From contig NZ_CP117425.1 of the NCBI RefSeq assembly GCF_030687295.1, positions 1 through 64,000 on the forward strand: a DNA stretch of 64,000 nucleotides. The letters run 5' to 3'. This stretch comes from Pseudomonas beijingensis. GTDB taxonomy: Bacteria; Pseudomonadota; Gammaproteobacteria; Pseudomonadales; Pseudomonadaceae. This document shows positions 1 to 64,000 of the stretch, piece by piece. Made by a program: the position numbers and the translations under genes. The notes beneath the pieces were generated by a model. That model did no database searches and was not told where the DNA came from. It worked only from the letters and a program-made list of their open reading frames with translations. Each line of letters begins with the position of its first letter. Position 1 is the first letter of the stretch.

Positions 1-1500
1 GTGGAGCTTTTGCGCGATGAGCTGCCTGCCCAACAATTCAACACTTGGATCCGTCCACTACAGGTCGAAGCCGAAGGCGACGAGTTGCGTGTCTATGCAC
101 CGAACCGTTTCGTTCTCGACTGGGTCAACGAAAAGTACCTGGGCCGGGTCATGGAACTGCTCGACGAGCATGGCAATGGCATGGCACCTGCGTTGTCCTT
201 ATTAATAGGCAGCAAACGCAGCTCGGCACCCCGCGCTGCACCCAATGCGCCGCTGGCCGCCGCCGCATCACAGGCCCAGCAGGCTGCCCCGGCACCGGTG
301 AACAACCATGCCGCCCCGGCACCTGCCCCCGCCCCGAGCAAACGCAACACGCAAAAAGTTGCCGAGGTCAGCGAAGAACCTTCCCGGGACAGCTTCGACC
401 CCATGGCCGGTGCCAGCTCCCAGCAGGCTCCGGTGCGGGCCGAACAGCGCACCGTCCAGGTCGAAGGCGCGCTCAAGCACACCAGCTACCTGAACCGGAC
501 CTTTACCTTTGAGAATTTCGTCGAAGGTAAATCCAACCAACTGGCCCGCGCGGCGGCCTGGCAGGTCGCGGACAACCCCAAGCACGGTTACAACCCGCTC
601 TTCCTTTATGGCGGCGTCGGCTTGGGTAAGACCCACTTGATGCACGCGGTGGGCAACCACCTATTAAAGAAGAACCCGAATGCCAAGGTCGTGTACCTGC
701 ATTCCGAGCGTTTCGTGGCCGACATGGTCAAGGCGCTGCAACTGAACGCCATCAACGAGTTCAAGCGCTTCTACCGTTCGGTGGATGCCTTGCTGATCGA
801 CGACATTCAGTTCTTCGCCCGCAAGGAACGTTCCCAGGAAGAGTTTTTCCACACCTTCAACGCATTGCTTGAAGGTGGGCAGCAGGTCATTCTCACCAGT
901 GACCGCTACCCGAAAGAGATCGAAGGTCTCGAAGAACGCCTCAAGTCGCGTTTCGGCTGGGGCCTGACGGTGGCCGTCGAGCCGCCGGAGCTGGAAACCC
1001 GGGTCGCGATCCTGATGAAGAAAGCCGACCAGGCCAAGGTCGAGCTGCCTCACGACGCAGCCTTCTTCATCGCCCAGCGTATCCGCTCGAACGTACGTGA
1101 GCTCGAAGGTGCCCTCAAGCGGGTGATCGCCCATTCGCACTTCATGGGCCGCGATATCACCATCGAGTTGATTCGCGAATCCTTGAAGGACTTGTTGGCG
1201 CTCCAGGACAAATTGGTTTCTGTGGATAACATTCAGCGAACGGTTGCCGAATACTACAAAATCAAGATATCCGACCTGCTGTCCAAACGCCGTTCGCGTT
1301 CGGTGGCACGTCCGCGTCAGGTGGCCATGGCCCTTTCCAAGGAACTGACCAACCACAGCCTGCCGGAAATCGGCGATGTGTTTGGCGGACGCGACCACAC
1401 CACCGTGCTGCACGCCTGCCGCAAGATCAACGAACTTAAGGAATCCGACGCGGACATCCGCGAGGACTACAAGAACCTGCTGCGTACACTGACCACTTGA
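1..1500 (+). CDS. dnaA: Chromosomal replication initiator DnaA (5' end cut)
   Basis: DnaA binds DnaA boxes in oriC and opens the duplex to start replication. The product shows the N-terminal helicase-loading domain, an Ala/Pro-rich linker (residues ~75-140), the AAA+ domain with Walker A GGVGLGKT and Walker B LLIDDIQF, and the C-terminal domain IV signature [11 protein letters not shown]. Pseudomonas DnaA normally starts about nine residues earlier, with a stretch like MSVELWQQC before VELLRDEL. The GTG at base 1 is therefore probably an internal Val codon, and the true start lies before the window. It is followed 39 bp later by dnaN. A perfect DnaA box (TGTGGATAA, 1221-1229) lies inside the gene. 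Confidence 0.97.
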
Positions 1501-1539
1501 TGACCACCAGCGCAGCTTATTAAGGCAAGGGACTAGACC

Positions 1540-2648
1540 ATGCATTTCACCATTCAACGCGAAGCCCTGTTGAAACCCCTGCAACTGGTCGCAGGCGTCG
1601 TCGAACGCCGCCAGACCTTGCCGGTACTTTCCAACGTGCTGCTGGTTGTCGAAGGCCAGCAATTGTCGCTGACCGGTACCGACCTGGAAGTCGAGCTGGT
1701 CGGTCGGGTGCAACTTGAAGAACCGGCTGATCCGGGTTCCATCACCGTGCCGGCGCGCAAGCTGATGGACATCTGCAAGAGCCTGCCCAACGACGCGCTG
1801 ATCGACATCAAGGTCGATGAGCAGAAGCTCGTGGTCAAGGCCGGTCGCAGCCGCTTCACCTTGTCCACACTGCCCGCCAACGATTTCCCGACTGTTGAAG
1901 AAGGCCCGGGTTCGCTGACCTGCAGCCTGGACCAGAGCAAATTGCGTCGCCTGATCGAACGCACCAGTTTCGCCATGGCCCAGCAGGACGTGCGTTATTA
2001 CCTCAACGGCATGCTCCTGGAAGTGTCCGCCGGCATCATCCGCGCCGTCGCCACCGACGGTCACCGCCTGGCCATGTGCTCCATGCAGGCCGATATCGGC
2101 CAGCCGGATCGCCACCAGGTGATCGTGCCGCGTAAAGGTATCCTGGAGCTGGCCCGTCTGCTGACCGAGCCGGACGGCAACGTCAGCATCGTGCTGGGTC
2201 AGCACCACATCCGCGCCACCACCAGCGAGTTCACCTTCACCTCGAAGCTGGTGGACGGCAAATTCCCTGACTACGAGCGCGTGCTGCCAAAAGGTGGCGA
2301 CAAGCTGGTACTGGGCGATCGCCAGGCGCTGCGCGAAGCTTTCAGCCGTACCGCGATCCTCTCCAACGAGAAGTACCGTGGCATTCGCCTGCAACTGGCC
2401 AACGGTCAGCTGAAGATCCAGGCGAACAACCCGGAACAGGAAGAAGAAGCGGAAGAAGAAGTAGGCGTTGAGTACAACGGCGGCTCCCTGGAAATCGGCT
2501 TCAACGTCAGCTACCTGCTGGACGTGCTGGGCGTGATGACCACTGAGCAAGTGCGTCTGATCCTGTCCGACTCCAACAGCAGTGCGCTGGTGCAGGGGAG
2601 TCCGATAACGACGATTCGGCTTACGTTGTCATGCCGATGCGTCTGTAA
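1540..2648 (+). pseudogene. dnaN: DNA polymerase III beta clamp, frameshifted near 3' end
   Basis: The beta sliding clamp tethers DNA polymerases to DNA. Codons from ATG 1540 read as a normal clamp (MHFTIQREALL...) up to SNSSALVQ. At 2595-2598 the sequence has CAGGGGAGTCC where CAGGAGTCC would continue as ESDNDDSAY and end in the conserved VVMPMRL at TAA 2646-2648. The two extra bases throw the frame into recF, giving a 548-residue product ending at 3186. The repaired protein would be 368 residues, close to the family's ~367. The lost C-terminal MPMRL contributes to the clamp's partner-binding pocket and the gene is essential, so a sequencing or assembly error is the likeliest explanation. 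It is tightly linked to dnaA and recF. Confidence 0.95.
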
Positions 2649-2671
2649 TCATCATGCCCAGCAGAAGCTAG

Positions 2672-6198
<3,527 letters not shown>

Positions 6199-6222
6199 TC
6201 TTCTGCGGTACCTCGTTCCAAC

Positions 6223-6255
6223 AAAAAGCCAACGCTTATGCGTTGGCTTTTTTTT
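6223..6255 (+). terminator. Rho-independent terminator after gyrB
   Basis: An 11-bp perfect stem (AAAGCCAACGC / GCGTTGGCTTT) with loop TTAT is followed by a run of T, 25 bases after the gyrB stop. It ends the dnaA-gyrB transcription unit. Confidence 0.9.
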
Positions 6256-6500
6256 ACATTTTAAAATCTCCACGCTCCTTCGGACCCGTCGGTCATAAAC
6301 GGGGTAGCTCGGTAACATCCTGGCACAAAGCCTTCATTCTCAATGGGTTAGGAATCCGAGGAGAGTCCCGGATAACGGGAGCCTCAGATTTTCTGGCGCA
6401 GAACTTGCGTGTTTAATAACTTACACATCGTTTTTTTAAATTTACAGAGAGCGATGGGTTGAGGTGATACGAATAAATTCAAATGCCAAGGGTAGTCTCA
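6256..6500. other. Intergenic region between gyrB and permease
   Basis: I see no gene here. The second half is AT-rich and probably holds the permease promoter, but no clear sigma-70 or sigma-54 match was found. A short stem around 6366-6380 (TCCCG/CGGGA) is the only structure noticed. Confidence 0.4.
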
Positions 6501-7895
6501 ATGAGCGGTACGCATACTTCCGATAATCTGGCGCAAGGGCTCAAGCCCCGTCATGTGACGATGCTTTCCATTGCCGGTGTGATTGGTGCCGGTCTGTTCG
6601 TCGGCTCCGGCCATGCGATCGCCGCGGCCGGTCCGGCCGTGCTGCTGGCCTACGCGGCCGCGGGTGCCTTGGTGGTGCTGGTGATGCGGATGCTGGGCGA
6701 AATGGCGGTGGCGTCGCCGGACACCGGCTCCTTCTCGACGTATGCGGACCGCGCGATTGGGCACTGGGCCGGTTTCACCATCGGCTGGCTCTACTGGTGG
6801 TTCTGGGTCCTGGTGATTCCGCTGGAGGCCAACGCCGCTGCGACGATCCTGCACGCCTGGTTCCCGAACGTGGCTATCTGGGTGTTCACATTGGTCATCA
6901 CCCTGCTACTGACGGTCACCAACCTGTTCAGCGTGAAGAATTACGGGGAGTTCGAATTCTGGTTCGCCCTGGTCAAGGTGGTGGCGATCATTGGCTTCAT
7001 CGGGCTGGGGGTGATGGCGATATTCGGTTTTCTCCCCACCAGTCAGGTCAGCGGTGTTTCGCACCTGTTCGACACCCAGGGCTTCCTGCCCAACGGAATG
7101 GGCGCGGTGCTAGGGGCAATCCTGACCACCATGTTTTCGTTCATGGGCACCGAGATCGTGACCATCGCGGCGGCTGAATCGAAGAACCCTGGCCAGCAGA
7201 TCTCCAAGGCGACCAACTCGGTGATCTGGCGGATTGGCTTGTTCTACCTCGTGTCCATCTTCATCGTTGTTGCCCTGGTGCCCTGGAACGACCCACTCCT
7301 GGCCAGCGTCGGTTCCTACCAGACGGTGCTGGAGCGCATGGGCATCCCCAATGCCAAGCTGATCGTCGATATCGTGGTCCTGGTGGCGGTCACGAGCTGC
7401 CTGAATTCGGCGCTGTATACGGCGTCGCGGATGATGTTCTCGTTGGGCAAGCGCGGTGATGCACCGGCCGTTTCCCAGCGTACCAACAAGAGCGGTACGC
7501 CTCACTGGGCGGTGATGCTGTCGACTGGTGCAGCCTTTTTGGCGGTATTCGCCAACTACGTGGCACCGGCGGCGGTTTTCGAATTCCTGCTGGCCAGCTC
7601 TGGCGCCATTGCGTTGCTGGTGTACCTGGTCATCGCGGTTTCGCAGCTGCGCATGCGCAAACAACGCATGGCGCGTGGTGAAAAAATCGCTTTCAGCATG
7701 TGGCTGTTTCCCGGCCTGACCTATGCGGTGATTGTCTTCATCGTCGGGGCCTTGACCATCATGCTGTTCCAGGAAGCCCATCGGGTGGAGATCCTGGCGA
7801 CGGGGCTGCTGAGTGTGTTGGTGGTGCTGTCCGGCGTACTGATACAGCGTCGCCGGATCGCAAAACCAGGAAGCGTGGTACAGACCATAGGGTGA
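6501..7895 (+). CDS. APC-family amino acid permease (GabP-like)
   Basis: This is a 464-residue integral membrane protein of the amino acid/polyamine/organocation superfamily, with about twelve hydrophobic segments. The first segment carries the family signature (SIAGVIGAGLFVGSG), and the region MFSFMGTEIVTIAAAES matches the AAT/GabP subfamily. It probably imports GABA or a similar amino acid by proton symport; the substrate cannot be read from the sequence. ATG 6501 is preferred over the in-frame ATG 6483 because AAGGG (6487-6491) sits nine bases upstream of it. REP elements follow the gene, and it stands alone between gyrB and a two-component pair on different strands. Confidence 0.85.
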   Translation: MSGTHTSDNLAQGLKPRHVTMLSIAGVIGAGLFVGSGHAIAAAGPAVLLAYAAAGALVVLVMRMLGEMAVASPDTGSFSTYADRAIGHWAGFTIGWLYWWFWVLVIPLEANAAATILHAWFPNVAIWVFTLVITLLLTVTNLFSVKNYGEFEFWFALVKVVAIIGFIGLGVMAIFGFLPTSQVSGVSHLFDTQGFLPNGMGAVLGAILTTMFSFMGTEIVTIAAAESKNPGQQISKATNSVIWRIGLFYLVSIFIVVALVPWNDPLLASVGSYQTVLERMGIPNAKLIVDIVVLVAVTSCLNSALYTASRMMFSLGKRGDAPAVSQRTNKSGTPHWAVMLSTGAAFLAVFANYVAPAAVFEFLLASSGAIALLVYLVIAVSQLRMRKQRMARGEKIAFSMWLFPGLTYAVIVFIVGALTIMLFQEAHRVEILATGLLSVLVVLSGVLIQRRRIAKPGSVVQTIG

Positions 7896-7903
7896 TATCC
7901 ATT

Positions 7904-8032
7904 GTGGCGAGGGGATTTATCCCCGCTGGGCTGCGCAGCAGCCCTAAAGCAGTGAGTTCAATCTTCCTGGTACACCGAGTTGCCTGTTTGGGGGCTGCTA
8001 CGCAGCCCAGCGGGGATAAATCCCCTCGCCAC
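7904..8032. repeat. Inverted pair of REP elements (GTGGCGAGGGG type)
   Basis: A unit beginning TGTGGCGAGGGGATTTATCC and ending in GCTGCGCAGCAGCCC is followed about 50 bases later by its reverse complement, ending at 8032. This forms a REP doublet between the permease and the convergent response regulator gene, and may also act as a bidirectional transcription stop. Confidence 0.85.
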
Positions 8033-8047
8033 GGATGCATCCAATAC

Positions 8048-8782
8048 CTAACTCGCGACAGACGCCTCACTCCCCGCCGCCACACTCTCCAACCGATACC
8101 CATACCCGTAAATCGTCAGCAACTGCCAACCCCGATCCGCTGTCAGCCCGAGTTTGTTGCGCAGGCGATAGATATGGGTGTCGAGCGGGCGGGATGAGGT
8201 CATTTCCTCGTGAGTCCAGAAGCGCTCGTAGAAGTACTCCCGAGACAGCGGTCGGCCCAGGTTGGCGAACAGGCACCGGGCGAGGCGGTATTCCCGTTCG
8301 GTCAGGCTGATGGGAATGCCGGCGCGGGTGATGGTCAGCTCGGCGTCGTCGAACGCCAGGTCGTTGAACACCAGCACGTCGCTGGCGGGCGCACGCTGCA
8401 GGTTGTGGCGGCGCAGCACGGCGGTGACCCGGGCCTTGAGTTCGTTGGGCCTGAAGGGTTTGCTCACATAGTCGTCTGCGCCGGCGTTGAGGGCCTGGAC
8501 GATGTCGTGTTCGCCGTCGCGGCTGGTCAGCATGATGGCGGCCGGTGGTGAATCCATGTGCTCGCGGGTCCATCGCAGCAGCGAAAGCCCGCTGATGTCC
8601 GGCAGTTGCCAGTCCAGGATCAACAGGTCGAAGGTTTCCCGACGCAGTTGCCGCAACAGGTCTTCGCCTCGTTCAAAGCTGTGCAGGGTCCAGGCTTGCT
8701 CGCCTCTGCCGGGGATTTGTTGCAGTGTCTGTTCTACCCGGCGCAGCTCGGCCGGCTCATCGTCCAGTATGGCGACACGCAT
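8048..8782 (-). CDS. OmpR-family response regulator
   Basis: This is a 244-residue DNA-binding response regulator. The receiver domain occupies residues 1-~118, with acidic residues DD7-8, the phosphoacceptor D57 (LLILDWQLP) and a conserved Lys in SKPF. The C-terminal winged helix (LTEREYRLARCLF...RPLDTHIYRLRNKLG...YGYGYRL) is of OmpR/PhoB type. The chosen start, ATG 8782, has AAGGA about ten bases upstream; longer in-frame versions to 8896 lack receiver-domain homology. The gene is divergent from the histidine kinase at 9016, its likely partner. Target genes cannot be inferred. Confidence 0.88.
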   Translation of the reverse strand: MRVAILDDEPAELRRVEQTLQQIPGRGEQAWTLHSFERGEDLLRQLRRETFDLLILDWQLPDISGLSLLRWTREHMDSPPAAIMLTSRDGEHDIVQALNAGADDYVSKPFRPNELKARVTAVLRRHNLQRAPASDVLVFNDLAFDDAELTITRAGIPISLTEREYRLARCLFANLGRPLSREYFYERFWTHEEMTSSRPLDTHIYRLRNKLGLTADRGWQLLTIYGYGYRLESVAAGSEASVAS

Positions 8783-9015
8783 GGAATGCGATTCCTTGAT
8801 CTCGAAAATAACGGACATCCTCAGGTGGCAATGAAAGGCAGCCAGTGGCTGATTCATCGACCTGTCGCTGGTTGCGACAATACCGGCTCGCGGCACAGAG
8901 GGAAAGGCAGCAGCGCGCCACCCATCGAGTCCGTTATAGTCGTGGGCGTTTCAGCCTGTCGACTGATGCGGGCCAGTGAAGATATCCACAGTCCTTGAGT
9001 TCGGCCAGGAAGCCT

Positions 9016-10533
9016 ATGAGTAACCAGCGTCGCCGTGAAAGTCGTGAACCCACCCAGGTCCAGCGGTTGTTTCGACAGTTGGTACGGGAGTGGTTGTGGA
9101 TAAGTCTGCTGCTGTTGCCGCTGACAGCCTTGCTGTCATTGAGCAGTCAATCCCCGGGCAGCCGTTCAGGCGCTGCGTTGTTGTCGGTGTGCCTGGTGGC
9201 CTGTGTATTGGGCTTGTTACTGTTGCGCCCCCGCCTGGCCCTGTGGACAACGGTGGGTGGCATGAGCCTGGCCCTGTTGATCAGCGCCATGCTGGGCGCA
9301 CGGGGTTGGTGGTGGTCACCCATGGCCAGTGTGCTGGGGATCATGTTCGGCTACCTGATCTGGAACTGGCGACGGCTGAGCGTGGTGCTGGCCTATTTCG
9401 GCTGGGAATTGGCACGCCTGGACGCCGAGCCCAAGGTCTTCCCGGAGCGTCGCCGTGCCTCCTACACCGGCAGCGACCGTTTGCAGGGCCAGATCATGGC
9501 CCTGGAACAAGCCATGAGCCGCACCCGCGACACCCGGCGCTTCATTGCTGATGGCCTGGAATACCTGCCGGTCGCGACCATGATCAGCGATCCCCAAGGC
9601 AAGCTGCTGTTGGGTAATCGCAAGGCACGCCAGCTGTTCGGCCATGGCCTGGCGGGCGGTGACGTGTTGGAGCACCTTGGGCAATTGGGTTATCCGGGGC
9701 TGGAGCATGGGGTGCATCACCGGTTATCCACATTGCCCTTGGTGGAGTTTCGCGACATTCGTGAGCGCAGCTTGCGCCTGGAGCGGGCCGCGTTATTTCC
9801 GGTTGATGGCGATGCGCCGATTGGCTGGTTGCTGAGCCTCACGGACCTGAGCGCCGAACGTGAGGCGGAAGAACAGCGCAGCGTCATGCTGCGGTTCCTT
9901 TCCCATGACCTGCGTGCCCCGCACTCGGCGATCCTTGCACTGCTCGATGTGCAGCGGCACCAGGTGGGCGGTGATCATCCGCTGTTCGACCAGATCGAGC
10001 GCCAGGTGCGTCGCGCTTTGGACCTGACCGAGGGCTTCGTGCAATTGGCCAAGGCCGAATCCGAGGCCTATCAATTCCAGCCGACGCTGTTCGCCATGCT
10101 GGTGCTGGATGTGCTCGACCAGGCGCTGCCCATCGCCCAGGCAAAACGCATCCAGTTGATTCATGAAATTGAGGATGAAGAGGCGATGGTGAGAGCGGAT
10201 CAATCGTTGCTGACCCGTGCCCTGTTCAATCTGCTGGAAAATGCCATCAAGTACAGCCCACCCGATGCCTGCATTTCCCTGCAGGTGCATTGCGTGTCGG
10301 GCTGGTTGATCTGCAATGTCGCCGACCAAGGCAAGGGCATCAGCGCCGAAGAACTGCCGGACCTGTTCAGTCAGTACCGACGGTTTTCGTCGGCCCAGGG
10401 GGTCGATGGAATTGGCCTTGGGTTATCGATGGTCAAGGCAGTGGTTGATCATCACGAGGGGAAAATCGAGTGCCACAGCGTGGTAGGTAAAGGCACAACG
10501 TTCAGCCTGCGCTTTCCGTTGCTGGAAGATTGA
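9016..10533 (+). CDS. Histidine kinase resembling CHASE2 kinases but lacking the CHASE2 domain
   Basis: This is a 505-residue membrane sensor kinase. After a basic N-terminus come one membrane segment (LWISLLLLPLTALLSL), a short linker, three more hydrophobic segments (about residues 54-122), a PAS-like region (GLEYLPVATMISD), the HisKA box with H297 (FLSHDLRAP), and HATPase motifs NLLENAIKYS, DQGKGI and GIGLGLSMV. The C-terminal part and the post-membrane segment WNWRRL...ELARLDAEPK look like those of CHASE2-type kinases, in which a ~300-residue periplasmic CHASE2 domain separates the first and second membrane segments. Here only about a dozen residues remain. ATG 9016 has AGGA just upstream. 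It is divergent from the response regulator at 8048-8782. Confidence 0.85.
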   Translation: MSNQRRRESREPTQVQRLFRQLVREWLWISLLLLPLTALLSLSSQSPGSRSGAALLSVCLVACVLGLLLLRPRLALWTTVGGMSLALLISAMLGARGWWWSPMASVLGIMFGYLIWNWRRLSVVLAYFGWELARLDAEPKVFPERRRASYTGSDRLQGQIMALEQAMSRTRDTRRFIADGLEYLPVATMISDPQGKLLLGNRKARQLFGHGLAGGDVLEHLGQLGYPGLEHGVHHRLSTLPLVEFRDIRERSLRLERAALFPVDGDAPIGWLLSLTDLSAEREAEEQRSVMLRFLSHDLRAPHSAILALLDVQRHQVGGDHPLFDQIERQVRRALDLTEGFVQLAKAESEAYQFQPTLFAMLVLDVLDQALPIAQAKRIQLIHEIEDEEAMVRADQSLLTRALFNLLENAIKYSPPDACISLQVHCVSGWLICNVADQGKGISAEELPDLFSQYRRFSSAQGVDGIGLGLSMVKAVVDHHEGKIECHSVVGKGTTFSLRFPLLED

Positions 10534-10534
10534 A

Positions 10535-10603
10535 AGATCGCAGCCTTCGGCAGCTCCTACAGGGCGTATCGAATCTCTGTAGGAGCTGCCGAAGGCTGCG
10601 ATT
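10535..10603. repeat. Long perfect inverted repeat (third REP type) after kinase gene
   Basis: About 26 bases starting GATCGCAGCCTTCGGCAGCT are repeated in reverse complement after an ~18-base spacer, ending AGGCTGCGATT. The repeat starts directly after the kinase stop codon. It resembles an intergenic palindrome family of fluorescent pseudomonads and could terminate transcription. Confidence 0.75.
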
Positions 10604-10734
10604 TTCTGGTGCTATAAAAACTTATGCACCTGCAGACGGGTTTTATGTGTTTAGGAAATATGTATTAAAAACATATACCTACAACATAAAAGCAACGGAT
10701 TTCGAAAAAACGGTACACAGGTTATCCACAGATC

Positions 10735-11514
10735 TCAAACAGCGGCTTGTTCCGTGGGGACTTCCGCGACAGGGCCGGGAGGAAGCGAGCCCATTTCCCG
10801 TTGTGTCTGTTCATTCCAAGCCTGTACGCGGTCATTGAGCTCGGCGATGGCGCGGGGCCCGGTGCCTTCAGCATACATCGGCGCGCCGATCACTACGGTG
10901 ATGACGCCCGGTTTTCTGATCCAGCCCGCCTTGGGCCAGAATTTGCCGGCATTGTGTGCAATCGGCAGCACCGGCAGGTTCGCGTTCACCGCCAATGCGG
11001 AACCGCTGCGGGAGAATTTGCCAACCGTCCCGTAAGGAACACGGGTGCCCTCGGGGAAAATCAGCACCCAGGTGTTGTCCCTCAGCAGCTCGTCACCCTT
11101 CTTCGCCACTTGCTTGAGCGCTAACTTGGGATTGTCGCGATCGATGGCAATCGGGCGCAGCATCGCCATGGCCCAGCCAAAGAACGGTACGAACAGCAGT
11201 TCACGCTTGAGGACCTGGCTCAACGGCTCGAAATAGGCCGAGAGGAAGAACGTTTCCCAGGTGCTCTGGTGGTTGGACTGGATCACGCAGGGCCGGTCCG
11301 GCACGTTCTCGGCACCCTTCACTTCATAGCGGATGCCCAGGAACACCTTGCTCAGCCACAGCGCGCATCGGCACCAGTACACATTGATGAAACGATAGCG
11401 CGCCCTGAACGGCAGGAAGGGCGCGATAAAAAAACTCAAGGTACACCACAACAAGGAACTGGTGCCCAGCAGCAGGTAAAAGAGAAAGCTTCTGATGGCC
11501 TGCAATATCGACAT
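10735..11514 (-). CDS. plsC: 1-acyl-sn-glycerol-3-phosphate acyltransferase (PlsC/LptA-type)
   Basis: This enzyme acylates lysophosphatidic acid to phosphatidic acid at the inner membrane. The 259-residue product has an N-terminal membrane helix (FLFYLLLGTSSLLWCTLSFF), the catalytic box NHQSTWE (HX4D/E) and the substrate-binding motif FPEGTR. It corresponds by position to PA0005 of P. aeruginosa. ATG 11514 (MSILQAIRSF) is chosen because relatives begin there, although no strong ribosome-binding site is visible. It is the last gene of the minus-strand run glyQ-glyS-gmhB-plsC, 80 bp after gmhB. Confidence 0.92.
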   Translation of the reverse strand: MSILQAIRSFLFYLLLGTSSLLWCTLSFFIAPFLPFRARYRFINVYWCRCALWLSKVFLGIRYEVKGAENVPDRPCVIQSNHQSTWETFFLSAYFEPLSQVLKRELLFVPFFGWAMAMLRPIAIDRDNPKLALKQVAKKGDELLRDNTWVLIFPEGTRVPYGTVGKFSRSGSALAVNANLPVLPIAHNAGKFWPKAGWIRKPGVITVVIGAPMYAEGTGPRAIAELNDRVQAWNEQTQREMGSLPPGPVAEVPTEQAAV

Positions 11515-11594
11515 AGCGGCGTTTACCGTTGCGGGCAATGCCCGCCTGTTCAAGCGCTTCCCGAACAATCCTTGATCAGGATGTATTGGGAGCT

Positions 11595-12128
11595 CTAATT
11601 GTGGATAAGTTCAGCGGCAATCGCCGCCAGGTCGTCAAAAATCAAGGTGCCCACCGGCAGGGTCTTGCCCAGAGTCTTCTCGCCTTTCCCGGTCTTTACC
11701 AAAACTGGCTGACAATCGACGGCCTTCGCCGCCTCCAGGTCACCGAGACTGTCACCGACGAACCACACACCCGCCAAGGCCACATCGTAATGCGCGGCAA
11801 TGGTTTTCAACATGCCCGGCTTGGGCTTGCGGCAATCGCAGCCATCGTCCGGCCCATGCGGGCAGTAGACGATCAAGCCGACTTCCCCGCCCTGCTCCGC
11901 CACCAGGGCGCGCAGGCGCTCATGCATGGCGTCCAGGACGGCGAGGTCATAATAACCGCGGGCAATGCCCGACTGGTTGGTGGCCACCGCCACCGTCCAG
12001 CCGGCCTTGCTCAACTGCGCGATGGCTTCGATCGAACCAGGCAGTGGCAACCACTCATCCACCGATTTGATGTAAGCGTCGGAGTCGTGATTGATCACCC
12101 CGTCCCGATCGAGAATCAGCAGTTTCAA
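11595..12128 (-). CDS. gmhB: D-glycero-beta-D-manno-heptose-1,7-bisphosphate 7-phosphatase
   Basis: GmhB removes the 7-phosphate in the ADP-heptose pathway for the LPS inner core. The product has 177 residues and is a HAD phosphatase: motif I DRDGVIN has the catalytic D7 and D9, motif II is ATNQSG, and motif IV is GDSLGDLEAA. A zinc-binding group C89, H91, C97, C99 (CPHGPDDGCDC) is characteristic of GmhB. The gene starts three bases after the glyS stop, so it is cotranscribed with glyQS. Its last codons overlap a DnaA box. Confidence 0.93.
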   Translation of the reverse strand: MKLLILDRDGVINHDSDAYIKSVDEWLPLPGSIEAIAQLSKAGWTVAVATNQSGIARGYYDLAVLDAMHERLRALVAEQGGEVGLIVYCPHGPDDGCDCRKPKPGMLKTIAAHYDVALAGVWFVGDSLGDLEAAKAVDCQPVLVKTGKGEKTLGKTLPVGTLIFDDLAAIAAELIHN

Positions 12129-12131
12129 GCG

Positions 12132-14182
12132 TTACCCCAGCAACGAAATATCGGCGACGCCGAGGAACAGCCCACGCAGACGCGCCAGCAGTGCGTAACG
12201 GTTGGCCCGTACGTTGGCGTCTTCGGCATTGACCATCACCGCCTCAAAAAACGCATCCACTGGTTCGCGCAGTGCCGCCAGGCGAGCCAGGGTTTCGCTG
12301 TACTGACGCGCCGCCGCCATTGGCTGGACCGCCTGGTCTGCCTGCTGGATCGCCGAGTACAGGGAAAACTCGTTGGCGTTGTCGAAGTACTTGGCTTCGA
12401 CGGTCGCCGCGATGTTGCCTTCGGCCTTGCTCAGCAGGTTCGAAACACGCTTGTTCACCGCGGCCAGGGCCGCTGCTTGCGGCAGTTGGCGGAACGCCTG
12501 CACCGCTTGTACGCGCTGGTCGAAGTCCAGGGCCGAACCCGGCTTCAGGGCACGTACCGACAGGTAGGTCGCGACCTCGACACCTTCATCTTCATAACGC
12601 GCACGCAGGCGGTCGAAGATGAATTCCAGCACCGCATCGGCCAGGCCGGCAGCCTTGACCTTGCTGCCGAACGCATTGACGGCGAATGCCACGGCGTCGT
12701 TCAGGTCCAGGTCCAGCTGCTTGTCGATCAGGATCCGCAACACGCCCAGCGCCGCGCGACGCAAGGCATACGGGTCTTTGCTGCCGGTAGGCAGCATGCC
12801 GATGCCGAAAATGCCCACCAGGGTGTCGAGCTTGTCGGCGATCGCCACGGCCGCACCGGTCAGGGTGGTCGGCAGCTCAGCGCCGGCACCGCGGGGCATG
12901 TACTGCTCGTTCAGGGCCAGGGCTACGTCCTGCGGCTCGCCATCGTTGAGGGCGTAGTAGTAACCGGCGACGCCTTGCATCTCCGGGAACTCACCGACCA
13001 TTTCGGTCGACAGGTCGCACTTGGACAGGAGGCCGGCACGGGCCGCGCGCTGGGCGTCACCACCGATGCGTGGGGCGATGAACGCGGCCAGTTTCGAAAC
13101 GCGCTCGGCCTTGTCGTAGACACTGCCGAGTTTTTCCTGGAACACCACGTTGCGCAGGCGCTCGTTGAAGCTTTCCAGGGGCTGTTTCTTGTCTTGCTTG
13201 AAGAAGAACTCGGCATCGGTCAGGCGCGGACGAACGACTTTTTCGTTACCGGCGATGATCTGTTGCGGGTCCTTGCTTTCGATGTTGGCGACCGTGATGA
13301 AGCGCGGCAGCAACTTGCCTTCGGCGTCCAGCAGGCAGAAGTACTTCTGATTGTCCTGCATGGTGGTGATCAGTGCTTCCTGCGGCACTTCGAGGAAACG
13401 TTCCTCGAACGAGCACACCAGCGGCACCGGCCATTCCACCAGCGCGGTCACTTCGTCCAGCAGGTTGGCCGGCACGATGGCGGTGCCTTCCTGCAGGGTG
13501 GCCAGCTCTTCGGTGCGCTTGCTGATCAGCTCGCGGCGCTCGTTGGCGTCGGCCAGCACATAGGCGGCACGCAGGTCGGCCAGGTAGTTGGCCGGCGAGG
13601 TGATGCGCACGCTCTGCGGATGATGGAAGCGGTGACCGCGGGAATCGCGACCGGCCTTCTGGGCCAGGATCGTGCAATCGATAACCTGGTCACCGAGCAA
13701 CATCACCAGCCATTGGGTCGGACGCACGAACTCTTCCTTGCGCGCGGCCCAGCGCATGCGCTTGGGGATCGGCAAGTCATTGAGGGAGTCTTCGACGATG
13801 GTCGGCAACAGGCTGGCGGTCGGCTTGCCCTTGATGCTCTGGCTGTAGCGCAGCTTCGGGCCGCTCTGGTCGATTTCGCTCAGGTCCACGCCGCACTTCT
13901 TGGCGAAGCCCAGGGCGGCCTGGGTCGGGTTGCCGTCGGCATCGAACGCGGCCTGGCGTGGCGGGCCATCGAGGTTGATGCTGCGGTCCGGCTGTTGGGT
14001 CGCCAGGGCGGTGATCAGCACGGCCAGGCGGCGCGGCGCGGCGTACACCTGTTTGGCTTCGTAGCTCAGGCCAGCGGCTTGCAGGCCTTTGTCGATACCG
14101 GCCAGGAACGCATCGGCCAGGGTGTTCAGGGCTTTGGGTGGCAGTTCTTCGGTGCCCAGTTCAACCAGAAAATCTTGAGCAC

Positions 14183-14186
<4 letters not shown>
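12132..14186 (-). CDS. glyS: Glycyl-tRNA synthetase beta subunit
   Basis: GlyS is the beta chain of the alpha2beta2 glycyl-tRNA synthetase, involved in tRNA binding. The 684-residue product matches the family from its start ([19 protein letters not shown]) and has the HD-like region and the C-terminal anticodon-binding part ([15 protein letters not shown]). Its ATG overlaps the glyQ stop by four bases (ATGA), indicating translational coupling. No anomalies were seen. Confidence 0.97.
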
Positions 14187-15136
<950 letters not shown>

Positions 15137-15217
15137 GAAATTCACCTGTTTCTTGGGCTGCGATTTAAAGAGCGGGAGTATACCCGATTCGTTCGTGCGC
15201 ACGCCCCCTGGAGCCTT

Positions 15218-15775
15218 ATGCCACGCTGCTTTTGGTGTTCTGACGATCCGTTGTACATGGCTTATCACGATCAGGAGTGGGGCACGCCGCTGCGCGATGC
15301 GCAGGGTTTGTTCGAGTTGCTTTTGCTCGAAGGGTTCCAGGCCGGGTTGTCCTGGATCACCGTTTTGCGCAAACGCGAGCACTACCGCAAAGTGCTGTAC
15401 GGCTTTGATGTGCAGCGCGTGGCGCAGATGAGCGACGCCGAAATCGAAGACTTGATGCTCGACACCGGCATCATCCGCAACCGCCTCAAGCTCAAGGCCG
15501 CCCGTCGCAATGCCCAGGCCTGGCTCGCGCTGGAAGACCCGGTGGCGTTCCTCTGGTCGTTCGTGGGCGGCAAGCCCATCATCAACCATTTCAAAGACCG
15601 CAGCGAAGTGCCGGCCATCACGCCCGAGGCGCTGGCGATGAGCAAAGGCCTGAAAAAAGCCGGGTTCACCTTCGTCGGGCCGACCATCTGTTATGCGCTG
15701 ATGCAGGCCTCGGGCATGGTCATGGACCACACCCAGGACTGCGACCGCTACGCCGAGTTGGTAAACGGCGGTTAG
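15218..15775 (+). CDS. tag: DNA-3-methyladenine glycosylase I
   Basis: Tag excises 3-methyladenine from DNA (base-excision repair). The 185-residue product starts MPRCFWC and has the family sequences [35 protein letters not shown] and [17 protein letters not shown]. Zinc-binding residues typical of Tag (N-terminal Cys, C-terminal His and Cys in DHTQDC) are present. ATG 15218 has GGAG close upstream. It is divergent from glyQ and 43 bp before lpxL, as in other pseudomonads. Confidence 0.95.
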
Positions 15776-15818
15776 AATAGCCGGCTCGCAACACGGCCCA
15801 TACATTCAGGAGTGACCT

Positions 15819-16706
15819 GTGGATAAGTTGAAAGGCGCCTTGCTGGTCGGCGCTCTGCGGTTGTTTGCGCTGCTGCCCTGGCGCGCAGTGCAGGCGGTGG
15901 GCTCGGCCATTGGCTGGCTCATGTGGAAATTTCCCAACCGTTCCCGCGACGTGGTGCGGATCAACCTCGCCAAATGCTTTCCCGAGATGGACCCGGCCGA
16001 GCGCGAACGTCTGGTGGGTCAGAGCCTCAAGGACATCGGCAAATCCCTGACCGAAAGCGCCTGTGCCTGGATCTGGCCGGCCCAGCGCTCCATCGAGCTG
16101 GTACGCGAAGTCGAAGGCCTGGAGGTGCTGAAAGAAGCCCTGGCCTCCGGCAAAGGCGTGGTCGGCATCACCAGCCACCTGGGCAACTGGGAAGTGCTCA
16201 ACCACTTCTATTGCAGCCAGTGCAAACCGATCATTTTCTACCGCCCGCCCAAGCTCAAGGCGGTGGATGAATTGTTGCAAAAGCAACGCGTGCAACTGGG
16301 CAACAAAGTCGCGGCCTCCACCAAGGAAGGCATCCTCAGCGTCATCAAGGAAGTGCGCAAAGGTGGCCAGGTGGGCATCCCCGCCGACCCGGAACCGGCC
16401 GAATCCGCCGGCATCTTCGTGCCCTTCTTCGCCACCCAGGCCCTGACCAGCAAGTTCGTGCCGAACATGCTCGCTGGCGGCAAAGCGGTCGGCGTATTCC
16501 TCCACGCCCTGCGCCTGCCGGACGGCTCCGGCTACAAAGTCATCCTCGAAGCCGCCCCGGACGCGATGTACAGCACTGACACCGAAACCTCATGCGCGGC
16601 CATGAGCCAAGTGGTGGAGCGCTACGTGCGGGCCTACCCGAGCCAGTACATGTGGAGCATGAAACGCTTCAAGAAACGCCCGCCGGGCGAGGCGCGGTGG
16701 TACTGA
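15819..16706 (+). CDS. Lipid A biosynthesis acyltransferase (LpxL/HtrB family)
   Basis: This enzyme adds a secondary acyl chain to lipid A at the inner membrane. The 295-residue product has a hydrophobic N-terminus, the HX4E catalytic motif in TSHLGNWEVL, and the conserved stretches IPADPEPAESAGIFVPFFA and YMWSMKRFKKRPPGE. It corresponds by position to PA0011 (htrB1). The start is GTG 15819, preceded by CAGGAG; the start codon lies within a perfect DnaA box (15818-15826). Which acyl chain it adds, and where, cannot be decided from sequence alone. Confidence 0.9.
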   Translation: MDKLKGALLVGALRLFALLPWRAVQAVGSAIGWLMWKFPNRSRDVVRINLAKCFPEMDPAERERLVGQSLKDIGKSLTESACAWIWPAQRSIELVREVEGLEVLKEALASGKGVVGITSHLGNWEVLNHFYCSQCKPIIFYRPPKLKAVDELLQKQRVQLGNKVAASTKEGILSVIKEVRKGGQVGIPADPEPAESAGIFVPFFATQALTSKFVPNMLAGGKAVGVFLHALRLPDGSGYKVILEAAPDAMYSTDTETSCAAMSQVVERYVRAYPSQYMWSMKRFKKRPPGEARWY

Positions 16707-16768
16707 AGGCCCGTTGCTTCATGAGCTAGTTGTGGTGAATGCAGGATTTGTGAACACCCAAGAACCCA

Positions 16769-17012
16769 TGTGGGAGCCGAGCTTGCTCGCGATGACGGCA
16801 CACTCAACATTGATGCAAGCAGACCCACCGCCATCGCGAGCAAGCTCAGCTCCCACAGTTTTTCCGGGCTGTTCACAAACACCGCATCCATCACAAATCC
16901 CTGTGGGAGCGAGCCTGCTCGCGATAGCGCCTTCACAGCCGCCACATAACTAACTGACCCCCAACCTCCTGTGGCGAGGGAGCTTGCTCCCGCTGGGCTG
17001 CGCAGCAGCCCC
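16769..17012. repeat. Group of REP elements after lpxL
   Basis: This 370-bp gap between lpxL and the next gene holds an inverted REP pair of the GTGGGAGC type (16769-16858), a single copy of the same type (16901-16930) and a GTGGCGAGGGAGC-type element with its GCTGCGCAGCAGC palindrome (16970-17012). No gene is evident. Confidence 0.8.
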
Positions 17013-17079
17013 CCCTCGCCTAAAGCTTGGTCCCCCGCTGTCGATAACCCGAGGTATCCGCCAATCATGGACCGATGAA

Positions 17080-17805
17080 ATGGACCTCTCCCTGAACGCT
17101 GCCAATATCCCGCCCGCCAACACTAACCTCACCCGCTCCGACCAGAAGTTGGTGAGCAATCCTCCAGCGGACGCCGTAAAGCAGCTGGCAGACGCCGGCC
17201 CAGCGGCTATCTACCACCCCAGCGAAGAAACCCAGCTCATGGTGGAATCGCCGGTGGTCATCGAAACCTGGATCGGTCGATCCCAATCGCCAGATTTCCC
17301 TCGATATGCCGCCATCACCGAGAGCGCGAAAAACACCCTGAAAAGCTCTTTCGAGACATTCCAGTCAACGCTTTCGGCAACCCATCCAGACTTGGCCGGC
17401 AAGAAATACGGCTTCACCGTCGAGGCCGATGGCAGGCTCAAGGTGCTCAACACGGCCGGCCAGCTCAGCAGCTCGGAAACCCGGCGGCTGACGGATCTGC
17501 TCAACGAATCCACGGATCTGAAAGCCGCAGCCGTTGCGTTCCGCGACGCCTCGATCGACATGGTCGACGCCGACTCGCCGTGGTCCGGCAGCTACCTGGG
17601 TCGCTACAACCTGACCCAGGAAAACTTCGCCAACACCATCGATCTGGCGCCGATGCTCAAGCGCCCCGGCTCGGTACCGCCCCAGGAGTTTTCGGACGGG
17701 TTGTTTTTCAATCAGTTGGCCTACAAAGGCGAACTCGCGACGCGAGAGACGGAAGCGGCAATGCTTGAGCGGCGCGCTGCGCAGCGATTCAGCGCGCAGG
17801 CCTGA
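17080..17805 (+). CDS. Hypothetical protein, 241 residues
   Basis: I do not recognise this protein. It is soluble, with no signal peptide, membrane segment or cysteine. It has an Asn/Pro-rich first 30 residues and predicted helical segments (ITESAKNTLKSSFETFQSTL, SSETRRLTDLLNESTDLKAAAVAF) rich in Ser, Thr, Glu and Lys. The ATG at 17080 is the first plausible start beyond the REP sequence; its ribosome-binding site is weak. Coding-like base composition through to 17805 and absence of a better overlapping frame support it as a real gene. It is flanked on both sides by REP elements. Confidence 0.6.
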   Translation: MDLSLNAANIPPANTNLTRSDQKLVSNPPADAVKQLADAGPAAIYHPSEETQLMVESPVVIETWIGRSQSPDFPRYAAITESAKNTLKSSFETFQSTLSATHPDLAGKKYGFTVEADGRLKVLNTAGQLSSSETRRLTDLLNESTDLKAAAVAFRDASIDMVDADSPWSGSYLGRYNLTQENFANTIDLAPMLKRPGSVPPQEFSDGLFFNQLAYKGELATRETEAAMLERRAAQRFSAQA

Positions 17806-17862
17806 AGGCTGGGTGTTTCGCTCAATCCCCCCGCCACAACTGCGATGTGCCTGATCCAACCC

Positions 17863-17907
17863 CTGTGGCGAGGGCACTTGCTGCCGCTGGGCTGCGAAGC
17901 AGCCCCA
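17863..17907. repeat. REP element (GTGGCGAGGGC variant)
   Basis: A single element starting CTGTGGCGAGGGCACTTGC and ending in GCTGCGAAGCAGCCC lies between the hypothetical gene and the FAD oxidoreductase. Confidence 0.75.
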
Positions 17908-17950
17908 ACCGGGCTAACGTATTCCCCCAGGCAAACCCAACGGAGGCCGA

Positions 17951-19000
17951 ATGGATAACGGTCCAGGCAAACGCGTCATCGTCATTGGCGCGGGTATCGT
18001 AGGCGCATCCCTGGCCTACCACCTGGCGGCCAAAGGCGCGAATGTCACCGTGGTCGAGGCCGGAGGCATCGCGTCAGGCGTGACCGGCAGCTCATTCGCC
18101 TGGATCAATACCTCACACGCCGACCCCGACCCCATTGCGCCATTACGTGGTGCTGCCATTCAGGAATACCGCCGACTCGAAGCACAACTGCCCGGCCTGA
18201 AGATTCAATGGACTGGCGCCCTATCTTACGGCGCGAGTTCAACCGCTTTGGCAAACCGGATACCCCAATCGCAGATTCTCGAGCTTGAGCCAAACCTCAA
18301 GAACCCGCCTCAATTCGCTTCGTATGTGGCAGAAGAAGGCGCGTTGGACGCCGTAGCAGCAACCCATGCGTTGATCGCTGGCGCCCAGGTGAATGGCGCG
18401 AACGTTTTCACCCAAACGCCAGTGCTCGGCTTTAAAACCCAGGGTTCCACCGTGCTGGGCGTTGAAACCGCCGCGGGCGCCATCGAAGCCGATGTCGTCG
18501 TATTGGCAGCCGGCACAGGCACCACGAAGCTGACTGACCTGCTTGAAGTCTCCCTGCCCATAGAGGCTTCCCCGGCGATTTTCATTCGTTACACGTCGCA
18601 ACCCAACCTGGTACACACCCTCATCTCCAGCCCTGAAATGGAAGTGCGGCAAACCCCGGAGGGTACGCTGCTAGCGGCCGAAGACTATCTGGACGGCGCC
18701 CTGGAAAACCAACCAGCGGCGATAGCAATGCGAACGGCCAACGCCATCAAGAACGAACTCCACGGCGTTGTCTCCCTGGATCTGCAATCGGCTCTTGTCG
18801 GGTTCAGGCCCATGCCCGCCGATGGCATCCCCATCATTGGCTATCTTCCGCAGGTCGGCGGCGTCTACGTATGCGTCATGCACCCCGGCGTTACCCTGGC
18901 GGCGATTGTGGGCCGTCTTGCCTGTGAGGAAATCATCGGCGACAAGCCATCCCCTGCTCTCAACCCCTGCCGTCCGGATCGATTTTTTCAAGCTCAGTGA
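17951..19000 (+). CDS. FAD-dependent oxidoreductase (DAO family)
   Basis: This is a 349-residue flavoprotein of the D-amino-acid oxidase/glycine oxidase fold. The dinucleotide-binding motif VIVIGAGIVGASLAYHLA is at residues ~9-26, followed by an acidic VVEAGG. The second FAD motif VVVLAAGTGT lies near 180, and the C-terminal PADGIPIIGYLP...HPGVTLAAIVG is typical of DAO enzymes. It probably oxidises an amine or amino acid; the substrate is unknown. GGAGG lies just before ATG 17951. It is followed by a VOC gene 51 bp downstream, and the two may be cotranscribed. Confidence 0.82.
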   Translation: MDNGPGKRVIVIGAGIVGASLAYHLAAKGANVTVVEAGGIASGVTGSSFAWINTSHADPDPIAPLRGAAIQEYRRLEAQLPGLKIQWTGALSYGASSTALANRIPQSQILELEPNLKNPPQFASYVAEEGALDAVAATHALIAGAQVNGANVFTQTPVLGFKTQGSTVLGVETAAGAIEADVVVLAAGTGTTKLTDLLEVSLPIEASPAIFIRYTSQPNLVHTLISSPEMEVRQTPEGTLLAAEDYLDGALENQPAAIAMRTANAIKNELHGVVSLDLQSALVGFRPMPADGIPIIGYLPQVGGVYVCVMHPGVTLAAIVGRLACEEIIGDKPSPALNPCRPDRFFQAQ

Positions 19001-19051
19001 GGGCTGAATGGCCTAAGCTCGCCTACTCCCCAATCAGCCAAGGAAGCATCA

Positions 19052-19405
19052 ATGGGCATTCGCGCAAAAGACCGTCAGATCGATAACATCGAGCTCAATG
19101 TCAACGATATCGCCCGAAGCAAAGCCTTCTATGGAAGCGTATTCGGCTGGAACTTCGTCGATTACGGCCCGATCTACGCCGAATTCAGTGACGGCCGACT
19201 GACCGGTGGCTTCACGACCGGTGAACCCGTGCGCCCGGGTGGCCCGTTGATCATCCTGTACGCGGATGACCTTGAAGGCACCCAGCTCAGGCTCGAAGCC
19301 GCAGGGGCGACCATCAGCCGTGCTGTGTTCGCTTTCCCGGGTGGCCGGCGTTTCCACTTTATCGATCCGGATGGCTATGAACTGGCAGTGTGGTCGGCTT
19401 CCTGA
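19052..19405 (+). CDS. VOC (glyoxalase/bleomycin-resistance fold) family protein
   Basis: This 117-residue single-domain protein of the vicinal oxygen chelate superfamily has the paired beta-alpha-beta-beta-beta modules (QIDNIELNVNDIARSKAFYGSVFGW at the start, GGRRFHFIDPDGYELAVW at the end). The final FxDPDGxxL is the typical VOC closing motif with a Glu ligand. Its reaction is unknown. GGAAGCATC precedes ATG 19052. It follows the FAD oxidoreductase and precedes a probable remnant of a regulator gene. Confidence 0.8.
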   Translation: MGIRAKDRQIDNIELNVNDIARSKAFYGSVFGWNFVDYGPIYAEFSDGRLTGGFTTGEPVRPGGPLIILYADDLEGTQLRLEAAGATISRAVFAFPGGRRFHFIDPDGYELAVWSAS

Positions 19406-19417
19406 CGGCTGATTGAT

Positions 19418-19450
19418 CACAAAGAGGCGCAAAGCCTCAATCGTGTCCAT
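19418..19450 (-). pseudogene. Possible 5' remnant of a LysR-family regulator gene
   Basis: Reading leftward from ATG 19450 gives MDTIEALRLFV, which looks like the first residues of many LysR-type regulators. Homology stops there, and the frame runs into the antisense of the VOC gene. The layout, divergent from the SDR gene at 19570, is the usual LysR/target arrangement. I infer that most of a lysR gene was deleted when the VOC gene became adjacent. The match is only 11 residues, so chance remains possible. Confidence 0.35.
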
Positions 19451-19569
19451 GATTAAGGGCCTGCGATAGCGTCGACGTTGGAATGGCAAAACCACCTCTA
19501 AATTCGTCGGACTACCGTCCAGCCAGAAATATCTCACTTCCTCTGGTTCATTAATCAAGGAGTCCCCTC

Positions 19570-20358
19570 ATGAAAATCGACTTCACCGGACGTCACGTCC
19601 TGGTCACCGGATCCACCAGCGGTATCGGTTTTGCGACCGCCAAAGGCTTCCTGGAAGCCGGCGCCCACGTGGTCATCAATGGTCGCAGCGAGAGCAGCGT
19701 GGAAGACGCGCTGCAGCGCTTGGGCGAGCTTGCCTCAAGGGCGACTGGCTTTGTGGGCGATCTCAGCAACGCGCCTGGCTGTCAGGCACTTGTCGCCAAG
19801 CACCCAAGCTTCGATATCGTCATCAACAACCTGGGCATTTTTAAACAGGAAGACTTTTTCGAAACGCCGGACAGCGAATGGCAGCGCTTCTTCGAAACCA
19901 ACGTAATGTCCGGCGTGCGTGTTTCCAGGGCCTACGCCCAGGGTATGGTCGAGCGTGGTTGGGGGCGGATTGTGTTTGTTTCGTCGGAATCGGGCGTGAA
20001 CATTCCCGCCGACATGATCCACTACGGCTTCACCAAAACCGCCCAACTTTCCATCGCTCGCGGCCTGGCCAAGCGCCTCGCCGGCACGGGCGTGACGGTG
20101 AACTCGGTGTTGCCTGGGCCGACCCTTTCCGAAGGTGTTGCCCAGATGCTCCAGGCAGACGTCGAGCGCAGCGGGGAAAGCCTGGAAAAAGTCGCGGCGG
20201 ATTTCGTCAACGAGCACCGCAGCACATCGATTATCCAGCGTGCGGCACGGGTCGAGGAAGTCGCCAACATGATCATCTATGCCAGCTCGGAACAGGCCTC
20301 GGCCACCACCGGTGCGGCGCTGCGCGTGGATGGTGGTGTGGTGGATAGCATCGTTTAG
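19570..20358 (+). CDS. Short-chain dehydrogenase/reductase
   Basis: This is a 262-residue classical SDR oxidoreductase. The cofactor motif TGSTSGIG is at residues 13-20, the structural NNLG (variant of NNAG) near 86-89, and the catalytic Ser (about 139-141), Y152 and K156 are in HYGFTK. NGRS after beta-2 suggests a preference for NADP(H). GGAG lies eight bases before ATG 19570. The gene is followed by a terminator, so it is monocistronic, probably once controlled by the divergent LysR gene of which only a remnant seems to remain. The substrate is unknown. Confidence 0.86.
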   Translation: MKIDFTGRHVLVTGSTSGIGFATAKGFLEAGAHVVINGRSESSVEDALQRLGELASRATGFVGDLSNAPGCQALVAKHPSFDIVINNLGIFKQEDFFETPDSEWQRFFETNVMSGVRVSRAYAQGMVERGWGRIVFVSSESGVNIPADMIHYGFTKTAQLSIARGLAKRLAGTGVTVNSVLPGPTLSEGVAQMLQADVERSGESLEKVAADFVNEHRSTSIIQRAARVEEVANMIIYASSEQASATTGAALRVDGGVVDSIV

Positions 20359-20375
20359 GGTCCTATGACACGTTG

Positions 20376-20422
20376 CAAAAAAACGCCGCTTCCTCATGAG
20401 AGATAAGCGGCGTTTTTTCTTT
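20376..20422 (+). terminator. Terminator after SDR gene
   Basis: The stem ACGCCGCTT / AAGCGGCGT is flanked by an A run and a T run (AAAAAA ... TTTTTTCTTTT), so it may act in both directions and also end the converging repeat-protein gene. Confidence 0.88.
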
Positions 20423-20474
20423 TGGAAGCGACATGGGTTGATATGACCGGTTTTCGGAGCGGTGAAGGGTTTGT

Positions 20475-21116
20475 TCAGCCTACCCGGTTTTCGATCAAGC
20501 GATCCGAGCCACCTTCGGCTACGCGGTTTTCGATCAGTCGGTCCGAGCCACCTTCGGCTACGCGGTTTTCGATCAGTCGGTCCGAGCCACCTTCAGCTAC
20601 ACGTTTTTCGATGAGTCGATCCGAGCCGCCTTCGGCTACGCGGTTTTCGATCAGTCGATCCGAGCCGCCTTCGGCTACGCGGTTTTCGATCAGTCGATCC
20701 GAGCCGCCTTCGGCGACACGTTTTTCGATCAGTCGATCCGAGCCACCTTCGGCGACACGTTTTTCGATGAGTCGATCCGAGCCGCCTTCGGCGACACGTT
20801 TTTCGATGAGTCGATCCGAGCCGCCTTCGGCGACACGTTTTTCGATGAGTCGATCCGAGCCGCCTTCGGCGACACGTTTTTCGATGAGTCGATCCGAGCC
20901 ACCTTCGGCGACACGTTTTTCGATGAGTCGATCCGAGCCACCTTCGGCTACGCGGTTTTCGATGAGTCGATCCGAGCCGCCTTCGGCTACGCGGCTTTCG
21001 ATCAGGCGATCCGAACCACCCTCAGCGAACGTAGGTTGAACAAAAGAAGTCGCGAACGCATTGCCGAGCGACAGAGCCAGAAGCGAGCCAACGAGAGTTT
21101 TGCTGAAAGTGTTCAT
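20475..21116 (-). CDS. Secreted tandem-repeat protein (14 copies of a 13-residue unit)
   Basis: The 213-residue product has a signal peptide (residues 1-~23, basic start then SLLALSLGNAFATS) and a short linker FVQPTF. Residues 31-212 are fourteen head-to-tail units AEGGSDRLIE(K/N/S)RV, followed by a final Gly and the stop. The only residue that varies is the K/N/S position. The mature protein is highly charged and has no cysteine. Short proteins with AEGGSDRLIE units occur in other fluorescent pseudomonads as hypothetical proteins (recalled, not searched); no function is known to me. The gene lies just downstream of ohr on the same strand, 33 bp away, so the two may share a transcript. Confidence 0.85.
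   Translation of the reverse strand: MNTFSKTLVGSLLALSLGNAFATSFVQPTFAEGGSDRLIESRVAEGGSDRLIENRVAEGGSDRLIEKRVAEGGSDRLIEKRVAEGGSDRLIEKRVAEGGSDRLIEKRVAEGGSDRLIEKRVAEGGSDRLIEKRVAEGGSDRLIENRVAEGGSDRLIENRVAEGGSDRLIEKRVAEGGSDRLIENRVAEGGSDRLIENRVAEGGSDRLIENRVG
20481..21026 (-). repeat. 39-bp coding tandem repeat, 14 units
   Basis: The array encodes the repeat protein. Units differ mostly by GCC/GCT and AAA/AAC changes, so copies have been homogenised by slippage or gene conversion. Because 39 is divisible by three, the opposite strand is also free of stops, producing a spurious long frame. Confidence 0.95.
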
Positions 21117-21149
21117 GTCCTGATCCTTTTTATTCGTAGATGAAGTGAG

Positions 21150-21569
21150 TTAGACGGTGACGTGCAAACGGACGTCGACGTTGCCGCGTGTCGCGTTGGA
21201 GTACGGGCAAACCTGGTGAGCCGCGTCGACCAGCGCTTGAGCATCGGCTTGATCCAGACCTGGCAGGCTGATGTGCAGGTCGATGTCCAGACCGAAACCG
21301 CCAGGGATCTGGCCGATGCCAACGTGTGCCGTGATCGAAGCGTCAGCAGGAATGCTGCGTTTGCTTTGGCTGGCGACAAACTTCAATGCGCCGATGAAGC
21401 AAGCCGAGTAGCCGGCGGCGAACAACTGCTCAGGGTTGGTGGCTTCACCACCGGCGCCGCCCAAGGCTTTTGGAGTGGCCAGTTTCACGTCGAGAATCTT
21501 GTCGCTGGAAACAGCACGGCCATCACGGCCACCGGTAGAGGTTGCGACTGCGGTATAGAGAACGTTCAT
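21150..21569 (-). CDS. ohr: Organic hydroperoxide resistance protein (Ohr)
   Basis: Ohr is a thiol peroxidase that reduces organic and fatty-acid hydroperoxides. The 139-residue OsmC-fold product has the two redox cysteines C57 (AAGYSACFIGAL) and C121 (HQVCPYSNATRGN) and the Arg in the GGRDGR loop. It matches the Ohr rather than the OsmC subgroup. The usual MarR-type regulator gene ohrR is not adjacent. The upstream region carries repeated GCGCTAA motifs that could be its operator. Confidence 0.93.
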   Translation of the reverse strand: MNVLYTAVATSTGGRDGRAVSSDKILDVKLATPKALGGAGGEATNPEQLFAAGYSACFIGALKFVASQSKRSIPADASITAHVGIGQIPGGFGLDIDLHISLPGLDQADAQALVDAAHQVCPYSNATRGNVDVRLHVTV

Positions 21570-21610
21570 GGTGTTTCCTCTTTTGCTGATTGATTTGATC
21601 GTTTTGGCTT

Positions 21611-21669
21611 GCGCTAAATGTTTGTGCGCTAACCAGTTGAGGTAAAGTTAACGGATGAATAATTAGCGC
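21611..21669 (-). promoter_or_regulatory. Candidate operator region upstream of ohr
   Basis: GCGCTAA occurs at 21611-21617 and 21626-21632, and its complement TTAGCGC at 21663-21669, within an AT-rich stretch 42-100 bases before the ohr start codon. The spacing and inverted arrangement suggest a repressor site. Binding by OhrR is a guess. Confidence 0.35.
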
Positions 21670-21911
21670 GCAAGATAAATTTTTAAAAATTTATCGATTT
21701 TGATTTAACCGTTTGATCTAAAAAGAGATTTATTTTATGGCGGCGCAGTGTCTCCAGCTCGCGTGGGTCGCGAGGTGGACCAAGGAGAAGGAAGTGCTAG
21801 GGAGGATCAGCAGGTCCAGCGCAATTGCAGACCTTCGGAGAGAGGGAGTTCAAAGCAGAATTATGGGCTTCTCGATCATTCCCACCACCACGCTTCCGCC
21901 AGCCCACACAT

Positions 21912-21999
21912 CCTTGCGCCTTTGCCTACAACAACGCCAGAACCCACCTGCTTGTACGCCCTGTCCCCGGGTTCTATTGTTTTCTGCCACTGCCCATCA
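21912..21999 (+). repeat. Copy A of an ~88-bp repeated module, upstream of GNAT gene
   Basis: From CCTTGCGCCTTT to CTGCCACTGCCCATCA, this segment is about 87% identical (about 12 differences) to 24990-25078, which precedes the DUF6124 leader. The differences do not favour third codon positions in any frame, so the module does not look coding. It ends 13 bases before the GNAT start codon. The preceding 21670-21911 stretch is AT-rich near ohr and then featureless; I see no gene there. Confidence 0.75.
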
Positions 22000-22012
22000 T
22001 CGTATTTGCCAC

Positions 22013-22552
22013 ATGAAACGGCCACGCATTAGCGATTTTAAACATCAGATGTTCCGCTCGACCGCAATGCAGCTCGCTAAAGAGTTTTTGGTGGACGATC
22101 CTAGGGCACTAGCGGAGAAGGGTATTGATGTTGAGCGGATAAGGTACGAGCCGATAGCTCAAGAGGCGCTGGAACAATGCTATCTATGGGGCTCAGAGGC
22201 CCAACTTTATCCATGGGAGGATATACCTGGGTGGAAGAATCGCGACGGGAAAGCGTTTGACCTTTCTCTGTGGTATGACCGAGAGTTATGTGGACTTTGC
22301 TTTGCCACTCCAAAATCAAGCACCTTGTCCATCAAGGTAGTCCTCCTGGAGGGCAAGCCTGACGTCACTCATCCTCTAAAGGGTGAAGTTGCCGGTTTAG
22401 TATTGATCGCGATCAGCCGATACGCGCGAATGCTGAAGCTTAGCGAGATTGAGATTTTTGAGCCTGACCCTGGGGCCGTCCAGTGGTACCAGTATCTGGG
22501 CTTCGATTTCGACGACCAGCGGCGCCTTGTTATAGCGGTGAACGAGGCATAA
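22013..22552 (+). CDS. GNAT-like N-acetyltransferase
   Basis: This 179-residue protein starts at ATG 22013 (MKRPRISDFKHQMF). Its C-terminal half resembles a GNAT acetyltransferase: a strand-helix region (GEVAGLVLIAISRYARML) followed by IEIFEPDPGAVQWYQYLGFDF, like motif B of the fold. Donor and acceptor are unknown. Base composition is visibly lower in GC than in the flanking core genes, suggesting horizontal acquisition. A small gene starts two bases after its stop. The upstream ~88 bp is a repeated module shared with the DUF6124 locus. Confidence 0.65.
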   Translation: MKRPRISDFKHQMFRSTAMQLAKEFLVDDPRALAEKGIDVERIRYEPIAQEALEQCYLWGSEAQLYPWEDIPGWKNRDGKAFDLSLWYDRELCGLCFATPKSSTLSIKVVLLEGKPDVTHPLKGEVAGLVLIAISRYARMLKLSEIEIFEPDPGAVQWYQYLGFDFDDQRRLVIAVNEA

Positions 22553-22553
22553 C

Positions 22554-22754
22554 ATGATCCCCAATTCTATTGACGAGTTTTCCATGAAGACTTCCAAGCG
22601 CACTCCAAAGCCCTTGCTTGCAGCTCAGTACCAAGCGGAAGCCCGCCGTCTGGCTGGTTGCGCGACCAGTATTGAGCGCCAGTTCTTGTCGGTTAGCCTC
22701 GCCAAGGGTAAGGAGCTTGAACCCGTTGGCCGCATGGCTGGTGCCAGAACCTGA
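22554..22754 (+). CDS. Small hypothetical protein downstream of GNAT gene
   Basis: This is a basic protein of 66 residues from ATG 22554, or 56 from ATG 22584 (MKTSKRTPKPLLAAQYQ). It has no signal peptide or membrane segment and one or two predicted helices (LLAAQYQAEARRLAGC). I do not recognise it. Its start is two bases after the GNAT stop and a terminator follows, so the two form a small operon. Confidence 0.5.
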   Translation: MIPNSIDEFSMKTSKRTPKPLLAAQYQAEARRLAGCATSIERQFLSVSLAKGKELEPVGRMAGART

Positions 22755-22768
22755 GTTCTGCCGATACA

Positions 22769-22800
22769 AAAAAGACCGCCGAATGGCGGTTTTTGTTTTT
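22769..22800 (+). terminator. Terminator after GNAT operon
   Basis: The hairpin ACCGCC-GAAT-GGCGGT has A residues before it and TTTTGTTTTT after it. It may also serve the converging diguanylate cyclase gene. Confidence 0.85.
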
Positions 22801-22834
22801 TCCAGTTCCGACGGATGATGCAAAGCCAACCCGA

Positions 22835-23959
22835 CTAAGCAACAGCCACTCGATTGCGCCCCAGCGCCTTCGCCCGATACAGGGCCTTATCCGCATCGTT
22901 CATCAAGCTGTGAAGGTCCTTGTTACAGGCCTCCGTCGACGCGACGCCAAGGCTGGCGGTTATGCAGTGGACAGGCTCGATCATCAAACCCGCAATCGTA
23001 TCAATGAGCCGTTCTGCGATCTGGGTGGCGACTTCGATGGAAGTGTTAGGAAGCAGAATGGCGAACTCTTCCCCACCTAGTCGGCCGTGAATATCCGTCG
23101 CCCGAAATGACGAACTGATGACCATCCCCATCTCGCGCAAAACCTGATCCCCGACCTGATGGCCGTAGGTGTCGTTGATGTGCTTGAAGTGATCCATGTC
23201 CAACATGACCGCGCACAACCCTAACCGGTTGGTCTTGCATTCGTCGTAGAGCTGCTGGGCATGCTCGAAAAAAGCCCGCCGACTCTTCAGGCCGGTCAGT
23301 TCATCGGTTTGTGCGGCGCGGGTAGAAATGCTGTTCGCCTGTTCCATTTCACGGGTAAGACGAAAGGCGACTTCCAGGGCCTGGGACATTTTGTGTGTGG
23401 CGCGGGCAGCAAATGCGGCGAACACCAGGATCGAAAGGGCCATGCCGACTTGAATCGGCGACGGTTGAAACAGCAGCCAGACGGTACACGGAAACAACAC
23501 CAGGCCAATGGAGGCTAGCGTCATATCGCGGTAGGCCGAATAACAGGACACCGCGCTGACAGACATTCCGACGGTAAAGAGCATGACCAGTGCTTGGGAC
23601 AACAGATCGTCCGCCGGCATGACCACAAACGCCCCGCCGCCCCAGATGCTGGCGGATAGCACCAACGTGACCCAGTACCTGCGCTCCCAGCGTTGAGGCG
23701 TACGCTCACTTTCGTCGCTGCGAAAATAGGCAACGAACATCGCGATACGCAACAGCGTCGATGCGGTCAGGATGCCCAGCCACCAAAGAATGATGCTGTG
23801 CTCAAACCGATCCCAGCACAGCCAACTCAACATGATGGCAGCCATGTAACTGCCGAACACCGCAGAAACGGATTGGCGAAACAGTTGCTGCAATCGATCA
23901 GTCCGCACCTGCTCGGCTATGCAAAAATCCTGGCCATTGCGAGATCTTGGGCCACCCAT
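22835..23959 (-). CDS. Membrane-bound diguanylate cyclase
   Basis: This enzyme makes cyclic di-GMP from two GTP. The 374-residue product has about six hydrophobic segments in the first ~180 residues, a short helical linker, and a GGDEF domain with active-site GGEEF at 295-299. The product-binding I-site RATD lies five residues before it, so feedback inhibition is expected. ATG 23959 has AGGTGG upstream and is preferred to the TTG at 23983. It is a single gene between converging units; its input signal is unknown. Confidence 0.88.
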   Translation of the reverse strand: MGGPRSRNGQDFCIAEQVRTDRLQQLFRQSVSAVFGSYMAAIMLSWLCWDRFEHSIILWWLGILTASTLLRIAMFVAYFRSDESERTPQRWERRYWVTLVLSASIWGGGAFVVMPADDLLSQALVMLFTVGMSVSAVSCYSAYRDMTLASIGLVLFPCTVWLLFQPSPIQVGMALSILVFAAFAARATHKMSQALEVAFRLTREMEQANSISTRAAQTDELTGLKSRRAFFEHAQQLYDECKTNRLGLCAVMLDMDHFKHINDTYGHQVGDQVLREMGMVISSSFRATDIHGRLGGEEFAILLPNTSIEVATQIAERLIDTIAGLMIEPVHCITASLGVASTEACNKDLHSLMNDADKALYRAKALGRNRVAVA

Positions 23960-24033
23960 TTGATCCACCTGATCGTGACGCAACTAAAGCGGCGATTGTG
24001 GCACCCTGCCACCAACGCAAACAACTGAATTAC

Positions 24034-24077
24034 TGTGGCGAGGGGATTTATCCCCGCTGGGCTGCGAAGCAGCCCCA
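24034..24077. repeat. REP element (GTGGCGAGGGG type)
   Basis: This single element, TGTGGCGAGGGGATTTATCC through GCTGCGAAGCAGCCC, is nearly identical to the arm at 7904. Confidence 0.8.
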
Positions 24078-24161
24078 ACCCTTCCTACAACCAAACTGTG
24101 CATCATCTTCTTTACAGGAGCAGGCTGGAATCAATCCGCAATAACGGGTGAACCCGCCAAA

Positions 24162-24191
24162 GAAAAACCCGACGCTTTAGGTCGGGTTTTT
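24162..24191 (-). terminator. Terminator of LprI-like gene
   Basis: The stem AAAACCCGAC / GTCGGGTTTT has an A run upstream and a T run downstream. Read on the minus strand it follows the stop of the gene at 24215-24589. Confidence 0.85.
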
Positions 24192-24214
24192 CAGCGAAGG
24201 CAAGTTGTTACGGG

Positions 24215-24589
24215 TTACTCGACTTGCGACAGCTTGGCATCGTCGCAACCGGCAGCACGGCACTCGCGCTCGACAGCCTTGAGTATGACGATACGCGCCT
24301 CGGTCTTCTCATTGGCACAGTCCAGGTAGAGCAGGCCATCGTTGGAACAGGCGCTGTCACGATTTTTGATCCACTGGATTTGAGCGGCTTTCACCTTTTT
24401 CTTTTGCTCCGGGTTCAGAGCACTCATCGTCTTCTTGTATTGATCGTTGATGTCCTGATCCGACTGAACCATTTTCAGCGACGCGCAATAGGTTCTGTCA
24501 TAGGCGTTTCTAGGGTTATCGCAACTCATCGCAGATGCCGATGCGGATGCCATTGCCAGCAATGCCCCAACCAACAAAGACTTGATCAC
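24215..24589 (-). CDS. Secreted LprI/DUF1311-like protein
   Basis: This 124-residue protein has a signal peptide (MIKSLLVGALLAMASASASA) and a mature part rich in Cys. The central region DINDQYKKTMSAL...KVKAAQIQWIKNRDSAC is typical of DUF1311/LprI proteins, some of which inhibit lysozyme. Conserved Trp (QIQWIKNRD) and Cys residues are present, suggesting disulfides in the periplasm. Its function here is not established. It is monocistronic, ended by the hairpin at 24162-24191. Confidence 0.78.
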   Translation of the reverse strand: MIKSLLVGALLAMASASASAMSCDNPRNAYDRTYCASLKMVQSDQDINDQYKKTMSALNPEQKKKVKAAQIQWIKNRDSACSNDGLLYLDCANEKTEARIVILKAVERECRAAGCDDAKLSQVE

Positions 24590-24739
24590 TCACTTCTCTC
24601 CCTGAATGGCCTCTATTGATTAGAGGTCGCGGCGTGAATTTATCATGAGGGTTGTAGAACAATGAAGCGGATCCGATGGCCTTCAGCTCCTCGATTGCAG
24701 CGGCGCTTATCCACACCATCGATCCATAACGCAGTCCCT

Positions 24740-24850
24740 TGTGGCGAGGGGATTTATCCCCGCTGGGTTGCGCAGCAACCCCAAAAATCTCCATGCAACC
24801 AAAAGTCTGTGGCGAGGGAGCTTGCTCCCGCTGGGCTGCGCAGCAGCCCC
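24740..24850. repeat. Two REP elements upstream of DUF6124 locus
   Basis: Direct-orientation copies lie at 24740-24782 (GTGGCGAGGGGATTT type) and 24808-24850 (GTGGCGAGGGAGCTTGC type). In the surrounding gap (24590-24989) I see no gene. A perfect DnaA box lies at 24707-24715, and a 6-bp hairpin (CCTCTA/TAGAGG) at about 24610-24626. Confidence 0.75.
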
Positions 24851-24989
24851 AAACCATCCAAACACATTCCTACAGACCAACCCGTGCCAGCTACCCCGTC
24901 CCTTCTCAAGTATCCCTCTAGCCTGAACTACAGGTCATAAACACCACATGTTCATCCTCCCACCCCAACCCGTCCACCAGGCTACCCAA

Positions 24990-25078
24990 CCTTGCGCCTT
25001 TACCTACAACTACGCCAGAATCCGCCCGCTTGTGCACCTTGCCCCTGGGTTCTATCGTTTTCCTGCCACTGCCCATCA
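24990..25078 (+). repeat. Copy B of the ~88-bp repeated module, before DUF6124 leader
   Basis: This is the partner of 21912-21999. It runs directly into the structured leader, with CCACT...AGTGG forming a small hairpin at its end (about 25066-25082). Both copies sit upstream of small accessory genes in the same orientation. Confidence 0.75.
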
Positions 25079-25284
25079 GTGGTCGGGTTTAGTAGCCCGA
25101 GGTATTTAGTAAGGTGCAAAGCTCTATCAATCAGGTATTTCCATGCCTGTATTTGATGGCGGTTGTGCGCAGGGCGCCCTCGGGCGCGCCGGCTTGCTAA
25201 GTCCCCGGTCTACTAACCTGCGTACAGCTGCCACCCCTTGTTTAGTAGCTAGAGGGTTGCGGCTTCAACTATAGGACTTAGTAC
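25079..25284 (+). ncRNA. Putative structured 5' leader of the DUF6124 gene
   Basis: The 206 bases before the DUF6124 start codon contain several nested stems. A hairpin TCGGG/CCCGA (25083-25100) displays TTTAGTAG in its loop. A 9-bp stem P1 (25165-25173 with 25217-25225) encloses P2 (GCGCC/GGCGC, loop CTCG, 25174-25187) and P3 (CCGG/CCGG, 25189-25208), making a three-way junction. TTTAGTA occurs at 25088, 25105 and 25241, and CTTAGTA at 25277-25283, between AGGA (25273-25276) and the ATG. The complement CTACTAA is at 25210-25216 and could pair with any of them. The pairing was deduced by eye. A protein-binding DNA repeat is an alternative reading. Confidence 0.5.
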
Positions 25285-25644
25285 ATGTTCAAACCTACAC
25301 CGAATCCGCCAGAGGCGGACCAAGCTCCCCCGCGCACCAAATCCAAGGCCAAAAAGCACGACGAAGCCACCAAACGCGTCCTGGATCACTACCTGCTCCC
25401 AAAACCGGAAAAGTCCGAAGATACGTCCCAACCGGGCCAGCTCTTCACCGTCGCAAAAAACGCCGACAACGAATCCCTCCTCGCCAACCTCAGCGAAACC
25501 CTGGCGGCAGCCGACGCGATGGTCAGCAACCTGGCCTTCGATCTGGAAGGTCAGCGCCGCCACATCCTTCTCGGCATCCAGCAATTGATTGAGCTGAGTT
25601 CATTGCTGGCTAACCGGGTGTTGGATAACGTTGATCCGCGATAG
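25285..25644 (+). CDS. DUF6124 family protein
   Basis: This 119-residue soluble protein begins MFKPTPNPPEADQ, typical of the DUF6124 family found in several copies in many fluorescent pseudomonads. The first ~60 residues are Pro/Lys/charged and probably disordered. The second half (ESLLANLSETLAAADAMVSN, RRHILLGIQQLIELSSLLANRVLDN) forms two to three helices. No catalytic motif is visible, and I know of no function. Translation starts at ATG 25285 after AGGA, with a CTTAGTA motif in between. It is followed by a terminator, so it is a single-gene unit with an unusually long leader. Confidence 0.8.
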   Translation: MFKPTPNPPEADQAPPRTKSKAKKHDEATKRVLDHYLLPKPEKSEDTSQPGQLFTVAKNADNESLLANLSETLAAADAMVSNLAFDLEGQRRHILLGIQQLIELSSLLANRVLDNVDPR

Positions 25645-25663
25645 CAAATAAACATCCTTCCCA

Positions 25664-25701
25664 AAAGCAAACCCGACATCTTGCGTCGGGTTCGCTTTTT
25701 T
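25664..25701 (+). terminator. Terminator after DUF6124 gene
   Basis: The stem AAAAGCAAACCCGAC / GTCGGGTTCGCTTTT (one mismatch) is followed by a T run. Confidence 0.88.
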
Positions 25702-25794
25702 AACGCTCCAGAAACACGAAAGCCCGCAGATATTTCTATGAATGCCCGTGATCTTGCGGATTTTTGCCCATCACGCATATTTCCGAGCAAAAAA

Positions 25795-25832
25795 AACGGG
25801 CCTGCATTCCCACGCAGCCCCGTTTTTTTCAC
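25795..25832 (-). terminator. Terminator after metQ
   Basis: A run of A, the imperfect stem ACGGG.CTGC / GCAG.CCCGT and a run of T lie 13 bases beyond the metQ stop. The symmetrical A and T runs would allow bidirectional function. Confidence 0.85.
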
Positions 25833-25844
25833 CACCTGATCAGC

Positions 25845-26618
25845 TCAAAACGCCGGCAAAACCGCCCCTTTGTACTTCTCAAGAATAAAAGCCTTCACCT
25901 CCGGCGTATGCAAAGCCGCAACCAGCTTCTTCATCGCCTCACTGTCCTTATCATCCTCACGGGCAACCAGAATGTTCACATAAGGCGAGTCACTACCCTC
26001 AATCACCAACGCATCCTTGGAAGGATCAAGCTTGGCCTCCAACGCATAGTTGGTGTTAATCAACGCCAGATCCACCTGAGTCAGCACCCGCGGAATGGTC
26101 GCCGCTTCCAGCTCGCGGAACTTCAAATCTTTTGGATTCTCGGTGATGTCCTTGGTCGTCGACAGGATGTTGTTCGAATCCTTCAACTTGATCACCCCAG
26201 CCTTCGCCAGCAGCAACAGCGCACGACCACCGTTAGTAGCGTCGTTCGGGATCACTACGTTGGCACCGCCCGGCAGTTCGGTAAGTGCCTTGTACTTGCT
26301 GGAATAAGCGCCCAGGGGTTCCAGGTGCACACCGGCCACGCTCACCAGGTGCGTGCCCTTGGCCTTGTTGAACTCATCCAGGTACGGCTGGTGCTGGAAG
26401 AAGTTGGCGTCCAGGCGCTTTTCCGCAACCTGCACGTTGGGCTGGATGTAGTCGGTGAAGACTTTGACCTTGAGGTCTACGCCTTGCTTTTCCAATGCCG
26501 GTTTGACGAATTCGAGGATTTCCGCGTGCGGCACCGGGGTGGCCGCGACGGTCAGGGTGTCGGCGGCGTGGGCGGAAAACGCTGCGGCGGCAGCGAAGGC
26601 AACCAGTAGTTTCTTCAT
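25845..26618 (-). CDS. metQ: Methionine ABC transporter substrate-binding protein MetQ
   Basis: MetQ captures methionine in the periplasm for the MetNI importer. The 257-residue NlpA-family product has a cleavable signal peptide (KKLLVAFAAAAAFSAHA) without a lipobox Cys, followed by the conserved TPVPHAEILEFVKP, YIQPN, NFFQHQPYLDEFN and VIPNDATNGGRALLLL. It is the last gene of the minus-strand metN-metI-metQ operon, 79 bp after metI. By position it corresponds to PA5505. Confidence 0.93.
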   Translation of the reverse strand: MKKLLVAFAAAAAFSAHAADTLTVAATPVPHAEILEFVKPALEKQGVDLKVKVFTDYIQPNVQVAEKRLDANFFQHQPYLDEFNKAKGTHLVSVAGVHLEPLGAYSSKYKALTELPGGANVVIPNDATNGGRALLLLAKAGVIKLKDSNNILSTTKDITENPKDLKFRELEAATIPRVLTQVDLALINTNYALEAKLDPSKDALVIEGSDSPYVNILVAREDDKDSEAMKKLVAALHTPEVKAFILEKYKGAVLPAF

Positions 26619-26697
26619 TCAGCTAACTCCTTTTGAAGCGCCTGCTCTCGGCGCCTGCCAGCGAATGGCCGGCTCATGGTTTATCGGCCGCGAGGCC

Positions 26698-27371
26698 TTA
26701 TTTTCTAGAAAAATGCACAACCAACTTGTCGCCCACGGTTTGCAGGACCTGAACCAGCACCAGCAGCAACACCACTGTGACCACCATGACATCGGTCTGG
26801 AAACGCTGGTAACCGAACCGGATGGCCAGGTCGCCCAAACCACCGGCGCCGACCACACCGGCCATGGCCGTGTAGGACACCAGCGTAATCGCTGTCACCG
26901 TAATCGCGGCAAAAATGCCCGGGCGGGCTTCCGGCAGCAAGGCGTTGACGATGATCTGCCGCGTCGTTGCGCCCATGGCCTGGGTCGCTTCGATGATGCC
27001 GCGGTCGACTTCGCGCAGGGCGGTTTCCACCAGGCGGGCGAAGAACGGTGTCGCCGACCACCAGCGGAGGGATCGCGCCGGCCACGCCCAGGGAGGTGCC
27101 GGTGATCAATACCGTGAACGGGATCATCACGATCAACAGGATGATGAACGGCAGCGAACGCAGGATGTTCACGATCAGCGACAGCAGCGCATACACGCCG
27201 CGGGCTTCGAGCAACTGGCGCGGGCTGCACCAGGAACAGCAACACGCCCAGGGGCAAGCCGAGCAGCACGGTGAACAGCAGCGAACCGAACAGCATCAGG
27301 AAGGTGTCGCCCGTTGCCAGCCAGATTTCCAGCCAGTCGATGTTGGAGAAGAACGAACTCAACAGTTCCAT
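26698..27371 (-). pseudogene. metI: Methionine ABC transporter permease MetI, two frameshifts
   Basis: The gene encodes a five-helix permease for methionine. Reading from ATG 27371 gives a normal MetI start ([13 protein letters not shown]...GVLLFLVQP). An extra base in a G run (27222-27224, plus strand) then shifts the frame. The middle part (LLEARGVYALLSL...IPPLVVG) is in a second frame, until loss of two bases (CG of GGCGCGACA) near 27051-27054 moves the rest (FFARLVETALREVDRG...VVHFSRK) to a third. Repaired length is 224 residues, normal for the family, and all segments are well conserved. Sequence errors are therefore as likely as true inactivation. The ATG overlaps the metN stop (TAATG). 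Confidence 0.93.
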
Positions 27372-28378
27372 TAGCGCAGCACCTCCATGTGGACATCGGC
27401 CGCGGTGAAGCGGGCAAACGCCGCCTCCATGTCACCGCCGGTGATGGCGAGGGTCAGTTGCCCGTAGGGGGTGTCTTTGATGCGGTCGATACGACCGGCG
27501 AGGATGCTGTAGTCCACCCCGGTTTCCCGGGCGACGGTGCCGAGCAACGGCGCGTAGGTCGCGTCGCCCTGGAACGTCAGACGCACGATACGCCCTGGCA
27601 CGTGGGCGAAATCGTCGCGCTGTTCGCTTTCGTCGATCTGCTCGTCTTCCTGGACGAAACGCTTGGTGGTCGGGTGCTTCGGATGTAGGAACACTTCGGC
27701 CACCGGGCCTTGTTCGACGATCACACCGGCGTCCATTACCGCTACTTGATCGCAAACGCGGCGGATCACGTCCATTTCATGGGTGATCAGCACGATGGTC
27801 AGCTTCAGCTCGCGGTTGATTTCCGCTAGCAGTTGCAGCACCGAGGCGGTGGTCTGCGGGTCGAGGGCGCTGGTGGCCTCGTCGCATAGCAGGATCTTGG
27901 GTTTGGTCGCCAGGGCGCGGGCGATGCCGACGCGCTGCTTCTGGCCGCCGGACAGTTGCGCCGGGTATTTGCGGGCGTGGTCGGACAGCCCTACCCGCGC
28001 CAGCAGCTCGGCGACGCGTTGGTCGATTTCGCTGCGGGACAATTCGCCGGCCAGCGTCAGTGGCAGGGCCACATTGTCGGCCACGGTCTTGGACGCCAGC
28101 AGATTGAAGTGCTGGAAGATCATCCCGACTTGCTGGCGGAAGCGGCGCAGGCCGCTGGCGTCCAGGGCGGTGACTTCTTCGCCGTCGACGATGATCTTGC
28201 CGCCCGTGGAATCCTCCAGGCGATTGATCAGGCGCAGCAGGGTACTTTTTCCCGCACCGGAATGGCCAATCAGGCCGAAGACCTGACCGTTCTCAATCGT
28301 CAGACTGGTCGGATGCAGGGCGGGGATATCCCTACCGGCGACCCGGTAGGTTTTATGGACGTCTTGAAACTCGATCAC
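27371..28378 (-). CDS. metN: Methionine ABC transporter ATP-binding protein MetN
   Basis: MetN drives methionine import. The 335-residue product has Walker A GHSGAGKS (38-45), the signature LSGGQKQR, Walker [13 protein letters not shown] and an H-loop (LITHEMDV), followed by the C-terminal NIL/ACT-like domain (about 265-335) through which MetN is inhibited by internal methionine. It heads the metNIQ operon. No S-box or SAM riboswitch is apparent in the 120 bases upstream. Confidence 0.94.
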
Positions 28379-28642
28379 GTAGCGAACCTTGTGGGGCGCG
28401 TTGGAAAAGGATCAGCGGTTAGCCGGGCGCGCATTTTAGCCTGTCCGTATAGAGGTTCTTAGCATTTATTTGCGATCAGACCTGTCATTTGGCAATAACG
28501 CGATCAAAGGCCATAAAAAAGGAACACGGCCAAACGGCGTCGGTCACTCATTAAGCCACTCGAAATGCCGAGGTCATGTGCCTGCGGCATCGAACTCAAG
28601 AGTCCTGGCCACGGCGAGGAACGTAAAGAGGAGTCATGCCTG

Positions 28643-30781
28643 ATGAGTATCAACAAGCCCACGGTCAACAAGAGCCAACTGGCCGGGACCGACACCCTGG
28701 ATCGCGGCAACACCAACGCCAAGCTCGAAAGCCTGGAACAGTTTCGCTCCGACGCCACCGAACAGGCGTTGCGCACCAACCAAGGCGTGAAAATCGCCGA
28801 TAACCAGAACACCCTTCGTGTCGGCGCTCGCGGTCCCTCGCTGCTGGAAGACTTCATCATGCGTGAAAAAATCACGCACTTTGACCATGAGCGCATCCCG
28901 GAGCGCATCGTCCACGCCCGCGGCACTGGCGCCCATGGCTACTTTCAGAGCTATGAGGCGCATTCGGCGCTGACCAAGGCCGGTTTCCTACAAGACCCGA
29001 GTAAGAAAACCCCGGTGTTCGTGCGTTTTTCCACTGTGCAAGGTCCACGAGGTTCCGGCGACACCGTGCGCGACGTGCGTGGCTTTGCGGTCAAGTTTTT
29101 CACCGAGGAAGGCAACTTCGACTTGGTGGGCAACAACATGCCGGTGTTTTTCATCCAGGATGCGATCAAATTTCCCGACTTCGTCCACGCGGTGAAACCC
29201 GAGCCCCACAATGAAATACCTACCGGCGGTTCGGCTCACGACACCTTCTGGGATTTTGTCTCGCTGGTGCCGGAATCGGCCCACATGGTGATCTGGGCGA
29301 TGTCCGACCGGGCCATTCCGAAAAGCCTGCGCAGCATGCAAGGCTTCGGCGTGCACACCTTCCGCATGATCAACGCTGAAGGCAAAAGCAGCTTCGTCAA
29401 ATTCCACTGGCGCCCTACAGTCGGGACGTGTTCATTGGTGTGGGACGAAGCTCAGAAACTCGCTGGTAAGGACACGGACTACCACCGTCGCGATCTTTGG
29501 GAGTCGATCGAGATGGGCGACTACCCGGAATGGGAGTTCGGTGTGCAGATTGTCGCCGAGGAAGACGAGCACAACTTCGACTTCGACCTGCTCGACCCGA
29601 CCAAGATCATCCCTGAAGAGCTGGTGCCCATCACGCCCCTGGGCAAGATGGTGCTGAACCGCAACCCGGACAATTTCTTCGCCGAAGTCGAGCAGGTTGC
29701 GTTCTGCCCCGGGCATATCGTGCCGGGCATCGATTTCTCCAACGATCCGCTGCTACAAGGTCGGCTGTTTTCCTACACCGATACGCAGATCAGCCGACTC
29801 GGTGGACCGAATTTTCATGAGCTGCCGATCAACCGGGCGATCACGCCGGTGCACAACGGCCAGCGCGATGCCATGCACCGCACCACCATCGACAAGGGGC
29901 GCACGTCCTATGAGCCGAACTCCATCGACGGTGGCTGGCCGAAGGAAACCCCGCCCGGCCCGGAAGACGGCGGCTTTGAAAGTTATCCAGAGCGTATCGA
30001 TGCCTACAAGATCCGCCAACGCAGCGATTCGTTCGCCGACCATTTCTCCCAGGCGCGGTTGTTCTACAAGAGCATGAGCCCCCACGAAAAAGAGCACATC
30101 ATCGCTGCCTACAGCTTCGAGCTGGGCAAGGTGGAGCGGGAGTTCATCCGGAAGCGGCAGGTGAATGAGATCCTCGCCAACATCGACTTGGAGCTGGCTG
30201 GGCGGGTAGCGAAAAACCTCGGCTTGCCGGCGCCGACCGCGGGGACTGTCGATGTTCCGACGCCTTCGCTGGAGCAATCCCCAGCCTTGAGTCAGGCGAA
30301 CCTGCTGTCCGGCGACATCAAGACGCGAAAAGTGGCGGTGCTGGTGGCCAACGGTGTCGATGGGGCGATCATCGATGCCCTCAAGCAGGCCCTGGAGGCC
30401 GAGGGCGCTCACGCCAAAGTGCTGGGGCCGACTTCGGCGCCGGTGACCACCGCCGATGGGCAGACGTTGGCGGTAGATGCGTCCATGGAAGGCTTGCCGT
30501 CGATTGCCTTTGACGCGGTATTCGTACCGGGTGGCGCGGAGTCGATCAAGGCCTTGAGTCGCGACGGCGTGGCGTTGCATTACGTGCTGGAGGCCTACAA
30601 GCATCTGAAAGCCATTGGGCTTCATGGTGAGGCCCGGCAGTTGTTGGTGGAGTTGAAGCTGGAGGTGGATGCGGGGTTGATCGAAGACGCGGATGCGAGC
30701 GGTTTTTCGCGGTTTTTTGCGGCGATTGCTCAGCATCGGGTTTGGGCGCGGGAGCCGAAGGCGAAGGCTGTTCCGGCTTGA
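28643..30781 (+). CDS. katE: Catalase HPII (large-subunit, clade 2)
   Basis: KatE decomposes hydrogen peroxide, typically in stationary phase. The 712-residue product has the catalytic His (H91, [14 protein letters not shown]), the distal Asn ([11 protein letters not shown]) and the heme-ligand Tyr ([12 protein letters not shown]). A C-terminal flavodoxin/DJ-1-like domain (about 560-700; [14 protein letters not shown]) defines the large-subunit class. ATG 28643 is used, with GAGGAG somewhat far upstream (about 14 bases). It lies between the met and znu operons, where P. aeruginosa has no katE, so its location is specific to this lineage. A REP pair follows. Confidence 0.95.
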
Positions 30782-30814
30782 GGGTTGTCTGAAAGCGCTT
30801 TGTTGCTGATAGGA

Positions 30815-30886
30815 CGCTATCGCGGGCAAGCCTTGCTCCCACAGGAGATCGAATTAACCTGTGGGAGCAAGGCTTGCCCGCGATGC
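30815..30886. repeat. Inverted REP pair (GTGGGAGC type) between converging genes
   Basis: CGCTATCGCGGGCAAGCCTT is mirrored by GCTTGCCCGCGATGC, giving a long hairpin between katE and the lipoprotein gene. It may terminate both. Confidence 0.85.
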
Positions 30887-30888
30887 TT

Positions 30889-31602
30889 TTAGGGCTTGCG
30901 AGGAGTCAGCACGACCTGGGCCGGCACACTGCGCAAAATCTGCTTCTGCAGCTTCAGATCAAACCCAGGGTCCAGCTTCTTGACCCGCTTGGTCAGCAAC
31001 GTCGCCAACCATGGATAGTCATCGGTGCGCGGCGCCTGGATGCTGACGTCACACTGATAATTCACCACATCAGCGGCGATGGCATCCAGTTGTCGGCGCA
31101 TTTGCTGTATATCGGCGAGGTTGAGCGCAACCGTGGTGCTGGGGGCGCTCGGATCGATCACCTTGGCGACCGGTTTGGCTTCGGCGGCCTTGAGGTCGGC
31201 CTCGGCTTTTTCCAGCTCGGCCTTGCGGGCCTCGGCAATGGCGCTGTTGACCTCGCCGGTGAGGGCCGGGGCCTTGGGCATCAGTGCTCGGGCGCGGCTC
31301 AGGGCAGTGGCGGCGGCATTGACATCGCCTTTTTGCAAGTCGATCTGGCTGCGGCGCAAATACGCCTCGGCCAGTTGCCGCTGGTAAGGTTCCAGCGACC
31401 GGTCTTCGGGCGATTGGGCTTGCAAGGCGGCCAGCTGGTCTTCAGCGGTGGCCAGCTCATTGCTGGCCAGGCTTTGCTCGAGCTGCGCGATGGCCGGGCC
31501 CCGCGTATCGGGAGCCTGGGTGACCGGCGGTGTACTCTGGCACGCGCCCAGCAGCAGGGAAAATGCGACAAGGAGCAGATAACGGGAGGCGAACGGCTTC
31601 AT
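30889..31602 (-). CDS. Lipoprotein with coiled-coil/TPR-like region (PA5502-like)
   Basis: This 237-residue protein has a lipoprotein signal (LLLVAFSLLLGACQS, lipobox LGAC at 17-20). The central part (about 35-145) is Ala/Glu/Gln-rich and helical with TPR-like repeats (LEPYQRQLAEAYLRRSQIDLQKGDVNAAATAL). A C-terminal domain (RRQLDAIAADVVNYQCDVSIQAPR...VPAQVVLTPRK) follows. By position it corresponds to PA5502, just downstream of znuB, from which it is separated by 37 bases, and it may be cotranscribed with the zinc genes. Function unknown. Confidence 0.72.
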   Translation of the reverse strand: MKPFASRYLLLVAFSLLLGACQSTPPVTQAPDTRGPAIAQLEQSLASNELATAEDQLAALQAQSPEDRSLEPYQRQLAEAYLRRSQIDLQKGDVNAAATALSRARALMPKAPALTGEVNSAIAEARKAELEKAEADLKAAEAKPVAKVIDPSAPSTTVALNLADIQQMRRQLDAIAADVVNYQCDVSIQAPRTDDYPWLATLLTKRVKKLDPGFDLKLQKQILRSVPAQVVLTPRKP

Positions 31603-31639
31603 TCCTGCGACTCTCTATTTGCGCAAAAAGCGAGCAAGT

Positions 31640-32428
31640 CTACACCCCTCGACGAGGCAGGACAAAACTCAGCAGAAACAACGCAGCGGCGCTGACCACG
31701 ATCGACGGGCCGGCCGGGGTGTCCTTGAACCAGGAAAGTGCCAGCCCACCACACACTGCAAGCATGCCCAGCAGGCTCGCGCCCAGGGCCATCTGCTCGG
31801 GTGAGCGGGCGTGACGCTGTGCCGCAGCCGCTGGAATGATCAGCAATGACGTAATCAGTAACACACCGACGATTTTCATCGCCACGGCGATGACCACCGC
31901 AATCAGCAGCATCAGCGCCAACCGTAAACCCAGCACGGGCAAGCCTTCGACCCGGGCCAGCTCTTCGTGCACGGTAACGGCCAGCAATGGCCGCCACAGC
32001 GCGACCAGCAGCAACAGCACAGCCGCGCTACCACCGAGGATCCACGACAGGTCCGTCGGACTGATCGCCAGCAGGTCGCCGAACAGATAGGCCATCAAGT
32101 CGATGCGTACATCATGCATGAAGCTCAGCACCACCAGCCCGAGGGACAAGGTGCTCGGCGCGAGAATGCCCAACAACGTGTCGGACGCCAGCGGCTGGCG
32201 GTGTTGCAAAGTCACCAGCACCACCGCCAGCAGCAGGCAGCCGACGGTCACTGCCACCGCCGGGCTGACATCCAGCAGAAACCCCAGGGCCACGCCGAGC
32301 AACGCCGCGTGGGACAAGGTGTCGCCGAAATAGGCCATGCGCCGCCAGACCACGAACGAGCCCAGGGGGCCGGCGACCAGCGCGAGTGCCAGGCCTGCGA
32401 GCAGGGCGTACAGCAGAAAATCAGCCAT
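31640..32428 (-). CDS. znuB: Zinc ABC transporter permease ZnuB
   Basis: ZnuB is the membrane channel of the high-affinity zinc importer. The product has 262 residues and eight or more hydrophobic segments, with the ABC-3 family sequences [21 protein letters not shown] and [24 protein letters not shown] 32428 ([12 protein letters not shown]) is chosen; the gene overlaps the end of znuC by eight bases. The run zur-znuC-znuB is translationally coupled. Confidence 0.94.
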
Positions 32429-33203
32429 GCTTGCAGCCATCTCCATGAACATGATTGGAAGCGGAAGGGGCGCTGACCACCGAGCCATGCAAGTCATGGG
32501 CGTGGTCATGGTGGTGGTGATAAATCGCCAGGCTTTGTGCGTTCTTTCCGAATAGCTCGACGAAGGCCGGATCGCCGCTGACCTGCTCGGGATGCCCGGA
32601 GCAGCAGACGTGGCGGTTGAGGCAGACCACCTGGTCGGTGGTGCTCATCACCAGGTGCAAATCGTGGGACACCATCAGCACGCCGCAACCGTGGCGGTCT
32701 CGCAGGCGCGTGATCAGGCTGTACAGCTCGGCCTGGCCTGCCACATCGACCCCTTGCACCGGCTCGTCGAGCACCAACAGTTCAGGTTCGCGCAGCAGGG
32801 CGCGGGCCAGCAGCACGCGCTGCATCTCGCCACCGGAGACACTTTGCACCGGGCTGTCGATCACCTGCTCGGCGCCGACTTCGTTAAGCGCGGCCAAGGC
32901 CCGTGCGCGATCCACGCCAGGCACCAGGCGCAGGAAGCGTAGCACCGACAGGGGCAGCGTCGGGTCGACGTGAAGTTTTTGCGGCATGTAGCCGACGCGC
33001 AATTTGGGCTTGCGCCAGACGCTGCCGCTGTCGGGCTTGAGCAAACCCAACACGGCGCGCACCAGGGTGGTCTTGCCGGCGCCGTTGGGGCCGATCAAGG
33101 TCACGATCTGCCCCGGCTCGACGCTCAGGTGAATGTTGTCCAGCACGCTCTGGCCGGCGAACGTCACGGCCACCTGCTCGAGGCGGATCAGCGCGTTGCT
33201 CAT
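32421..33203 (-). CDS. znuC: Zinc ABC transporter ATP-binding protein ZnuC
   Basis: ZnuC powers zinc import. The 260-residue product has Walker A GPNGAGKT, the signature VSGGEMQRV, Walker [13 protein letters not shown] and an H-loop. The C-terminal tail (about 225-260) is rich in His ([23 protein letters not shown]), a common ZnuC feature thought to sense or hold zinc. Its ATG overlaps the zur stop (TGATG). Confidence 0.95.
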
Positions 33204-33685
33204 CAGGCCCCCTGGCAGCCGGAGCACAGACCCACCACTTCGACGGTCTGGGTGTCGACCACGAAGCCGACGTCCTTGGCGCTGGCGATGATGGCATCGC
33301 TGATGGATTTCTGTTCCAGCTCGATGGCGGCGTGGCATTCGCGGCAGATCAGGAACTGACCTTGGTGGGCGTGCTCCGGATGGTTGCAGCCGACGAAGGC
33401 GTTCAGCGACGAAATGCGATGCACCAGGCCGTTTTCGAGGAGGAAATCCAGCGCCCGGTAGACCGTTGGCGGCGCGGCGCGGCGACCGTCCTGCTCGCTG
33501 AGCACGGCGAGGATGTCGTAGGCGCCTAGCGGCTTGTGGCTCTGCCAGACCAATTCCAGCACGCGCCGACGCAGGGCGGTCAGGCGCAACCCTTGGCGCG
33601 CGCAGATGGCGTCGGCCTCGGACAGCGCGCTGTGCACGCAGTGGGAGTGGTCGTGGGGGCGACTGGCAAGGGGTGTAATAGGCAT
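33203..33685 (-). CDS. zur: Zinc uptake regulator Zur (Fur family)
   Basis: Zur represses zinc-uptake genes when zinc is plentiful. The 160-residue product has an N-terminal winged helix ([14 protein letters not shown]...[16 protein letters not shown]) and a C-terminal dimerisation domain with two CxxC pairs (CRECH and CSGCQ), forming the structural zinc site. It corresponds to PA5499 (np20). It is divergent from znuA over 66 bases and leads the zur-znuC-znuB unit, so it probably controls itself. Confidence 0.94.
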
Positions 33686-33711
33686 GGGCAGCGACGAGTT
33701 CAGTGAGAGAC

Positions 33712-33724
33712 GTTATTATGTTAC
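33712..33724. promoter_or_regulatory. Candidate Zur box between zur and znuA
   Basis: GTTATTATGTTAC lies in the middle of the 66-bp divergent gap and resembles the AT-rich core of Zur sites (GTTATA.TATAAC). The symmetry is imperfect, so only location and partial match support it. Confidence 0.4.
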
Positions 33725-33751
33725 CCGTTCTCGCCTCTTCGAGTGGTCATC

Positions 33752-34681
33752 GTGTCCCGATTTTTTTCGCTCTTTGTCGCTTTTGTCGCAAGTTTCCTAC
33801 TGATCGGCCCGGCCCAGGCCGACGTCAAGGTCCTCACCAGCATCAAGCCGTTGCAACTGATTGCCGCCGCCGTGCAGGACGGCGTGGCGGTTCCGGAAGT
33901 GTTGCTGCCGCCTGGGGCTTCGCCGCATCACTATGCGCTGCGGCCCTCGGATGTGCGCAAGGTGCAGTCGGTGGACCTGCTGTACTGGATTGGGCCGGAC
34001 ATGGAAGGTTTCCTACCGCGGGTGTTGAACGGTCGTACCCTGCCCTCCGTTGCAGTGCAGGAGCTGCCAGGGCTCAAGTTGCGGCATTTCGCCCAGGACA
34101 GCGCGTCCCACGAGGACGATGACCATGACGCCGATGAACACGATCACGACCATCGCCCCGGCACCGTGGATGCCCACCTGTGGTTATCGCCGCACAATGC
34201 GCGGGTGATCGCCGCGAAAATGGCGGCAGACCTGAGCGCGGCGGATCCGGCCAACGCGGCCCGCTATCAAAGCAACCTGCAGGCCTTCAACCAGCGCCTC
34301 GATGCCTTGGACACGCGCCTCAAGACCCGTCTGGCCGGGGTCGCGGGCAAGCCGTATTTCGTGTTCCACGAAGCGTTCGACTATTTCGAAGACAACTATG
34401 GCCTCAAGCACGCCGGGGTATTCGCCGTGGCCGCGGAAGTCCAGCCCGGCGCCCAGCACGTGGCGGCGATGCGCACGCGCTTGCAAGCGGTGGGCAAGAC
34501 CTGCGTCTTCAGCGAACCGCCCCTGCGCCCGCGCTTGGCCGAAACCCTGGTGGCCGGGTTGCCGGTGAAACTGGCAGAACTGGATGCACTGGGCGGCTAT
34601 ACCCCGGCGACAGCGCAGGGGTATGAGCAGTTGTTGGAGAAGTTGGGGAATGATTTGGCGGGGTGCCTGGAGTCGTTGTGA
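33752..34681 (+). CDS. znuA: Zinc ABC transporter substrate-binding protein ZnuA
   Basis: ZnuA is the periplasmic zinc-binding protein for ZnuBC. The product has 309 residues with a signal peptide (SRFFSLFVAFVASFLLIGPAQA), the cluster A-I signature PGASPHHYALRPSD with a His ligand, an acidic His-rich loop (HEDDDHDADEHDHDHRP) and further His ligands (VDAHLWLSP, FHEAFDYFE). GTG 33752 is preferred to GTG 33743 because relatives start MSR. It is divergent from zur. Confidence 0.94.
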   Translation: MSRFFSLFVAFVASFLLIGPAQADVKVLTSIKPLQLIAAAVQDGVAVPEVLLPPGASPHHYALRPSDVRKVQSVDLLYWIGPDMEGFLPRVLNGRTLPSVAVQELPGLKLRHFAQDSASHEDDDHDADEHDHDHRPGTVDAHLWLSPHNARVIAAKMAADLSAADPANAARYQSNLQAFNQRLDALDTRLKTRLAGVAGKPYFVFHEAFDYFEDNYGLKHAGVFAVAAEVQPGAQHVAAMRTRLQAVGKTCVFSEPPLRPRLAETLVAGLPVKLAELDALGGYTPATAQGYEQLLEKLGNDLAGCLESL

Positions 34682-34684
34682 CCC

Positions 34685-34816
34685 CGTGGGAGCAAAGCTT
34701 GCTCGCGAAATAGGCGACTCGATCTCTGAAAGATTTCATCGTCTTCATCGCGGGCAAGCCTTGCTCCCACAGGAAAAGTCGCTTGCTTCTGTGGGAGCAA
34801 AGCTTGCCCGCGATGC
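34685..34816. repeat. Three REP elements (GTGGGAGCAAAGC type)
   Basis: These are copies in alternating orientation at about 34685-34710, 34746-34782 and 34790-34816, between the converging znuA and thrB genes. Confidence 0.8.
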
Positions 34817-34819
34817 TGT

Positions 34820-35770
34820 TTAAAGGGCGAAAGGCAACACCGTGTGAACCGTCTGCCGCTGCGCCAAGCGCTGCTGGAACTCCATCGGATCGTGAATCAA
34901 CACATCCTGCCCGGCAAACGACTCGGCGGCGATCAACCGCGACAGCCAGAACCGCACGCACGCCACGCGCAGCATGGTCGGCCACAGCTCGGCCTCAGCG
35001 GCGGTGAACGGCCGAAGCGCCGCATAGGCACCCAGCAGCGCCCGCGCCCGGGGGCCATCGAGCACGCCGTCGTCATCCGAGCACCAGTCATTCAAGGCGA
35101 TGGCGACGTCATACAGCATCGGCCCGGAGCAGGCGTTGTAGAAGTCGATCAAGCCGGTCAGGTGCGTGCCTTCGAACATCGCATTGTCGCGAAATAGATC
35201 GGCATGGATGTTGGCGCGCGGCAGCGCCAGGATGCCGACCTTCTGCTGGTTGATCTCATCCAGCGCCGCTTCGAGCAGCCGACGCGGCTCGGCGTCGAGG
35301 TGCGAGAGCAGCTTGGCGCCCTCCTCCTGCATCCAGTCCAGGCCGCGATCGGTCTTGCGCTTGATCATGTTGTCGCGGGTCGCCAAGTGCAGATGCGCCA
35401 GCAATTCCCCGACCTGGGCGCAGTGCTGGGCGTTGGCCTGCTTGATGTGCTTGCCGGCCAGGCGCGGTTGCAACAGCGCAGGCTTGCCCGCCAGTTCCCG
35501 CAGCGCGACGCCGTCGGTGGTGCGCAAGGCGTAAGGCACCGGCAGGTCGGCGTCGTGCAGCACGTCCAGCAGCTCGATGAAGAACGGCATTTCCTGCACC
35601 GGGCCGCGCTCGACCAAGGTCAGGACGAATTCGCCCTGCTCCAGGCTGATAAAGAAATTGGTGTTTTCGCTGCCGGCGGCGATCCCCTGGAAATCAAGCA
35701 GACGGCCAAGCCCGTAAGGGGCGAGAAAGGTTTCCAGCTCGGGCCGAGCCAGGGGCGTGAACACAGACAT
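34820..35770 (-). CDS. thrB: Homoserine kinase (ThrB, aminoglycoside-phosphotransferase fold)
   Basis: This enzyme phosphorylates homoserine on the way to threonine. The 316-residue product belongs to the APH-fold homoserine kinases used by pseudomonads, unrelated to the GHMP-type ThrB of enterobacteria. It has the catalytic loop NIHADLFRDN (HxDxxxxN) and the metal-binding motif LIDFYNA. It corresponds to PA5495. No threonine attenuator is visible upstream. A DUF2782 gene lies upstream on the same strand, 59 bp away, as in other pseudomonads. Confidence 0.93.
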   Translation of the reverse strand: MSVFTPLARPELETFLAPYGLGRLLDFQGIAAGSENTNFFISLEQGEFVLTLVERGPVQEMPFFIELLDVLHDADLPVPYALRTTDGVALRELAGKPALLQPRLAGKHIKQANAQHCAQVGELLAHLHLATRDNMIKRKTDRGLDWMQEEGAKLLSHLDAEPRRLLEAALDEINQQKVGILALPRANIHADLFRDNAMFEGTHLTGLIDFYNACSGPMLYDVAIALNDWCSDDDGVLDGPRARALLGAYAALRPFTAAEAELWPTMLRVACVRFWLSRLIAAESFAGQDVLIHDPMEFQQRLAQRQTVHTVLPFAL

Positions 35771-35829
35771 GGTTAAAACTGCCAGTACGGGCGCCCTTCA
35801 GCGGGCGCCGGTTGAAGTGCAGAGCGGTA

Positions 35830-36118
35830 CTACCACTCAAAGATTTTCCACGAAGGGATCAGCATATCCGGCTGGTCCGAGCGGATGAAGTTTGCATCAG
35901 TGCCATCGGCGCGTACCAGGAAATAAGGCTTGCCGTTCTTGGGCGTGACCTTGATCGCGTACAAAAAGCCGTTTTGCCGATACTCCTGAATGGTTCTATC
36001 CCCTTCGGTGCGGATGGTGACGTCCGGGTCCGCCGAGGGTGCGTCGTCCGCCGCCATGACGGCCAACGGGGGTGATTGCAAACAAGCCAGCCAGTAACAG
36101 GCGATTTAGTGTACGCAT
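35830..36118 (-). pseudogene. DUF2782 periplasmic protein, frameshifted in signal peptide
   Basis: From ATG 36118 the frame reads MRTLNRLLLAGLFAITP. A run of five G (36068-36072, plus strand), one more than expected, then shifts it. In the next frame the protein continues LAVMAADDAPSADPDVTIRT... to the usual end LIPSWKIFEW. Repaired, this is a 95-residue DUF2782 protein with a normal signal peptide. The conserved body (YRQNGFLYAIKVTP, YFLVRADGTD) is intact, so an extra base introduced by sequencing is plausible. Its neighbours thrB and polA are the usual ones (compare PA5494). Function unknown. Confidence 0.88.
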
Positions 36119-36192
36119 GATAACCTTGTCCCTTTGTCGTCAACGGTCCCGCTATTCTAGCCCCGGACCCGCCGAAAAGGTTGATCCTGCTC

Positions 36193-38961
36193 ATGAGCCA
36201 AGCCCCCCTCGTCCTGGTGGACGGTTCTTCTTATCTGTACCGCGCCTTTCACGCGCTGCCACCGCTGACCACGTCCAAAGGCCTGCCGACCGGTGCGGTC
36301 AAGGGCGTGTTGAACATGCTCAAGAGCCTGCGCAAGCAGTATCCGGACAGTCCGTTCGCCGTGGTGTTCGACGCCAAGGGTGGGACATTTCGCGATGCGC
36401 TGTACGCCGAATACAAGGCCAACCGCCCAAGCATGCCCGACGATATGCGCGTGCAGATCGAGCCGCTGCATGCCAGCGTCAAGGCCCTGGGCTTCCCGCT
36501 GCTGTGCGTGGACAACGTCGAAGCCGATGACGTGATCGGTACCCTGGCCCGCAGCAGCGCGGCGGCCGACCGTCCGGTGGTGATCTCCACCGGCGACAAG
36601 GACATGGCGCAGTTGGTCGACGGGCACATTACCTTGGTCAATACCATGACCGGTAGCGCCCTGGACGTGGCTGGCGTGAAGGAGAAGTTTGGCGTCGCTC
36701 CAGAGCAGATCATCGATTACCTGGCGTTGATGGGCGATTCGTCCGACAACATCCCGGGCGTTCCGGGTATCGGGCCGAAGACCGCATCTGGCCTGTTGGT
36801 AGGCGTCAATGGCGGCCTGACCGAGCTGTATGCGCAACTGGACATCGTCGCCACCCTGCCCATTCGTGGCGCCAAGACCCTGGCCGCCAAGCTTGAAGAG
36901 CACAAGGAAATGGCGTTCCTTTCCTATGAGCTGGCGACGATCAAGGTCGACGTGCCGTTGGACGTCGGCCTCGATGATCTGCAAATGGGCCAACCGGATC
37001 ACGAGAAGCTCGCCGAGCTGTATACCCTGCTGGAATTCAAGAGCTGGTTCGAAGAAAACCAGCGCGACGCCAAGCGTGCCGGCCAGGAGATCGTCGAAGT
37101 TGCCGAAGAACAGCCCGGCGGCGTCGAAGCCAAGTACGAGGTCATTCTCGATCAGGCGCGCTTCGAGGCGTGGCTGGCGAAACTGGACAAAGCGCCGCTG
37201 TTTGCCTTTGTCACCGAAACCAACGGCGGCGATGCCCAGCATTCGCAACTGGTCGGCTTGTCGTTCGCCGTGGCCCCTTTCGAAGCGGCCTACATCCCGC
37301 TGACCCATTCCTACATGGGCGTGCCGGAACAACTGGACCGCGACACGGTGCTCAAGGCGCTCAAGCCACTGCTGGAAAACCCGAACAAGCTCAAGGTCGG
37401 CCAGCACGCCAAGTTCGAAACCAACATCCTGGCCAACTGCGCCATTGGTGGCGACCAGGACAATGGCATTCTGGTCCAGGGCATCGCTTTCGACACCATG
37501 CTCGAATCCTATGTGCTGGACTCCACCGCGACCCGCCATGACATGGACAGCCTGGCGCTCAAGTACCTGGGCCAGAGTAAGACCGATTTCCAGGACATCG
37601 CGGGCAAAGGGGTCAAGCAACTGACCTTCGACCAGATCTCCCTGGAACTGGCCGGCCCTTACGCCGCCGAAGACGCCGACGTGACCTTCCGCCTGCACCA
37701 GGCCTTGCAGGAAAAACTGGCCGCCACGCCAAGCCTGGGCCCGGTGCTCAACGACATCGAAATGCCGCTGATGCCGGTCCTGGCGCGCATCGAGCGCCAG
37801 GGTGCGTTGGTGGATGCCAACCTGCTGGGCGTACAGAGCGTCGAGTTGGGCGAAAAACTGGTGGCGTTGGAGCGTGAGGCGTTTGCCATCGCCGGTGAGG
37901 AATTCAACCTGGGTTCGCCGAAGCAATTGGGCGTGATCCTGTACGAAAAGCTCGGTTTGCCGGTGCTCAGCAAAACCGCCAAGGGCCAGGCGTCCACTGC
38001 CGAAGCGGTGCTCGCCGAGCTGGCGGAGCAGGATTACCCGCTGCCCAAGGTGCTGATGCAGTACCGCTCCCTGAGCAAGCTCAAGAGCACTTACACCGAT
38101 CGCCTGCCGGAACAGATCAACAGCCGTACCGGCCGCGTCCACACCAATTACCAGCAGGCCGTCGCCGCGACCGGGCGCCTGTCGTCCATCGACCCGAACC
38201 TGCAGAACATCCCGATTCGCACGGCCGAAGGCCGACGCATCCGCCAGGCGTTCGTTGCGCCGAAAGGCTACAAGCTGCTGGCGGCGGATTATTCGCAGAT
38301 CGAGCTGCGGATCATGGCGCACCTGGCCAAGGATGAAGGGCTGCTCCACGCCTTTCGCAACGACCTGGACGTGCACCGGGCCACGGCCGCCGAGGTGTTC
38401 GGCGTCGAGCTGGAAGCCGTCACCCATGACCAGCGCCGCAGCGCCAAGGCGATCAACTTCGGCTTGATCTATGGCATGAGCGCGTTCGGCCTGGCCAAGC
38501 AGATCGGCGTTGATCGCAAGCAGTCCCAGGCTTACATCGACCGCTACTTCACTCGCTACCCGGGTGTGCTGGCGTACATGGAACGCACCCGCGCCCAGGC
38601 GGCCGAACAAGGGTTTGTCGAAACCATTTTCGGTCGCCGGTTGTACCTGCCGGACATCAACGCGAAAAACCCGGCCCTGCGCAAAGGCGCCGAGCGCACC
38701 GCCATCAACGCGCCGATGCAGGGCACGGCGGCCGACATCATCAAGAAAGCCATGGTCGCCGTGGACCGTTGGCTGACGACGTCCGGGCTGGATGCGAAGG
38801 TCATCCTGCAGGTCCACGACGAACTGGTGCTGGAAGTGCGTGAAGACCTGGTCGACCAGGTGCGCGAGGAAATCCGCCAGCACATGAGCACCGCCGCCAC
38901 GCTGGACGTGCCGTTGCTGGTGGAAGTGGGCGTGGGCAATAACTGGGACGAGGCGCACTGA
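36193..38961 (+). CDS. polA: DNA polymerase I
   Basis: PolA fills gaps and removes RNA primers. The 922-residue product has the N-terminal 5' nuclease domain (VDGSSYLYRAFHA, VEADDVIGTLA, DSSDNIPGVPGIGPKTA), the 3'-5' exonuclease domain (about 320-520) and the polymerase domain with motif A DYSQIELRIMAHL, motif B RRSAKAINFGLIYGMS and motif C LQVHDELVLE. In the exonuclease site the usual FAFDTET reads FAFVTET: residue 340 is Val (GTC at 37210), replacing the metal-binding Asp (D355 in E. coli). The other ligands (FDTMLESY, YAAEDADVT) are present. ATG 36193 is preferred over TTG 36181. It is divergent from the DUF2782 gene. Confidence 0.96.
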   Translation: MSQAPLVLVDGSSYLYRAFHALPPLTTSKGLPTGAVKGVLNMLKSLRKQYPDSPFAVVFDAKGGTFRDALYAEYKANRPSMPDDMRVQIEPLHASVKALGFPLLCVDNVEADDVIGTLARSSAAADRPVVISTGDKDMAQLVDGHITLVNTMTGSALDVAGVKEKFGVAPEQIIDYLALMGDSSDNIPGVPGIGPKTASGLLVGVNGGLTELYAQLDIVATLPIRGAKTLAAKLEEHKEMAFLSYELATIKVDVPLDVGLDDLQMGQPDHEKLAELYTLLEFKSWFEENQRDAKRAGQEIVEVAEEQPGGVEAKYEVILDQARFEAWLAKLDKAPLFAFVTETNGGDAQHSQLVGLSFAVAPFEAAYIPLTHSYMGVPEQLDRDTVLKALKPLLENPNKLKVGQHAKFETNILANCAIGGDQDNGILVQGIAFDTMLESYVLDSTATRHDMDSLALKYLGQSKTDFQDIAGKGVKQLTFDQISLELAGPYAAEDADVTFRLHQALQEKLAATPSLGPVLNDIEMPLMPVLARIERQGALVDANLLGVQSVELGEKLVALEREAFAIAGEEFNLGSPKQLGVILYEKLGLPVLSKTAKGQASTAEAVLAELAEQDYPLPKVLMQYRSLSKLKSTYTDRLPEQINSRTGRVHTNYQQAVAATGRLSSIDPNLQNIPIRTAEGRRIRQAFVAPKGYKLLAADYSQIELRIMAHLAKDEGLLHAFRNDLDVHRATAAEVFGVELEAVTHDQRRSAKAINFGLIYGMSAFGLAKQIGVDRKQSQAYIDRYFTRYPGVLAYMERTRAQAAEQGFVETIFGRRLYLPDINAKNPALRKGAERTAINAPMQGTAADIIKKAMVAVDRWLTTSGLDAKVILQVHDELVLEVREDLVDQVREEIRQHMSTAATLDVPLLVEVGVGNNWDEAH

Positions 38962-39027
38962 TCCTTTTGTCCTGAGGCCTCCTCGCCACAGGGGGGGTGG
39001 CTGATAGAGCTGGGGAGTGAAAGATTG

Positions 39028-39124
39028 TCATCGCGAGCAAGCTCGCTCCCACAGGCGTTTTGTGTCGAGCCGACTATCGAGCCAACACCAATTCACTGTG
39101 GGAGCGAGCTTGCTCGCGATAGCG
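39028..39124. repeat. Inverted REP pair (GTGGGAGCGAGC type)
   Basis: TCATCGCGAGCAAGCTCGC and its mirror image GCGAGCTTGCTCGCGATAGC are separated by about 40 bases, downstream of polA. Confidence 0.85.
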
Positions 39125-39219
39125 TCAGCCCAGACAATCTGGGCCCATTGAGTCCCCCAAAACCCAGGTGCGGCCTCATTAGTTCGGAAAATTCCTAAGG
39201 TTATTTCCAAAAATAATCT

Positions 39220-39247
39220 GAACTAAACCCGTGAATCGCCACTCAGA
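39220..39247 (+). promoter_or_regulatory. Putative AlgU (sigma-22) promoter of ersA
   Basis: GAACTA (39220-39225), a 17-base spacer and TCAGA (39243-39247) approximate the sigma-E/AlgU consensus GAACTT-N16/17-TCTGA. It sits where the ersA promoter lies in P. aeruginosa, which is known to depend on AlgU. Confidence 0.6.
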
Positions 39248-39253
39248 GATTCT

Positions 39254-39383
39254 GAATGGCTGGTGAAGCCCTTCAATGCTCCTATGTTGTGTTAAGTGTT
39301 GGCAGATATCTGGACCCCGCCCTAGCGGTCCGGAACTTGGACCCCGAACTTCCCCCTCCCCATAAGAAGTCCGGGGTTTTTTT
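39254..39383 (+). ncRNA. ersA: Small regulatory RNA ErsA
   Basis: In Pseudomonas the sRNA ErsA lies between polA and engB (as Spot 42 does in enterobacteria) and is about 130 nt long. Here the gap holds an AlgU-like promoter, then a hairpin (GACCCCGCCC..GGTCC region, about 39313-39333), an unpaired C-rich stretch CTTCCCCCTCCCC (39349-39361) suited to pairing with Shine-Dalgarno sequences, and a terminator (CCCCGAACTT / AAGTCCGGGG followed by eight T, ending about 39384). ErsA is known in P. aeruginosa for repressing algC and affecting envelope stress and biofilm. Boundaries are estimated. Confidence 0.72.
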
Positions 39384-39398
39384 TGCCTGCGATTTGGC

Positions 39399-40040
39399 TT
39401 ATTCGGCCTCGTCGCTGCCCTTGTCCGCCAATTCCATCCAGTCGGCCAGCACTGTGTAGGCTTCTTCCAGGCCCATGCGCTTGGGCGCCGAGAACAGCTG
39501 GATAGTGATCGCGTCGCCCCAGCCCTTGCGAATGTCCGACTGCACTTTGAGCAAGGTATTTTTCGCCGCGCCGTAGGTGAGCTTGTCGGCCTTGGTCAAC
39601 AGGATGTGCATCGGCATGCCGCTGGCGACCGCCCAATCGAGCATCAACAGGTCGAAGTCGGTCATCGGATGGCGAATGTCCATCATCAGGATCAGGCCTT
39701 TCAAACTCTCGCGGCTGCCCAGGTACGCTTCCAGGTGGCGCTGCCAGTGTTGCTTGAGCGGGATCGGGACCTTGGCATAACCGTAGCCGGGCAGGTCGAC
39801 CAAACGCCGTTCATCGTCTAGCTTGAAGAAGTTCAAGAGCTGCGTGCGACCCGGGGTTTTCGAGGTGCGTGCCAGGCTCGCATGGGTCAAGGTGTTCAGC
39901 GCGCTGGATTTGCCGGCGTTGGAACGCCCGGCAAACGCCACTTCGAAGCCTTCGTCGTCTGGGCATTGATCGACTTTGGCGGCGCTGAGCATGAAGGTGG
40001 ACTGTTGGCACAGGCCAAGGATGGGGTTCTTCAGTTGCAT
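39399..40040 (-). CDS. engB: Ribosome biogenesis GTPase EngB (YihA)
   Basis: EngB is a small GTPase needed for 50S subunit assembly. The 213-residue product has G1 [10 protein letters not shown]2 [10 protein letters not shown]3 DLPGYGYA, G4 LLTKADKL and the C-terminal [13 protein letters not shown] (G5). ATG 40040 ([12 protein letters not shown]) matches relatives; the longer frame to 40166 covers the divergent promoter region. It is divergent from the cytochrome gene at 40232. Confidence 0.94.
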
Positions 40041-40231
40041 GGGATTTCCGATGTGGGCGGCGTCGGGAATGGACGCGGCAAGCTGTGTCGTTTCCGTTTC
40101 AGTGACGCCAGTATATAATGCCGCAGATTTTGTGTGCGCTTTGTCCCAGCGTAGGATGAAGTTCACGGGAGCGACCGACCGAAATTGCGCATTAGAACGC
40201 AGCTCGTTCCCAACCCTGAAAAGGTCGTTTT

Positions 40232-40522
40232 ATGACGAAATGGCTGCTAGCTGCCGGTGTCTTGATGCCGCTTTACAGCGCTCAGGCTACACAGGATCCG
40301 GAAGCTGTGTACAACCGTGTTTGTGGTGCCTGTCATTCCGGCCAACTCCCCATGGCGCCCCGCAAGGGCGATCAGGAAGCTTGGACGCCGAGGTTGGCGA
40401 AAGGTATGGAGACGCTGGTGCAACACGTGACCCAGGGTTTCAAGGCGATGCCGCCGCGTGGTTTGTGCATGGACTGCAGTGCCGAGGATTACCGAGCCAT
40501 CATCCAGTGGATGAGCGAGTAA
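40232..40522 (+). CDS. Cytochrome c5-type monoheme protein
   Basis: This 96-residue periplasmic cytochrome c has a signal peptide (about 1-19), the heme site CGACH at 31-35, the axial Met in KAMPPRGLC and an extra Cys pair (CMDC) typical of cytochrome c5. It passes electrons in respiration and corresponds to PA5491. TATAAT at 40114-40119 may be the -10 of its promoter. It lies 46 bp before the cytochrome c4 gene, likely in one operon. Confidence 0.9.
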   Translation: MTKWLLAAGVLMPLYSAQATQDPEAVYNRVCGACHSGQLPMAPRKGDQEAWTPRLAKGMETLVQHVTQGFKAMPPRGLCMDCSAEDYRAIIQWMSE

Positions 40523-40568
40523 ACCCGGTCCATAACTCTTTAACCCTTAGCCGTAGTTGGATTAGCTG

Positions 40569-41180
40569 ATGAACAAACTGATCGTGAGTCTGCTGTTGAC
40601 CTTGGGGATATCCGGCGTAGCCCACGCCGCTGGCGATGCTACTGCCGGTCAGGCGAAAGCTGCCGTATGCGGGGCCTGCCACGGCCCGGATGGCAATAGC
40701 ATGGCGCCCAACTTTCCGAAACTGGCGGGTCAGGGCGAGCGTTACCTGGTCAAGCAGTTGAAGGAAATCAAGGACGGCAAGCGTGTCGTGCTGGAAATGA
40801 CCGGCCTGCTGAATAACCTGAACGATCAAGACCTGGCGGACATCGCGGCCTATTTCGCCAGCCAGAAGGGCAGCGTCGGCGCCGCTGATCCGAAGCTCGT
40901 GGCACGCGGTGAAGCGCTGTTCCGTGGCGGCGACCTGGCCAAGGGCCTGCCAGCCTGCACCGGTTGCCACTCCCCGGATGGCAAAGGCAACGCGGCTGCC
41001 GGTTTCCCTCACCTGGGCGGTCAGCATGCCCAGTACATCACCAAGCAACTGACCGATTTCCGCAAGGAAGAAGGCGGTCGTGCCAATGACGGCGATGCGA
41101 TGACCATGCGCACCATCGCTCGCAAGCTGAGCGACGAAGACATCGCGGCAGTCTCCAGCTACATCCAGGGTCTGCACTAA
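40569..41180 (+). CDS. Diheme cytochrome c4
   Basis: This 203-residue periplasmic protein has a signal peptide (MNKLIVSLLLTLGISGVAHA) and two cytochrome c domains, with heme sites CGACH (34-38) and CTGCH, and axial Met residues in GNSMAPNFPKL and GDAMTMRTIA. Cytochrome c4 donates electrons to terminal oxidases. It corresponds to PA5490. It is followed by a terminator. Confidence 0.94.
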   Translation: MNKLIVSLLLTLGISGVAHAAGDATAGQAKAAVCGACHGPDGNSMAPNFPKLAGQGERYLVKQLKEIKDGKRVVLEMTGLLNNLNDQDLADIAAYFASQKGSVGAADPKLVARGEALFRGGDLAKGLPACTGCHSPDGKGNAAAGFPHLGGQHAQYITKQLTDFRKEEGGRANDGDAMTMRTIARKLSDEDIAAVSSYIQGLH

Positions 41181-41248
41181 GGCCGTTGCAAGGGGATACA
41201 CCTCTTGCAACGTTAACGCTCGATTAATCTGTCGATGCGAGCATCAAA

Positions 41249-41274
41249 AGGGTGGCTTTGGCCGCCCTTTTTTG
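41249..41274 (+). terminator. Terminator after cytochrome c4
   Basis: AAAGGGTGGC-TTT-GGCCGCCCTTTTTT forms a stem with one G-T pair and a T run. Confidence 0.88.
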
Positions 41275-41367
41275 TGGCCGCTGCCGTTACACTAGAGAAC
41301 TTGCACCCGCCACGGTCTGTCTTAGAAGCAGGTCTTGCGAGGCCCCCTCATTGTCCAGGAGTAAAGC

Positions 41368-42009
41368 ATGCGTAATCTGATCATCAGCGCCGCGCTCGTC
41401 GCCGCCAGCCTGTTCGGCATGACTGCCCAAGCGGCTGAAAAGCCCGCCGCACCCTATGTCGAATTGACCAACCCCGTTCCTGTAGCGGCGCCTGGCAAGA
41501 TCGAAGTCGTGGAACTGTTCTGGTACGGCTGCCCGCACTGCTACGCTTTTGAACCGGTCATCAATCCATGGGTCGAGAAGCTGCCGTCGGACGTTAACTT
41601 CGTCCGCATCCCTGCCATGTTCGGCGGCCCATGGGACGCCCACGGCCAAATGTTCCTGACCCTCGAAGCCATGGGCGTCGAGCACAAGGTTCACGCGGCG
41701 GTTTTCAACGCGATCCAGAAAGAAGGCAAGAAGCTAGTCAAGAAAGAAGACATGGCGGAATTCCTCGCGACCCAGGGCGTTGATAAGGACAAGTTCCTCG
41801 CTACCTTCGACTCCTTTGCCATCCAGGGCCAGATCAAGAAAGCCCGTGAGCTGGCGAAGAAATACGAAATCACCGGCGTACCGACCATGATCGTCAACGG
41901 CAAATACCGCTTTGACATCGGTTCTGCCGGTGGTGCCGAACAAGCGCTGCAACTGGCCGACCAATTGATCGCCAAAGAGCGAGCGGCCACCAAGGCTGCC
42001 GCCAACTAA
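41368..42009 (+). CDS. dsbA: Thiol:disulfide interchange protein DsbA
   Basis: DsbA introduces disulfides into periplasmic proteins. The 213-residue product has a signal peptide (1-22), the active site CPHC at 55-58 (FWYGCPHCYAFEP), the helical insert, and the cis-Pro loop TGVPTMIVNG. CCAGGAG precedes ATG 41368. It corresponds to PA5489 and is followed 15 bp later by an EEP hydrolase gene. Confidence 0.95.
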   Translation: MRNLIISAALVAASLFGMTAQAAEKPAAPYVELTNPVPVAAPGKIEVVELFWYGCPHCYAFEPVINPWVEKLPSDVNFVRIPAMFGGPWDAHGQMFLTLEAMGVEHKVHAAVFNAIQKEGKKLVKKEDMAEFLATQGVDKDKFLATFDSFAIQGQIKKARELAKKYEITGVPTMIVNGKYRFDIGSAGGAEQALQLADQLIAKERAATKAAAN

Positions 42010-42024
42010 GCGCGGCCCACGCCC

Positions 42025-42903
42025 ATGGCCCGCTGGAGTACCGAACGCATCGTTGGCCTGCATGAACCACGGGTCAACGAGCATCATGTCGCGTCCACGG
42101 GCCTGCCTGGCGACAGCCGCTTGCGGCTGCTCAGCTTCAATATCCAGGTGGGCATCAGCACCGAACGCTACCGGCATTACCTGACCCGCGGCTGGCAACA
42201 TTTGCTGCCGCACACCGGGCGTGCCGGTAACTTGCAGAAGATCGGCGACCTGCTCAAGGACTTCGACCTGGTAGCCCTGCAAGAGGCCGACGGCGGGAGC
42301 TTGCGGTCAGGCTACGTCAATCAGGTGGAACACCTGGCCCAATTGGGCGCCTTCCCCTACTGGTACCAGCAACTCAATCGCAACCTCGGCCGTCTCGGCC
42401 AGCACAGCAATGGTGTGTTGAGTCGCTTGCGCCCGTGGGCGATCGAAGATCATCCGCTGCCGGGCCCCAAAGGGCGCGGGGCGATCCTTGCGCGTTTCGG
42501 CGAAGGTCCGGAGGCGTTGGTTGTGGTCATGATGCACCTGGCGCTCGGGGCGCGTACCCGGACGATGCAACTGGCGTACATTCGCGAGCTGATCGGTGGC
42601 TACAAGCATCAGATACTGATGGGCGACATGAACACCCACGCCACCGACCTGCTGCAGACCTCGCCCCTGCGCGATCTCGGCTTGCTCGCACCACAACTGG
42701 AAGCGACATTCCCCAGCTGGCGCCCCCAGCGCTGCCTGGACCATATCCTGTTGAGCCCGACCCTGACCCTCGAGCGCGTCGAGGTGTTGGCCCAACCCAT
42801 TTCCGATCACCTGCCGGTCGCGGTAGAAATTCGTTTGCCGGGTTCGCTCACGGCCGATGCATTCCCCGTGCTGAGTACTGCCCCTCGCGGATCCGATGAA
42901 TGA
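42025..42903 (+). CDS. Endonuclease/exonuclease/phosphatase family protein
   Basis: This is a 292-residue metal-dependent hydrolase of the EEP fold. It shows the first strand RLLSFNIQVG, the catalytic Glu in VALQEADGG, a His in MMHLALG, GDMNTHATD, and the closing DHILLS and PISDHLPVAVEI. Its substrate (nucleic acid, phospholipid or inositol phosphate) cannot be told. It overlaps the next gene by four bases (ATGA), so it is translationally coupled to the GGDEF protein. It corresponds to PA5488. Confidence 0.85.
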   Translation: MARWSTERIVGLHEPRVNEHHVASTGLPGDSRLRLLSFNIQVGISTERYRHYLTRGWQHLLPHTGRAGNLQKIGDLLKDFDLVALQEADGGSLRSGYVNQVEHLAQLGAFPYWYQQLNRNLGRLGQHSNGVLSRLRPWAIEDHPLPGPKGRGAILARFGEGPEALVVVMMHLALGARTRTMQLAYIRELIGGYKHQILMGDMNTHATDLLQTSPLRDLGLLAPQLEATFPSWRPQRCLDHILLSPTLTLERVEVLAQPISDHLPVAVEIRLPGSLTADAFPVLSTAPRGSDE

Positions 42904-44969
42904 GCGACGACGCCGAACGCTGGAGAGAGAAGTACCTCAAGAGTATCGAACAGCAGGAAAAGCTTGAGCGCCGCTGGGATGCTCGGCTGGACTTGCTGCG
43001 TCGTGGCCTGGTGCGCAGCACCCTGGCCGCCGAAGGCACTGACCGGGCTGTCGACCAATGCATGAAAGAGATGCGCGAAGTGGTGCGCACCGATGACATG
43101 GACGCCGGTCTCGCCGCCCTGCTGCCGCGCCTGGAGAAAGCCGTACTCGATTCCGAGCAGCGCCGCGAAACCCGGATCGAGCAGATGAGCACCGCTTTGA
43201 CGGCCCTGGTTGCCCAGTTGCAGAGCCTGCCACTGCCGAAGGAAGTCAGCCGGCCCCTGAAGAAATTTTCCAAGCAGTTGGAAGAGCGGGTTGGCCAGGC
43301 CCGGGAGATTCCACTGCTGCTCAGCGAATTGAGCGGCTTGCAAGGCAAGGCACTGAGTGCCCTGGACACCCCTGTCGAACCGAGTCGCCCCGGATTGCTG
43401 CAACGGTTGTTTGGTGGCCAAGGCCATGAGGACGCGACGCCCCAGCCCCAAGCGCCTGCCCAGGCCAGCGTGGCACCTCCGGCAGACGCGGCCCTGCCAG
43501 TTGTCGTAGCCGTTGAGCCGGCAACTGACGTAGCATCCGTCGCACCAGCACCAGCACCAGCACCAGTCCCGTCGGTAGCGGAGCAAGCATCCACGTTGGA
43601 GGCAACGCCCGAACCGGTCGATTTGGTTACGCCGCAGACCGAACCCGCACCGACGCCCGTCTCGGTACCTGTAGCCGAAGTGGCTCCGCCGATCAGCGAG
43701 CCGGACGAAGCCGCCGAGCCTGCCCCATTGCAGGCGGTGGCCGCCGACGACCTCCCGGTAGCGGCACCCGTCCTGGAAAATCCCGACGAGCTGAGGTCCG
43801 ATGAGGTGCCACAGGCCCTCCCCGACCCTTCGCCGCCTCCAGCAGAAGCCGAGCCAGGCGAGCCCCTGGCCGCCGCCGATGTGGCCGACGCCCAATACGC
43901 CCTGCCCGACTCGCCGGAACCGTCCTACAGCTCGGTCGCCAAGCACATCGAAGACACTTTGCTGGGCCTGTTGGGCGACCTGACCTTGCCCGAGCGTCAT
44001 CGGCCACAAGCCGAAGCCATGCGTGAACGGCTGCGAAATGGCTTGAACTGGTACGAATTGCTACCGATCCTCGATGATCTGGCGGTGCTGATGCTGGCCA
44101 TCACCGACACCGGCCAGCATGAATTCGAAGCGTACCTGCAACGCCTCAATGATCGTCTCGAGTCCTTCCAGAGCAGCCTGCAGGCCGCCAGTGAAGACCA
44201 CGCCGACAACTTGTCGGCCTCTCGGGAAATGGACACCCAGATTCGCGAACAGGTGGACGGCCTGCAAAGCAGCGTGCAACAAGCCGATGACCTGGAAGGC
44301 CTCAAGCAGGTGCTGGAGAATCACCTCGAAGGCTTGCTCGGGACGATGGACCAACACCGCCAGCAACGGGATCAACGCGAACAGGAAGTCTCGATGCGCC
44401 TGAAAAGCCTGGCCGATCGTGTCGCGTTGATGGAGCAGGACGCCCAGGTCGTGCGGGAAAATCTCGAGGAGCAGCGGCAAAAAGCGCTGGTCGATCCGCT
44501 CACCGGGTTGCCCAACCGCGCCGCCTGGTCCGAGCGCCTGGAGCATGAAATCGTCCAGTGGCAGCAGCACGGCAACAGCTTGCTGTTGGCCATGCTCGAT
44601 CTTGATCATTTCAAGCGTATCAATGACAACTACGGCCATCTGGCCGGTGATCGGGTGTTGAAACTGATCGCCTCGGTCCTGCGCAAACGCCTGCGTGGCG
44701 GCGATTTCATTGCGCGTTTTGGTGGCGAGGAGTTTGTCTTGCTGGTGCCGGATACCCCCCTGGCGGCTGGCGCCAAGCTGGCCGAGGCGCTGCGTGTGGC
44801 CATCGAAGCCTGCCCGTTTCACTTCAAGGGCGAGCCGGTCACGGTGACGGTATCGGTGGGCATAACGGCCTTCAAGCCGGGCGAACACAGCGATTCGGTG
44901 CTGAAAAGAGCCGATCAGGCGCTCTACCGGGCAAAAAATGCCGGGCGCAACCGCGTGGAGCTGGGCTGA
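42900..44969 (+). CDS. Diguanylate cyclase with long N-terminal region (DgcH-like)
   Basis: This 689-residue GGDEF protein has no membrane segment. Residues 1-~150 are charged and helical. Residues ~170-340 are a Pro/Ala/Val/Glu-rich, low-complexity linker (QAPAQASVAPPADAAL; a run of APAPAPAP). A coiled-coil stretch (about 350-520) precedes the catalytic domain, with GGEEF at 608-612 and I-site RGGD just before. It should make c-di-GMP with product inhibition. By position it matches PA5487 (dgcH). It is translationally coupled to the upstream EEP gene. Confidence 0.88.
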   Translation: MSDDAERWREKYLKSIEQQEKLERRWDARLDLLRRGLVRSTLAAEGTDRAVDQCMKEMREVVRTDDMDAGLAALLPRLEKAVLDSEQRRETRIEQMSTALTALVAQLQSLPLPKEVSRPLKKFSKQLEERVGQAREIPLLLSELSGLQGKALSALDTPVEPSRPGLLQRLFGGQGHEDATPQPQAPAQASVAPPADAALPVVVAVEPATDVASVAPAPAPAPVPSVAEQASTLEATPEPVDLVTPQTEPAPTPVSVPVAEVAPPISEPDEAAEPAPLQAVAADDLPVAAPVLENPDELRSDEVPQALPDPSPPPAEAEPGEPLAAADVADAQYALPDSPEPSYSSVAKHIEDTLLGLLGDLTLPERHRPQAEAMRERLRNGLNWYELLPILDDLAVLMLAITDTGQHEFEAYLQRLNDRLESFQSSLQAASEDHADNLSASREMDTQIREQVDGLQSSVQQADDLEGLKQVLENHLEGLLGTMDQHRQQRDQREQEVSMRLKSLADRVALMEQDAQVVRENLEEQRQKALVDPLTGLPNRAAWSERLEHEIVQWQQHGNSLLLAMLDLDHFKRINDNYGHLAGDRVLKLIASVLRKRLRGGDFIARFGGEEFVLLVPDTPLAAGAKLAEALRVAIEACPFHFKGEPVTVTVSVGITAFKPGEHSDSVLKRADQALYRAKNAGRNRVELG

Positions 44970-45072
44970 GGGCTAATTGTTCCAATTTGTTTAATATCGT
45001 CCTGCGCAACGGATCAACGCGGGGCGATACGTTACACTGTTGCATTACTTCCAGCGCGTAATGCCTTCCGCC

Positions 45073-45852
45073 ATGAAATTCTTTTCGCTCATCACTGCCC
45101 TATTTATCCTGGCCGGCTGTACCAGCGGCCCGCGGCTCGACACCAGTCACCCTTCCGTCAACCACGACAACCGCATCCAATTCGTGGTGGTGCATTACAC
45201 CTCTGCGTCCCTGGAGCGTTCACTGGCCCTGCTGACCCATGGCGAAGTCAGTGCCCATTACCTGATTGGCGACGATAAAGACGCGACCATCTATAAATTG
45301 GTGGACGAAGGTCGCCGCGCCTGGCACGCCGGGGAAAGTGAATGGGAAGGCCGGACCTGGCTCAATTCCAGTTCCATCGGCATCGAAATCGTCAATCCGG
45401 GTTTCGTCGACACGCCCACCGGGCGCCTCTGGTATCCCTACAGCGAAGCCCAGGTCCAGGCCTTGACCGTTTTGCTCAAGGACATCATCCAGCGCAACGG
45501 GATCAACCCACGCAGCATCATCGGCCACAGCGACATCGCGCCCCTGCGCAAGCTCGATCCGGGGCCGCTGTTCCCTTGGAAGCGCCTGGCGCAAGCGGGC
45601 TTGGGGGTGTGGCCGGATGAACAGGCCGTCGCACGCCAGCAGCTTTTCTTCGCAACGCAGCTACCGCCTGCCAGTTGGTTCCAGGCCGAGCTGGCCCGTC
45701 TGGGCTACCCGACGCCCCAGACCGGCGAGTGGGACGTGGCCACTCACCATGTGCTGGCCGCCTTCCAGATGCACTACCGGCCGACCCGCTTCGATGGCAC
45801 ACCGGACGCGCAAAGCGCGGCGATTTTGCAGGTGCTCAACCAGACAAAATAA
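45073..45852 (+). CDS. ampDh2: N-acetylmuramoyl-L-alanine amidase AmpDh2 (lipoprotein)
   Basis: AmpDh2 is an outer-membrane-anchored zinc amidase cleaving the peptide from muramic acid in peptidoglycan. The 259-residue product has a lipobox (FILAGC), the Amidase_2 domain with zinc ligands in VVHYTS, the HAG motif (AWHAGES) and HSDIAP..LDPG, and a C-terminal peptidoglycan-binding helix bundle (ARLGYPTPQTGEWD). ATG 45073 gives exactly the length of P. aeruginosa AmpDh2; earlier in-frame starts exist at 45040 and 45061. The neighbourhood (dgcH before, kinB after) agrees with PA5485. Confidence 0.9.
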   Translation: MKFFSLITALFILAGCTSGPRLDTSHPSVNHDNRIQFVVVHYTSASLERSLALLTHGEVSAHYLIGDDKDATIYKLVDEGRRAWHAGESEWEGRTWLNSSSIGIEIVNPGFVDTPTGRLWYPYSEAQVQALTVLLKDIIQRNGINPRSIIGHSDIAPLRKLDPGPLFPWKRLAQAGLGVWPDEQAVARQQLFFATQLPPASWFQAELARLGYPTPQTGEWDVATHHVLAAFQMHYRPTRFDGTPDAQSAAILQVLNQTK

Positions 45853-45924
45853 TGACGCCCGTCCGACGAATCGGACCAAACCCAAATCAGAAGCTATAAC
45901 TCATTGGTAACTTTCGGATTACCG

Positions 45925-47541
45925 ATGATGACGGCTGCCCGCGAAACCCTACAGAGCTGGCTACATCGCCCCCTGTTCCTGGCGATGATGGCGGCTGCCC
46001 TGAGTACCGTCCTGCTGCTGGCGGGCAGTCTGTTCGTGGTCGTGCAGCAGATCCAGCAACGTGAAAGCGATCAGATGAATGCCCAGGGCGAGCGCTTTCT
46101 GCTGCGGCTGGAGCAGCTCTTCGGGCAATTGCGTGAAAGTCTCGACGACCTGCAAAACCAGCCGTTGCGCGGCTGCGACGATGACATGATCGCGACCTTG
46201 CGGGAGGTCAGCTTCAATTACCGTTTCGTTTATGAAGCGGTGTATATCGATGGCGGTGGCGTCTGTTCCAATCGTCCGCGCCAGAGCAGGTTATCGGTGA
46301 CCCGCCCGCCCGATCTGCGGGGTCCGACCTACAGCTATTGGCTCAATACCACCACTGAACCCAACGAAGACCGCGCGGCGTTAATGCTGGGCCGTGGCAA
46401 CTTCCGAGTGGCCACCTCCCGTGGGCATTTGGCCGACGTGGTCGACCTGCCCCCGGGTAGCAGCTTGCTGGTGGTCCTGGATCACGGCAAGCGCGCCATT
46501 CCCGTGTTGGGCACTCAACAACACTGGCCGCCCGCAGAGCCTTGGCCACCGAAAAGCCGGAATGCCTTGCAGGTGACGCAGACCCGGCTGATCTACCGGA
46601 TGCCCACCGACAGCCCGGAATACCAGCTGGTGCTGATCGCCCAGCGCAAAGGTTTCAAGGTCCCGAACAGTGCCTGGTGGATGCTGCCCATCAGCTTGGT
46701 GCTGGGCCTGGGCATTGGTTTCCAGGTGTTTCTGCTGGCCCGCCACCGCCAGTCCATGGACGCTGAACTGCACGGGGCCATCAGGCGTGGCGAATTGCAG
46801 GTGCTTTACCAGCCGATTTTCGACTTGGACAGCCGCAACTGCGTCGGCGCCGAAGCCTTGCTGCGCTGGCGACGACCGGACGGCACCCTGACCAGCCCGG
46901 ACTTGTTTATCCCGATGGCCGAGAACACCGGTCAGATCCGTCAGATCACCGATTTCGTGCTGCAGCGGCTGTTTGATCAATTGGGTCAGGTGTTACGGGC
47001 CAATCCGCAGCTGTATATCTCGGTGAACCTGGCGGCCTGCGATGTGATGGTGCCGCGTATTGGCGAAGTGATCGCTCGCCTGTTGGCGTTGCATCGGGTC
47101 TCGGCGAACCAGATTGCCTTCGAGGTGACCGAGCGCGGGCTGATCGATGTGTTGGTCGCCCGGGATAACCTGCAATCGTTGCGCGATGTTGGGCATCAGG
47201 TGCTGATCGACGACTTTGGCACCGGTTATTGCAGCCTGGCCTACCTGCAAACCCTGCCCGTGGACTGTCTGAAGATCGACAAGGCCTTCATCGACGCCTT
47301 GGGCCACGATGCCGCCAGTAGCGGTGTGGCCCCGCACATCATCCGCATGGCCCACGCGCTGCAACTCAAGGTGATCGCCGAAGGCATCGAGCATGAAGCC
47401 CAGGCCTCCTACTTGAGCAGCGAAGGCGTGAGGTTCGGCCAGGGCTGGCTGTTTGCCCATGCCCTCAGCGCGGTGCAGCTCATCGAATTGATTACCCGTG
47501 GCCGACGCCTGCGTGGACGTCGCCTCGATGATGAAGCCTAA
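45925..47541 (+). CDS. CSS-motif c-di-GMP phosphodiesterase
   Basis: This enzyme degrades c-di-GMP. The 538-residue product has a membrane helix, a periplasmic CSS-type domain (about 40-235) with conserved cysteines (RGCDDDM, VCSNRP), a second membrane helix (WWMLPISLVLGLGIGFQVFLL), and an EAL domain with EAL at 310-312, plus NLAA, EVTERG, DDFGTGYCSL, KIDKAFI and EGIE, all consistent with activity. CSS-EAL proteins are regulated by disulfide formation (DsbA/DsbB); dsbA lies 4 kb upstream. It converges with kinB, leaving six bases between stops. Confidence 0.88.
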   Translation: MMTAARETLQSWLHRPLFLAMMAAALSTVLLLAGSLFVVVQQIQQRESDQMNAQGERFLLRLEQLFGQLRESLDDLQNQPLRGCDDDMIATLREVSFNYRFVYEAVYIDGGGVCSNRPRQSRLSVTRPPDLRGPTYSYWLNTTTEPNEDRAALMLGRGNFRVATSRGHLADVVDLPPGSSLLVVLDHGKRAIPVLGTQQHWPPAEPWPPKSRNALQVTQTRLIYRMPTDSPEYQLVLIAQRKGFKVPNSAWWMLPISLVLGLGIGFQVFLLARHRQSMDAELHGAIRRGELQVLYQPIFDLDSRNCVGAEALLRWRRPDGTLTSPDLFIPMAENTGQIRQITDFVLQRLFDQLGQVLRANPQLYISVNLAACDVMVPRIGEVIARLLALHRVSANQIAFEVTERGLIDVLVARDNLQSLRDVGHQVLIDDFGTGYCSLAYLQTLPVDCLKIDKAFIDALGHDAASSGVAPHIIRMAHALQLKVIAEGIEHEAQASYLSSEGVRFGQGWLFAHALSAVQLIELITRGRRLRGRRLDDEA

Positions 47542-47547
47542 GTCTGC

Positions 47548-49326
47548 TCATACCGTCAGCGCCATGTAGAACTGCGTCCCCTGCCCCGGCCTTGAATAAA
47601 CGCCCATGCGTCCGCCATGGAGCTGGACGATCTCCTTGCACAGAGCCAGGCCGAGGCCGGCGCCACCCTTCTTGCGCCCGACCTGGACGAAAGGTTCGAA
47701 GATCCGTCCTTGCTGGCCGTAGGCAATGCCTTCACCGTTGTCTTCGACACTGATGATCACCCGCTCGCCATGGCGTCGGGCCTGCAAGCGGATTTGGCCG
47801 TCTTCGCCGGTGTGGCGCATGGCGTTGTCGATCAGGTTATCAAGCACGCGATCCAGTTGCGCCGCGTCGGCATGCAGCCGCGGCAGCGGGCCCTGGATTG
47901 CCACGAGCAGCTCGATACCCTGGGCTTGGGCCTGCTCGGCGAACCGCAGCCGGGCCTCTTCCAACAGATCGTCGATGGAACAAGGCGCCAGGGTCAGCTT
48001 TTGCAGGCCGTTCTGGTAGCGAGAGAAATTCAGCAGGTCATTGATCAGTTGCATCAGCCGCTGCATTTCTTCCGTGACGGTGTTGAGCAGGTCCGCCTCG
48101 CGCGACTCCGGTGGAAAGTGCAGGCGCTCCTGCAACAGGCCGAACGCCATGTGCATGCCCGTCACCGGCGTGCGCAGCTCATGGGAGGCCCGCAGGACGA
48201 ACTCGCTGCGCACCCGTTCGAAGGCGCGCTGTTCGGTGACGTCATGCAGCACCATGACCGCACCGAGGATGTGGCCTTGGGTGTGGCTGACCGGCGTAAG
48301 GCTGTAGGTCAGCACCCGCGACTCGCCGTCGACCTCGATGCTCAGATCTTCCGGCGCACGTTCCAGGGTTCCCCCCCGCAGCACCAGATGCAGTTCTTCA
48401 TCCAGCTCCAGGCGTCCCAGCGCCTCGCCGAGCCCTTGGCCCAGGCGCGCCTCGTCCCAGCCCAATTGACGCTGGGCCACCGGGTTGAGGTGCTCCAGCT
48501 GGCCTTGGCGATCAATCATCAGCAAGCCGTCGTCGATGCTGTCGAGCACCGCTTGCAAACGTTGCTGGCCGGCGAGCAGCTCATCGACATTGGTGGCCTG
48601 ATGTTCGCGCAGTGCCTGGGCCATGACCCCGAAACGACGGGTCAGCAGATTCAACTCGGCGGCGGAAGAAATGGGCAGCGTGACCTCGAAATTGCCCTGG
48701 CCGATGTCATCCGCCGCCGCAGCGAGCGCCTCGATCGGCGCGCCGAATCGCCGGGCAATACCATGGGCCGTGATAAAGCCGATGATCAGCACCGCCAACC
48801 CCACCAGGCCCAGCAGTCCGGAAATCCACATCGCACGTTCACGGGCGCGGTCCTGAGTTTCACTGATGTTGGTCAGGGCCTCGCGATAACCTTCGATCAG
48901 TCCATTGCGCAGCACGTTGAATTTTTCGGTGAGGTCCTTGACGCCCGAGAGCTGGCGAGACGCGGTGAAGGCCTCGATAAATTCAACGTAGTCGGCCTTG
49001 GCCCGGCTGAAGCTGATGGCCGTGTTGTCCAGCTTTCTTTCATGGGCGATCCCCTCGTCGATCAGCGCCAGGTATTGCTGTTTGGAGGCCTCCAGAGCAG
49101 CCAGGTCGGGCTCGTCGTCGAGCATGATTATCAACTGATCGCCAAGGGTCTGGCGCAGCTTGAGGCCCAGGTCCAGCAGGATGAAGTTGTCGCGTACCGC
49201 TTGTTCCTGGGTACTGGCCATTTGCATGACACTGACCAACCCAAGCACCAATCCCAGCAATGCCACGGTGATCAGGGCCGAGATACTGAGAAACAGCCGT
49301 GTGCGCAGCTTCATCGCCAGTTTCAT
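47548..49326 (-). CDS. kinB: Histidine kinase KinB
   Basis: KinB is the sensor kinase and phosphatase partner of AlgB, affecting alginate, virulence and stress responses. The 592-residue product has two membrane segments flanking a periplasmic helical domain (about 35-165), a HAMP domain (IARRFGAPIEALAAAADDIGQG), a PAS domain, HisKA with H382 (RASHELRTPVTG) and HATPase motifs NLIDNAMRH, DNGEGI and GGAGLGLAL. ATG 49326 is ten bases after the algB stop, so the two are one operon. Length is close to the ~595 of P. aeruginosa. Confidence 0.94.
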   Translation of the reverse strand: MKLAMKLRTRLFLSISALITVALLGLVLGLVSVMQMASTQEQAVRDNFILLDLGLKLRQTLGDQLIIMLDDEPDLAALEASKQQYLALIDEGIAHERKLDNTAISFSRAKADYVEFIEAFTASRQLSGVKDLTEKFNVLRNGLIEGYREALTNISETQDRARERAMWISGLLGLVGLAVLIIGFITAHGIARRFGAPIEALAAAADDIGQGNFEVTLPISSAAELNLLTRRFGVMAQALREHQATNVDELLAGQQRLQAVLDSIDDGLLMIDRQGQLEHLNPVAQRQLGWDEARLGQGLGEALGRLELDEELHLVLRGGTLERAPEDLSIEVDGESRVLTYSLTPVSHTQGHILGAVMVLHDVTEQRAFERVRSEFVLRASHELRTPVTGMHMAFGLLQERLHFPPESREADLLNTVTEEMQRLMQLINDLLNFSRYQNGLQKLTLAPCSIDDLLEEARLRFAEQAQAQGIELLVAIQGPLPRLHADAAQLDRVLDNLIDNAMRHTGEDGQIRLQARRHGERVIISVEDNGEGIAYGQQGRIFEPFVQVGRKKGGAGLGLALCKEIVQLHGGRMGVYSRPGQGTQFYMALTV

Positions 49327-49336
49327 AAGGTGTTGC

Positions 49337-50683
<1,347 letters not shown>

Positions 50684-51034
50684 TTTTCCTACGCTCCTTT
50701 AATGAATGATGTTGGTTAGTGTCAGAAAAATCGGGCAAGTTGCATGGTCGATTCTGAGGGGATATTACCCACCGAACTTGCCTCTGTAGACGTCTGACTC
50801 CTAAAAGACTGATTTGAGTTCCTTTTTTTGTGATTTGTCCGGGGGGACGGTTCGTATCGCTGATTCCGACGGCTGCGTCTGACAGGAAACTTCAGAACCA
50901 CCTTACGCCTTTTCCCTGCCGTTCGTGCAATTCGCACGACGTTCGCGCGGGTCATCGTGCAGGATGCGTCCCCCAGCTCTCGTGGTCATTTGATAACTCT
51001 TTGATTTTAAAGAATTTTATCTCTTAAAAAATCC
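50684..51034. other. Intergenic region between algB and the divergent small genes
   Basis: There is no gene in this ~350-bp stretch. It must hold the algB-kinB promoter and probably an enhancer-type binding site for the sigma-54 promoter at 51035. Two short inverted stretches (about 50788-50800, GTAGACGTCTGAC; and about 50921-50945, GTTCGTGC..GCACGACG) are candidate activator sites. The last part (50985-51030) is very AT-rich. Confidence 0.45.
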
Positions 51035-51050
51035 TGGCACGCCGGCTGCA
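51035..51050 (+). promoter_or_regulatory. Putative sigma-54 promoter
   Basis: TGGCACGCCGGCTGCA matches the -24/-12 consensus (TGGCAC-N5-TTGCA) at all key positions: GG at -24 and GC at -12 with correct spacing. The upstream flank is AT-rich. It lies 71 bases before the start codon of the 51121 gene, in the same orientation. Confidence 0.75.
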
Positions 51051-51120
51051 CTGCTCTGGTCAACGTGGCGTAAGAGCGCCTCAACCAGATCACCACACCC
51101 GGGTGGGGAGGAATTTCAGG

Positions 51121-51405
51121 ATGAATCGTCAATGTGCCGCCCAGTTTCGACTCTCTTCCTTGAATATCCAGCAGGGCTTATGGGCTGCCCTGGCATTGTT
51201 GGTCACGCTCGTTGTTGGTCAGCAATGGTTGCTCTGGCACGAACGTCAACAGCCAGAAGCGCCGCAGGTGTCGATTCACCGTGCCCCACAAACCCATTTC
51301 AGCGCCGTCAGCGTCGCCGAGGCTTCCGCTTCCATGCGCATGATGGAGGTCGATCAGGCTCAGCCAGTGACCGACATGCCGCGTGAAGAACGTTGGGTGT
51401 TTTAA
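51121..51405 (+). CDS. Small single-pass membrane protein, unknown
   Basis: This 94-residue protein has one membrane segment (about 19-41, GLWAALALLVTLVVGQQWLLW) and a short polar tail that would face the periplasm. I do not recognise the family. A strong ribosome-binding site (GGGGAGGAATTTCAGG) precedes ATG 51121. It is the first gene after the putative sigma-54 promoter, followed by DUF1328 and ivy genes that may be cotranscribed. Confidence 0.65.
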   Translation: MNRQCAAQFRLSSLNIQQGLWAALALLVTLVVGQQWLLWHERQQPEAPQVSIHRAPQTHFSAVSVAEASASMRMMEVDQAQPVTDMPREERWVF

Positions 51406-51464
51406 CCCGATGTACCGGTCGTCCACTGCGCCGGAACCATCACTGCAAGACCCTCACTAAATAG

Positions 51465-51650
<186 letters not shown>

Positions 51651-51652
51651 CC

Positions 51653-52117
51653 ATGAGCGTTTCCTTAAAAGGACTGGCCGCCGCCCTGTTGCTGGGCGGC
51701 AGTGCCATGGCAATGGCTGCCAATGACGGACAGATGCGTGCCAACCAGTTGCTGGAGGCGGACCCGCAATACCGCGAGACTTGGCAGCACGTCGTCAAAA
51801 AAGAAGAGCGCCTGCCCGAATGGGTGATGAACCTGTCAGGCGATTCGGAACAAATGAATGCTGTCGAGGAAGACGGCGACAAGTACCTGGTGGGACCGCT
51901 GTGTGAAACCCAGGCCACGTGTCGCAGCAAGCGTCTGATCGTCGCCTTCAGTTTCGACAAGGACGAGGCCTATGCCATGTTGGTGGAGGTCCCTGCCGGA
52001 CTGCCGGCCGACAAATCGCCGACCCGTCATGCCGACTACCGTTTCCTCGGTAATCCCGATGAAGGTATGCAGAAACTGTTAATGGAACAACTCAAGAAAG
52101 ATCCGAACTGGTATTGA
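51653..52117 (+). CDS. Inhibitor of vertebrate lysozyme (Ivy)
   Basis: Ivy proteins bind and block C-type lysozyme in the periplasm. The 154-residue product has a signal peptide (about 1-22, ending AMAMAA), the conserved region RETWQHVVKKEERLPEWVMNL, and a Cys-bracketed loop CETQATC at the place where Ivy carries its inhibitory CKPHDC-type loop. The body YRFLGNPDEGMQKLLMEQL is typical. It is preceded by DUF1328 and followed by a hairpin terminator. It may protect peptidoglycan together with AmpDh2-related remodelling nearby. Confidence 0.85.
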   Translation: MSVSLKGLAAALLLGGSAMAMAANDGQMRANQLLEADPQYRETWQHVVKKEERLPEWVMNLSGDSEQMNAVEEDGDKYLVGPLCETQATCRSKRLIVAFSFDKDEAYAMLVEVPAGLPADKSPTRHADYRFLGNPDEGMQKLLMEQLKKDPNWY

Positions 52118-52129
52118 TTCTGAAAATGG

Positions 52130-52152
52130 GAAAAGCAGCCCTGCTTTTCTCT
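52130..52152 (+). terminator. Hairpin after ivy
   Basis: GAAAAGCAGCCCTGCTTTTC is an 8-bp stem with a four-base loop, 13 bases after the ivy stop, with T-rich sequence in and after its 3' arm. Confidence 0.65.
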
Positions 52153-52277
52153 GCTGCACAGCCCGAGGAGGGCCGGTGCATGACCAGGGGGCCGGGACGT
52201 TCTGACGGATATGCGTCGGAGTGACCTACGGGCACAAGGGGTGCCTGCGAAAGGGCCGGGTCAGGTAAAAGCTGTGA

Positions 52278-52594
52278 CGCAAGTTCGCAAAGCCCTCACG
52301 GCTTGGCGAACTTGCGTAGAGCTTCGTGTCGCAAGGGACCCCGCGATGCGGCATTTTGTCTCCTCCCGCCAATTTATTACCCTTTCCCTGACCGTATATC
52401 GGAGAATAACGAGACGATTTCTCTCGTGAGTCGCGTCTCGATGCGTCGCCGTTTCAACGGCTCCCAACCTCGGCTGAGAAAGCCCAGAGACGCTGAAATG
52501 GCCGGTTTACGGCACTTATGCCTGCAAAAATGTCGCCTTCGAACCGCCTGTGAGGCGGGTTTCGTTTGGAAAATCTCATGCCGATTCGGCATGG
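52278..52594. other. Hairpin-rich non-coding stretch before gltP
   Basis: The gap between ivy and gltP (52118-52780) has no convincing gene. It holds a very strong hairpin (CGCAAGTTCGC / GCGAACTTGCG enclosing AAGCC/GGCTT, 52278-52316) without a T run, a second (CGAGACG/CGTCTCG, 52410-52440), a terminator-like stem AACCGCC/GGCGGGTT followed by TCGTTT (52542-52572), and CATGCCG/CGGCATG (52578-52594). It could be an sRNA or an mRNA leader. A stop-free frame ending at 52765 lacks a start codon. Confidence 0.45.
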
Positions 52595-52780
52595 GGTAGG
52601 CGTTTACGGCATTAGACGAGCCCCCCTGGCATCGCAATAGTTGCGCCTTTTTTCGCCTGCCAGTCAGCCGCTAGCGCGCTCGGGGTGACCTTATACGGGG
52701 GCAGAGGCAATGCAGAGTTCGTCGTCATCGACGGACCGTTCACGCCACTGCCCGAGTCCAACTGAAGTAAGGGTAACGAT

Positions 52781-54112
52781 ATGAAGAAGGCACGACTAAG
52801 CCTCGCCTGGCAGATCCTCATCGGTCTGGTGCTGGGGATTGCATTGGGCGCGCTGCTCAACCATTTCAGTGCCGAGAAGGCCTGGTGGATCAGCAACGTA
52901 CTGCAACCGGCGGGCGACATCTTTATCCGCCTGATCAAGATGATCGTGATCCCGATCGTGATTTCCTCGCTGATCGTCGGCATTGCCGGGGTCGGTGACG
53001 CCAAGAAACTCGGGCGTATCGGCCTCAAGACCATCCTTTACTTCGAAATCGTCACCACCATCGCCATCGTCGTCGGCCTGCTGCTGGCCAACTTCTTCCA
53101 GCCGGGCAGCGGCATCGACATGAGCACCCTGGGCACGGTGGACATTTCCAAGTACCAGGCCACGGCCGCGGAAGTCCAGCATGAACATGCGTTCATCCAG
53201 ACCATCCTCAACTTGATCCCGTCGAACATCTTCGCCGCCGTCGCCCGTGGCGAGATGCTGCCGATCATTTTCTTCTCCGTCTTGTTCGGCCTGGGCCTGT
53301 CCAGCCTGCAATCGGACCTGCGCGAACCGCTGGTGAAAATGTTCCAGGGCGTGTCGGAAAGCATGTTCAAAGTCACCCACATGATCATGCAATACGCGCC
53401 GATCGGTGTGTTCGCCCTGATCGCGGTGACGGTCGCCAACTTCGGCTTCGCCTCCCTTCTGCCTCTGGCGAAACTGGTGATCCTGGTTTACGTCGCCATC
53501 GCCTTCTTCGCTTTCGTGGTGCTGGGCCTGATCGCCCGCCTGTTCGGCTTCTCGGTGCTCAAGCTGATGCGCATCTTCAAGGATGAGTTGGTGCTGGCCT
53601 ACTCCACCGCCAGTTCCGAAACCGTGCTGCCGCGGGTGATCGAGAAGATGGAAGCCTACGGCGCGCCGAAAGCCATCTGCAGCTTCGTGGTGCCCACCGG
53701 CTACTCGTTCAACCTCGACGGTTCGACCCTGTACCAGAGCATCGCGGCGATTTTCATCGCTCAGCTGTATGGCATCGACTTGTCCATCAGCCAGCAGTTG
53801 CTACTGGTGCTGACCCTGATGGTCACCTCCAAAGGCATCGCTGGCGTACCGGGCGTGTCGTTCGTGGTGCTGCTGGCCACCTTGGGCAGCGTGGGCATTC
53901 CGCTGGAAGGCCTGGCCTTCATCGCCGGTGTCGACCGCATCATGGACATGGCCCGTACCGCGCTGAACGTCATCGGCAACGCCCTGGCCGTGTTGGTCAT
54001 CGCCCGTTGGGAAGGCATGTACGACGATGCCAAGGGCCAGCGCTACTGGAACTCTCTGCCGCACTGGCGCAGCAAGGAGCCGCTGCCGGCGGGGGAAACT
54101 TCCAGCCGTTGA
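52781..54112 (+). CDS. gltP: Glutamate/aspartate:proton symporter GltP
   Basis: GltP imports glutamate and aspartate with protons. The 443-residue product of the DAACS family has eight membrane segments and two re-entrant loops: the serine-rich STASSETVLPRV motif in HP1, SFNLDGSTLYQS in TM7 (corresponding to NMDGT), GVPGVSFVVLLATLGSVGIP in HP2, and DRIMDMARTALNVIGNALA in TM8. AAGGGTAACGAT precedes ATG 52781. A non-coding structured stretch lies upstream, and a REPIN array follows. Confidence 0.94.
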   Translation: MKKARLSLAWQILIGLVLGIALGALLNHFSAEKAWWISNVLQPAGDIFIRLIKMIVIPIVISSLIVGIAGVGDAKKLGRIGLKTILYFEIVTTIAIVVGLLLANFFQPGSGIDMSTLGTVDISKYQATAAEVQHEHAFIQTILNLIPSNIFAAVARGEMLPIIFFSVLFGLGLSSLQSDLREPLVKMFQGVSESMFKVTHMIMQYAPIGVFALIAVTVANFGFASLLPLAKLVILVYVAIAFFAFVVLGLIARLFGFSVLKLMRIFKDELVLAYSTASSETVLPRVIEKMEAYGAPKAICSFVVPTGYSFNLDGSTLYQSIAAIFIAQLYGIDLSISQQLLLVLTLMVTSKGIAGVPGVSFVVLLATLGSVGIPLEGLAFIAGVDRIMDMARTALNVIGNALAVLVIARWEGMYDDAKGQRYWNSLPHWRSKEPLPAGETSSR

Positions 54113-54164
54113 TCCATTGGGGGGAGTTCGGGCCAGCAACAAAGTGCCTGAACAACCCCGGTTA

Positions 54165-55054
54165 TTGTGGGAGCGAGCTTGCTCGCGATAGCGCCAGATC
54201 CGTCAGCATTGATGTTGGCTGACCCACCGTTATCGCGAGCAAGCTCGGCTCCCACAGGAATTTTTGCCAGGCGCAAAGCCTCCGAACGACCCGGTCATTG
54301 TGGGAGCGAGCTTGCTCGCGATAGCGTCGGATCAGTCAGTATCGATGTGACTGACCCACCGTCATCGCGAGCAAGCTCGGCTCCCACAGGAATTTTTGCC
54401 AGGCGCGAAGCCTCTGAACGCCCCGGTCATTGTGGGAGCGAGCTTGCTCGCGATAGCGCCAGATCCGTCAGCATTGATGTTGGCTGACCCACCGCTATCG
54501 CGAGCAAGCTCGGCTCCCACAGGAATTTTTGCCAGGCGCGAAGCCTCTGAACGCCCCGGTCATTGTGGGAGCGAGCTTGCTCGCGATAGCGCCAGATCCG
54601 TCAGCATTGATGTTGGCTGACCCACCGCTATCGAGAGCAAGCTCGGCTCCCACAGGAATTTTTGCCAGGCGCGAAGCCTCTGAACGCCCCGGTCATTGTG
54701 GGAGCGAGCTTGCTCGCGATAGCGTCGGATCAGTCAGTATCGATGTTGACTGACCCACCGTCATCGCGAGCAAGCTCGGCTCCCACAGGAATTTTTGCCA
54801 GGCGCAAAGCCTCTGAACGACCCGGTCATTGTGGGAGCGAGCTTGCTCGCGATAGCGCCAGATCCGTCAGCATTGATGTTGGCTGACCCACCGCTATCGC
54901 GAGCAAGCTCGGCTCCCACAGGAATTTTTGCCAGGCGCAAAGCCTCTGAACGACCCGGTTATTGTGGGAGCGAGCTTGCTCGCGATAGCGCCAGATCCGT
55001 CAGCATTGATGTTGGCTGACCCACCGCTATCGCGAGCAAGCTCGGCTCCCACAG
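54165..55054. repeat. Tandem array of seven REPIN units (period ~133 bp)
   Basis: Seven copies begin at 54165, 54298, 54430, 54563, 54696, 54829 and 54962. Each has a REP (GTGGGAGCGAGCTTGCTCGC), a ~30-base centre and an inverted REP (CGCGAGCAAGCTCGGCTCCC). A constant ~40-base spacer (TTTTTGCCAGGCGC..) joins units; the last lacks it. Centres are of two kinds: GCCAGATCCGTCAGCATT (units 1,3,4,6,7) and GTCGGATCAGTCAGTATC (units 2 and 5). The order A-B-A-A-B-A-A and matching spacer variants suggest block duplication. One base is missing in unit 2. The 74-residue open frames through the units are artefacts. Confidence 0.95.
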
Positions 55055-55086
55055 GGTGTTCGTCGATCATCTGCGCAGTGCCAAGC

Positions 55087-55116
55087 AAACCCCGGGAAAT
55101 CCGGGGTTTGTCGTTT
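55087..55116 (+). terminator. Hairpin before the SpmAB-like gene
   Basis: AAACCCCGG / CCGGGGTTT with loop GAAAT is followed by GTCGTTTC. It is located after the REPIN array and probably stops read-through from gltP. Confidence 0.7.
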
Positions 55117-55163
55117 CTGCCAGCCCCGCTATCATTCGCGGCATCTTCCGGGGGATTTAACCG

Positions 55164-56393
55164 ATGCTCAATGGCCTGTGGCTTGGCTTCTTTATCGTGG
55201 CAGCCGTGTCGGCGCTGGCACAGTGGCTGATCGGCGGCAACGCCGGGATTTTCGCGGCCATGGTGGAAAGCATCTTCGCCATGGCCAAGCTGTCAGTGGA
55301 GGTGATGGTCCTGCTGTTCGGCACCTTGACCCTGTGGCTGGGCTTTCTGCGCATCGCCGAAAAGGCCGGCATCGTCGACTGGCTGGCCAAGGCCCTCGGC
55401 CCGCTGTTCCTGCGCTTGATGCCGGAAGTGCCCGCCGGCCACCCGGCCATTGGCCTGATCACCCTCAACTTCGCTGCCAACGGCCTGGGCCTGGACAACG
55501 CGGCCACCCCCATCGGCCTCAAGGCCATGCGCGCCCTGCAAGACCTCAACCCCAGCCCGACCATTGCCAGTAATGCGCAGATCCTGTTTCTGGTACTCAA
55601 CGCCTCGTCGCTGACGCTGCTGCCGGTGACCATCTTCATGTACCGCGCCCAGCAAGGCGCGCCGGACCCAACCCTGGTGTTCCTGCCGATCCTGCTCGCC
55701 ACCAGCGCCTCGACCCTGATGGGGCTGCTGTCCGTGGCGTTCATGCAGCGTCTGCGGCTGTGGGACCCGGTGGTGCTGGCTTACCTGATTCCGGGCGCGC
55801 TGGTGCTGGGCGGTTTCATGGCACTGTTGGCGACGCTCTCGGCCACGGCGCTGGCGGGGCTTTCATCGGTCCTCGGCAACCTGACGCTGTTTGGCCTGAT
55901 CATGCTGTTCCTGGTGGTGGGGGCACTGCGCAAGGTCAAGGTGTATGAAGCCTTTGTCGAAGGCGCGAAAGAAGGGTTCGACGTGGCCAAGAGCCTGTTG
56001 CCGTACCTGGTAGCGATGCTCTGCGCCGTCGGCGTGCTGCGGGCTTCGGGGGCGCTGGATTTCGGCCTGGACGGTATCCGTCATCTGGTGCAGTGGGCCG
56101 GCCTGGACACCCGTTTCGTCGATGCCTTGCCGACCGCCATGGTCAAGCCATTCTCCGGCAGCGCCGCCCGGGCCATGCTGATCGAGACCATGAAGACTTC
56201 CGGCGTGGACAGCTTCCCGGCCCTGGTGGCGGCGACCATTCAGGGCAGCACCGAGACCACGTTCTACGTGCTGGCGGTCTATTTCGGTGCCGTGGGTATC
56301 CAGCGGGCGCGCCATGCCGTGGGCTGCGCGTTGCTGGCGGAGTTGGCGGGGGTCGTGGCGGCGATTGGCGTTTGCTACTGGTTCTTTGGCTGA
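55164..56393 (+). CDS. Nucleoside-recognition (SpmA/SpmB-like) membrane protein
   Basis: This is a 409-residue multi-pass protein with two Gate/nucleoside-recognition modules. The first half (about 1-200; GFLRIAEKAGIVDWLAKALGPLFLRLMPEVP, NFAANGLGLDNAATPIGLKAMRAL) resembles SpmA. The second (about 210-409; LLPYLVAMLCAVGVLRASGALDF, ALPTAMVKPFSGSAARAMLIE, GSTETTFYVLAVYFGAVGI) resembles SpmB. It is thus a SpmA-SpmB fusion as in other gammaproteobacteria that do not sporulate. Role unknown, perhaps transport. GGGGGATTTAACCG precedes ATG 55164. Confidence 0.85.
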   Translation: MLNGLWLGFFIVAAVSALAQWLIGGNAGIFAAMVESIFAMAKLSVEVMVLLFGTLTLWLGFLRIAEKAGIVDWLAKALGPLFLRLMPEVPAGHPAIGLITLNFAANGLGLDNAATPIGLKAMRALQDLNPSPTIASNAQILFLVLNASSLTLLPVTIFMYRAQQGAPDPTLVFLPILLATSASTLMGLLSVAFMQRLRLWDPVVLAYLIPGALVLGGFMALLATLSATALAGLSSVLGNLTLFGLIMLFLVVGALRKVKVYEAFVEGAKEGFDVAKSLLPYLVAMLCAVGVLRASGALDFGLDGIRHLVQWAGLDTRFVDALPTAMVKPFSGSAARAMLIETMKTSGVDSFPALVAATIQGSTETTFYVLAVYFGAVGIQRARHAVGCALLAELAGVVAAIGVCYWFFG

Positions 56394-56413
56394 CCTGATT
56401 CTCCCCGCGGCCC

Positions 56414-57049
56414 CTAGGGTTGGGTCGGCGTTGCGAAACGCTGGCCTTGCTCCAATGTCCAGGCCACCACTTCGGCCGTCAGCCGGTCACCGGCCCGGCC
56501 AAAACCGTCCACAACCGCCGGCACTTTCACATCGCTCAACGGCTGGCGCACTTCAAAACGGCGACTGGCCAGGATGCGTTGGTCGAACCCGCGCACCAAC
56601 AGTGCGTCCAGGCGAATCACCACGCTGGCCGCTGTGCCCTGGTATTCGGTCTGGAACGCCTGCAGTTGTCCGCCCAGTTCCAGGTCCGCTTGCAGGTTGC
56701 TGTCGGCGACGCTCAACAGCCAGACGCGCCCGTCCTGGGCAAAACCATCGAGCAGGCGGTTGCGCAACAGCACCGGGGCTGGGTCGCTCCAGCGCGAGGC
56801 GGCGTAACTGCTGAACAGATTGCCCTGGGGAATCACCGCTATTTTCGGGCTGTTGAGCACCTCGCTGGTCTGGGGGCTGGCCAGTCGCAGCGACCAGCTC
56901 ACCGGCGTGCCCGCAGATATCGGGGCCTGGGTGGCCGGCAAGCGATACACATCCGAAGGTTCGGCCTTGGGCAAAATCGAGCAACCACCTGCCAGGGCAA
57001 ATCCTGCCAGCAAGAGAAGAGGGCGGATAAACCGGTTGGACGGCTTCAT
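56414..57049 (-). CDS. ABC-type transport auxiliary lipoprotein (PqiC/YmbA family)
   Basis: This 211-residue outer-membrane lipoprotein has lipobox LAGGC at the end of its signal. The domain (VYRLPATQAP, IAVIPQGNLFSSYAASRWSDPAPVLLRNRLLDGF, RLDALLVRGFDQRILASRRFEV) is the PqiC/YmbA fold that accompanies Mce-type lipid transporters. It overlaps the MlaD-like gene by four bases and is the last gene of the operon. It corresponds to PA3214. Confidence 0.85.
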   Translation of the reverse strand: MKPSNRFIRPLLLLAGFALAGGCSILPKAEPSDVYRLPATQAPISAGTPVSWSLRLASPQTSEVLNSPKIAVIPQGNLFSSYAASRWSDPAPVLLRNRLLDGFAQDGRVWLLSVADSNLQADLELGGQLQAFQTEYQGTAASVVIRLDALLVRGFDQRILASRRFEVRQPLSDVKVPAVVDGFGRAGDRLTAEVVAWTLEQGQRFATPTQP

Positions 57050-57984
57050 GGCGTGAACTCCTTGTCCTTGTCATTGCCCAGCAAATAGCCGCTGGGGTTG
57101 GCATCCAGGCGCCGGGAGATCCCCCGCAAGGCACTCAGGGTTTCGCGCAGCTCACGCACGGCTGGCGCCAGGGCATTGAGGCCTTGCATGCCGTTATTCA
57201 ACGAATCGCGGTTGTCGCTCAACAGTTTGTCGAGGGTCGCGGTGCTGCGAGCCAGGGACTGCATGGCCTGGCCGGCGTTGCCGAACGCCTGTTTGCCCTG
57301 GTCGTTGAGCAAACCATTGGCGTTGCGCATCAACGCCGTGGTTTGTTCCAGCGCGGCGCTGGCCTGTTTGCCGATGGACGCCAGTTGCTGCATGGCCTGG
57401 CGAATATCGCCGCGCTGCTCGGCAATGACCCCAGTGGTTTGCTCCAGATGCTCAAGCGTCTTGCCCAGGCTTTGGACGTTGTCCGAGGAAAACACCTCAT
57501 TGGCGTTGTGCAGCAACAGGTTGATGCTGGTCATCAAGTCATCGCTGTTGTTGAGCAGGCGGGCGATGGGCGAGGGTGCGGCGATGATCACCGGCGGTTC
57601 ACCGTCGTGCCCTGTCAGCGCCGGGCTCTGGGGCGTGCCGCCACTGAGCTGGATAATCGAGGTGCCGGTGATGCCGGTCAATGCCAGCTTGGCCTGGGTG
57701 TCTTGCTTGACCGGTGTTTCCCCGCTCAAGCGCACCTGTGCCAACACCCGGCGCGGGTCGTTCGGGTCCAGGCGCAGATTGACGACGTCGCCGACCTTGA
57801 TCCCGCTGTACTCCACCGAGCTGCCCCGGGACAGCCCGCTGACCGCCTCGTTGAACACCACTTCGTAATACTTGAATTCACTGTCCACGTTGGACTTGGC
57901 CAGCCACAGGCCAAACAGCAGGGCGCCGGCCACCACAATGACGGTGAACAGGCCGATCAACACATGATGGGCTCGGGTTTCCAT
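57046..57984 (-). CDS. MCE/MlaD-family lipid transport protein
   Basis: This 312-residue protein is anchored by an N-terminal helix (HVLIGLFTVIVVAGALLFGLWL). It has one MCE domain (about 40-120; YYEVVFNEAVSGLSRGSSVEYSGIKVGDVVNLRLDP) and a long helical C-terminal part that would build a trans-periplasmic tube or coiled coil. ATG 57984 (METRAHHVLIGLF) is chosen over longer frames. One base separates it from the ATPase gene. It should bind phospholipid moved by the permease/ATPase pair. It corresponds to PA3213. Confidence 0.87.
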   Translation of the reverse strand: METRAHHVLIGLFTVIVVAGALLFGLWLAKSNVDSEFKYYEVVFNEAVSGLSRGSSVEYSGIKVGDVVNLRLDPNDPRRVLAQVRLSGETPVKQDTQAKLALTGITGTSIIQLSGGTPQSPALTGHDGEPPVIIAAPSPIARLLNNSDDLMTSINLLLHNANEVFSSDNVQSLGKTLEHLEQTTGVIAEQRGDIRQAMQQLASIGKQASAALEQTTALMRNANGLLNDQGKQAFGNAGQAMQSLARSTATLDKLLSDNRDSLNNGMQGLNALAPAVRELRETLSALRGISRRLDANPSGYLLGNDKDKEFTP

Positions 57985-57985
57985 G

Positions 57986-58789
57986 TCAAACCTCGTTGGA
58001 TGATGTAGCGGTCGATAACGCCGCGCGGCCGCGAGGGCCATGGAAGTATTCGTGAATCCAGGCATCGTCGGTTTCCGACACCTTGTCGATGACATCGGCC
58101 ACCAGTACTTTTTTCTGCGCCAGTACCGCCACCCGATCGGTGATGGTGTAGAGGGTGTCCAGGTCGTGGGTGACCAGGAACACGCTCAAGCCCAAGGCAT
58201 CGCGCAGTGTCAGGATCAGCTGGTCGAACGCCGCCGCACCGATGGGATCGAGGCCGGCGGTGGGTTCGTCGAGAAACAGGATGTCCGGGTCCAGGGCCAG
58301 CGCACGGGCCAGGGCGGCGCGCTTGATCATGCCGCCGGACAGTGAGGCGGGGTATTTGTCGGCGGCCGAGAGTGGCAGCCCGGCCAGCGCCAGTTTCACC
58401 GCCGCCAAGTGCTCGGCGTCGGCCCGGCTGAGCCCGGCGTGTTCGATCAGTGGCAGGGCGACGTTTTCTGTCACGGTCAGTGACGAAAACAGCGCGCCTT
58501 TCTGGAACAACACGCCAAAGCGCCGTTCCACCCGCGAACGTTGTTCCGGGGGCAGGCTCGGCAAGTCCTCGCCGAACACCCGCACAGCACCCTCGCTGGG
58601 CCGATTCAGGCCGACGATGCTGCGCAGCAGCACCGATTTGCCGCTGCCGGAGCCGCCGACCACGGCGAGAATCTCGCCCTTGTACACATCCAGATCGAGG
58701 TTTTCATGCACGCTCTGGCGGCCAAAGCGATTGCACAGGCCCCGCACCTGAATCACCGCCTCGGTGGGCGGCCGTAAGGGTTGGCTCAC
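57986..58789 (-). CDS. MlaF-like ABC transporter ATP-binding protein
   Basis: This 267-residue ABC ATPase has Walker A GGSGSGKS, the Q-loop FQKGALFSSLTV (MlaF type), the signature LSGGMIKRAALARAL, Walker B ILFLDEPTAGLD and an H-loop LVTHDLDTL. It pairs with the MlaE-type permease, whose stop it overlaps by four bases. The predicted role is energising inner-to-outer membrane (or reverse) lipid transport. Confidence 0.9.
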   Translation of the reverse strand: MSQPLRPPTEAVIQVRGLCNRFGRQSVHENLDLDVYKGEILAVVGGSGSGKSVLLRSIVGLNRPSEGAVRVFGEDLPSLPPEQRSRVERRFGVLFQKGALFSSLTVTENVALPLIEHAGLSRADAEHLAAVKLALAGLPLSAADKYPASLSGGMIKRAALARALALDPDILFLDEPTAGLDPIGAAAFDQLILTLRDALGLSVFLVTHDLDTLYTITDRVAVLAQKKVLVADVIDKVSETDDAWIHEYFHGPRGRAALSTATSSNEV

Positions 58790-59943
58790 CAGTTCATCTC
58801 CATGAAAAACAGCGCGGCCACGGCATCGAGCACAATCACCACGAAAATCGACTGCACCACGCTGGAGGTGGTGTGAGCTCCGACCGATTCGGCACTGCCA
58901 CTGACCTTGAAACCTTCCAGGCAGCCCACGGCAGCGATCAGGAAGGCAAAGATCGGCGCCTTGACCATCCCCACCACGAAATGCTGCACGCCGATGTCTG
59001 ACTGCAACAGCGTCAGGAACATGGCCGGTGAAATACCCAGCGACAAAGCGCAGACCACACCCCCACCAATAATCCCGGAGAGCATGGCCAGGAAGGTCAG
59101 CATCGGCAGCGCCACCAACAGCGCCAGCACCCGTGGAATCACCAGCAACTCGACCGGATCGAGGCCAAGGGTGCGGATCGCGTCGATTTCTTCATTGGCC
59201 TTCATCGAGCCGATCTGCGCGGTGAACGCGCTGGCGGTGCGGCCCGCCATGAGGATGGCCGTGAGCAAAACGCCGAATTCGCGCAGGAACGAGAACGCCA
59301 CCAGGTCCACGGTAAAGATGCTGGCGCCAAAATCGGCCAGCACCGTCGCGCCGAGGAACGCCACCACCGCGCCTACCAGGAACGTCAGCAGGGCGACGAT
59401 GGGGGCCGCGTCCAGGCCGGTCTGTTCGATATGAACGACCATCGCTGTCATGCGCCAGCGCTTGGGGCGAAACAGGTTGCGGGCCAGGGTTTCCAGGATC
59501 AGGCCGACAAAACCCAGCAGTTGCAGGGTGTCTTGCCAGACTTTGTCCACGGCGCGGCCGATACGCGTCAGCAACTGGGTCATCACGCTGACCTGCGGCT
59601 CTTTCACCGGCACACAGAAGTCCGTCAGCGAGCAGTAGACCGTCTGCAACAGCGCTCGCTCGGCGGCCGGCAAGCTGCAATCGGGGTGCTCGGCGGTCTT
59701 GCCCAGCCGTTCCGACCCCAGCAGTTCCACCAGCAACGAAGCCCCGGCGGTGTCGAGGGCGCCGAGGCTGTTGAGGTCGATCAGGGTGTTTTCGTCGTAT
59801 TGGCCGCGCAAGGATTCGCTCACGCGCTTGAGCTGCGCGTAATGGGCCAGCGTCCAGTCGCCGCCGACCCAGAGCTTCGCCGCAGAGCCCGACGTGTCCA
59901 GCCGGGCAGTGCCAGTGTGGGATCCGGGGGTCATATGCTCCAT
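58786..59943 (-). CDS. MlaE-family permease with N-terminal STAS domain
   Basis: This 385-residue protein has a STAS domain (about 15-105; VGGDWTLAHYAQLKRVSESL, LGALDTAGASLLVELLG) fused to an MlaE permease domain with five or six membrane segments (about 165-385; EQTGLDAAPIVALLTFLVGAVVAFLG, GRTASAFTAQIGSMKANEEIDAIRTLGLDP). This fusion replaces the separate MlaB protein of the Mla system. It is the first gene of the four-gene lipid transport operon. The start may be ATG 59943 or 59934. It corresponds to PA3211. Confidence 0.88.
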   Translation of the reverse strand: MEHMTPGSHTGTARLDTSGSAAKLWVGGDWTLAHYAQLKRVSESLRGQYDENTLIDLNSLGALDTAGASLLVELLGSERLGKTAEHPDCSLPAAERALLQTVYCSLTDFCVPVKEPQVSVMTQLLTRIGRAVDKVWQDTLQLLGFVGLILETLARNLFRPKRWRMTAMVVHIEQTGLDAAPIVALLTFLVGAVVAFLGATVLADFGASIFTVDLVAFSFLREFGVLLTAILMAGRTASAFTAQIGSMKANEEIDAIRTLGLDPVELLVIPRVLALLVALPMLTFLAMLSGIIGGGVVCALSLGISPAMFLTLLQSDIGVQHFVVGMVKAPIFAFLIAAVGCLEGFKVSGSAESVGAHTTSSVVQSIFVVIVLDAVAALFFMEMNW

Positions 59944-59986
59944 GCTCGTTCGACTTGAACAGCGCTACCTAATAGCACGACCACCG

Positions 59987-61012
59987 TTATTTTGCCTCGG
60001 GTACGGCAGCGTTCACCTCGAAACGCAGCACGCCGATCAACTGGCCGTTTTCCGTGAGCACCCGCACCTGCCATTTGCCTGTCGGGTCGTCCGGGAAGTT
60101 CTGCTTGTGGGTCCAGGCGCGATAGCCTTCCTTGCGCCCGCCGTGGATGTCCAGGGCGATGCGGTCGACTTCTTTGCCGTTGAACTGCCAGACGTGATAA
60201 ATCCGCTCGTCGAGCCCTCGCGGCGCGTTGATGGCCGTGTAGGCGTACAGGCCATTGCCGCGGATCTGCGCCGCGCTGACCTGCTTGAGACTGGCGCCCG
60301 GCGTGCGGTCCTCCACTTGGGTGCTGATCGCCACTTCGGTCATCCACAGCGTGGCCGGCGGCACCCAGGAGCGCAGCACCCAGCCGGCGGCGCCAATCCC
60401 CACGGTGATGCAGAGGATCGCCACGGCGTTGCGCACGGTGCGGATCGGGAAGATCGAGGCCAGGCTGGGAAACGACAGCAGCATGGCGATGCCCAGCGCC
60501 AACTTGAAGCTCTGGTCGGTGGTCAGGTGCAGGATCACCGGCAACGCGGTGAGCAGGGCGGCGAACAGCGTCAGCGTGTGCAACGCCAGAAACGCCCAGC
60601 GCCGGGGCGCCAGCCATTTGTAGTACAGCGGGTCGATGATCGAGATCAGCGCCGCGATAGTCAGCAAACCGGTGAAAAGCAGCTGGCTGCTGTTCCAAGT
60701 GGTGGTGATGAAGAAAAACGGCAGGACGAAAAACAGGCTTTCCTGGTGAATCATCTGCGTGGCGTAGCGCAACAGCGGCTGGGGGATTTCCCGTTTGAAA
60801 ATCCGCGTGAACAGCCGGGTCATGCTGTTCTCGACCATCAGCCAGAGCCAGCTCACCAGCATCATGATGGCGATCCACGTCGCCAGGCCCTGCTGGCGGT
60901 CCACCAGCATGAAACTGCCGACCCCGGAGATGAAACCGCCGAGCGCTATGACCCCTGGATAGCGCTTCATCAATTCAAGGATGCGCTGGATATAGACCGT
61001 CAGGTTTTGCAT
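59987..61012 (-). CDS. DUF5924/DUF2914 membrane protein
   Basis: This 341-residue protein has about seven membrane helices (residues ~20-240) and a C-terminal soluble domain of DUF2914 type (VWQFNGKEVDRIALDIHGGRKEGYRAWTHKQNFP...GKWQVRVLTENGQLIGVLRFEV), which resembles carbohydrate- or ligand-binding beta folds. Function unknown. It is upstream of the lipid transport operon on the same strand (43-bp gap) and might be cotranscribed. Confidence 0.8.
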   Translation of the reverse strand: MQNLTVYIQRILELMKRYPGVIALGGFISGVGSFMLVDRQQGLATWIAIMMLVSWLWLMVENSMTRLFTRIFKREIPQPLLRYATQMIHQESLFFVLPFFFITTTWNSSQLLFTGLLTIAALISIIDPLYYKWLAPRRWAFLALHTLTLFAALLTALPVILHLTTDQSFKLALGIAMLLSFPSLASIFPIRTVRNAVAILCITVGIGAAGWVLRSWVPPATLWMTEVAISTQVEDRTPGASLKQVSAAQIRGNGLYAYTAINAPRGLDERIYHVWQFNGKEVDRIALDIHGGRKEGYRAWTHKQNFPDDPTGKWQVRVLTENGQLIGVLRFEVNAAVPEAK

Positions 61013-61104
61013 TCGGTGGTTTCACAGTAAGTCGTAGGAAATATCCCTGACAGAGTATCGCCAGGGCATCGATGTGACGAGTGCTCTTGTGGCAAGTGGG
61101 ATTT

Positions 61105-61198
61105 GCTGTGGGAGCAAAGCTTGCTCGCGAAACAGACGCCTCGGTTTCGGAAAGACCGCGTCGCTTCCATCGCGGGCAAGCCTTGCTCCCACACAGCA
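61105..61198. repeat. Inverted REP pair (GTGGGAGCAAAGC type)
   Basis: GCTGTGGGAGCAAAGCTTGC and CGGGCAAGCCTTGCTCCCAC are separated by about 40 bases, between the M16 peptidase and DUF5924 genes. Confidence 0.82.
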
Positions 61199-61236
61199 GA
61201 CAGATGCCCTCGCCACAAATGTGGGCCGCCACGAGA

Positions 61237-62628
61237 TCATTCTTCGTTCGTTCGGGCCCGCCGGCGCACTTGCCACACCACCAACCCGAGCAACAGCAAC
61301 CCCAGCACAACACCCAGTCCCCAAACCAGCTCATCGTCACTGAGCAACGGCTTTTCGATGCGCAGGTAACCCGGATCCTTGAGCAGTTCACGCAGGGCCA
61401 TGTTGGCCTGTTCCAGGCTCACCTCCTGCAGGCGCACGGCCGGGTTGGCGAAGCGCCCGTCTTCATAGTCGCCCAAGGCTCCCCAGTAGTAATCGGCCAG
61501 TGCGCTGTTACCTTGAACCGCCCAGGACTGGTGGGCGATGGCCGCGCGTTTGATGCGCACGAAACTGGCGGGGTCCAGGCCATCCTTGAGCAAGGTCTTG
61601 CGCAGTTCTTCGAGCGCCTGTTCGGCTTCGGGCAAGTCTTCGCGGGACAGGTCGGCGTTCAGGCTGAAGAAGCCGACGCCGCCGAACACTTCGCGCTCGG
61701 TCCACGGCCCGTAGGACAGGCCGCGGGCCAGGCGCAGCTGGCGATAAAGCGCCCAATCCAGGTAATCCTTGAGCAGGTCGAAGGTTTCGTCATGCTGCTC
61801 GTCCAACACCGGTTCCGGGAACAACCAGTGAAGCTTGGCGCTGTCGCCAGCCAAGCCACGGATCAAGTTACGCTTGGTGACCGCCTTGTAGCGGATCTGC
61901 GGCAGCGCCTCGTGAGCGCTGGGCTCCACCGGCTCGAGTTCGCCGAAGGCGCGTTCCAGGTAGGCAGGCAGCAGTCGGTCGAGGTCGCCGACCACGATCA
62001 GCGTCATGTTGTTCGGCGCATACCAGGCTTTGCGCACTTGTTCGAGGCGGGCGAGGGTATGGCGCTGGACCTCGGCCCGTTCCGCGCAGCGCAGGCCCAA
62101 CTCAACCGCCAACTGGTTGCTGGCCTTGTGGCCCAGGTCTTGGTGATCGAGCCAGCGTTGCAAGTGGGTGTAGTGGCCGCCGTCCTCGCGTTCCACCACC
62201 CGCTTGGCTGCCTCCAGGGCTTTTTCATCGATGCGGGTGCGGGTCAACAGCGCCAGCAGCAGGTCCAGCACCTTGCGCTGATTGCGCGCCGGCGCCTCAA
62301 TGACGAACGTGGTGTCCGCGTTGCTGGTGAAGGCATTCCACTCGCCACCCAAGGCCTGCATGCGCTCTTCCAGCCCACCTTCACCACTCTCGTCGACGCC
62401 GCTGAACAGCAGGTGTTCGAGCAGGTGCGGCAGTTCCTTGTCGGCGCAACTGAAGTCGTCCAGGCCCACACCGACCACCAGCCGGATCGCCACATGCCCG
62501 CGCTCGGTGCCGGGTTTGAGCATCAGCTGCAGGCCGTTGGGCAGCGTATAGCCTTCGACCTGGAACCGGTCCAGGGCAACCACGGGCAGTGAACCGAGCA
62601 AAAGAAAGGCGAGCAACAGACAACGCAT
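61237..62628 (-). CDS. M16 family zinc metallopeptidase
   Basis: This 463-residue protein has an N-terminal signal (LLLAFLLLGSLPVVA), the inverted zinc motif H68-L-L-E71-H72 (ELPHLLEHLLFSG) and the second M16 domain (about 220-400; YAPNNMTLIVVGDLD, ARGLSYGPWTEREVFGG). A C-terminal membrane helix (VWGLGVVLGLLLLGLVVWQV) is followed by basic residues. The tail anchor is a lineage feature, placing the peptidase in the periplasm attached to the inner membrane. The substrate is unknown. Confidence 0.86.
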   Translation of the reverse strand: MRCLLLAFLLLGSLPVVALDRFQVEGYTLPNGLQLMLKPGTERGHVAIRLVVGVGLDDFSCADKELPHLLEHLLFSGVDESGEGGLEERMQALGGEWNAFTSNADTTFVIEAPARNQRKVLDLLLALLTRTRIDEKALEAAKRVVEREDGGHYTHLQRWLDHQDLGHKASNQLAVELGLRCAERAEVQRHTLARLEQVRKAWYAPNNMTLIVVGDLDRLLPAYLERAFGELEPVEPSAHEALPQIRYKAVTKRNLIRGLAGDSAKLHWLFPEPVLDEQHDETFDLLKDYLDWALYRQLRLARGLSYGPWTEREVFGGVGFFSLNADLSREDLPEAEQALEELRKTLLKDGLDPASFVRIKRAAIAHQSWAVQGNSALADYYWGALGDYEDGRFANPAVRLQEVSLEQANMALRELLKDPGYLRIEKPLLSDDELVWGLGVVLGLLLLGLVVWQVRRRARTNEE

Positions 62629-62814
62629 AAGGGCTTCCTGGCGGCTGAGTGGCGGTCCATGGTGCCGGGCAGGCCGTCATCGGCGGAGCATCGCCCGGAG
62701 TCGGCTCGCTCCCCCTATCGAATCTATGCGGTGTTCATGACAACGGGAGCAGGCGGGCCGGTGAACGGTTTCAGGCCCGAGCCTTTGTTAATGACTGACC
62801 AATGCGCCAGTCGT

Positions 62815-64000
62815 TCACGGCGAATGGGTTATGTCGGAAATTTCATCGACCGCCAGCGCACCGATCTCGGCCGTCTCCAGCACCACATAGGCGCTGCCGC
62901 AAAACAGCGAATTGAGGCGTCTCATGTCGGCGATCAGCTCCAGGTGCAGGGAACTGGTCTCCAGGCTTTGTACGACTTTGCGTTGCAAACGGCTGACATG
63001 GGCGTGGGCCATACGCCGTTCCTGCGCCCGAAAGCGCCGTTTCTCACGCAGCAACTGGCGGGCGCTTTCCCGGTCGGCGCTGAGGAATACCGACAACCCC
63101 AGCCGCAGGTTGGCGATCAAGTGGCTGTGCAGCCCCGCCAATTCCTCCAGGCCCACATCGGAAAAGGAACGGCGTTGCGAAGTCTTCTGCTGCTGGACCT
63201 TGCGCAACATGCGCTCGATAAGGTCGCTGGCCAGCTTGAGGTTGATCGCCAGTTCGATGATCTCCGCCCAGCGGCGGCTGTCCTGTTCGCTGAGGTCTTC
63301 ACGGGGCATTTGCGCCATGTACAACTTGATGGCACTGCACAGGGCTTCGACGTCATCACTCATGCGCCGTACGTCCTGGGTCACCGCCGTTTGCGCACCG
63401 CGCAGCACGTCCAGCATGGCTTCGAGCATGTTTTCGATCAGGTCGCCAATGCGCAAGGTTTCCCGGGCCGCGTTCGCCAACGCCAGGCTCGGGGTAGCGA
63501 GGGCCGTGGGGTCCAGGTGGCGGGGCTTGGCCGTGCCGTTGGTTTCGGGCCGCTCCGGCAGCAGCCAGGCACAGAGCTTGGCCATCGGGCCGACGCTGGG
63601 CAGCAGCACCAGGCACCGCACGGTGTTGTAGAGCAGATGAAAACCGATCACCGTTTCCTGGGGGCTGAAATCCAGGCCGTCCAGCCAGCCCACCAGTGGA
63701 TCGAGCACCGGAATGATCAACACCAGGCCGATCAGCTTGTACAACAGGCTGCCCAGCGCCACCTGGCGCCCGGCGCTGTTCTGCATGCTGGTGCTGAGGA
63801 ACGCCAATACGCCGCTGCCGATGTTGGCGCCGATCACCAGACCGATGGCCACCGGCAGGCTGATCACCGCGGCGCCGGCGAGGGTCGCGGTCAGCAGCAC
63901 GGCGGCCAGGCTGGAATAGGAGATCATCGCGAACAGCGCGCCGACCAATGCATCGAGCAGGATGTCGCCGGTCAGCGAGGCGAAGATCACTTTCACGCCT
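62815..64000 (-). CDS. Na/Pi cotransporter family protein (5' end cut)
   Basis: The visible C-terminal ~395 residues contain NptA/YjbB-type membrane segments (LVGALFAMISYSSLAAVLLTA, PVAIGLVIGANIGSGVLAFLSTS with the QSSS-like repeat region, NTVRCLVLL), followed by a PhoU-like helical cytoplasmic domain (about 165-390; RIGDLIENMLEAMLDVL, IELAINLKLASDLIERML). It exports or imports phosphate with sodium. The frame is open to the window edge, so the start is beyond base 64000. The 186-bp gap to the M16 gene has no further feature that I see. Confidence 0.88.
   Translation of the reverse strand, partial: GVKVIFASLTGDILLDALVGALFAMISYSSLAAVLLTATLAGAAVISLPVAIGLVIGANIGSGVLAFLSTSMQNSAGRQVALGSLLYKLIGLVLIIPVLDPLVGWLDGLDFSPQETVIGFHLLYNTVRCLVLLPSVGPMAKLCAWLLPERPETNGTAKPRHLDPTALATPSLALANAARETLRIGDLIENMLEAMLDVLRGAQTAVTQDVRRMSDDVEALCSAIKLYMAQMPREDLSEQDSRRWAEIIELAINLKLASDLIERMLRKVQQQKTSQRRSFSDVGLEELAGLHSHLIANLRLGLSVFLSADRESARQLLREKRRFRAQERRMAHAHVSRLQRKVVQSLETSSLHLELIADMRRLNSLFCGSAYVVLETAEIGALAVDEISDITHSP

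Follow-up and report, generated by a model that had tools for sequence, protein, structure and literature searches.

The DUF6124 gene in the window (the whole stretch of 64,000 nucleotides that was analysed) is preceded by a C4 antisense RNA, a kind of RNA first known from phages. The leader is very probably a C4-type antisense unit that silences its own DUF6124 gene, and we put the probability of this reading at roughly 0.85. Searching the window against Rfam gave a match to RF01695 (C4 antisense RNA) at 25152-25238, with 80.2 bits against a gathering score of 45, and a match to RF03163 (c4-a1b1) at 25052-25103, with 51.1 bits against a gathering score of 46.7. The leader thus belongs to known RNA families, contrary to the initial annotation, which knew of no described RNA motif with its features.

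Anatomy of the leader

The features of the unit are collected in Table 1. We named the two antisense segments of the C4 RNA J (junction segment) and L (P3-loop segment). According to PMC5320573, b' covers the ribosome-binding site and a' is the specificity segment; L would correspond to b' and J to a'. The predicted fold of 25152-25238 is a three-way junction (z -4.25), and the fold of the whole leader was better than those of 200 out of 200 shuffles (z -4.59). A three-way junction had already been proposed in the initial annotation and agrees with this fold, but its P1 stem has 17 pairs rather than the 9 described.

The motifs on which the annotation was built lie where it placed them: TTTAGTA at 25088-25094, 25105-25111 and 25241-25247, CTTAGTA at 25277-25283, CTACTAA at 25210-25216, AGGA at 25273-25276, the ATG at 25285, and a hairpin of TCGGG (25083-25087) with CCCGA (25096-25100). 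TTAGTA occurs seven times in the window when both strands are counted, compared to a shuffle mean of 2.2, and none of 100 shuffles reached seven. The proposal that all four copies in the leader compete for CTACTAA was abandoned. The 12-nt P3 loop at 25193-25204, overlooked before, is a second antisense segment whose targets are the copies at 25105 and 25277, so the four copies are split into two J targets and two L targets. In all nine aligned leaders (the window, L040-L044, L046, L048 and L071), TTAGTAG is found at both J targets, whereas the TTAGTA ahead of the ATG is kept in only two, and at most 6 nt can pair with CTACTAA at this start-codon site. In L041 and L042, this site has changed and pairs more favourably with the P3 loop (-16.9 vs. 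-14.9 kcal/mol). The resemblance of J and L targets is peculiar to the window locus. The downstream L target (25274-25283) reaches almost to the ATG.

A consensus promoter scan over 24200-26400 returned no promoter-like site; the candidate promoter in Table 1 was found by reading. Terminator-like hairpins are present at 25083-25100, which is the hairpin displaying the J target, and at 25132-25149. Both lie within the leader, and termination ahead of the C4 is conceivable. The upstream module (25065-25140) also resembles isrK RNA (RF01394), with 26.1 bits, under the cut-off of 50. Elsewhere in the window, Rfam matches were found to the Pseudomon-1/ErsA sRNA (39276-39392, 138.4 bits) and to ivy-DE (52181-52271, 92 bits).

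Table 1. Features of the C4 unit in front of the DUF6124 gene, in window coordinates
Feature	Position	Strand	Basis or remark
Upstream DNA box CTACAACTACGCCAGAATCCGCC, role not assigned	25004..25026	+	Also found in some other units
Candidate promoter TTGTGC, 17 nt, TATCGT	25030..25058	+	By reading; RF03163 match starts at 25052
c4-a1b1 module, the upstream target, two hairpins	25052..25103	+	RF03163
J upstream target TTAGTAG, in the TCGGG/CCCGA hairpin loop	25089..25095	+	7/7 complementary to 25210-25216
L upstream target ATTTAGTAAG	25104..25113	+	9 pairs including G-U by script, a tenth by reading
C4 antisense RNA	25152..25238	+	RF01695, predicted fold, pair counts
C4 stem P1	25157-25173/25217-25233	+	
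C4 stem P2	25174-25178/25183-25187	+	
C4 stem P3	25188-25192/25205-25209	+	
Antisense segment L, the 12-nt P3 loop CUUGCUAAGUCC	25193..25204	+	Complementarity to targets
Antisense segment J, the junction CUACUAA	25210..25216	+	Complementarity to targets
J downstream target TTAGTAG	25242..25248	+	7/7 complementary; 9/9 aligned leaders
L downstream target GGACTTAGTA, overlapping the AGGA ribosome-binding site	25274..25283	+	10 pairs, one G-U
DUF6124 gene, 119 aa	25285..25644	+	PF19619, E 1.3e-28

C4 units are numerous in Pseudomonas

The chromosome from which the window comes (6,449,812 bases, one contig) contains 29 C4 matches, all above the gathering score, 24 DUF6124 matches, and 25 c4-a1b1 matches, 11 of them above the cut-off. 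Of the DUF6124 matches, 22/24 follow a C4 at a distance of no more than 500 bases; 21 of the 29 C4s are followed by DUF6124 in this way, and the other 8 are not. The two remaining DUF6124 matches are a gene at 3244316 that lacks a C4 and a fragment at 96041. One C4, L011, has no downstream frame by the rule used, leaving 28 downstream proteins, of which Pfam assigned 21 to DUF6124 and 1 to DUF3077. The others are mostly small and without a Pfam family.

Across 59 Pseudomonas genomes, this one included, C4 was found in 54, with 1015 matches when up to 61 candidates were scored per genome (median 17, maximum 54); 26 of these genomes have at least 20 matches. DUF6124 is present in 47 of the 59, and the two counts rise together from genome to genome (Spearman 0.88). 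All five C4-less genomes also lack DUF6124, as do seven genomes that carry C4. Beyond Pseudomonas, C4 is sparse. It was detected in at least 15 of 115 genomes of the order (34 candidates scored per genome) and at least 7 of 185 genomes of the class (22 candidates scored per genome), the own genome being included in both counts, and outside the genus there were at most 6 copies per genome among the candidates scored.

G049 was used as a second genome because it has the most C4 copies; its set comprises 55 units, 52 of them above the cut-off. Three of its 51 downstream frames, of 38 aa or less, were left out, and the remaining 48 proteins gave 32 DUF6124, 3 Bro-N and 2 DUF3077 matches in Pfam. 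By analogy, the Bro-N domains behind these C4s recall the antirepressor position of phage C4. The upstream box CTACAACTACGCCAGAATCCGCC, with five mismatches or fewer, accompanies 13/29 units of the own genome and 20/55 of G049, and 0/20 outside the genus.

The C4 fold covaries among the 29 units of the own genome. In their alignment, 95.7% of cells are paired and 17 of 27 pairs have changed on both sides; none of 500 shuffles matched this on any of five measures, and the paired share fell to 33-45% when the structures were slid along the alignment. P3 is the weakest stem, with 86.2% of cells paired and one pair with a double change. Since the 29 C4s are related paralogues, the shuffle count is not to be read as a probability. 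The initial annotation was right about a structured RNA whose complementary segments are conserved, and the check it proposed, covariation of P1-P3 and of the heptamers in related leaders, came out in its favour.

Separated and incomplete units were also seen. The unit's upstream DNA, together with the a1b1 hairpin's first half, recurs as an 83% copy at 21880-21999 of the window, just ahead of an ATG at 22013 (a 180-aa frame without a Pfam family). The promoter of this remnant may now serve a different gene. At L069 (24-112, 1440-1500), the C4 lies about 1.3-1.4 kb from the gene, with J and L targets kept beside the ATG; the gap looks like an insertion that naturally separated the C4 from its target. 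L198 (G000:C1:2670055-2670103) and L199 (1860855-1860904) are c4-a1b1 matches below the cut-off with no C4 match nearby.

C4s mostly match the targets of their own unit

To compare each C4 with its own targets and those of other units, we took the longest complementary run of J or L with the upstream and downstream stretches, in own and in permuted units. In the own genome, J found at least 6 nt upstream in 29/29 units and downstream in 28/29. L found at least 6 Watson-Crick pairs upstream in 23/29 and at the ribosome-binding region in 23/29, or 28/29 when G-U pairs were allowed. The corresponding counts for G049 were 52/55 and 51/55 for J, and 36/55 and 41/55 (50/55 with G-U) for L. The mean complementarity within units was unmatched by 20,000 permutations for J and L, at both sites and in both genomes. 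The segments are variable: all P3 loops are distinct (29/29 and 55/55), and J occurs in 15 sequence types among the 29 own units and 31 among the 55 of G049. Six units have the junction address CGACTAA in common.

J and L both reached at least 6 downstream for 23/29 cognate combinations against 1/812 non-cognate ones in the own genome, and for 40/55 against 9/2970 in G049. When targets were ordered by the sum of their duplex energies, the cognate one came first for 25/29 own C4s and 43/55 in G049. Some cross-talk is therefore possible, since the cognate target did not rank first for the other 4 and 12 C4s. With the stem flanks included in the loop, the energy for the own unit at the ribosome-binding region ranked first in only 12/29; six of the 29 own units have fewer than six consecutive Watson-Crick pairs of the loop at this region, and pairing there is poor in L024. 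Judged by complementarity, the two addresses would jointly restrict each C4 largely to its own gene, and the units are probably insulated from each other in the cell.

The same relationship was seen in a set assembled from the protein side, consisting of 80 of the 390 matching DUF6124 loci from 19 genomes. A C4 lies 43-55 nt ahead of the start codon in 78 of the 80; the remaining two are L091, which offered only 95 bases of upstream sequence, and L069 with its distant C4. Every one of these 78 loci has J runs of 6 nt or more both upstream and downstream (78/78), and L runs of 6 or more Watson-Crick pairs occur in 65 at the ribosome-binding region and in 39 upstream. Outside the genus, a sample of 20 of the 30 C4 places found there gave J matches of at least 6 nt in 19 upstream and 18 downstream, and L matches at the ribosome-binding region in 19. 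Self-matching addresses are thus general to C4 units, and what sets Pseudomonas apart is how many units there are and which gene lies behind them.

We also counted pairs of units with the same loop: 1/144 within genomes compared to 111/2859 between genomes, a value as low in 100 of 5000 label shuffles. This count is confounded by orthology and was set aside as evidence for selection for differing loops within a genome.

A syntenic locus with altered loop and targets

L044 and L046 occupy the same locus as the window unit. Their metQ-side flank is 93-94% identical to the window, and in L046 the lprI side is 96% identical as well. The loop, the upstream loop target and the target at the ribosome-binding site are all altered here, while J and the J targets are unchanged. 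A loop of the window type (as in L040) would pair poorly with the new sites (-4.4 kcal/mol at the ribosome-binding site and -4.1 to -4.3 kcal/mol upstream), compared to -11.1 and about -9 kcal/mol for the new loop. The new loop pairs with the old target at the ribosome-binding site just as well as with its own (-11.1 kcal/mol each). As it fits old and new targets alike, the change shows that pairing was kept but does not demonstrate a new specificity at this locus. The best-matching other leader is 88.8% identical; the change may have been stepwise or a conversion from a paralogue.

The DUF6124 protein and its surroundings

The structure model of the 119-aa DUF6124 protein (mean pLDDT 71.3, pTM 0.46) is a two-helix hairpin, with helices modelled at 22-37, 62-84 and 90-114 and a low-confidence N-terminus that appears disordered. 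A search of a viral structure library with this model gave no match with an E of 0.001 or below, and a plasmid search gave no match to DUF6124. The 28 downstream proteins matched only nameless families in PHROGs, and PADLOC returned no defence-system match.

The window unit lies between an lprI-like gene and a metQ-like gene (the latter by reading), with no phage genes seen beside it. The leader matches two phage records, and the protein matches one of 50,697 (EU982300), which opens with a C4-DUF6124 unit next to prtR. In the own genome, the unit L015 also adjoins prtR. We compared 31 prtR-type loci from whole genomes with the C4 model, L204 being represented by the 193 bases ahead of the gene only. 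A C4 was present at two of them besides EU982300, L201 in the own genome and L203 in G039. The idea that DUF6124 is a partner of prtR-type repressors was dropped on this count, and the juxtaposition was judged a local insertion.

Three DUF6124 genes without C4 lie near HTH genes. L196 (G000:C1:3244316-3244501) is divergent from a gene encoding HTH_3 and Peptidase_S24 domains, and those in L232 and L233 neighbour weak matches to HTH proteins of that type. In L232 (945-1658), a DUF6124-type frame is directly followed by a small frame that by reading resembles the DUF3077-like proteins downstream of other C4s. The proteins downstream of C4 often carry P[ND]PP near the N-terminus (19/28 in G000, the own genome, and 34/51 in G049). 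In L154 the motif precedes a Bro-N domain, and dissimilar proteins thus have a common short start.

Proposed mechanism and alternatives

Judging from the layout of the unit, each C4 most likely represses translation of its own gene. A single transcript starting near 25064 would contain the upstream target, the C4 and the downstream target over the ribosome-binding site. RNase P would excise the C4, as in phages P1 and P7, and both segments would then pair with their matching sites and block the DUF6124 ribosome-binding site, L covering that site and J providing a second contact, presumably also in trans. The initial annotation's suggestion that the leader controls ribosome access to the start codon is the likely outcome of such pairing. 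A CCA is found near the C4 3' end in 28 of the 29 own units. PMC5320573 describes RNase P cleavage of C4 for P1/P7 and reports A. baumannii read coverage consistent with processing of C4-like RNAs.

The strongest alternative is a bistable leader acting in cis, in which the upstream site pairs with the C4's own segments and undoes the C4 fold, giving a closed state and a C4-releasing state. Minimum-energy folds of the leaders show J paired with the upstream site in 21/29 own units and 36/55 of G049, the window leader itself folds this way, and the C4 P1 stem forms in only 7/29 and 15/55 whole-leader folds. However, pairing in trans needs the identical complementarity, equilibrium folds disregard the order of transcription, and 8/29 and 19/55 leaders do not fold so. 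We think the odds are against such a switch, which could also act in addition to repression by the excised C4.

The variety of loops, every one distinct in both genomes, could also mean that the chromosomal C4s mainly provide stored immunity to phages under C4 control, with the own gene as a side target; C4-like RNAs may target incoming phages, according to PMC5320573. This is improbable, since nearly all units hold a matching target at both sites. A structured leader ahead of a start codon could in principle be a ligand-binding riboswitch, a reading made very improbable by the curated antisense family to which the sequence belongs, by the covariation of segments and targets, and by the variability of loop and junction (29 loops and 15 junctions in 29 units), which would be expected to be conserved as a ligand pocket. 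Equally hard to credit is the initial annotation's other suggestion that several near-identical heptamers within 206 bases are sites for a DNA-binding protein, since the sequence varies by unit but matches the local C4, with none of 20,000 permutations as good.

Relation to known systems

Dispersed paralogues with an antisense RNA each are found in the Ibs/Sib and Ldr/Rdl type I toxin-antitoxin systems. In contrast to these, the C4 of Pseudomonas is encoded on the same strand as its gene and upstream of it, and DUF6124, with 119 aa and a modelled two-helix hairpin, is no small hydrophobic peptide (hydrophobicity by reading).

The C4 of phages P1 and P7 (RF01695 and RF03163), known as a phage immunity device, has the same fold and two antisense segments and is likewise encoded upstream of its target gene; as laid out in PMC5320573, it too has an upstream target and a downstream target over the ribosome-binding site. 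According to PMC8546580 and PMC8201110, C4 represses Ant synthesis in P1, and icd expression is apparently needed for ant. The Pseudomonas units differ in being chromosomal and present in many copies, and in their target gene, DUF6124 (PF19619 being its only family match) instead of icd/ant. Multi-copy chromosomal C4 is known from A. baumannii, where PMC5320573, in its account of Group 1, lists 21 C4-like sRNAs with variable a' in one chromosome. That account leaves their targets open, whereas the Pseudomonas units match their own downstream gene. C4 had been predicted in Pseudomonadales, among others, by Weinberg et al. 2010, as stated in PMC5320573 (the 2010 paper itself is PMC2864571). Our literature search on C4 antisense RNA, DUF6124 and DUF3077 found a DUF3077 pseudogene mutation and no report of C4-DUF6124 units present in Pseudomonas in many copies. 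The RNA family itself has been described before; what appears to be new is the multi-copy, privately addressed C4-DUF6124 arrangement in Pseudomonas, with its scale and specificity.

More tentatively, and with less than even odds, many Pseudomonas chromosomes may carry a domesticated C4 family with tens of members (up to 54-55) that act as self-contained private silencers, with selection separating the combined addresses, an upstream cis decoy setting the release of C4, and loss of C4 turning a DUF6124/DUF3077-type protein on. If this is true, nature would here provide many antisense regulators insulated from one another. A bacterial genus thus carries C4 units in large numbers, each probably acting on the gene that follows it. 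Since C4 specificity lies in two short segments, in which changes are directly legible, target choice, cross-talk and DUF6124 function can be tested on dozens of natural antisense pairs within one genome.
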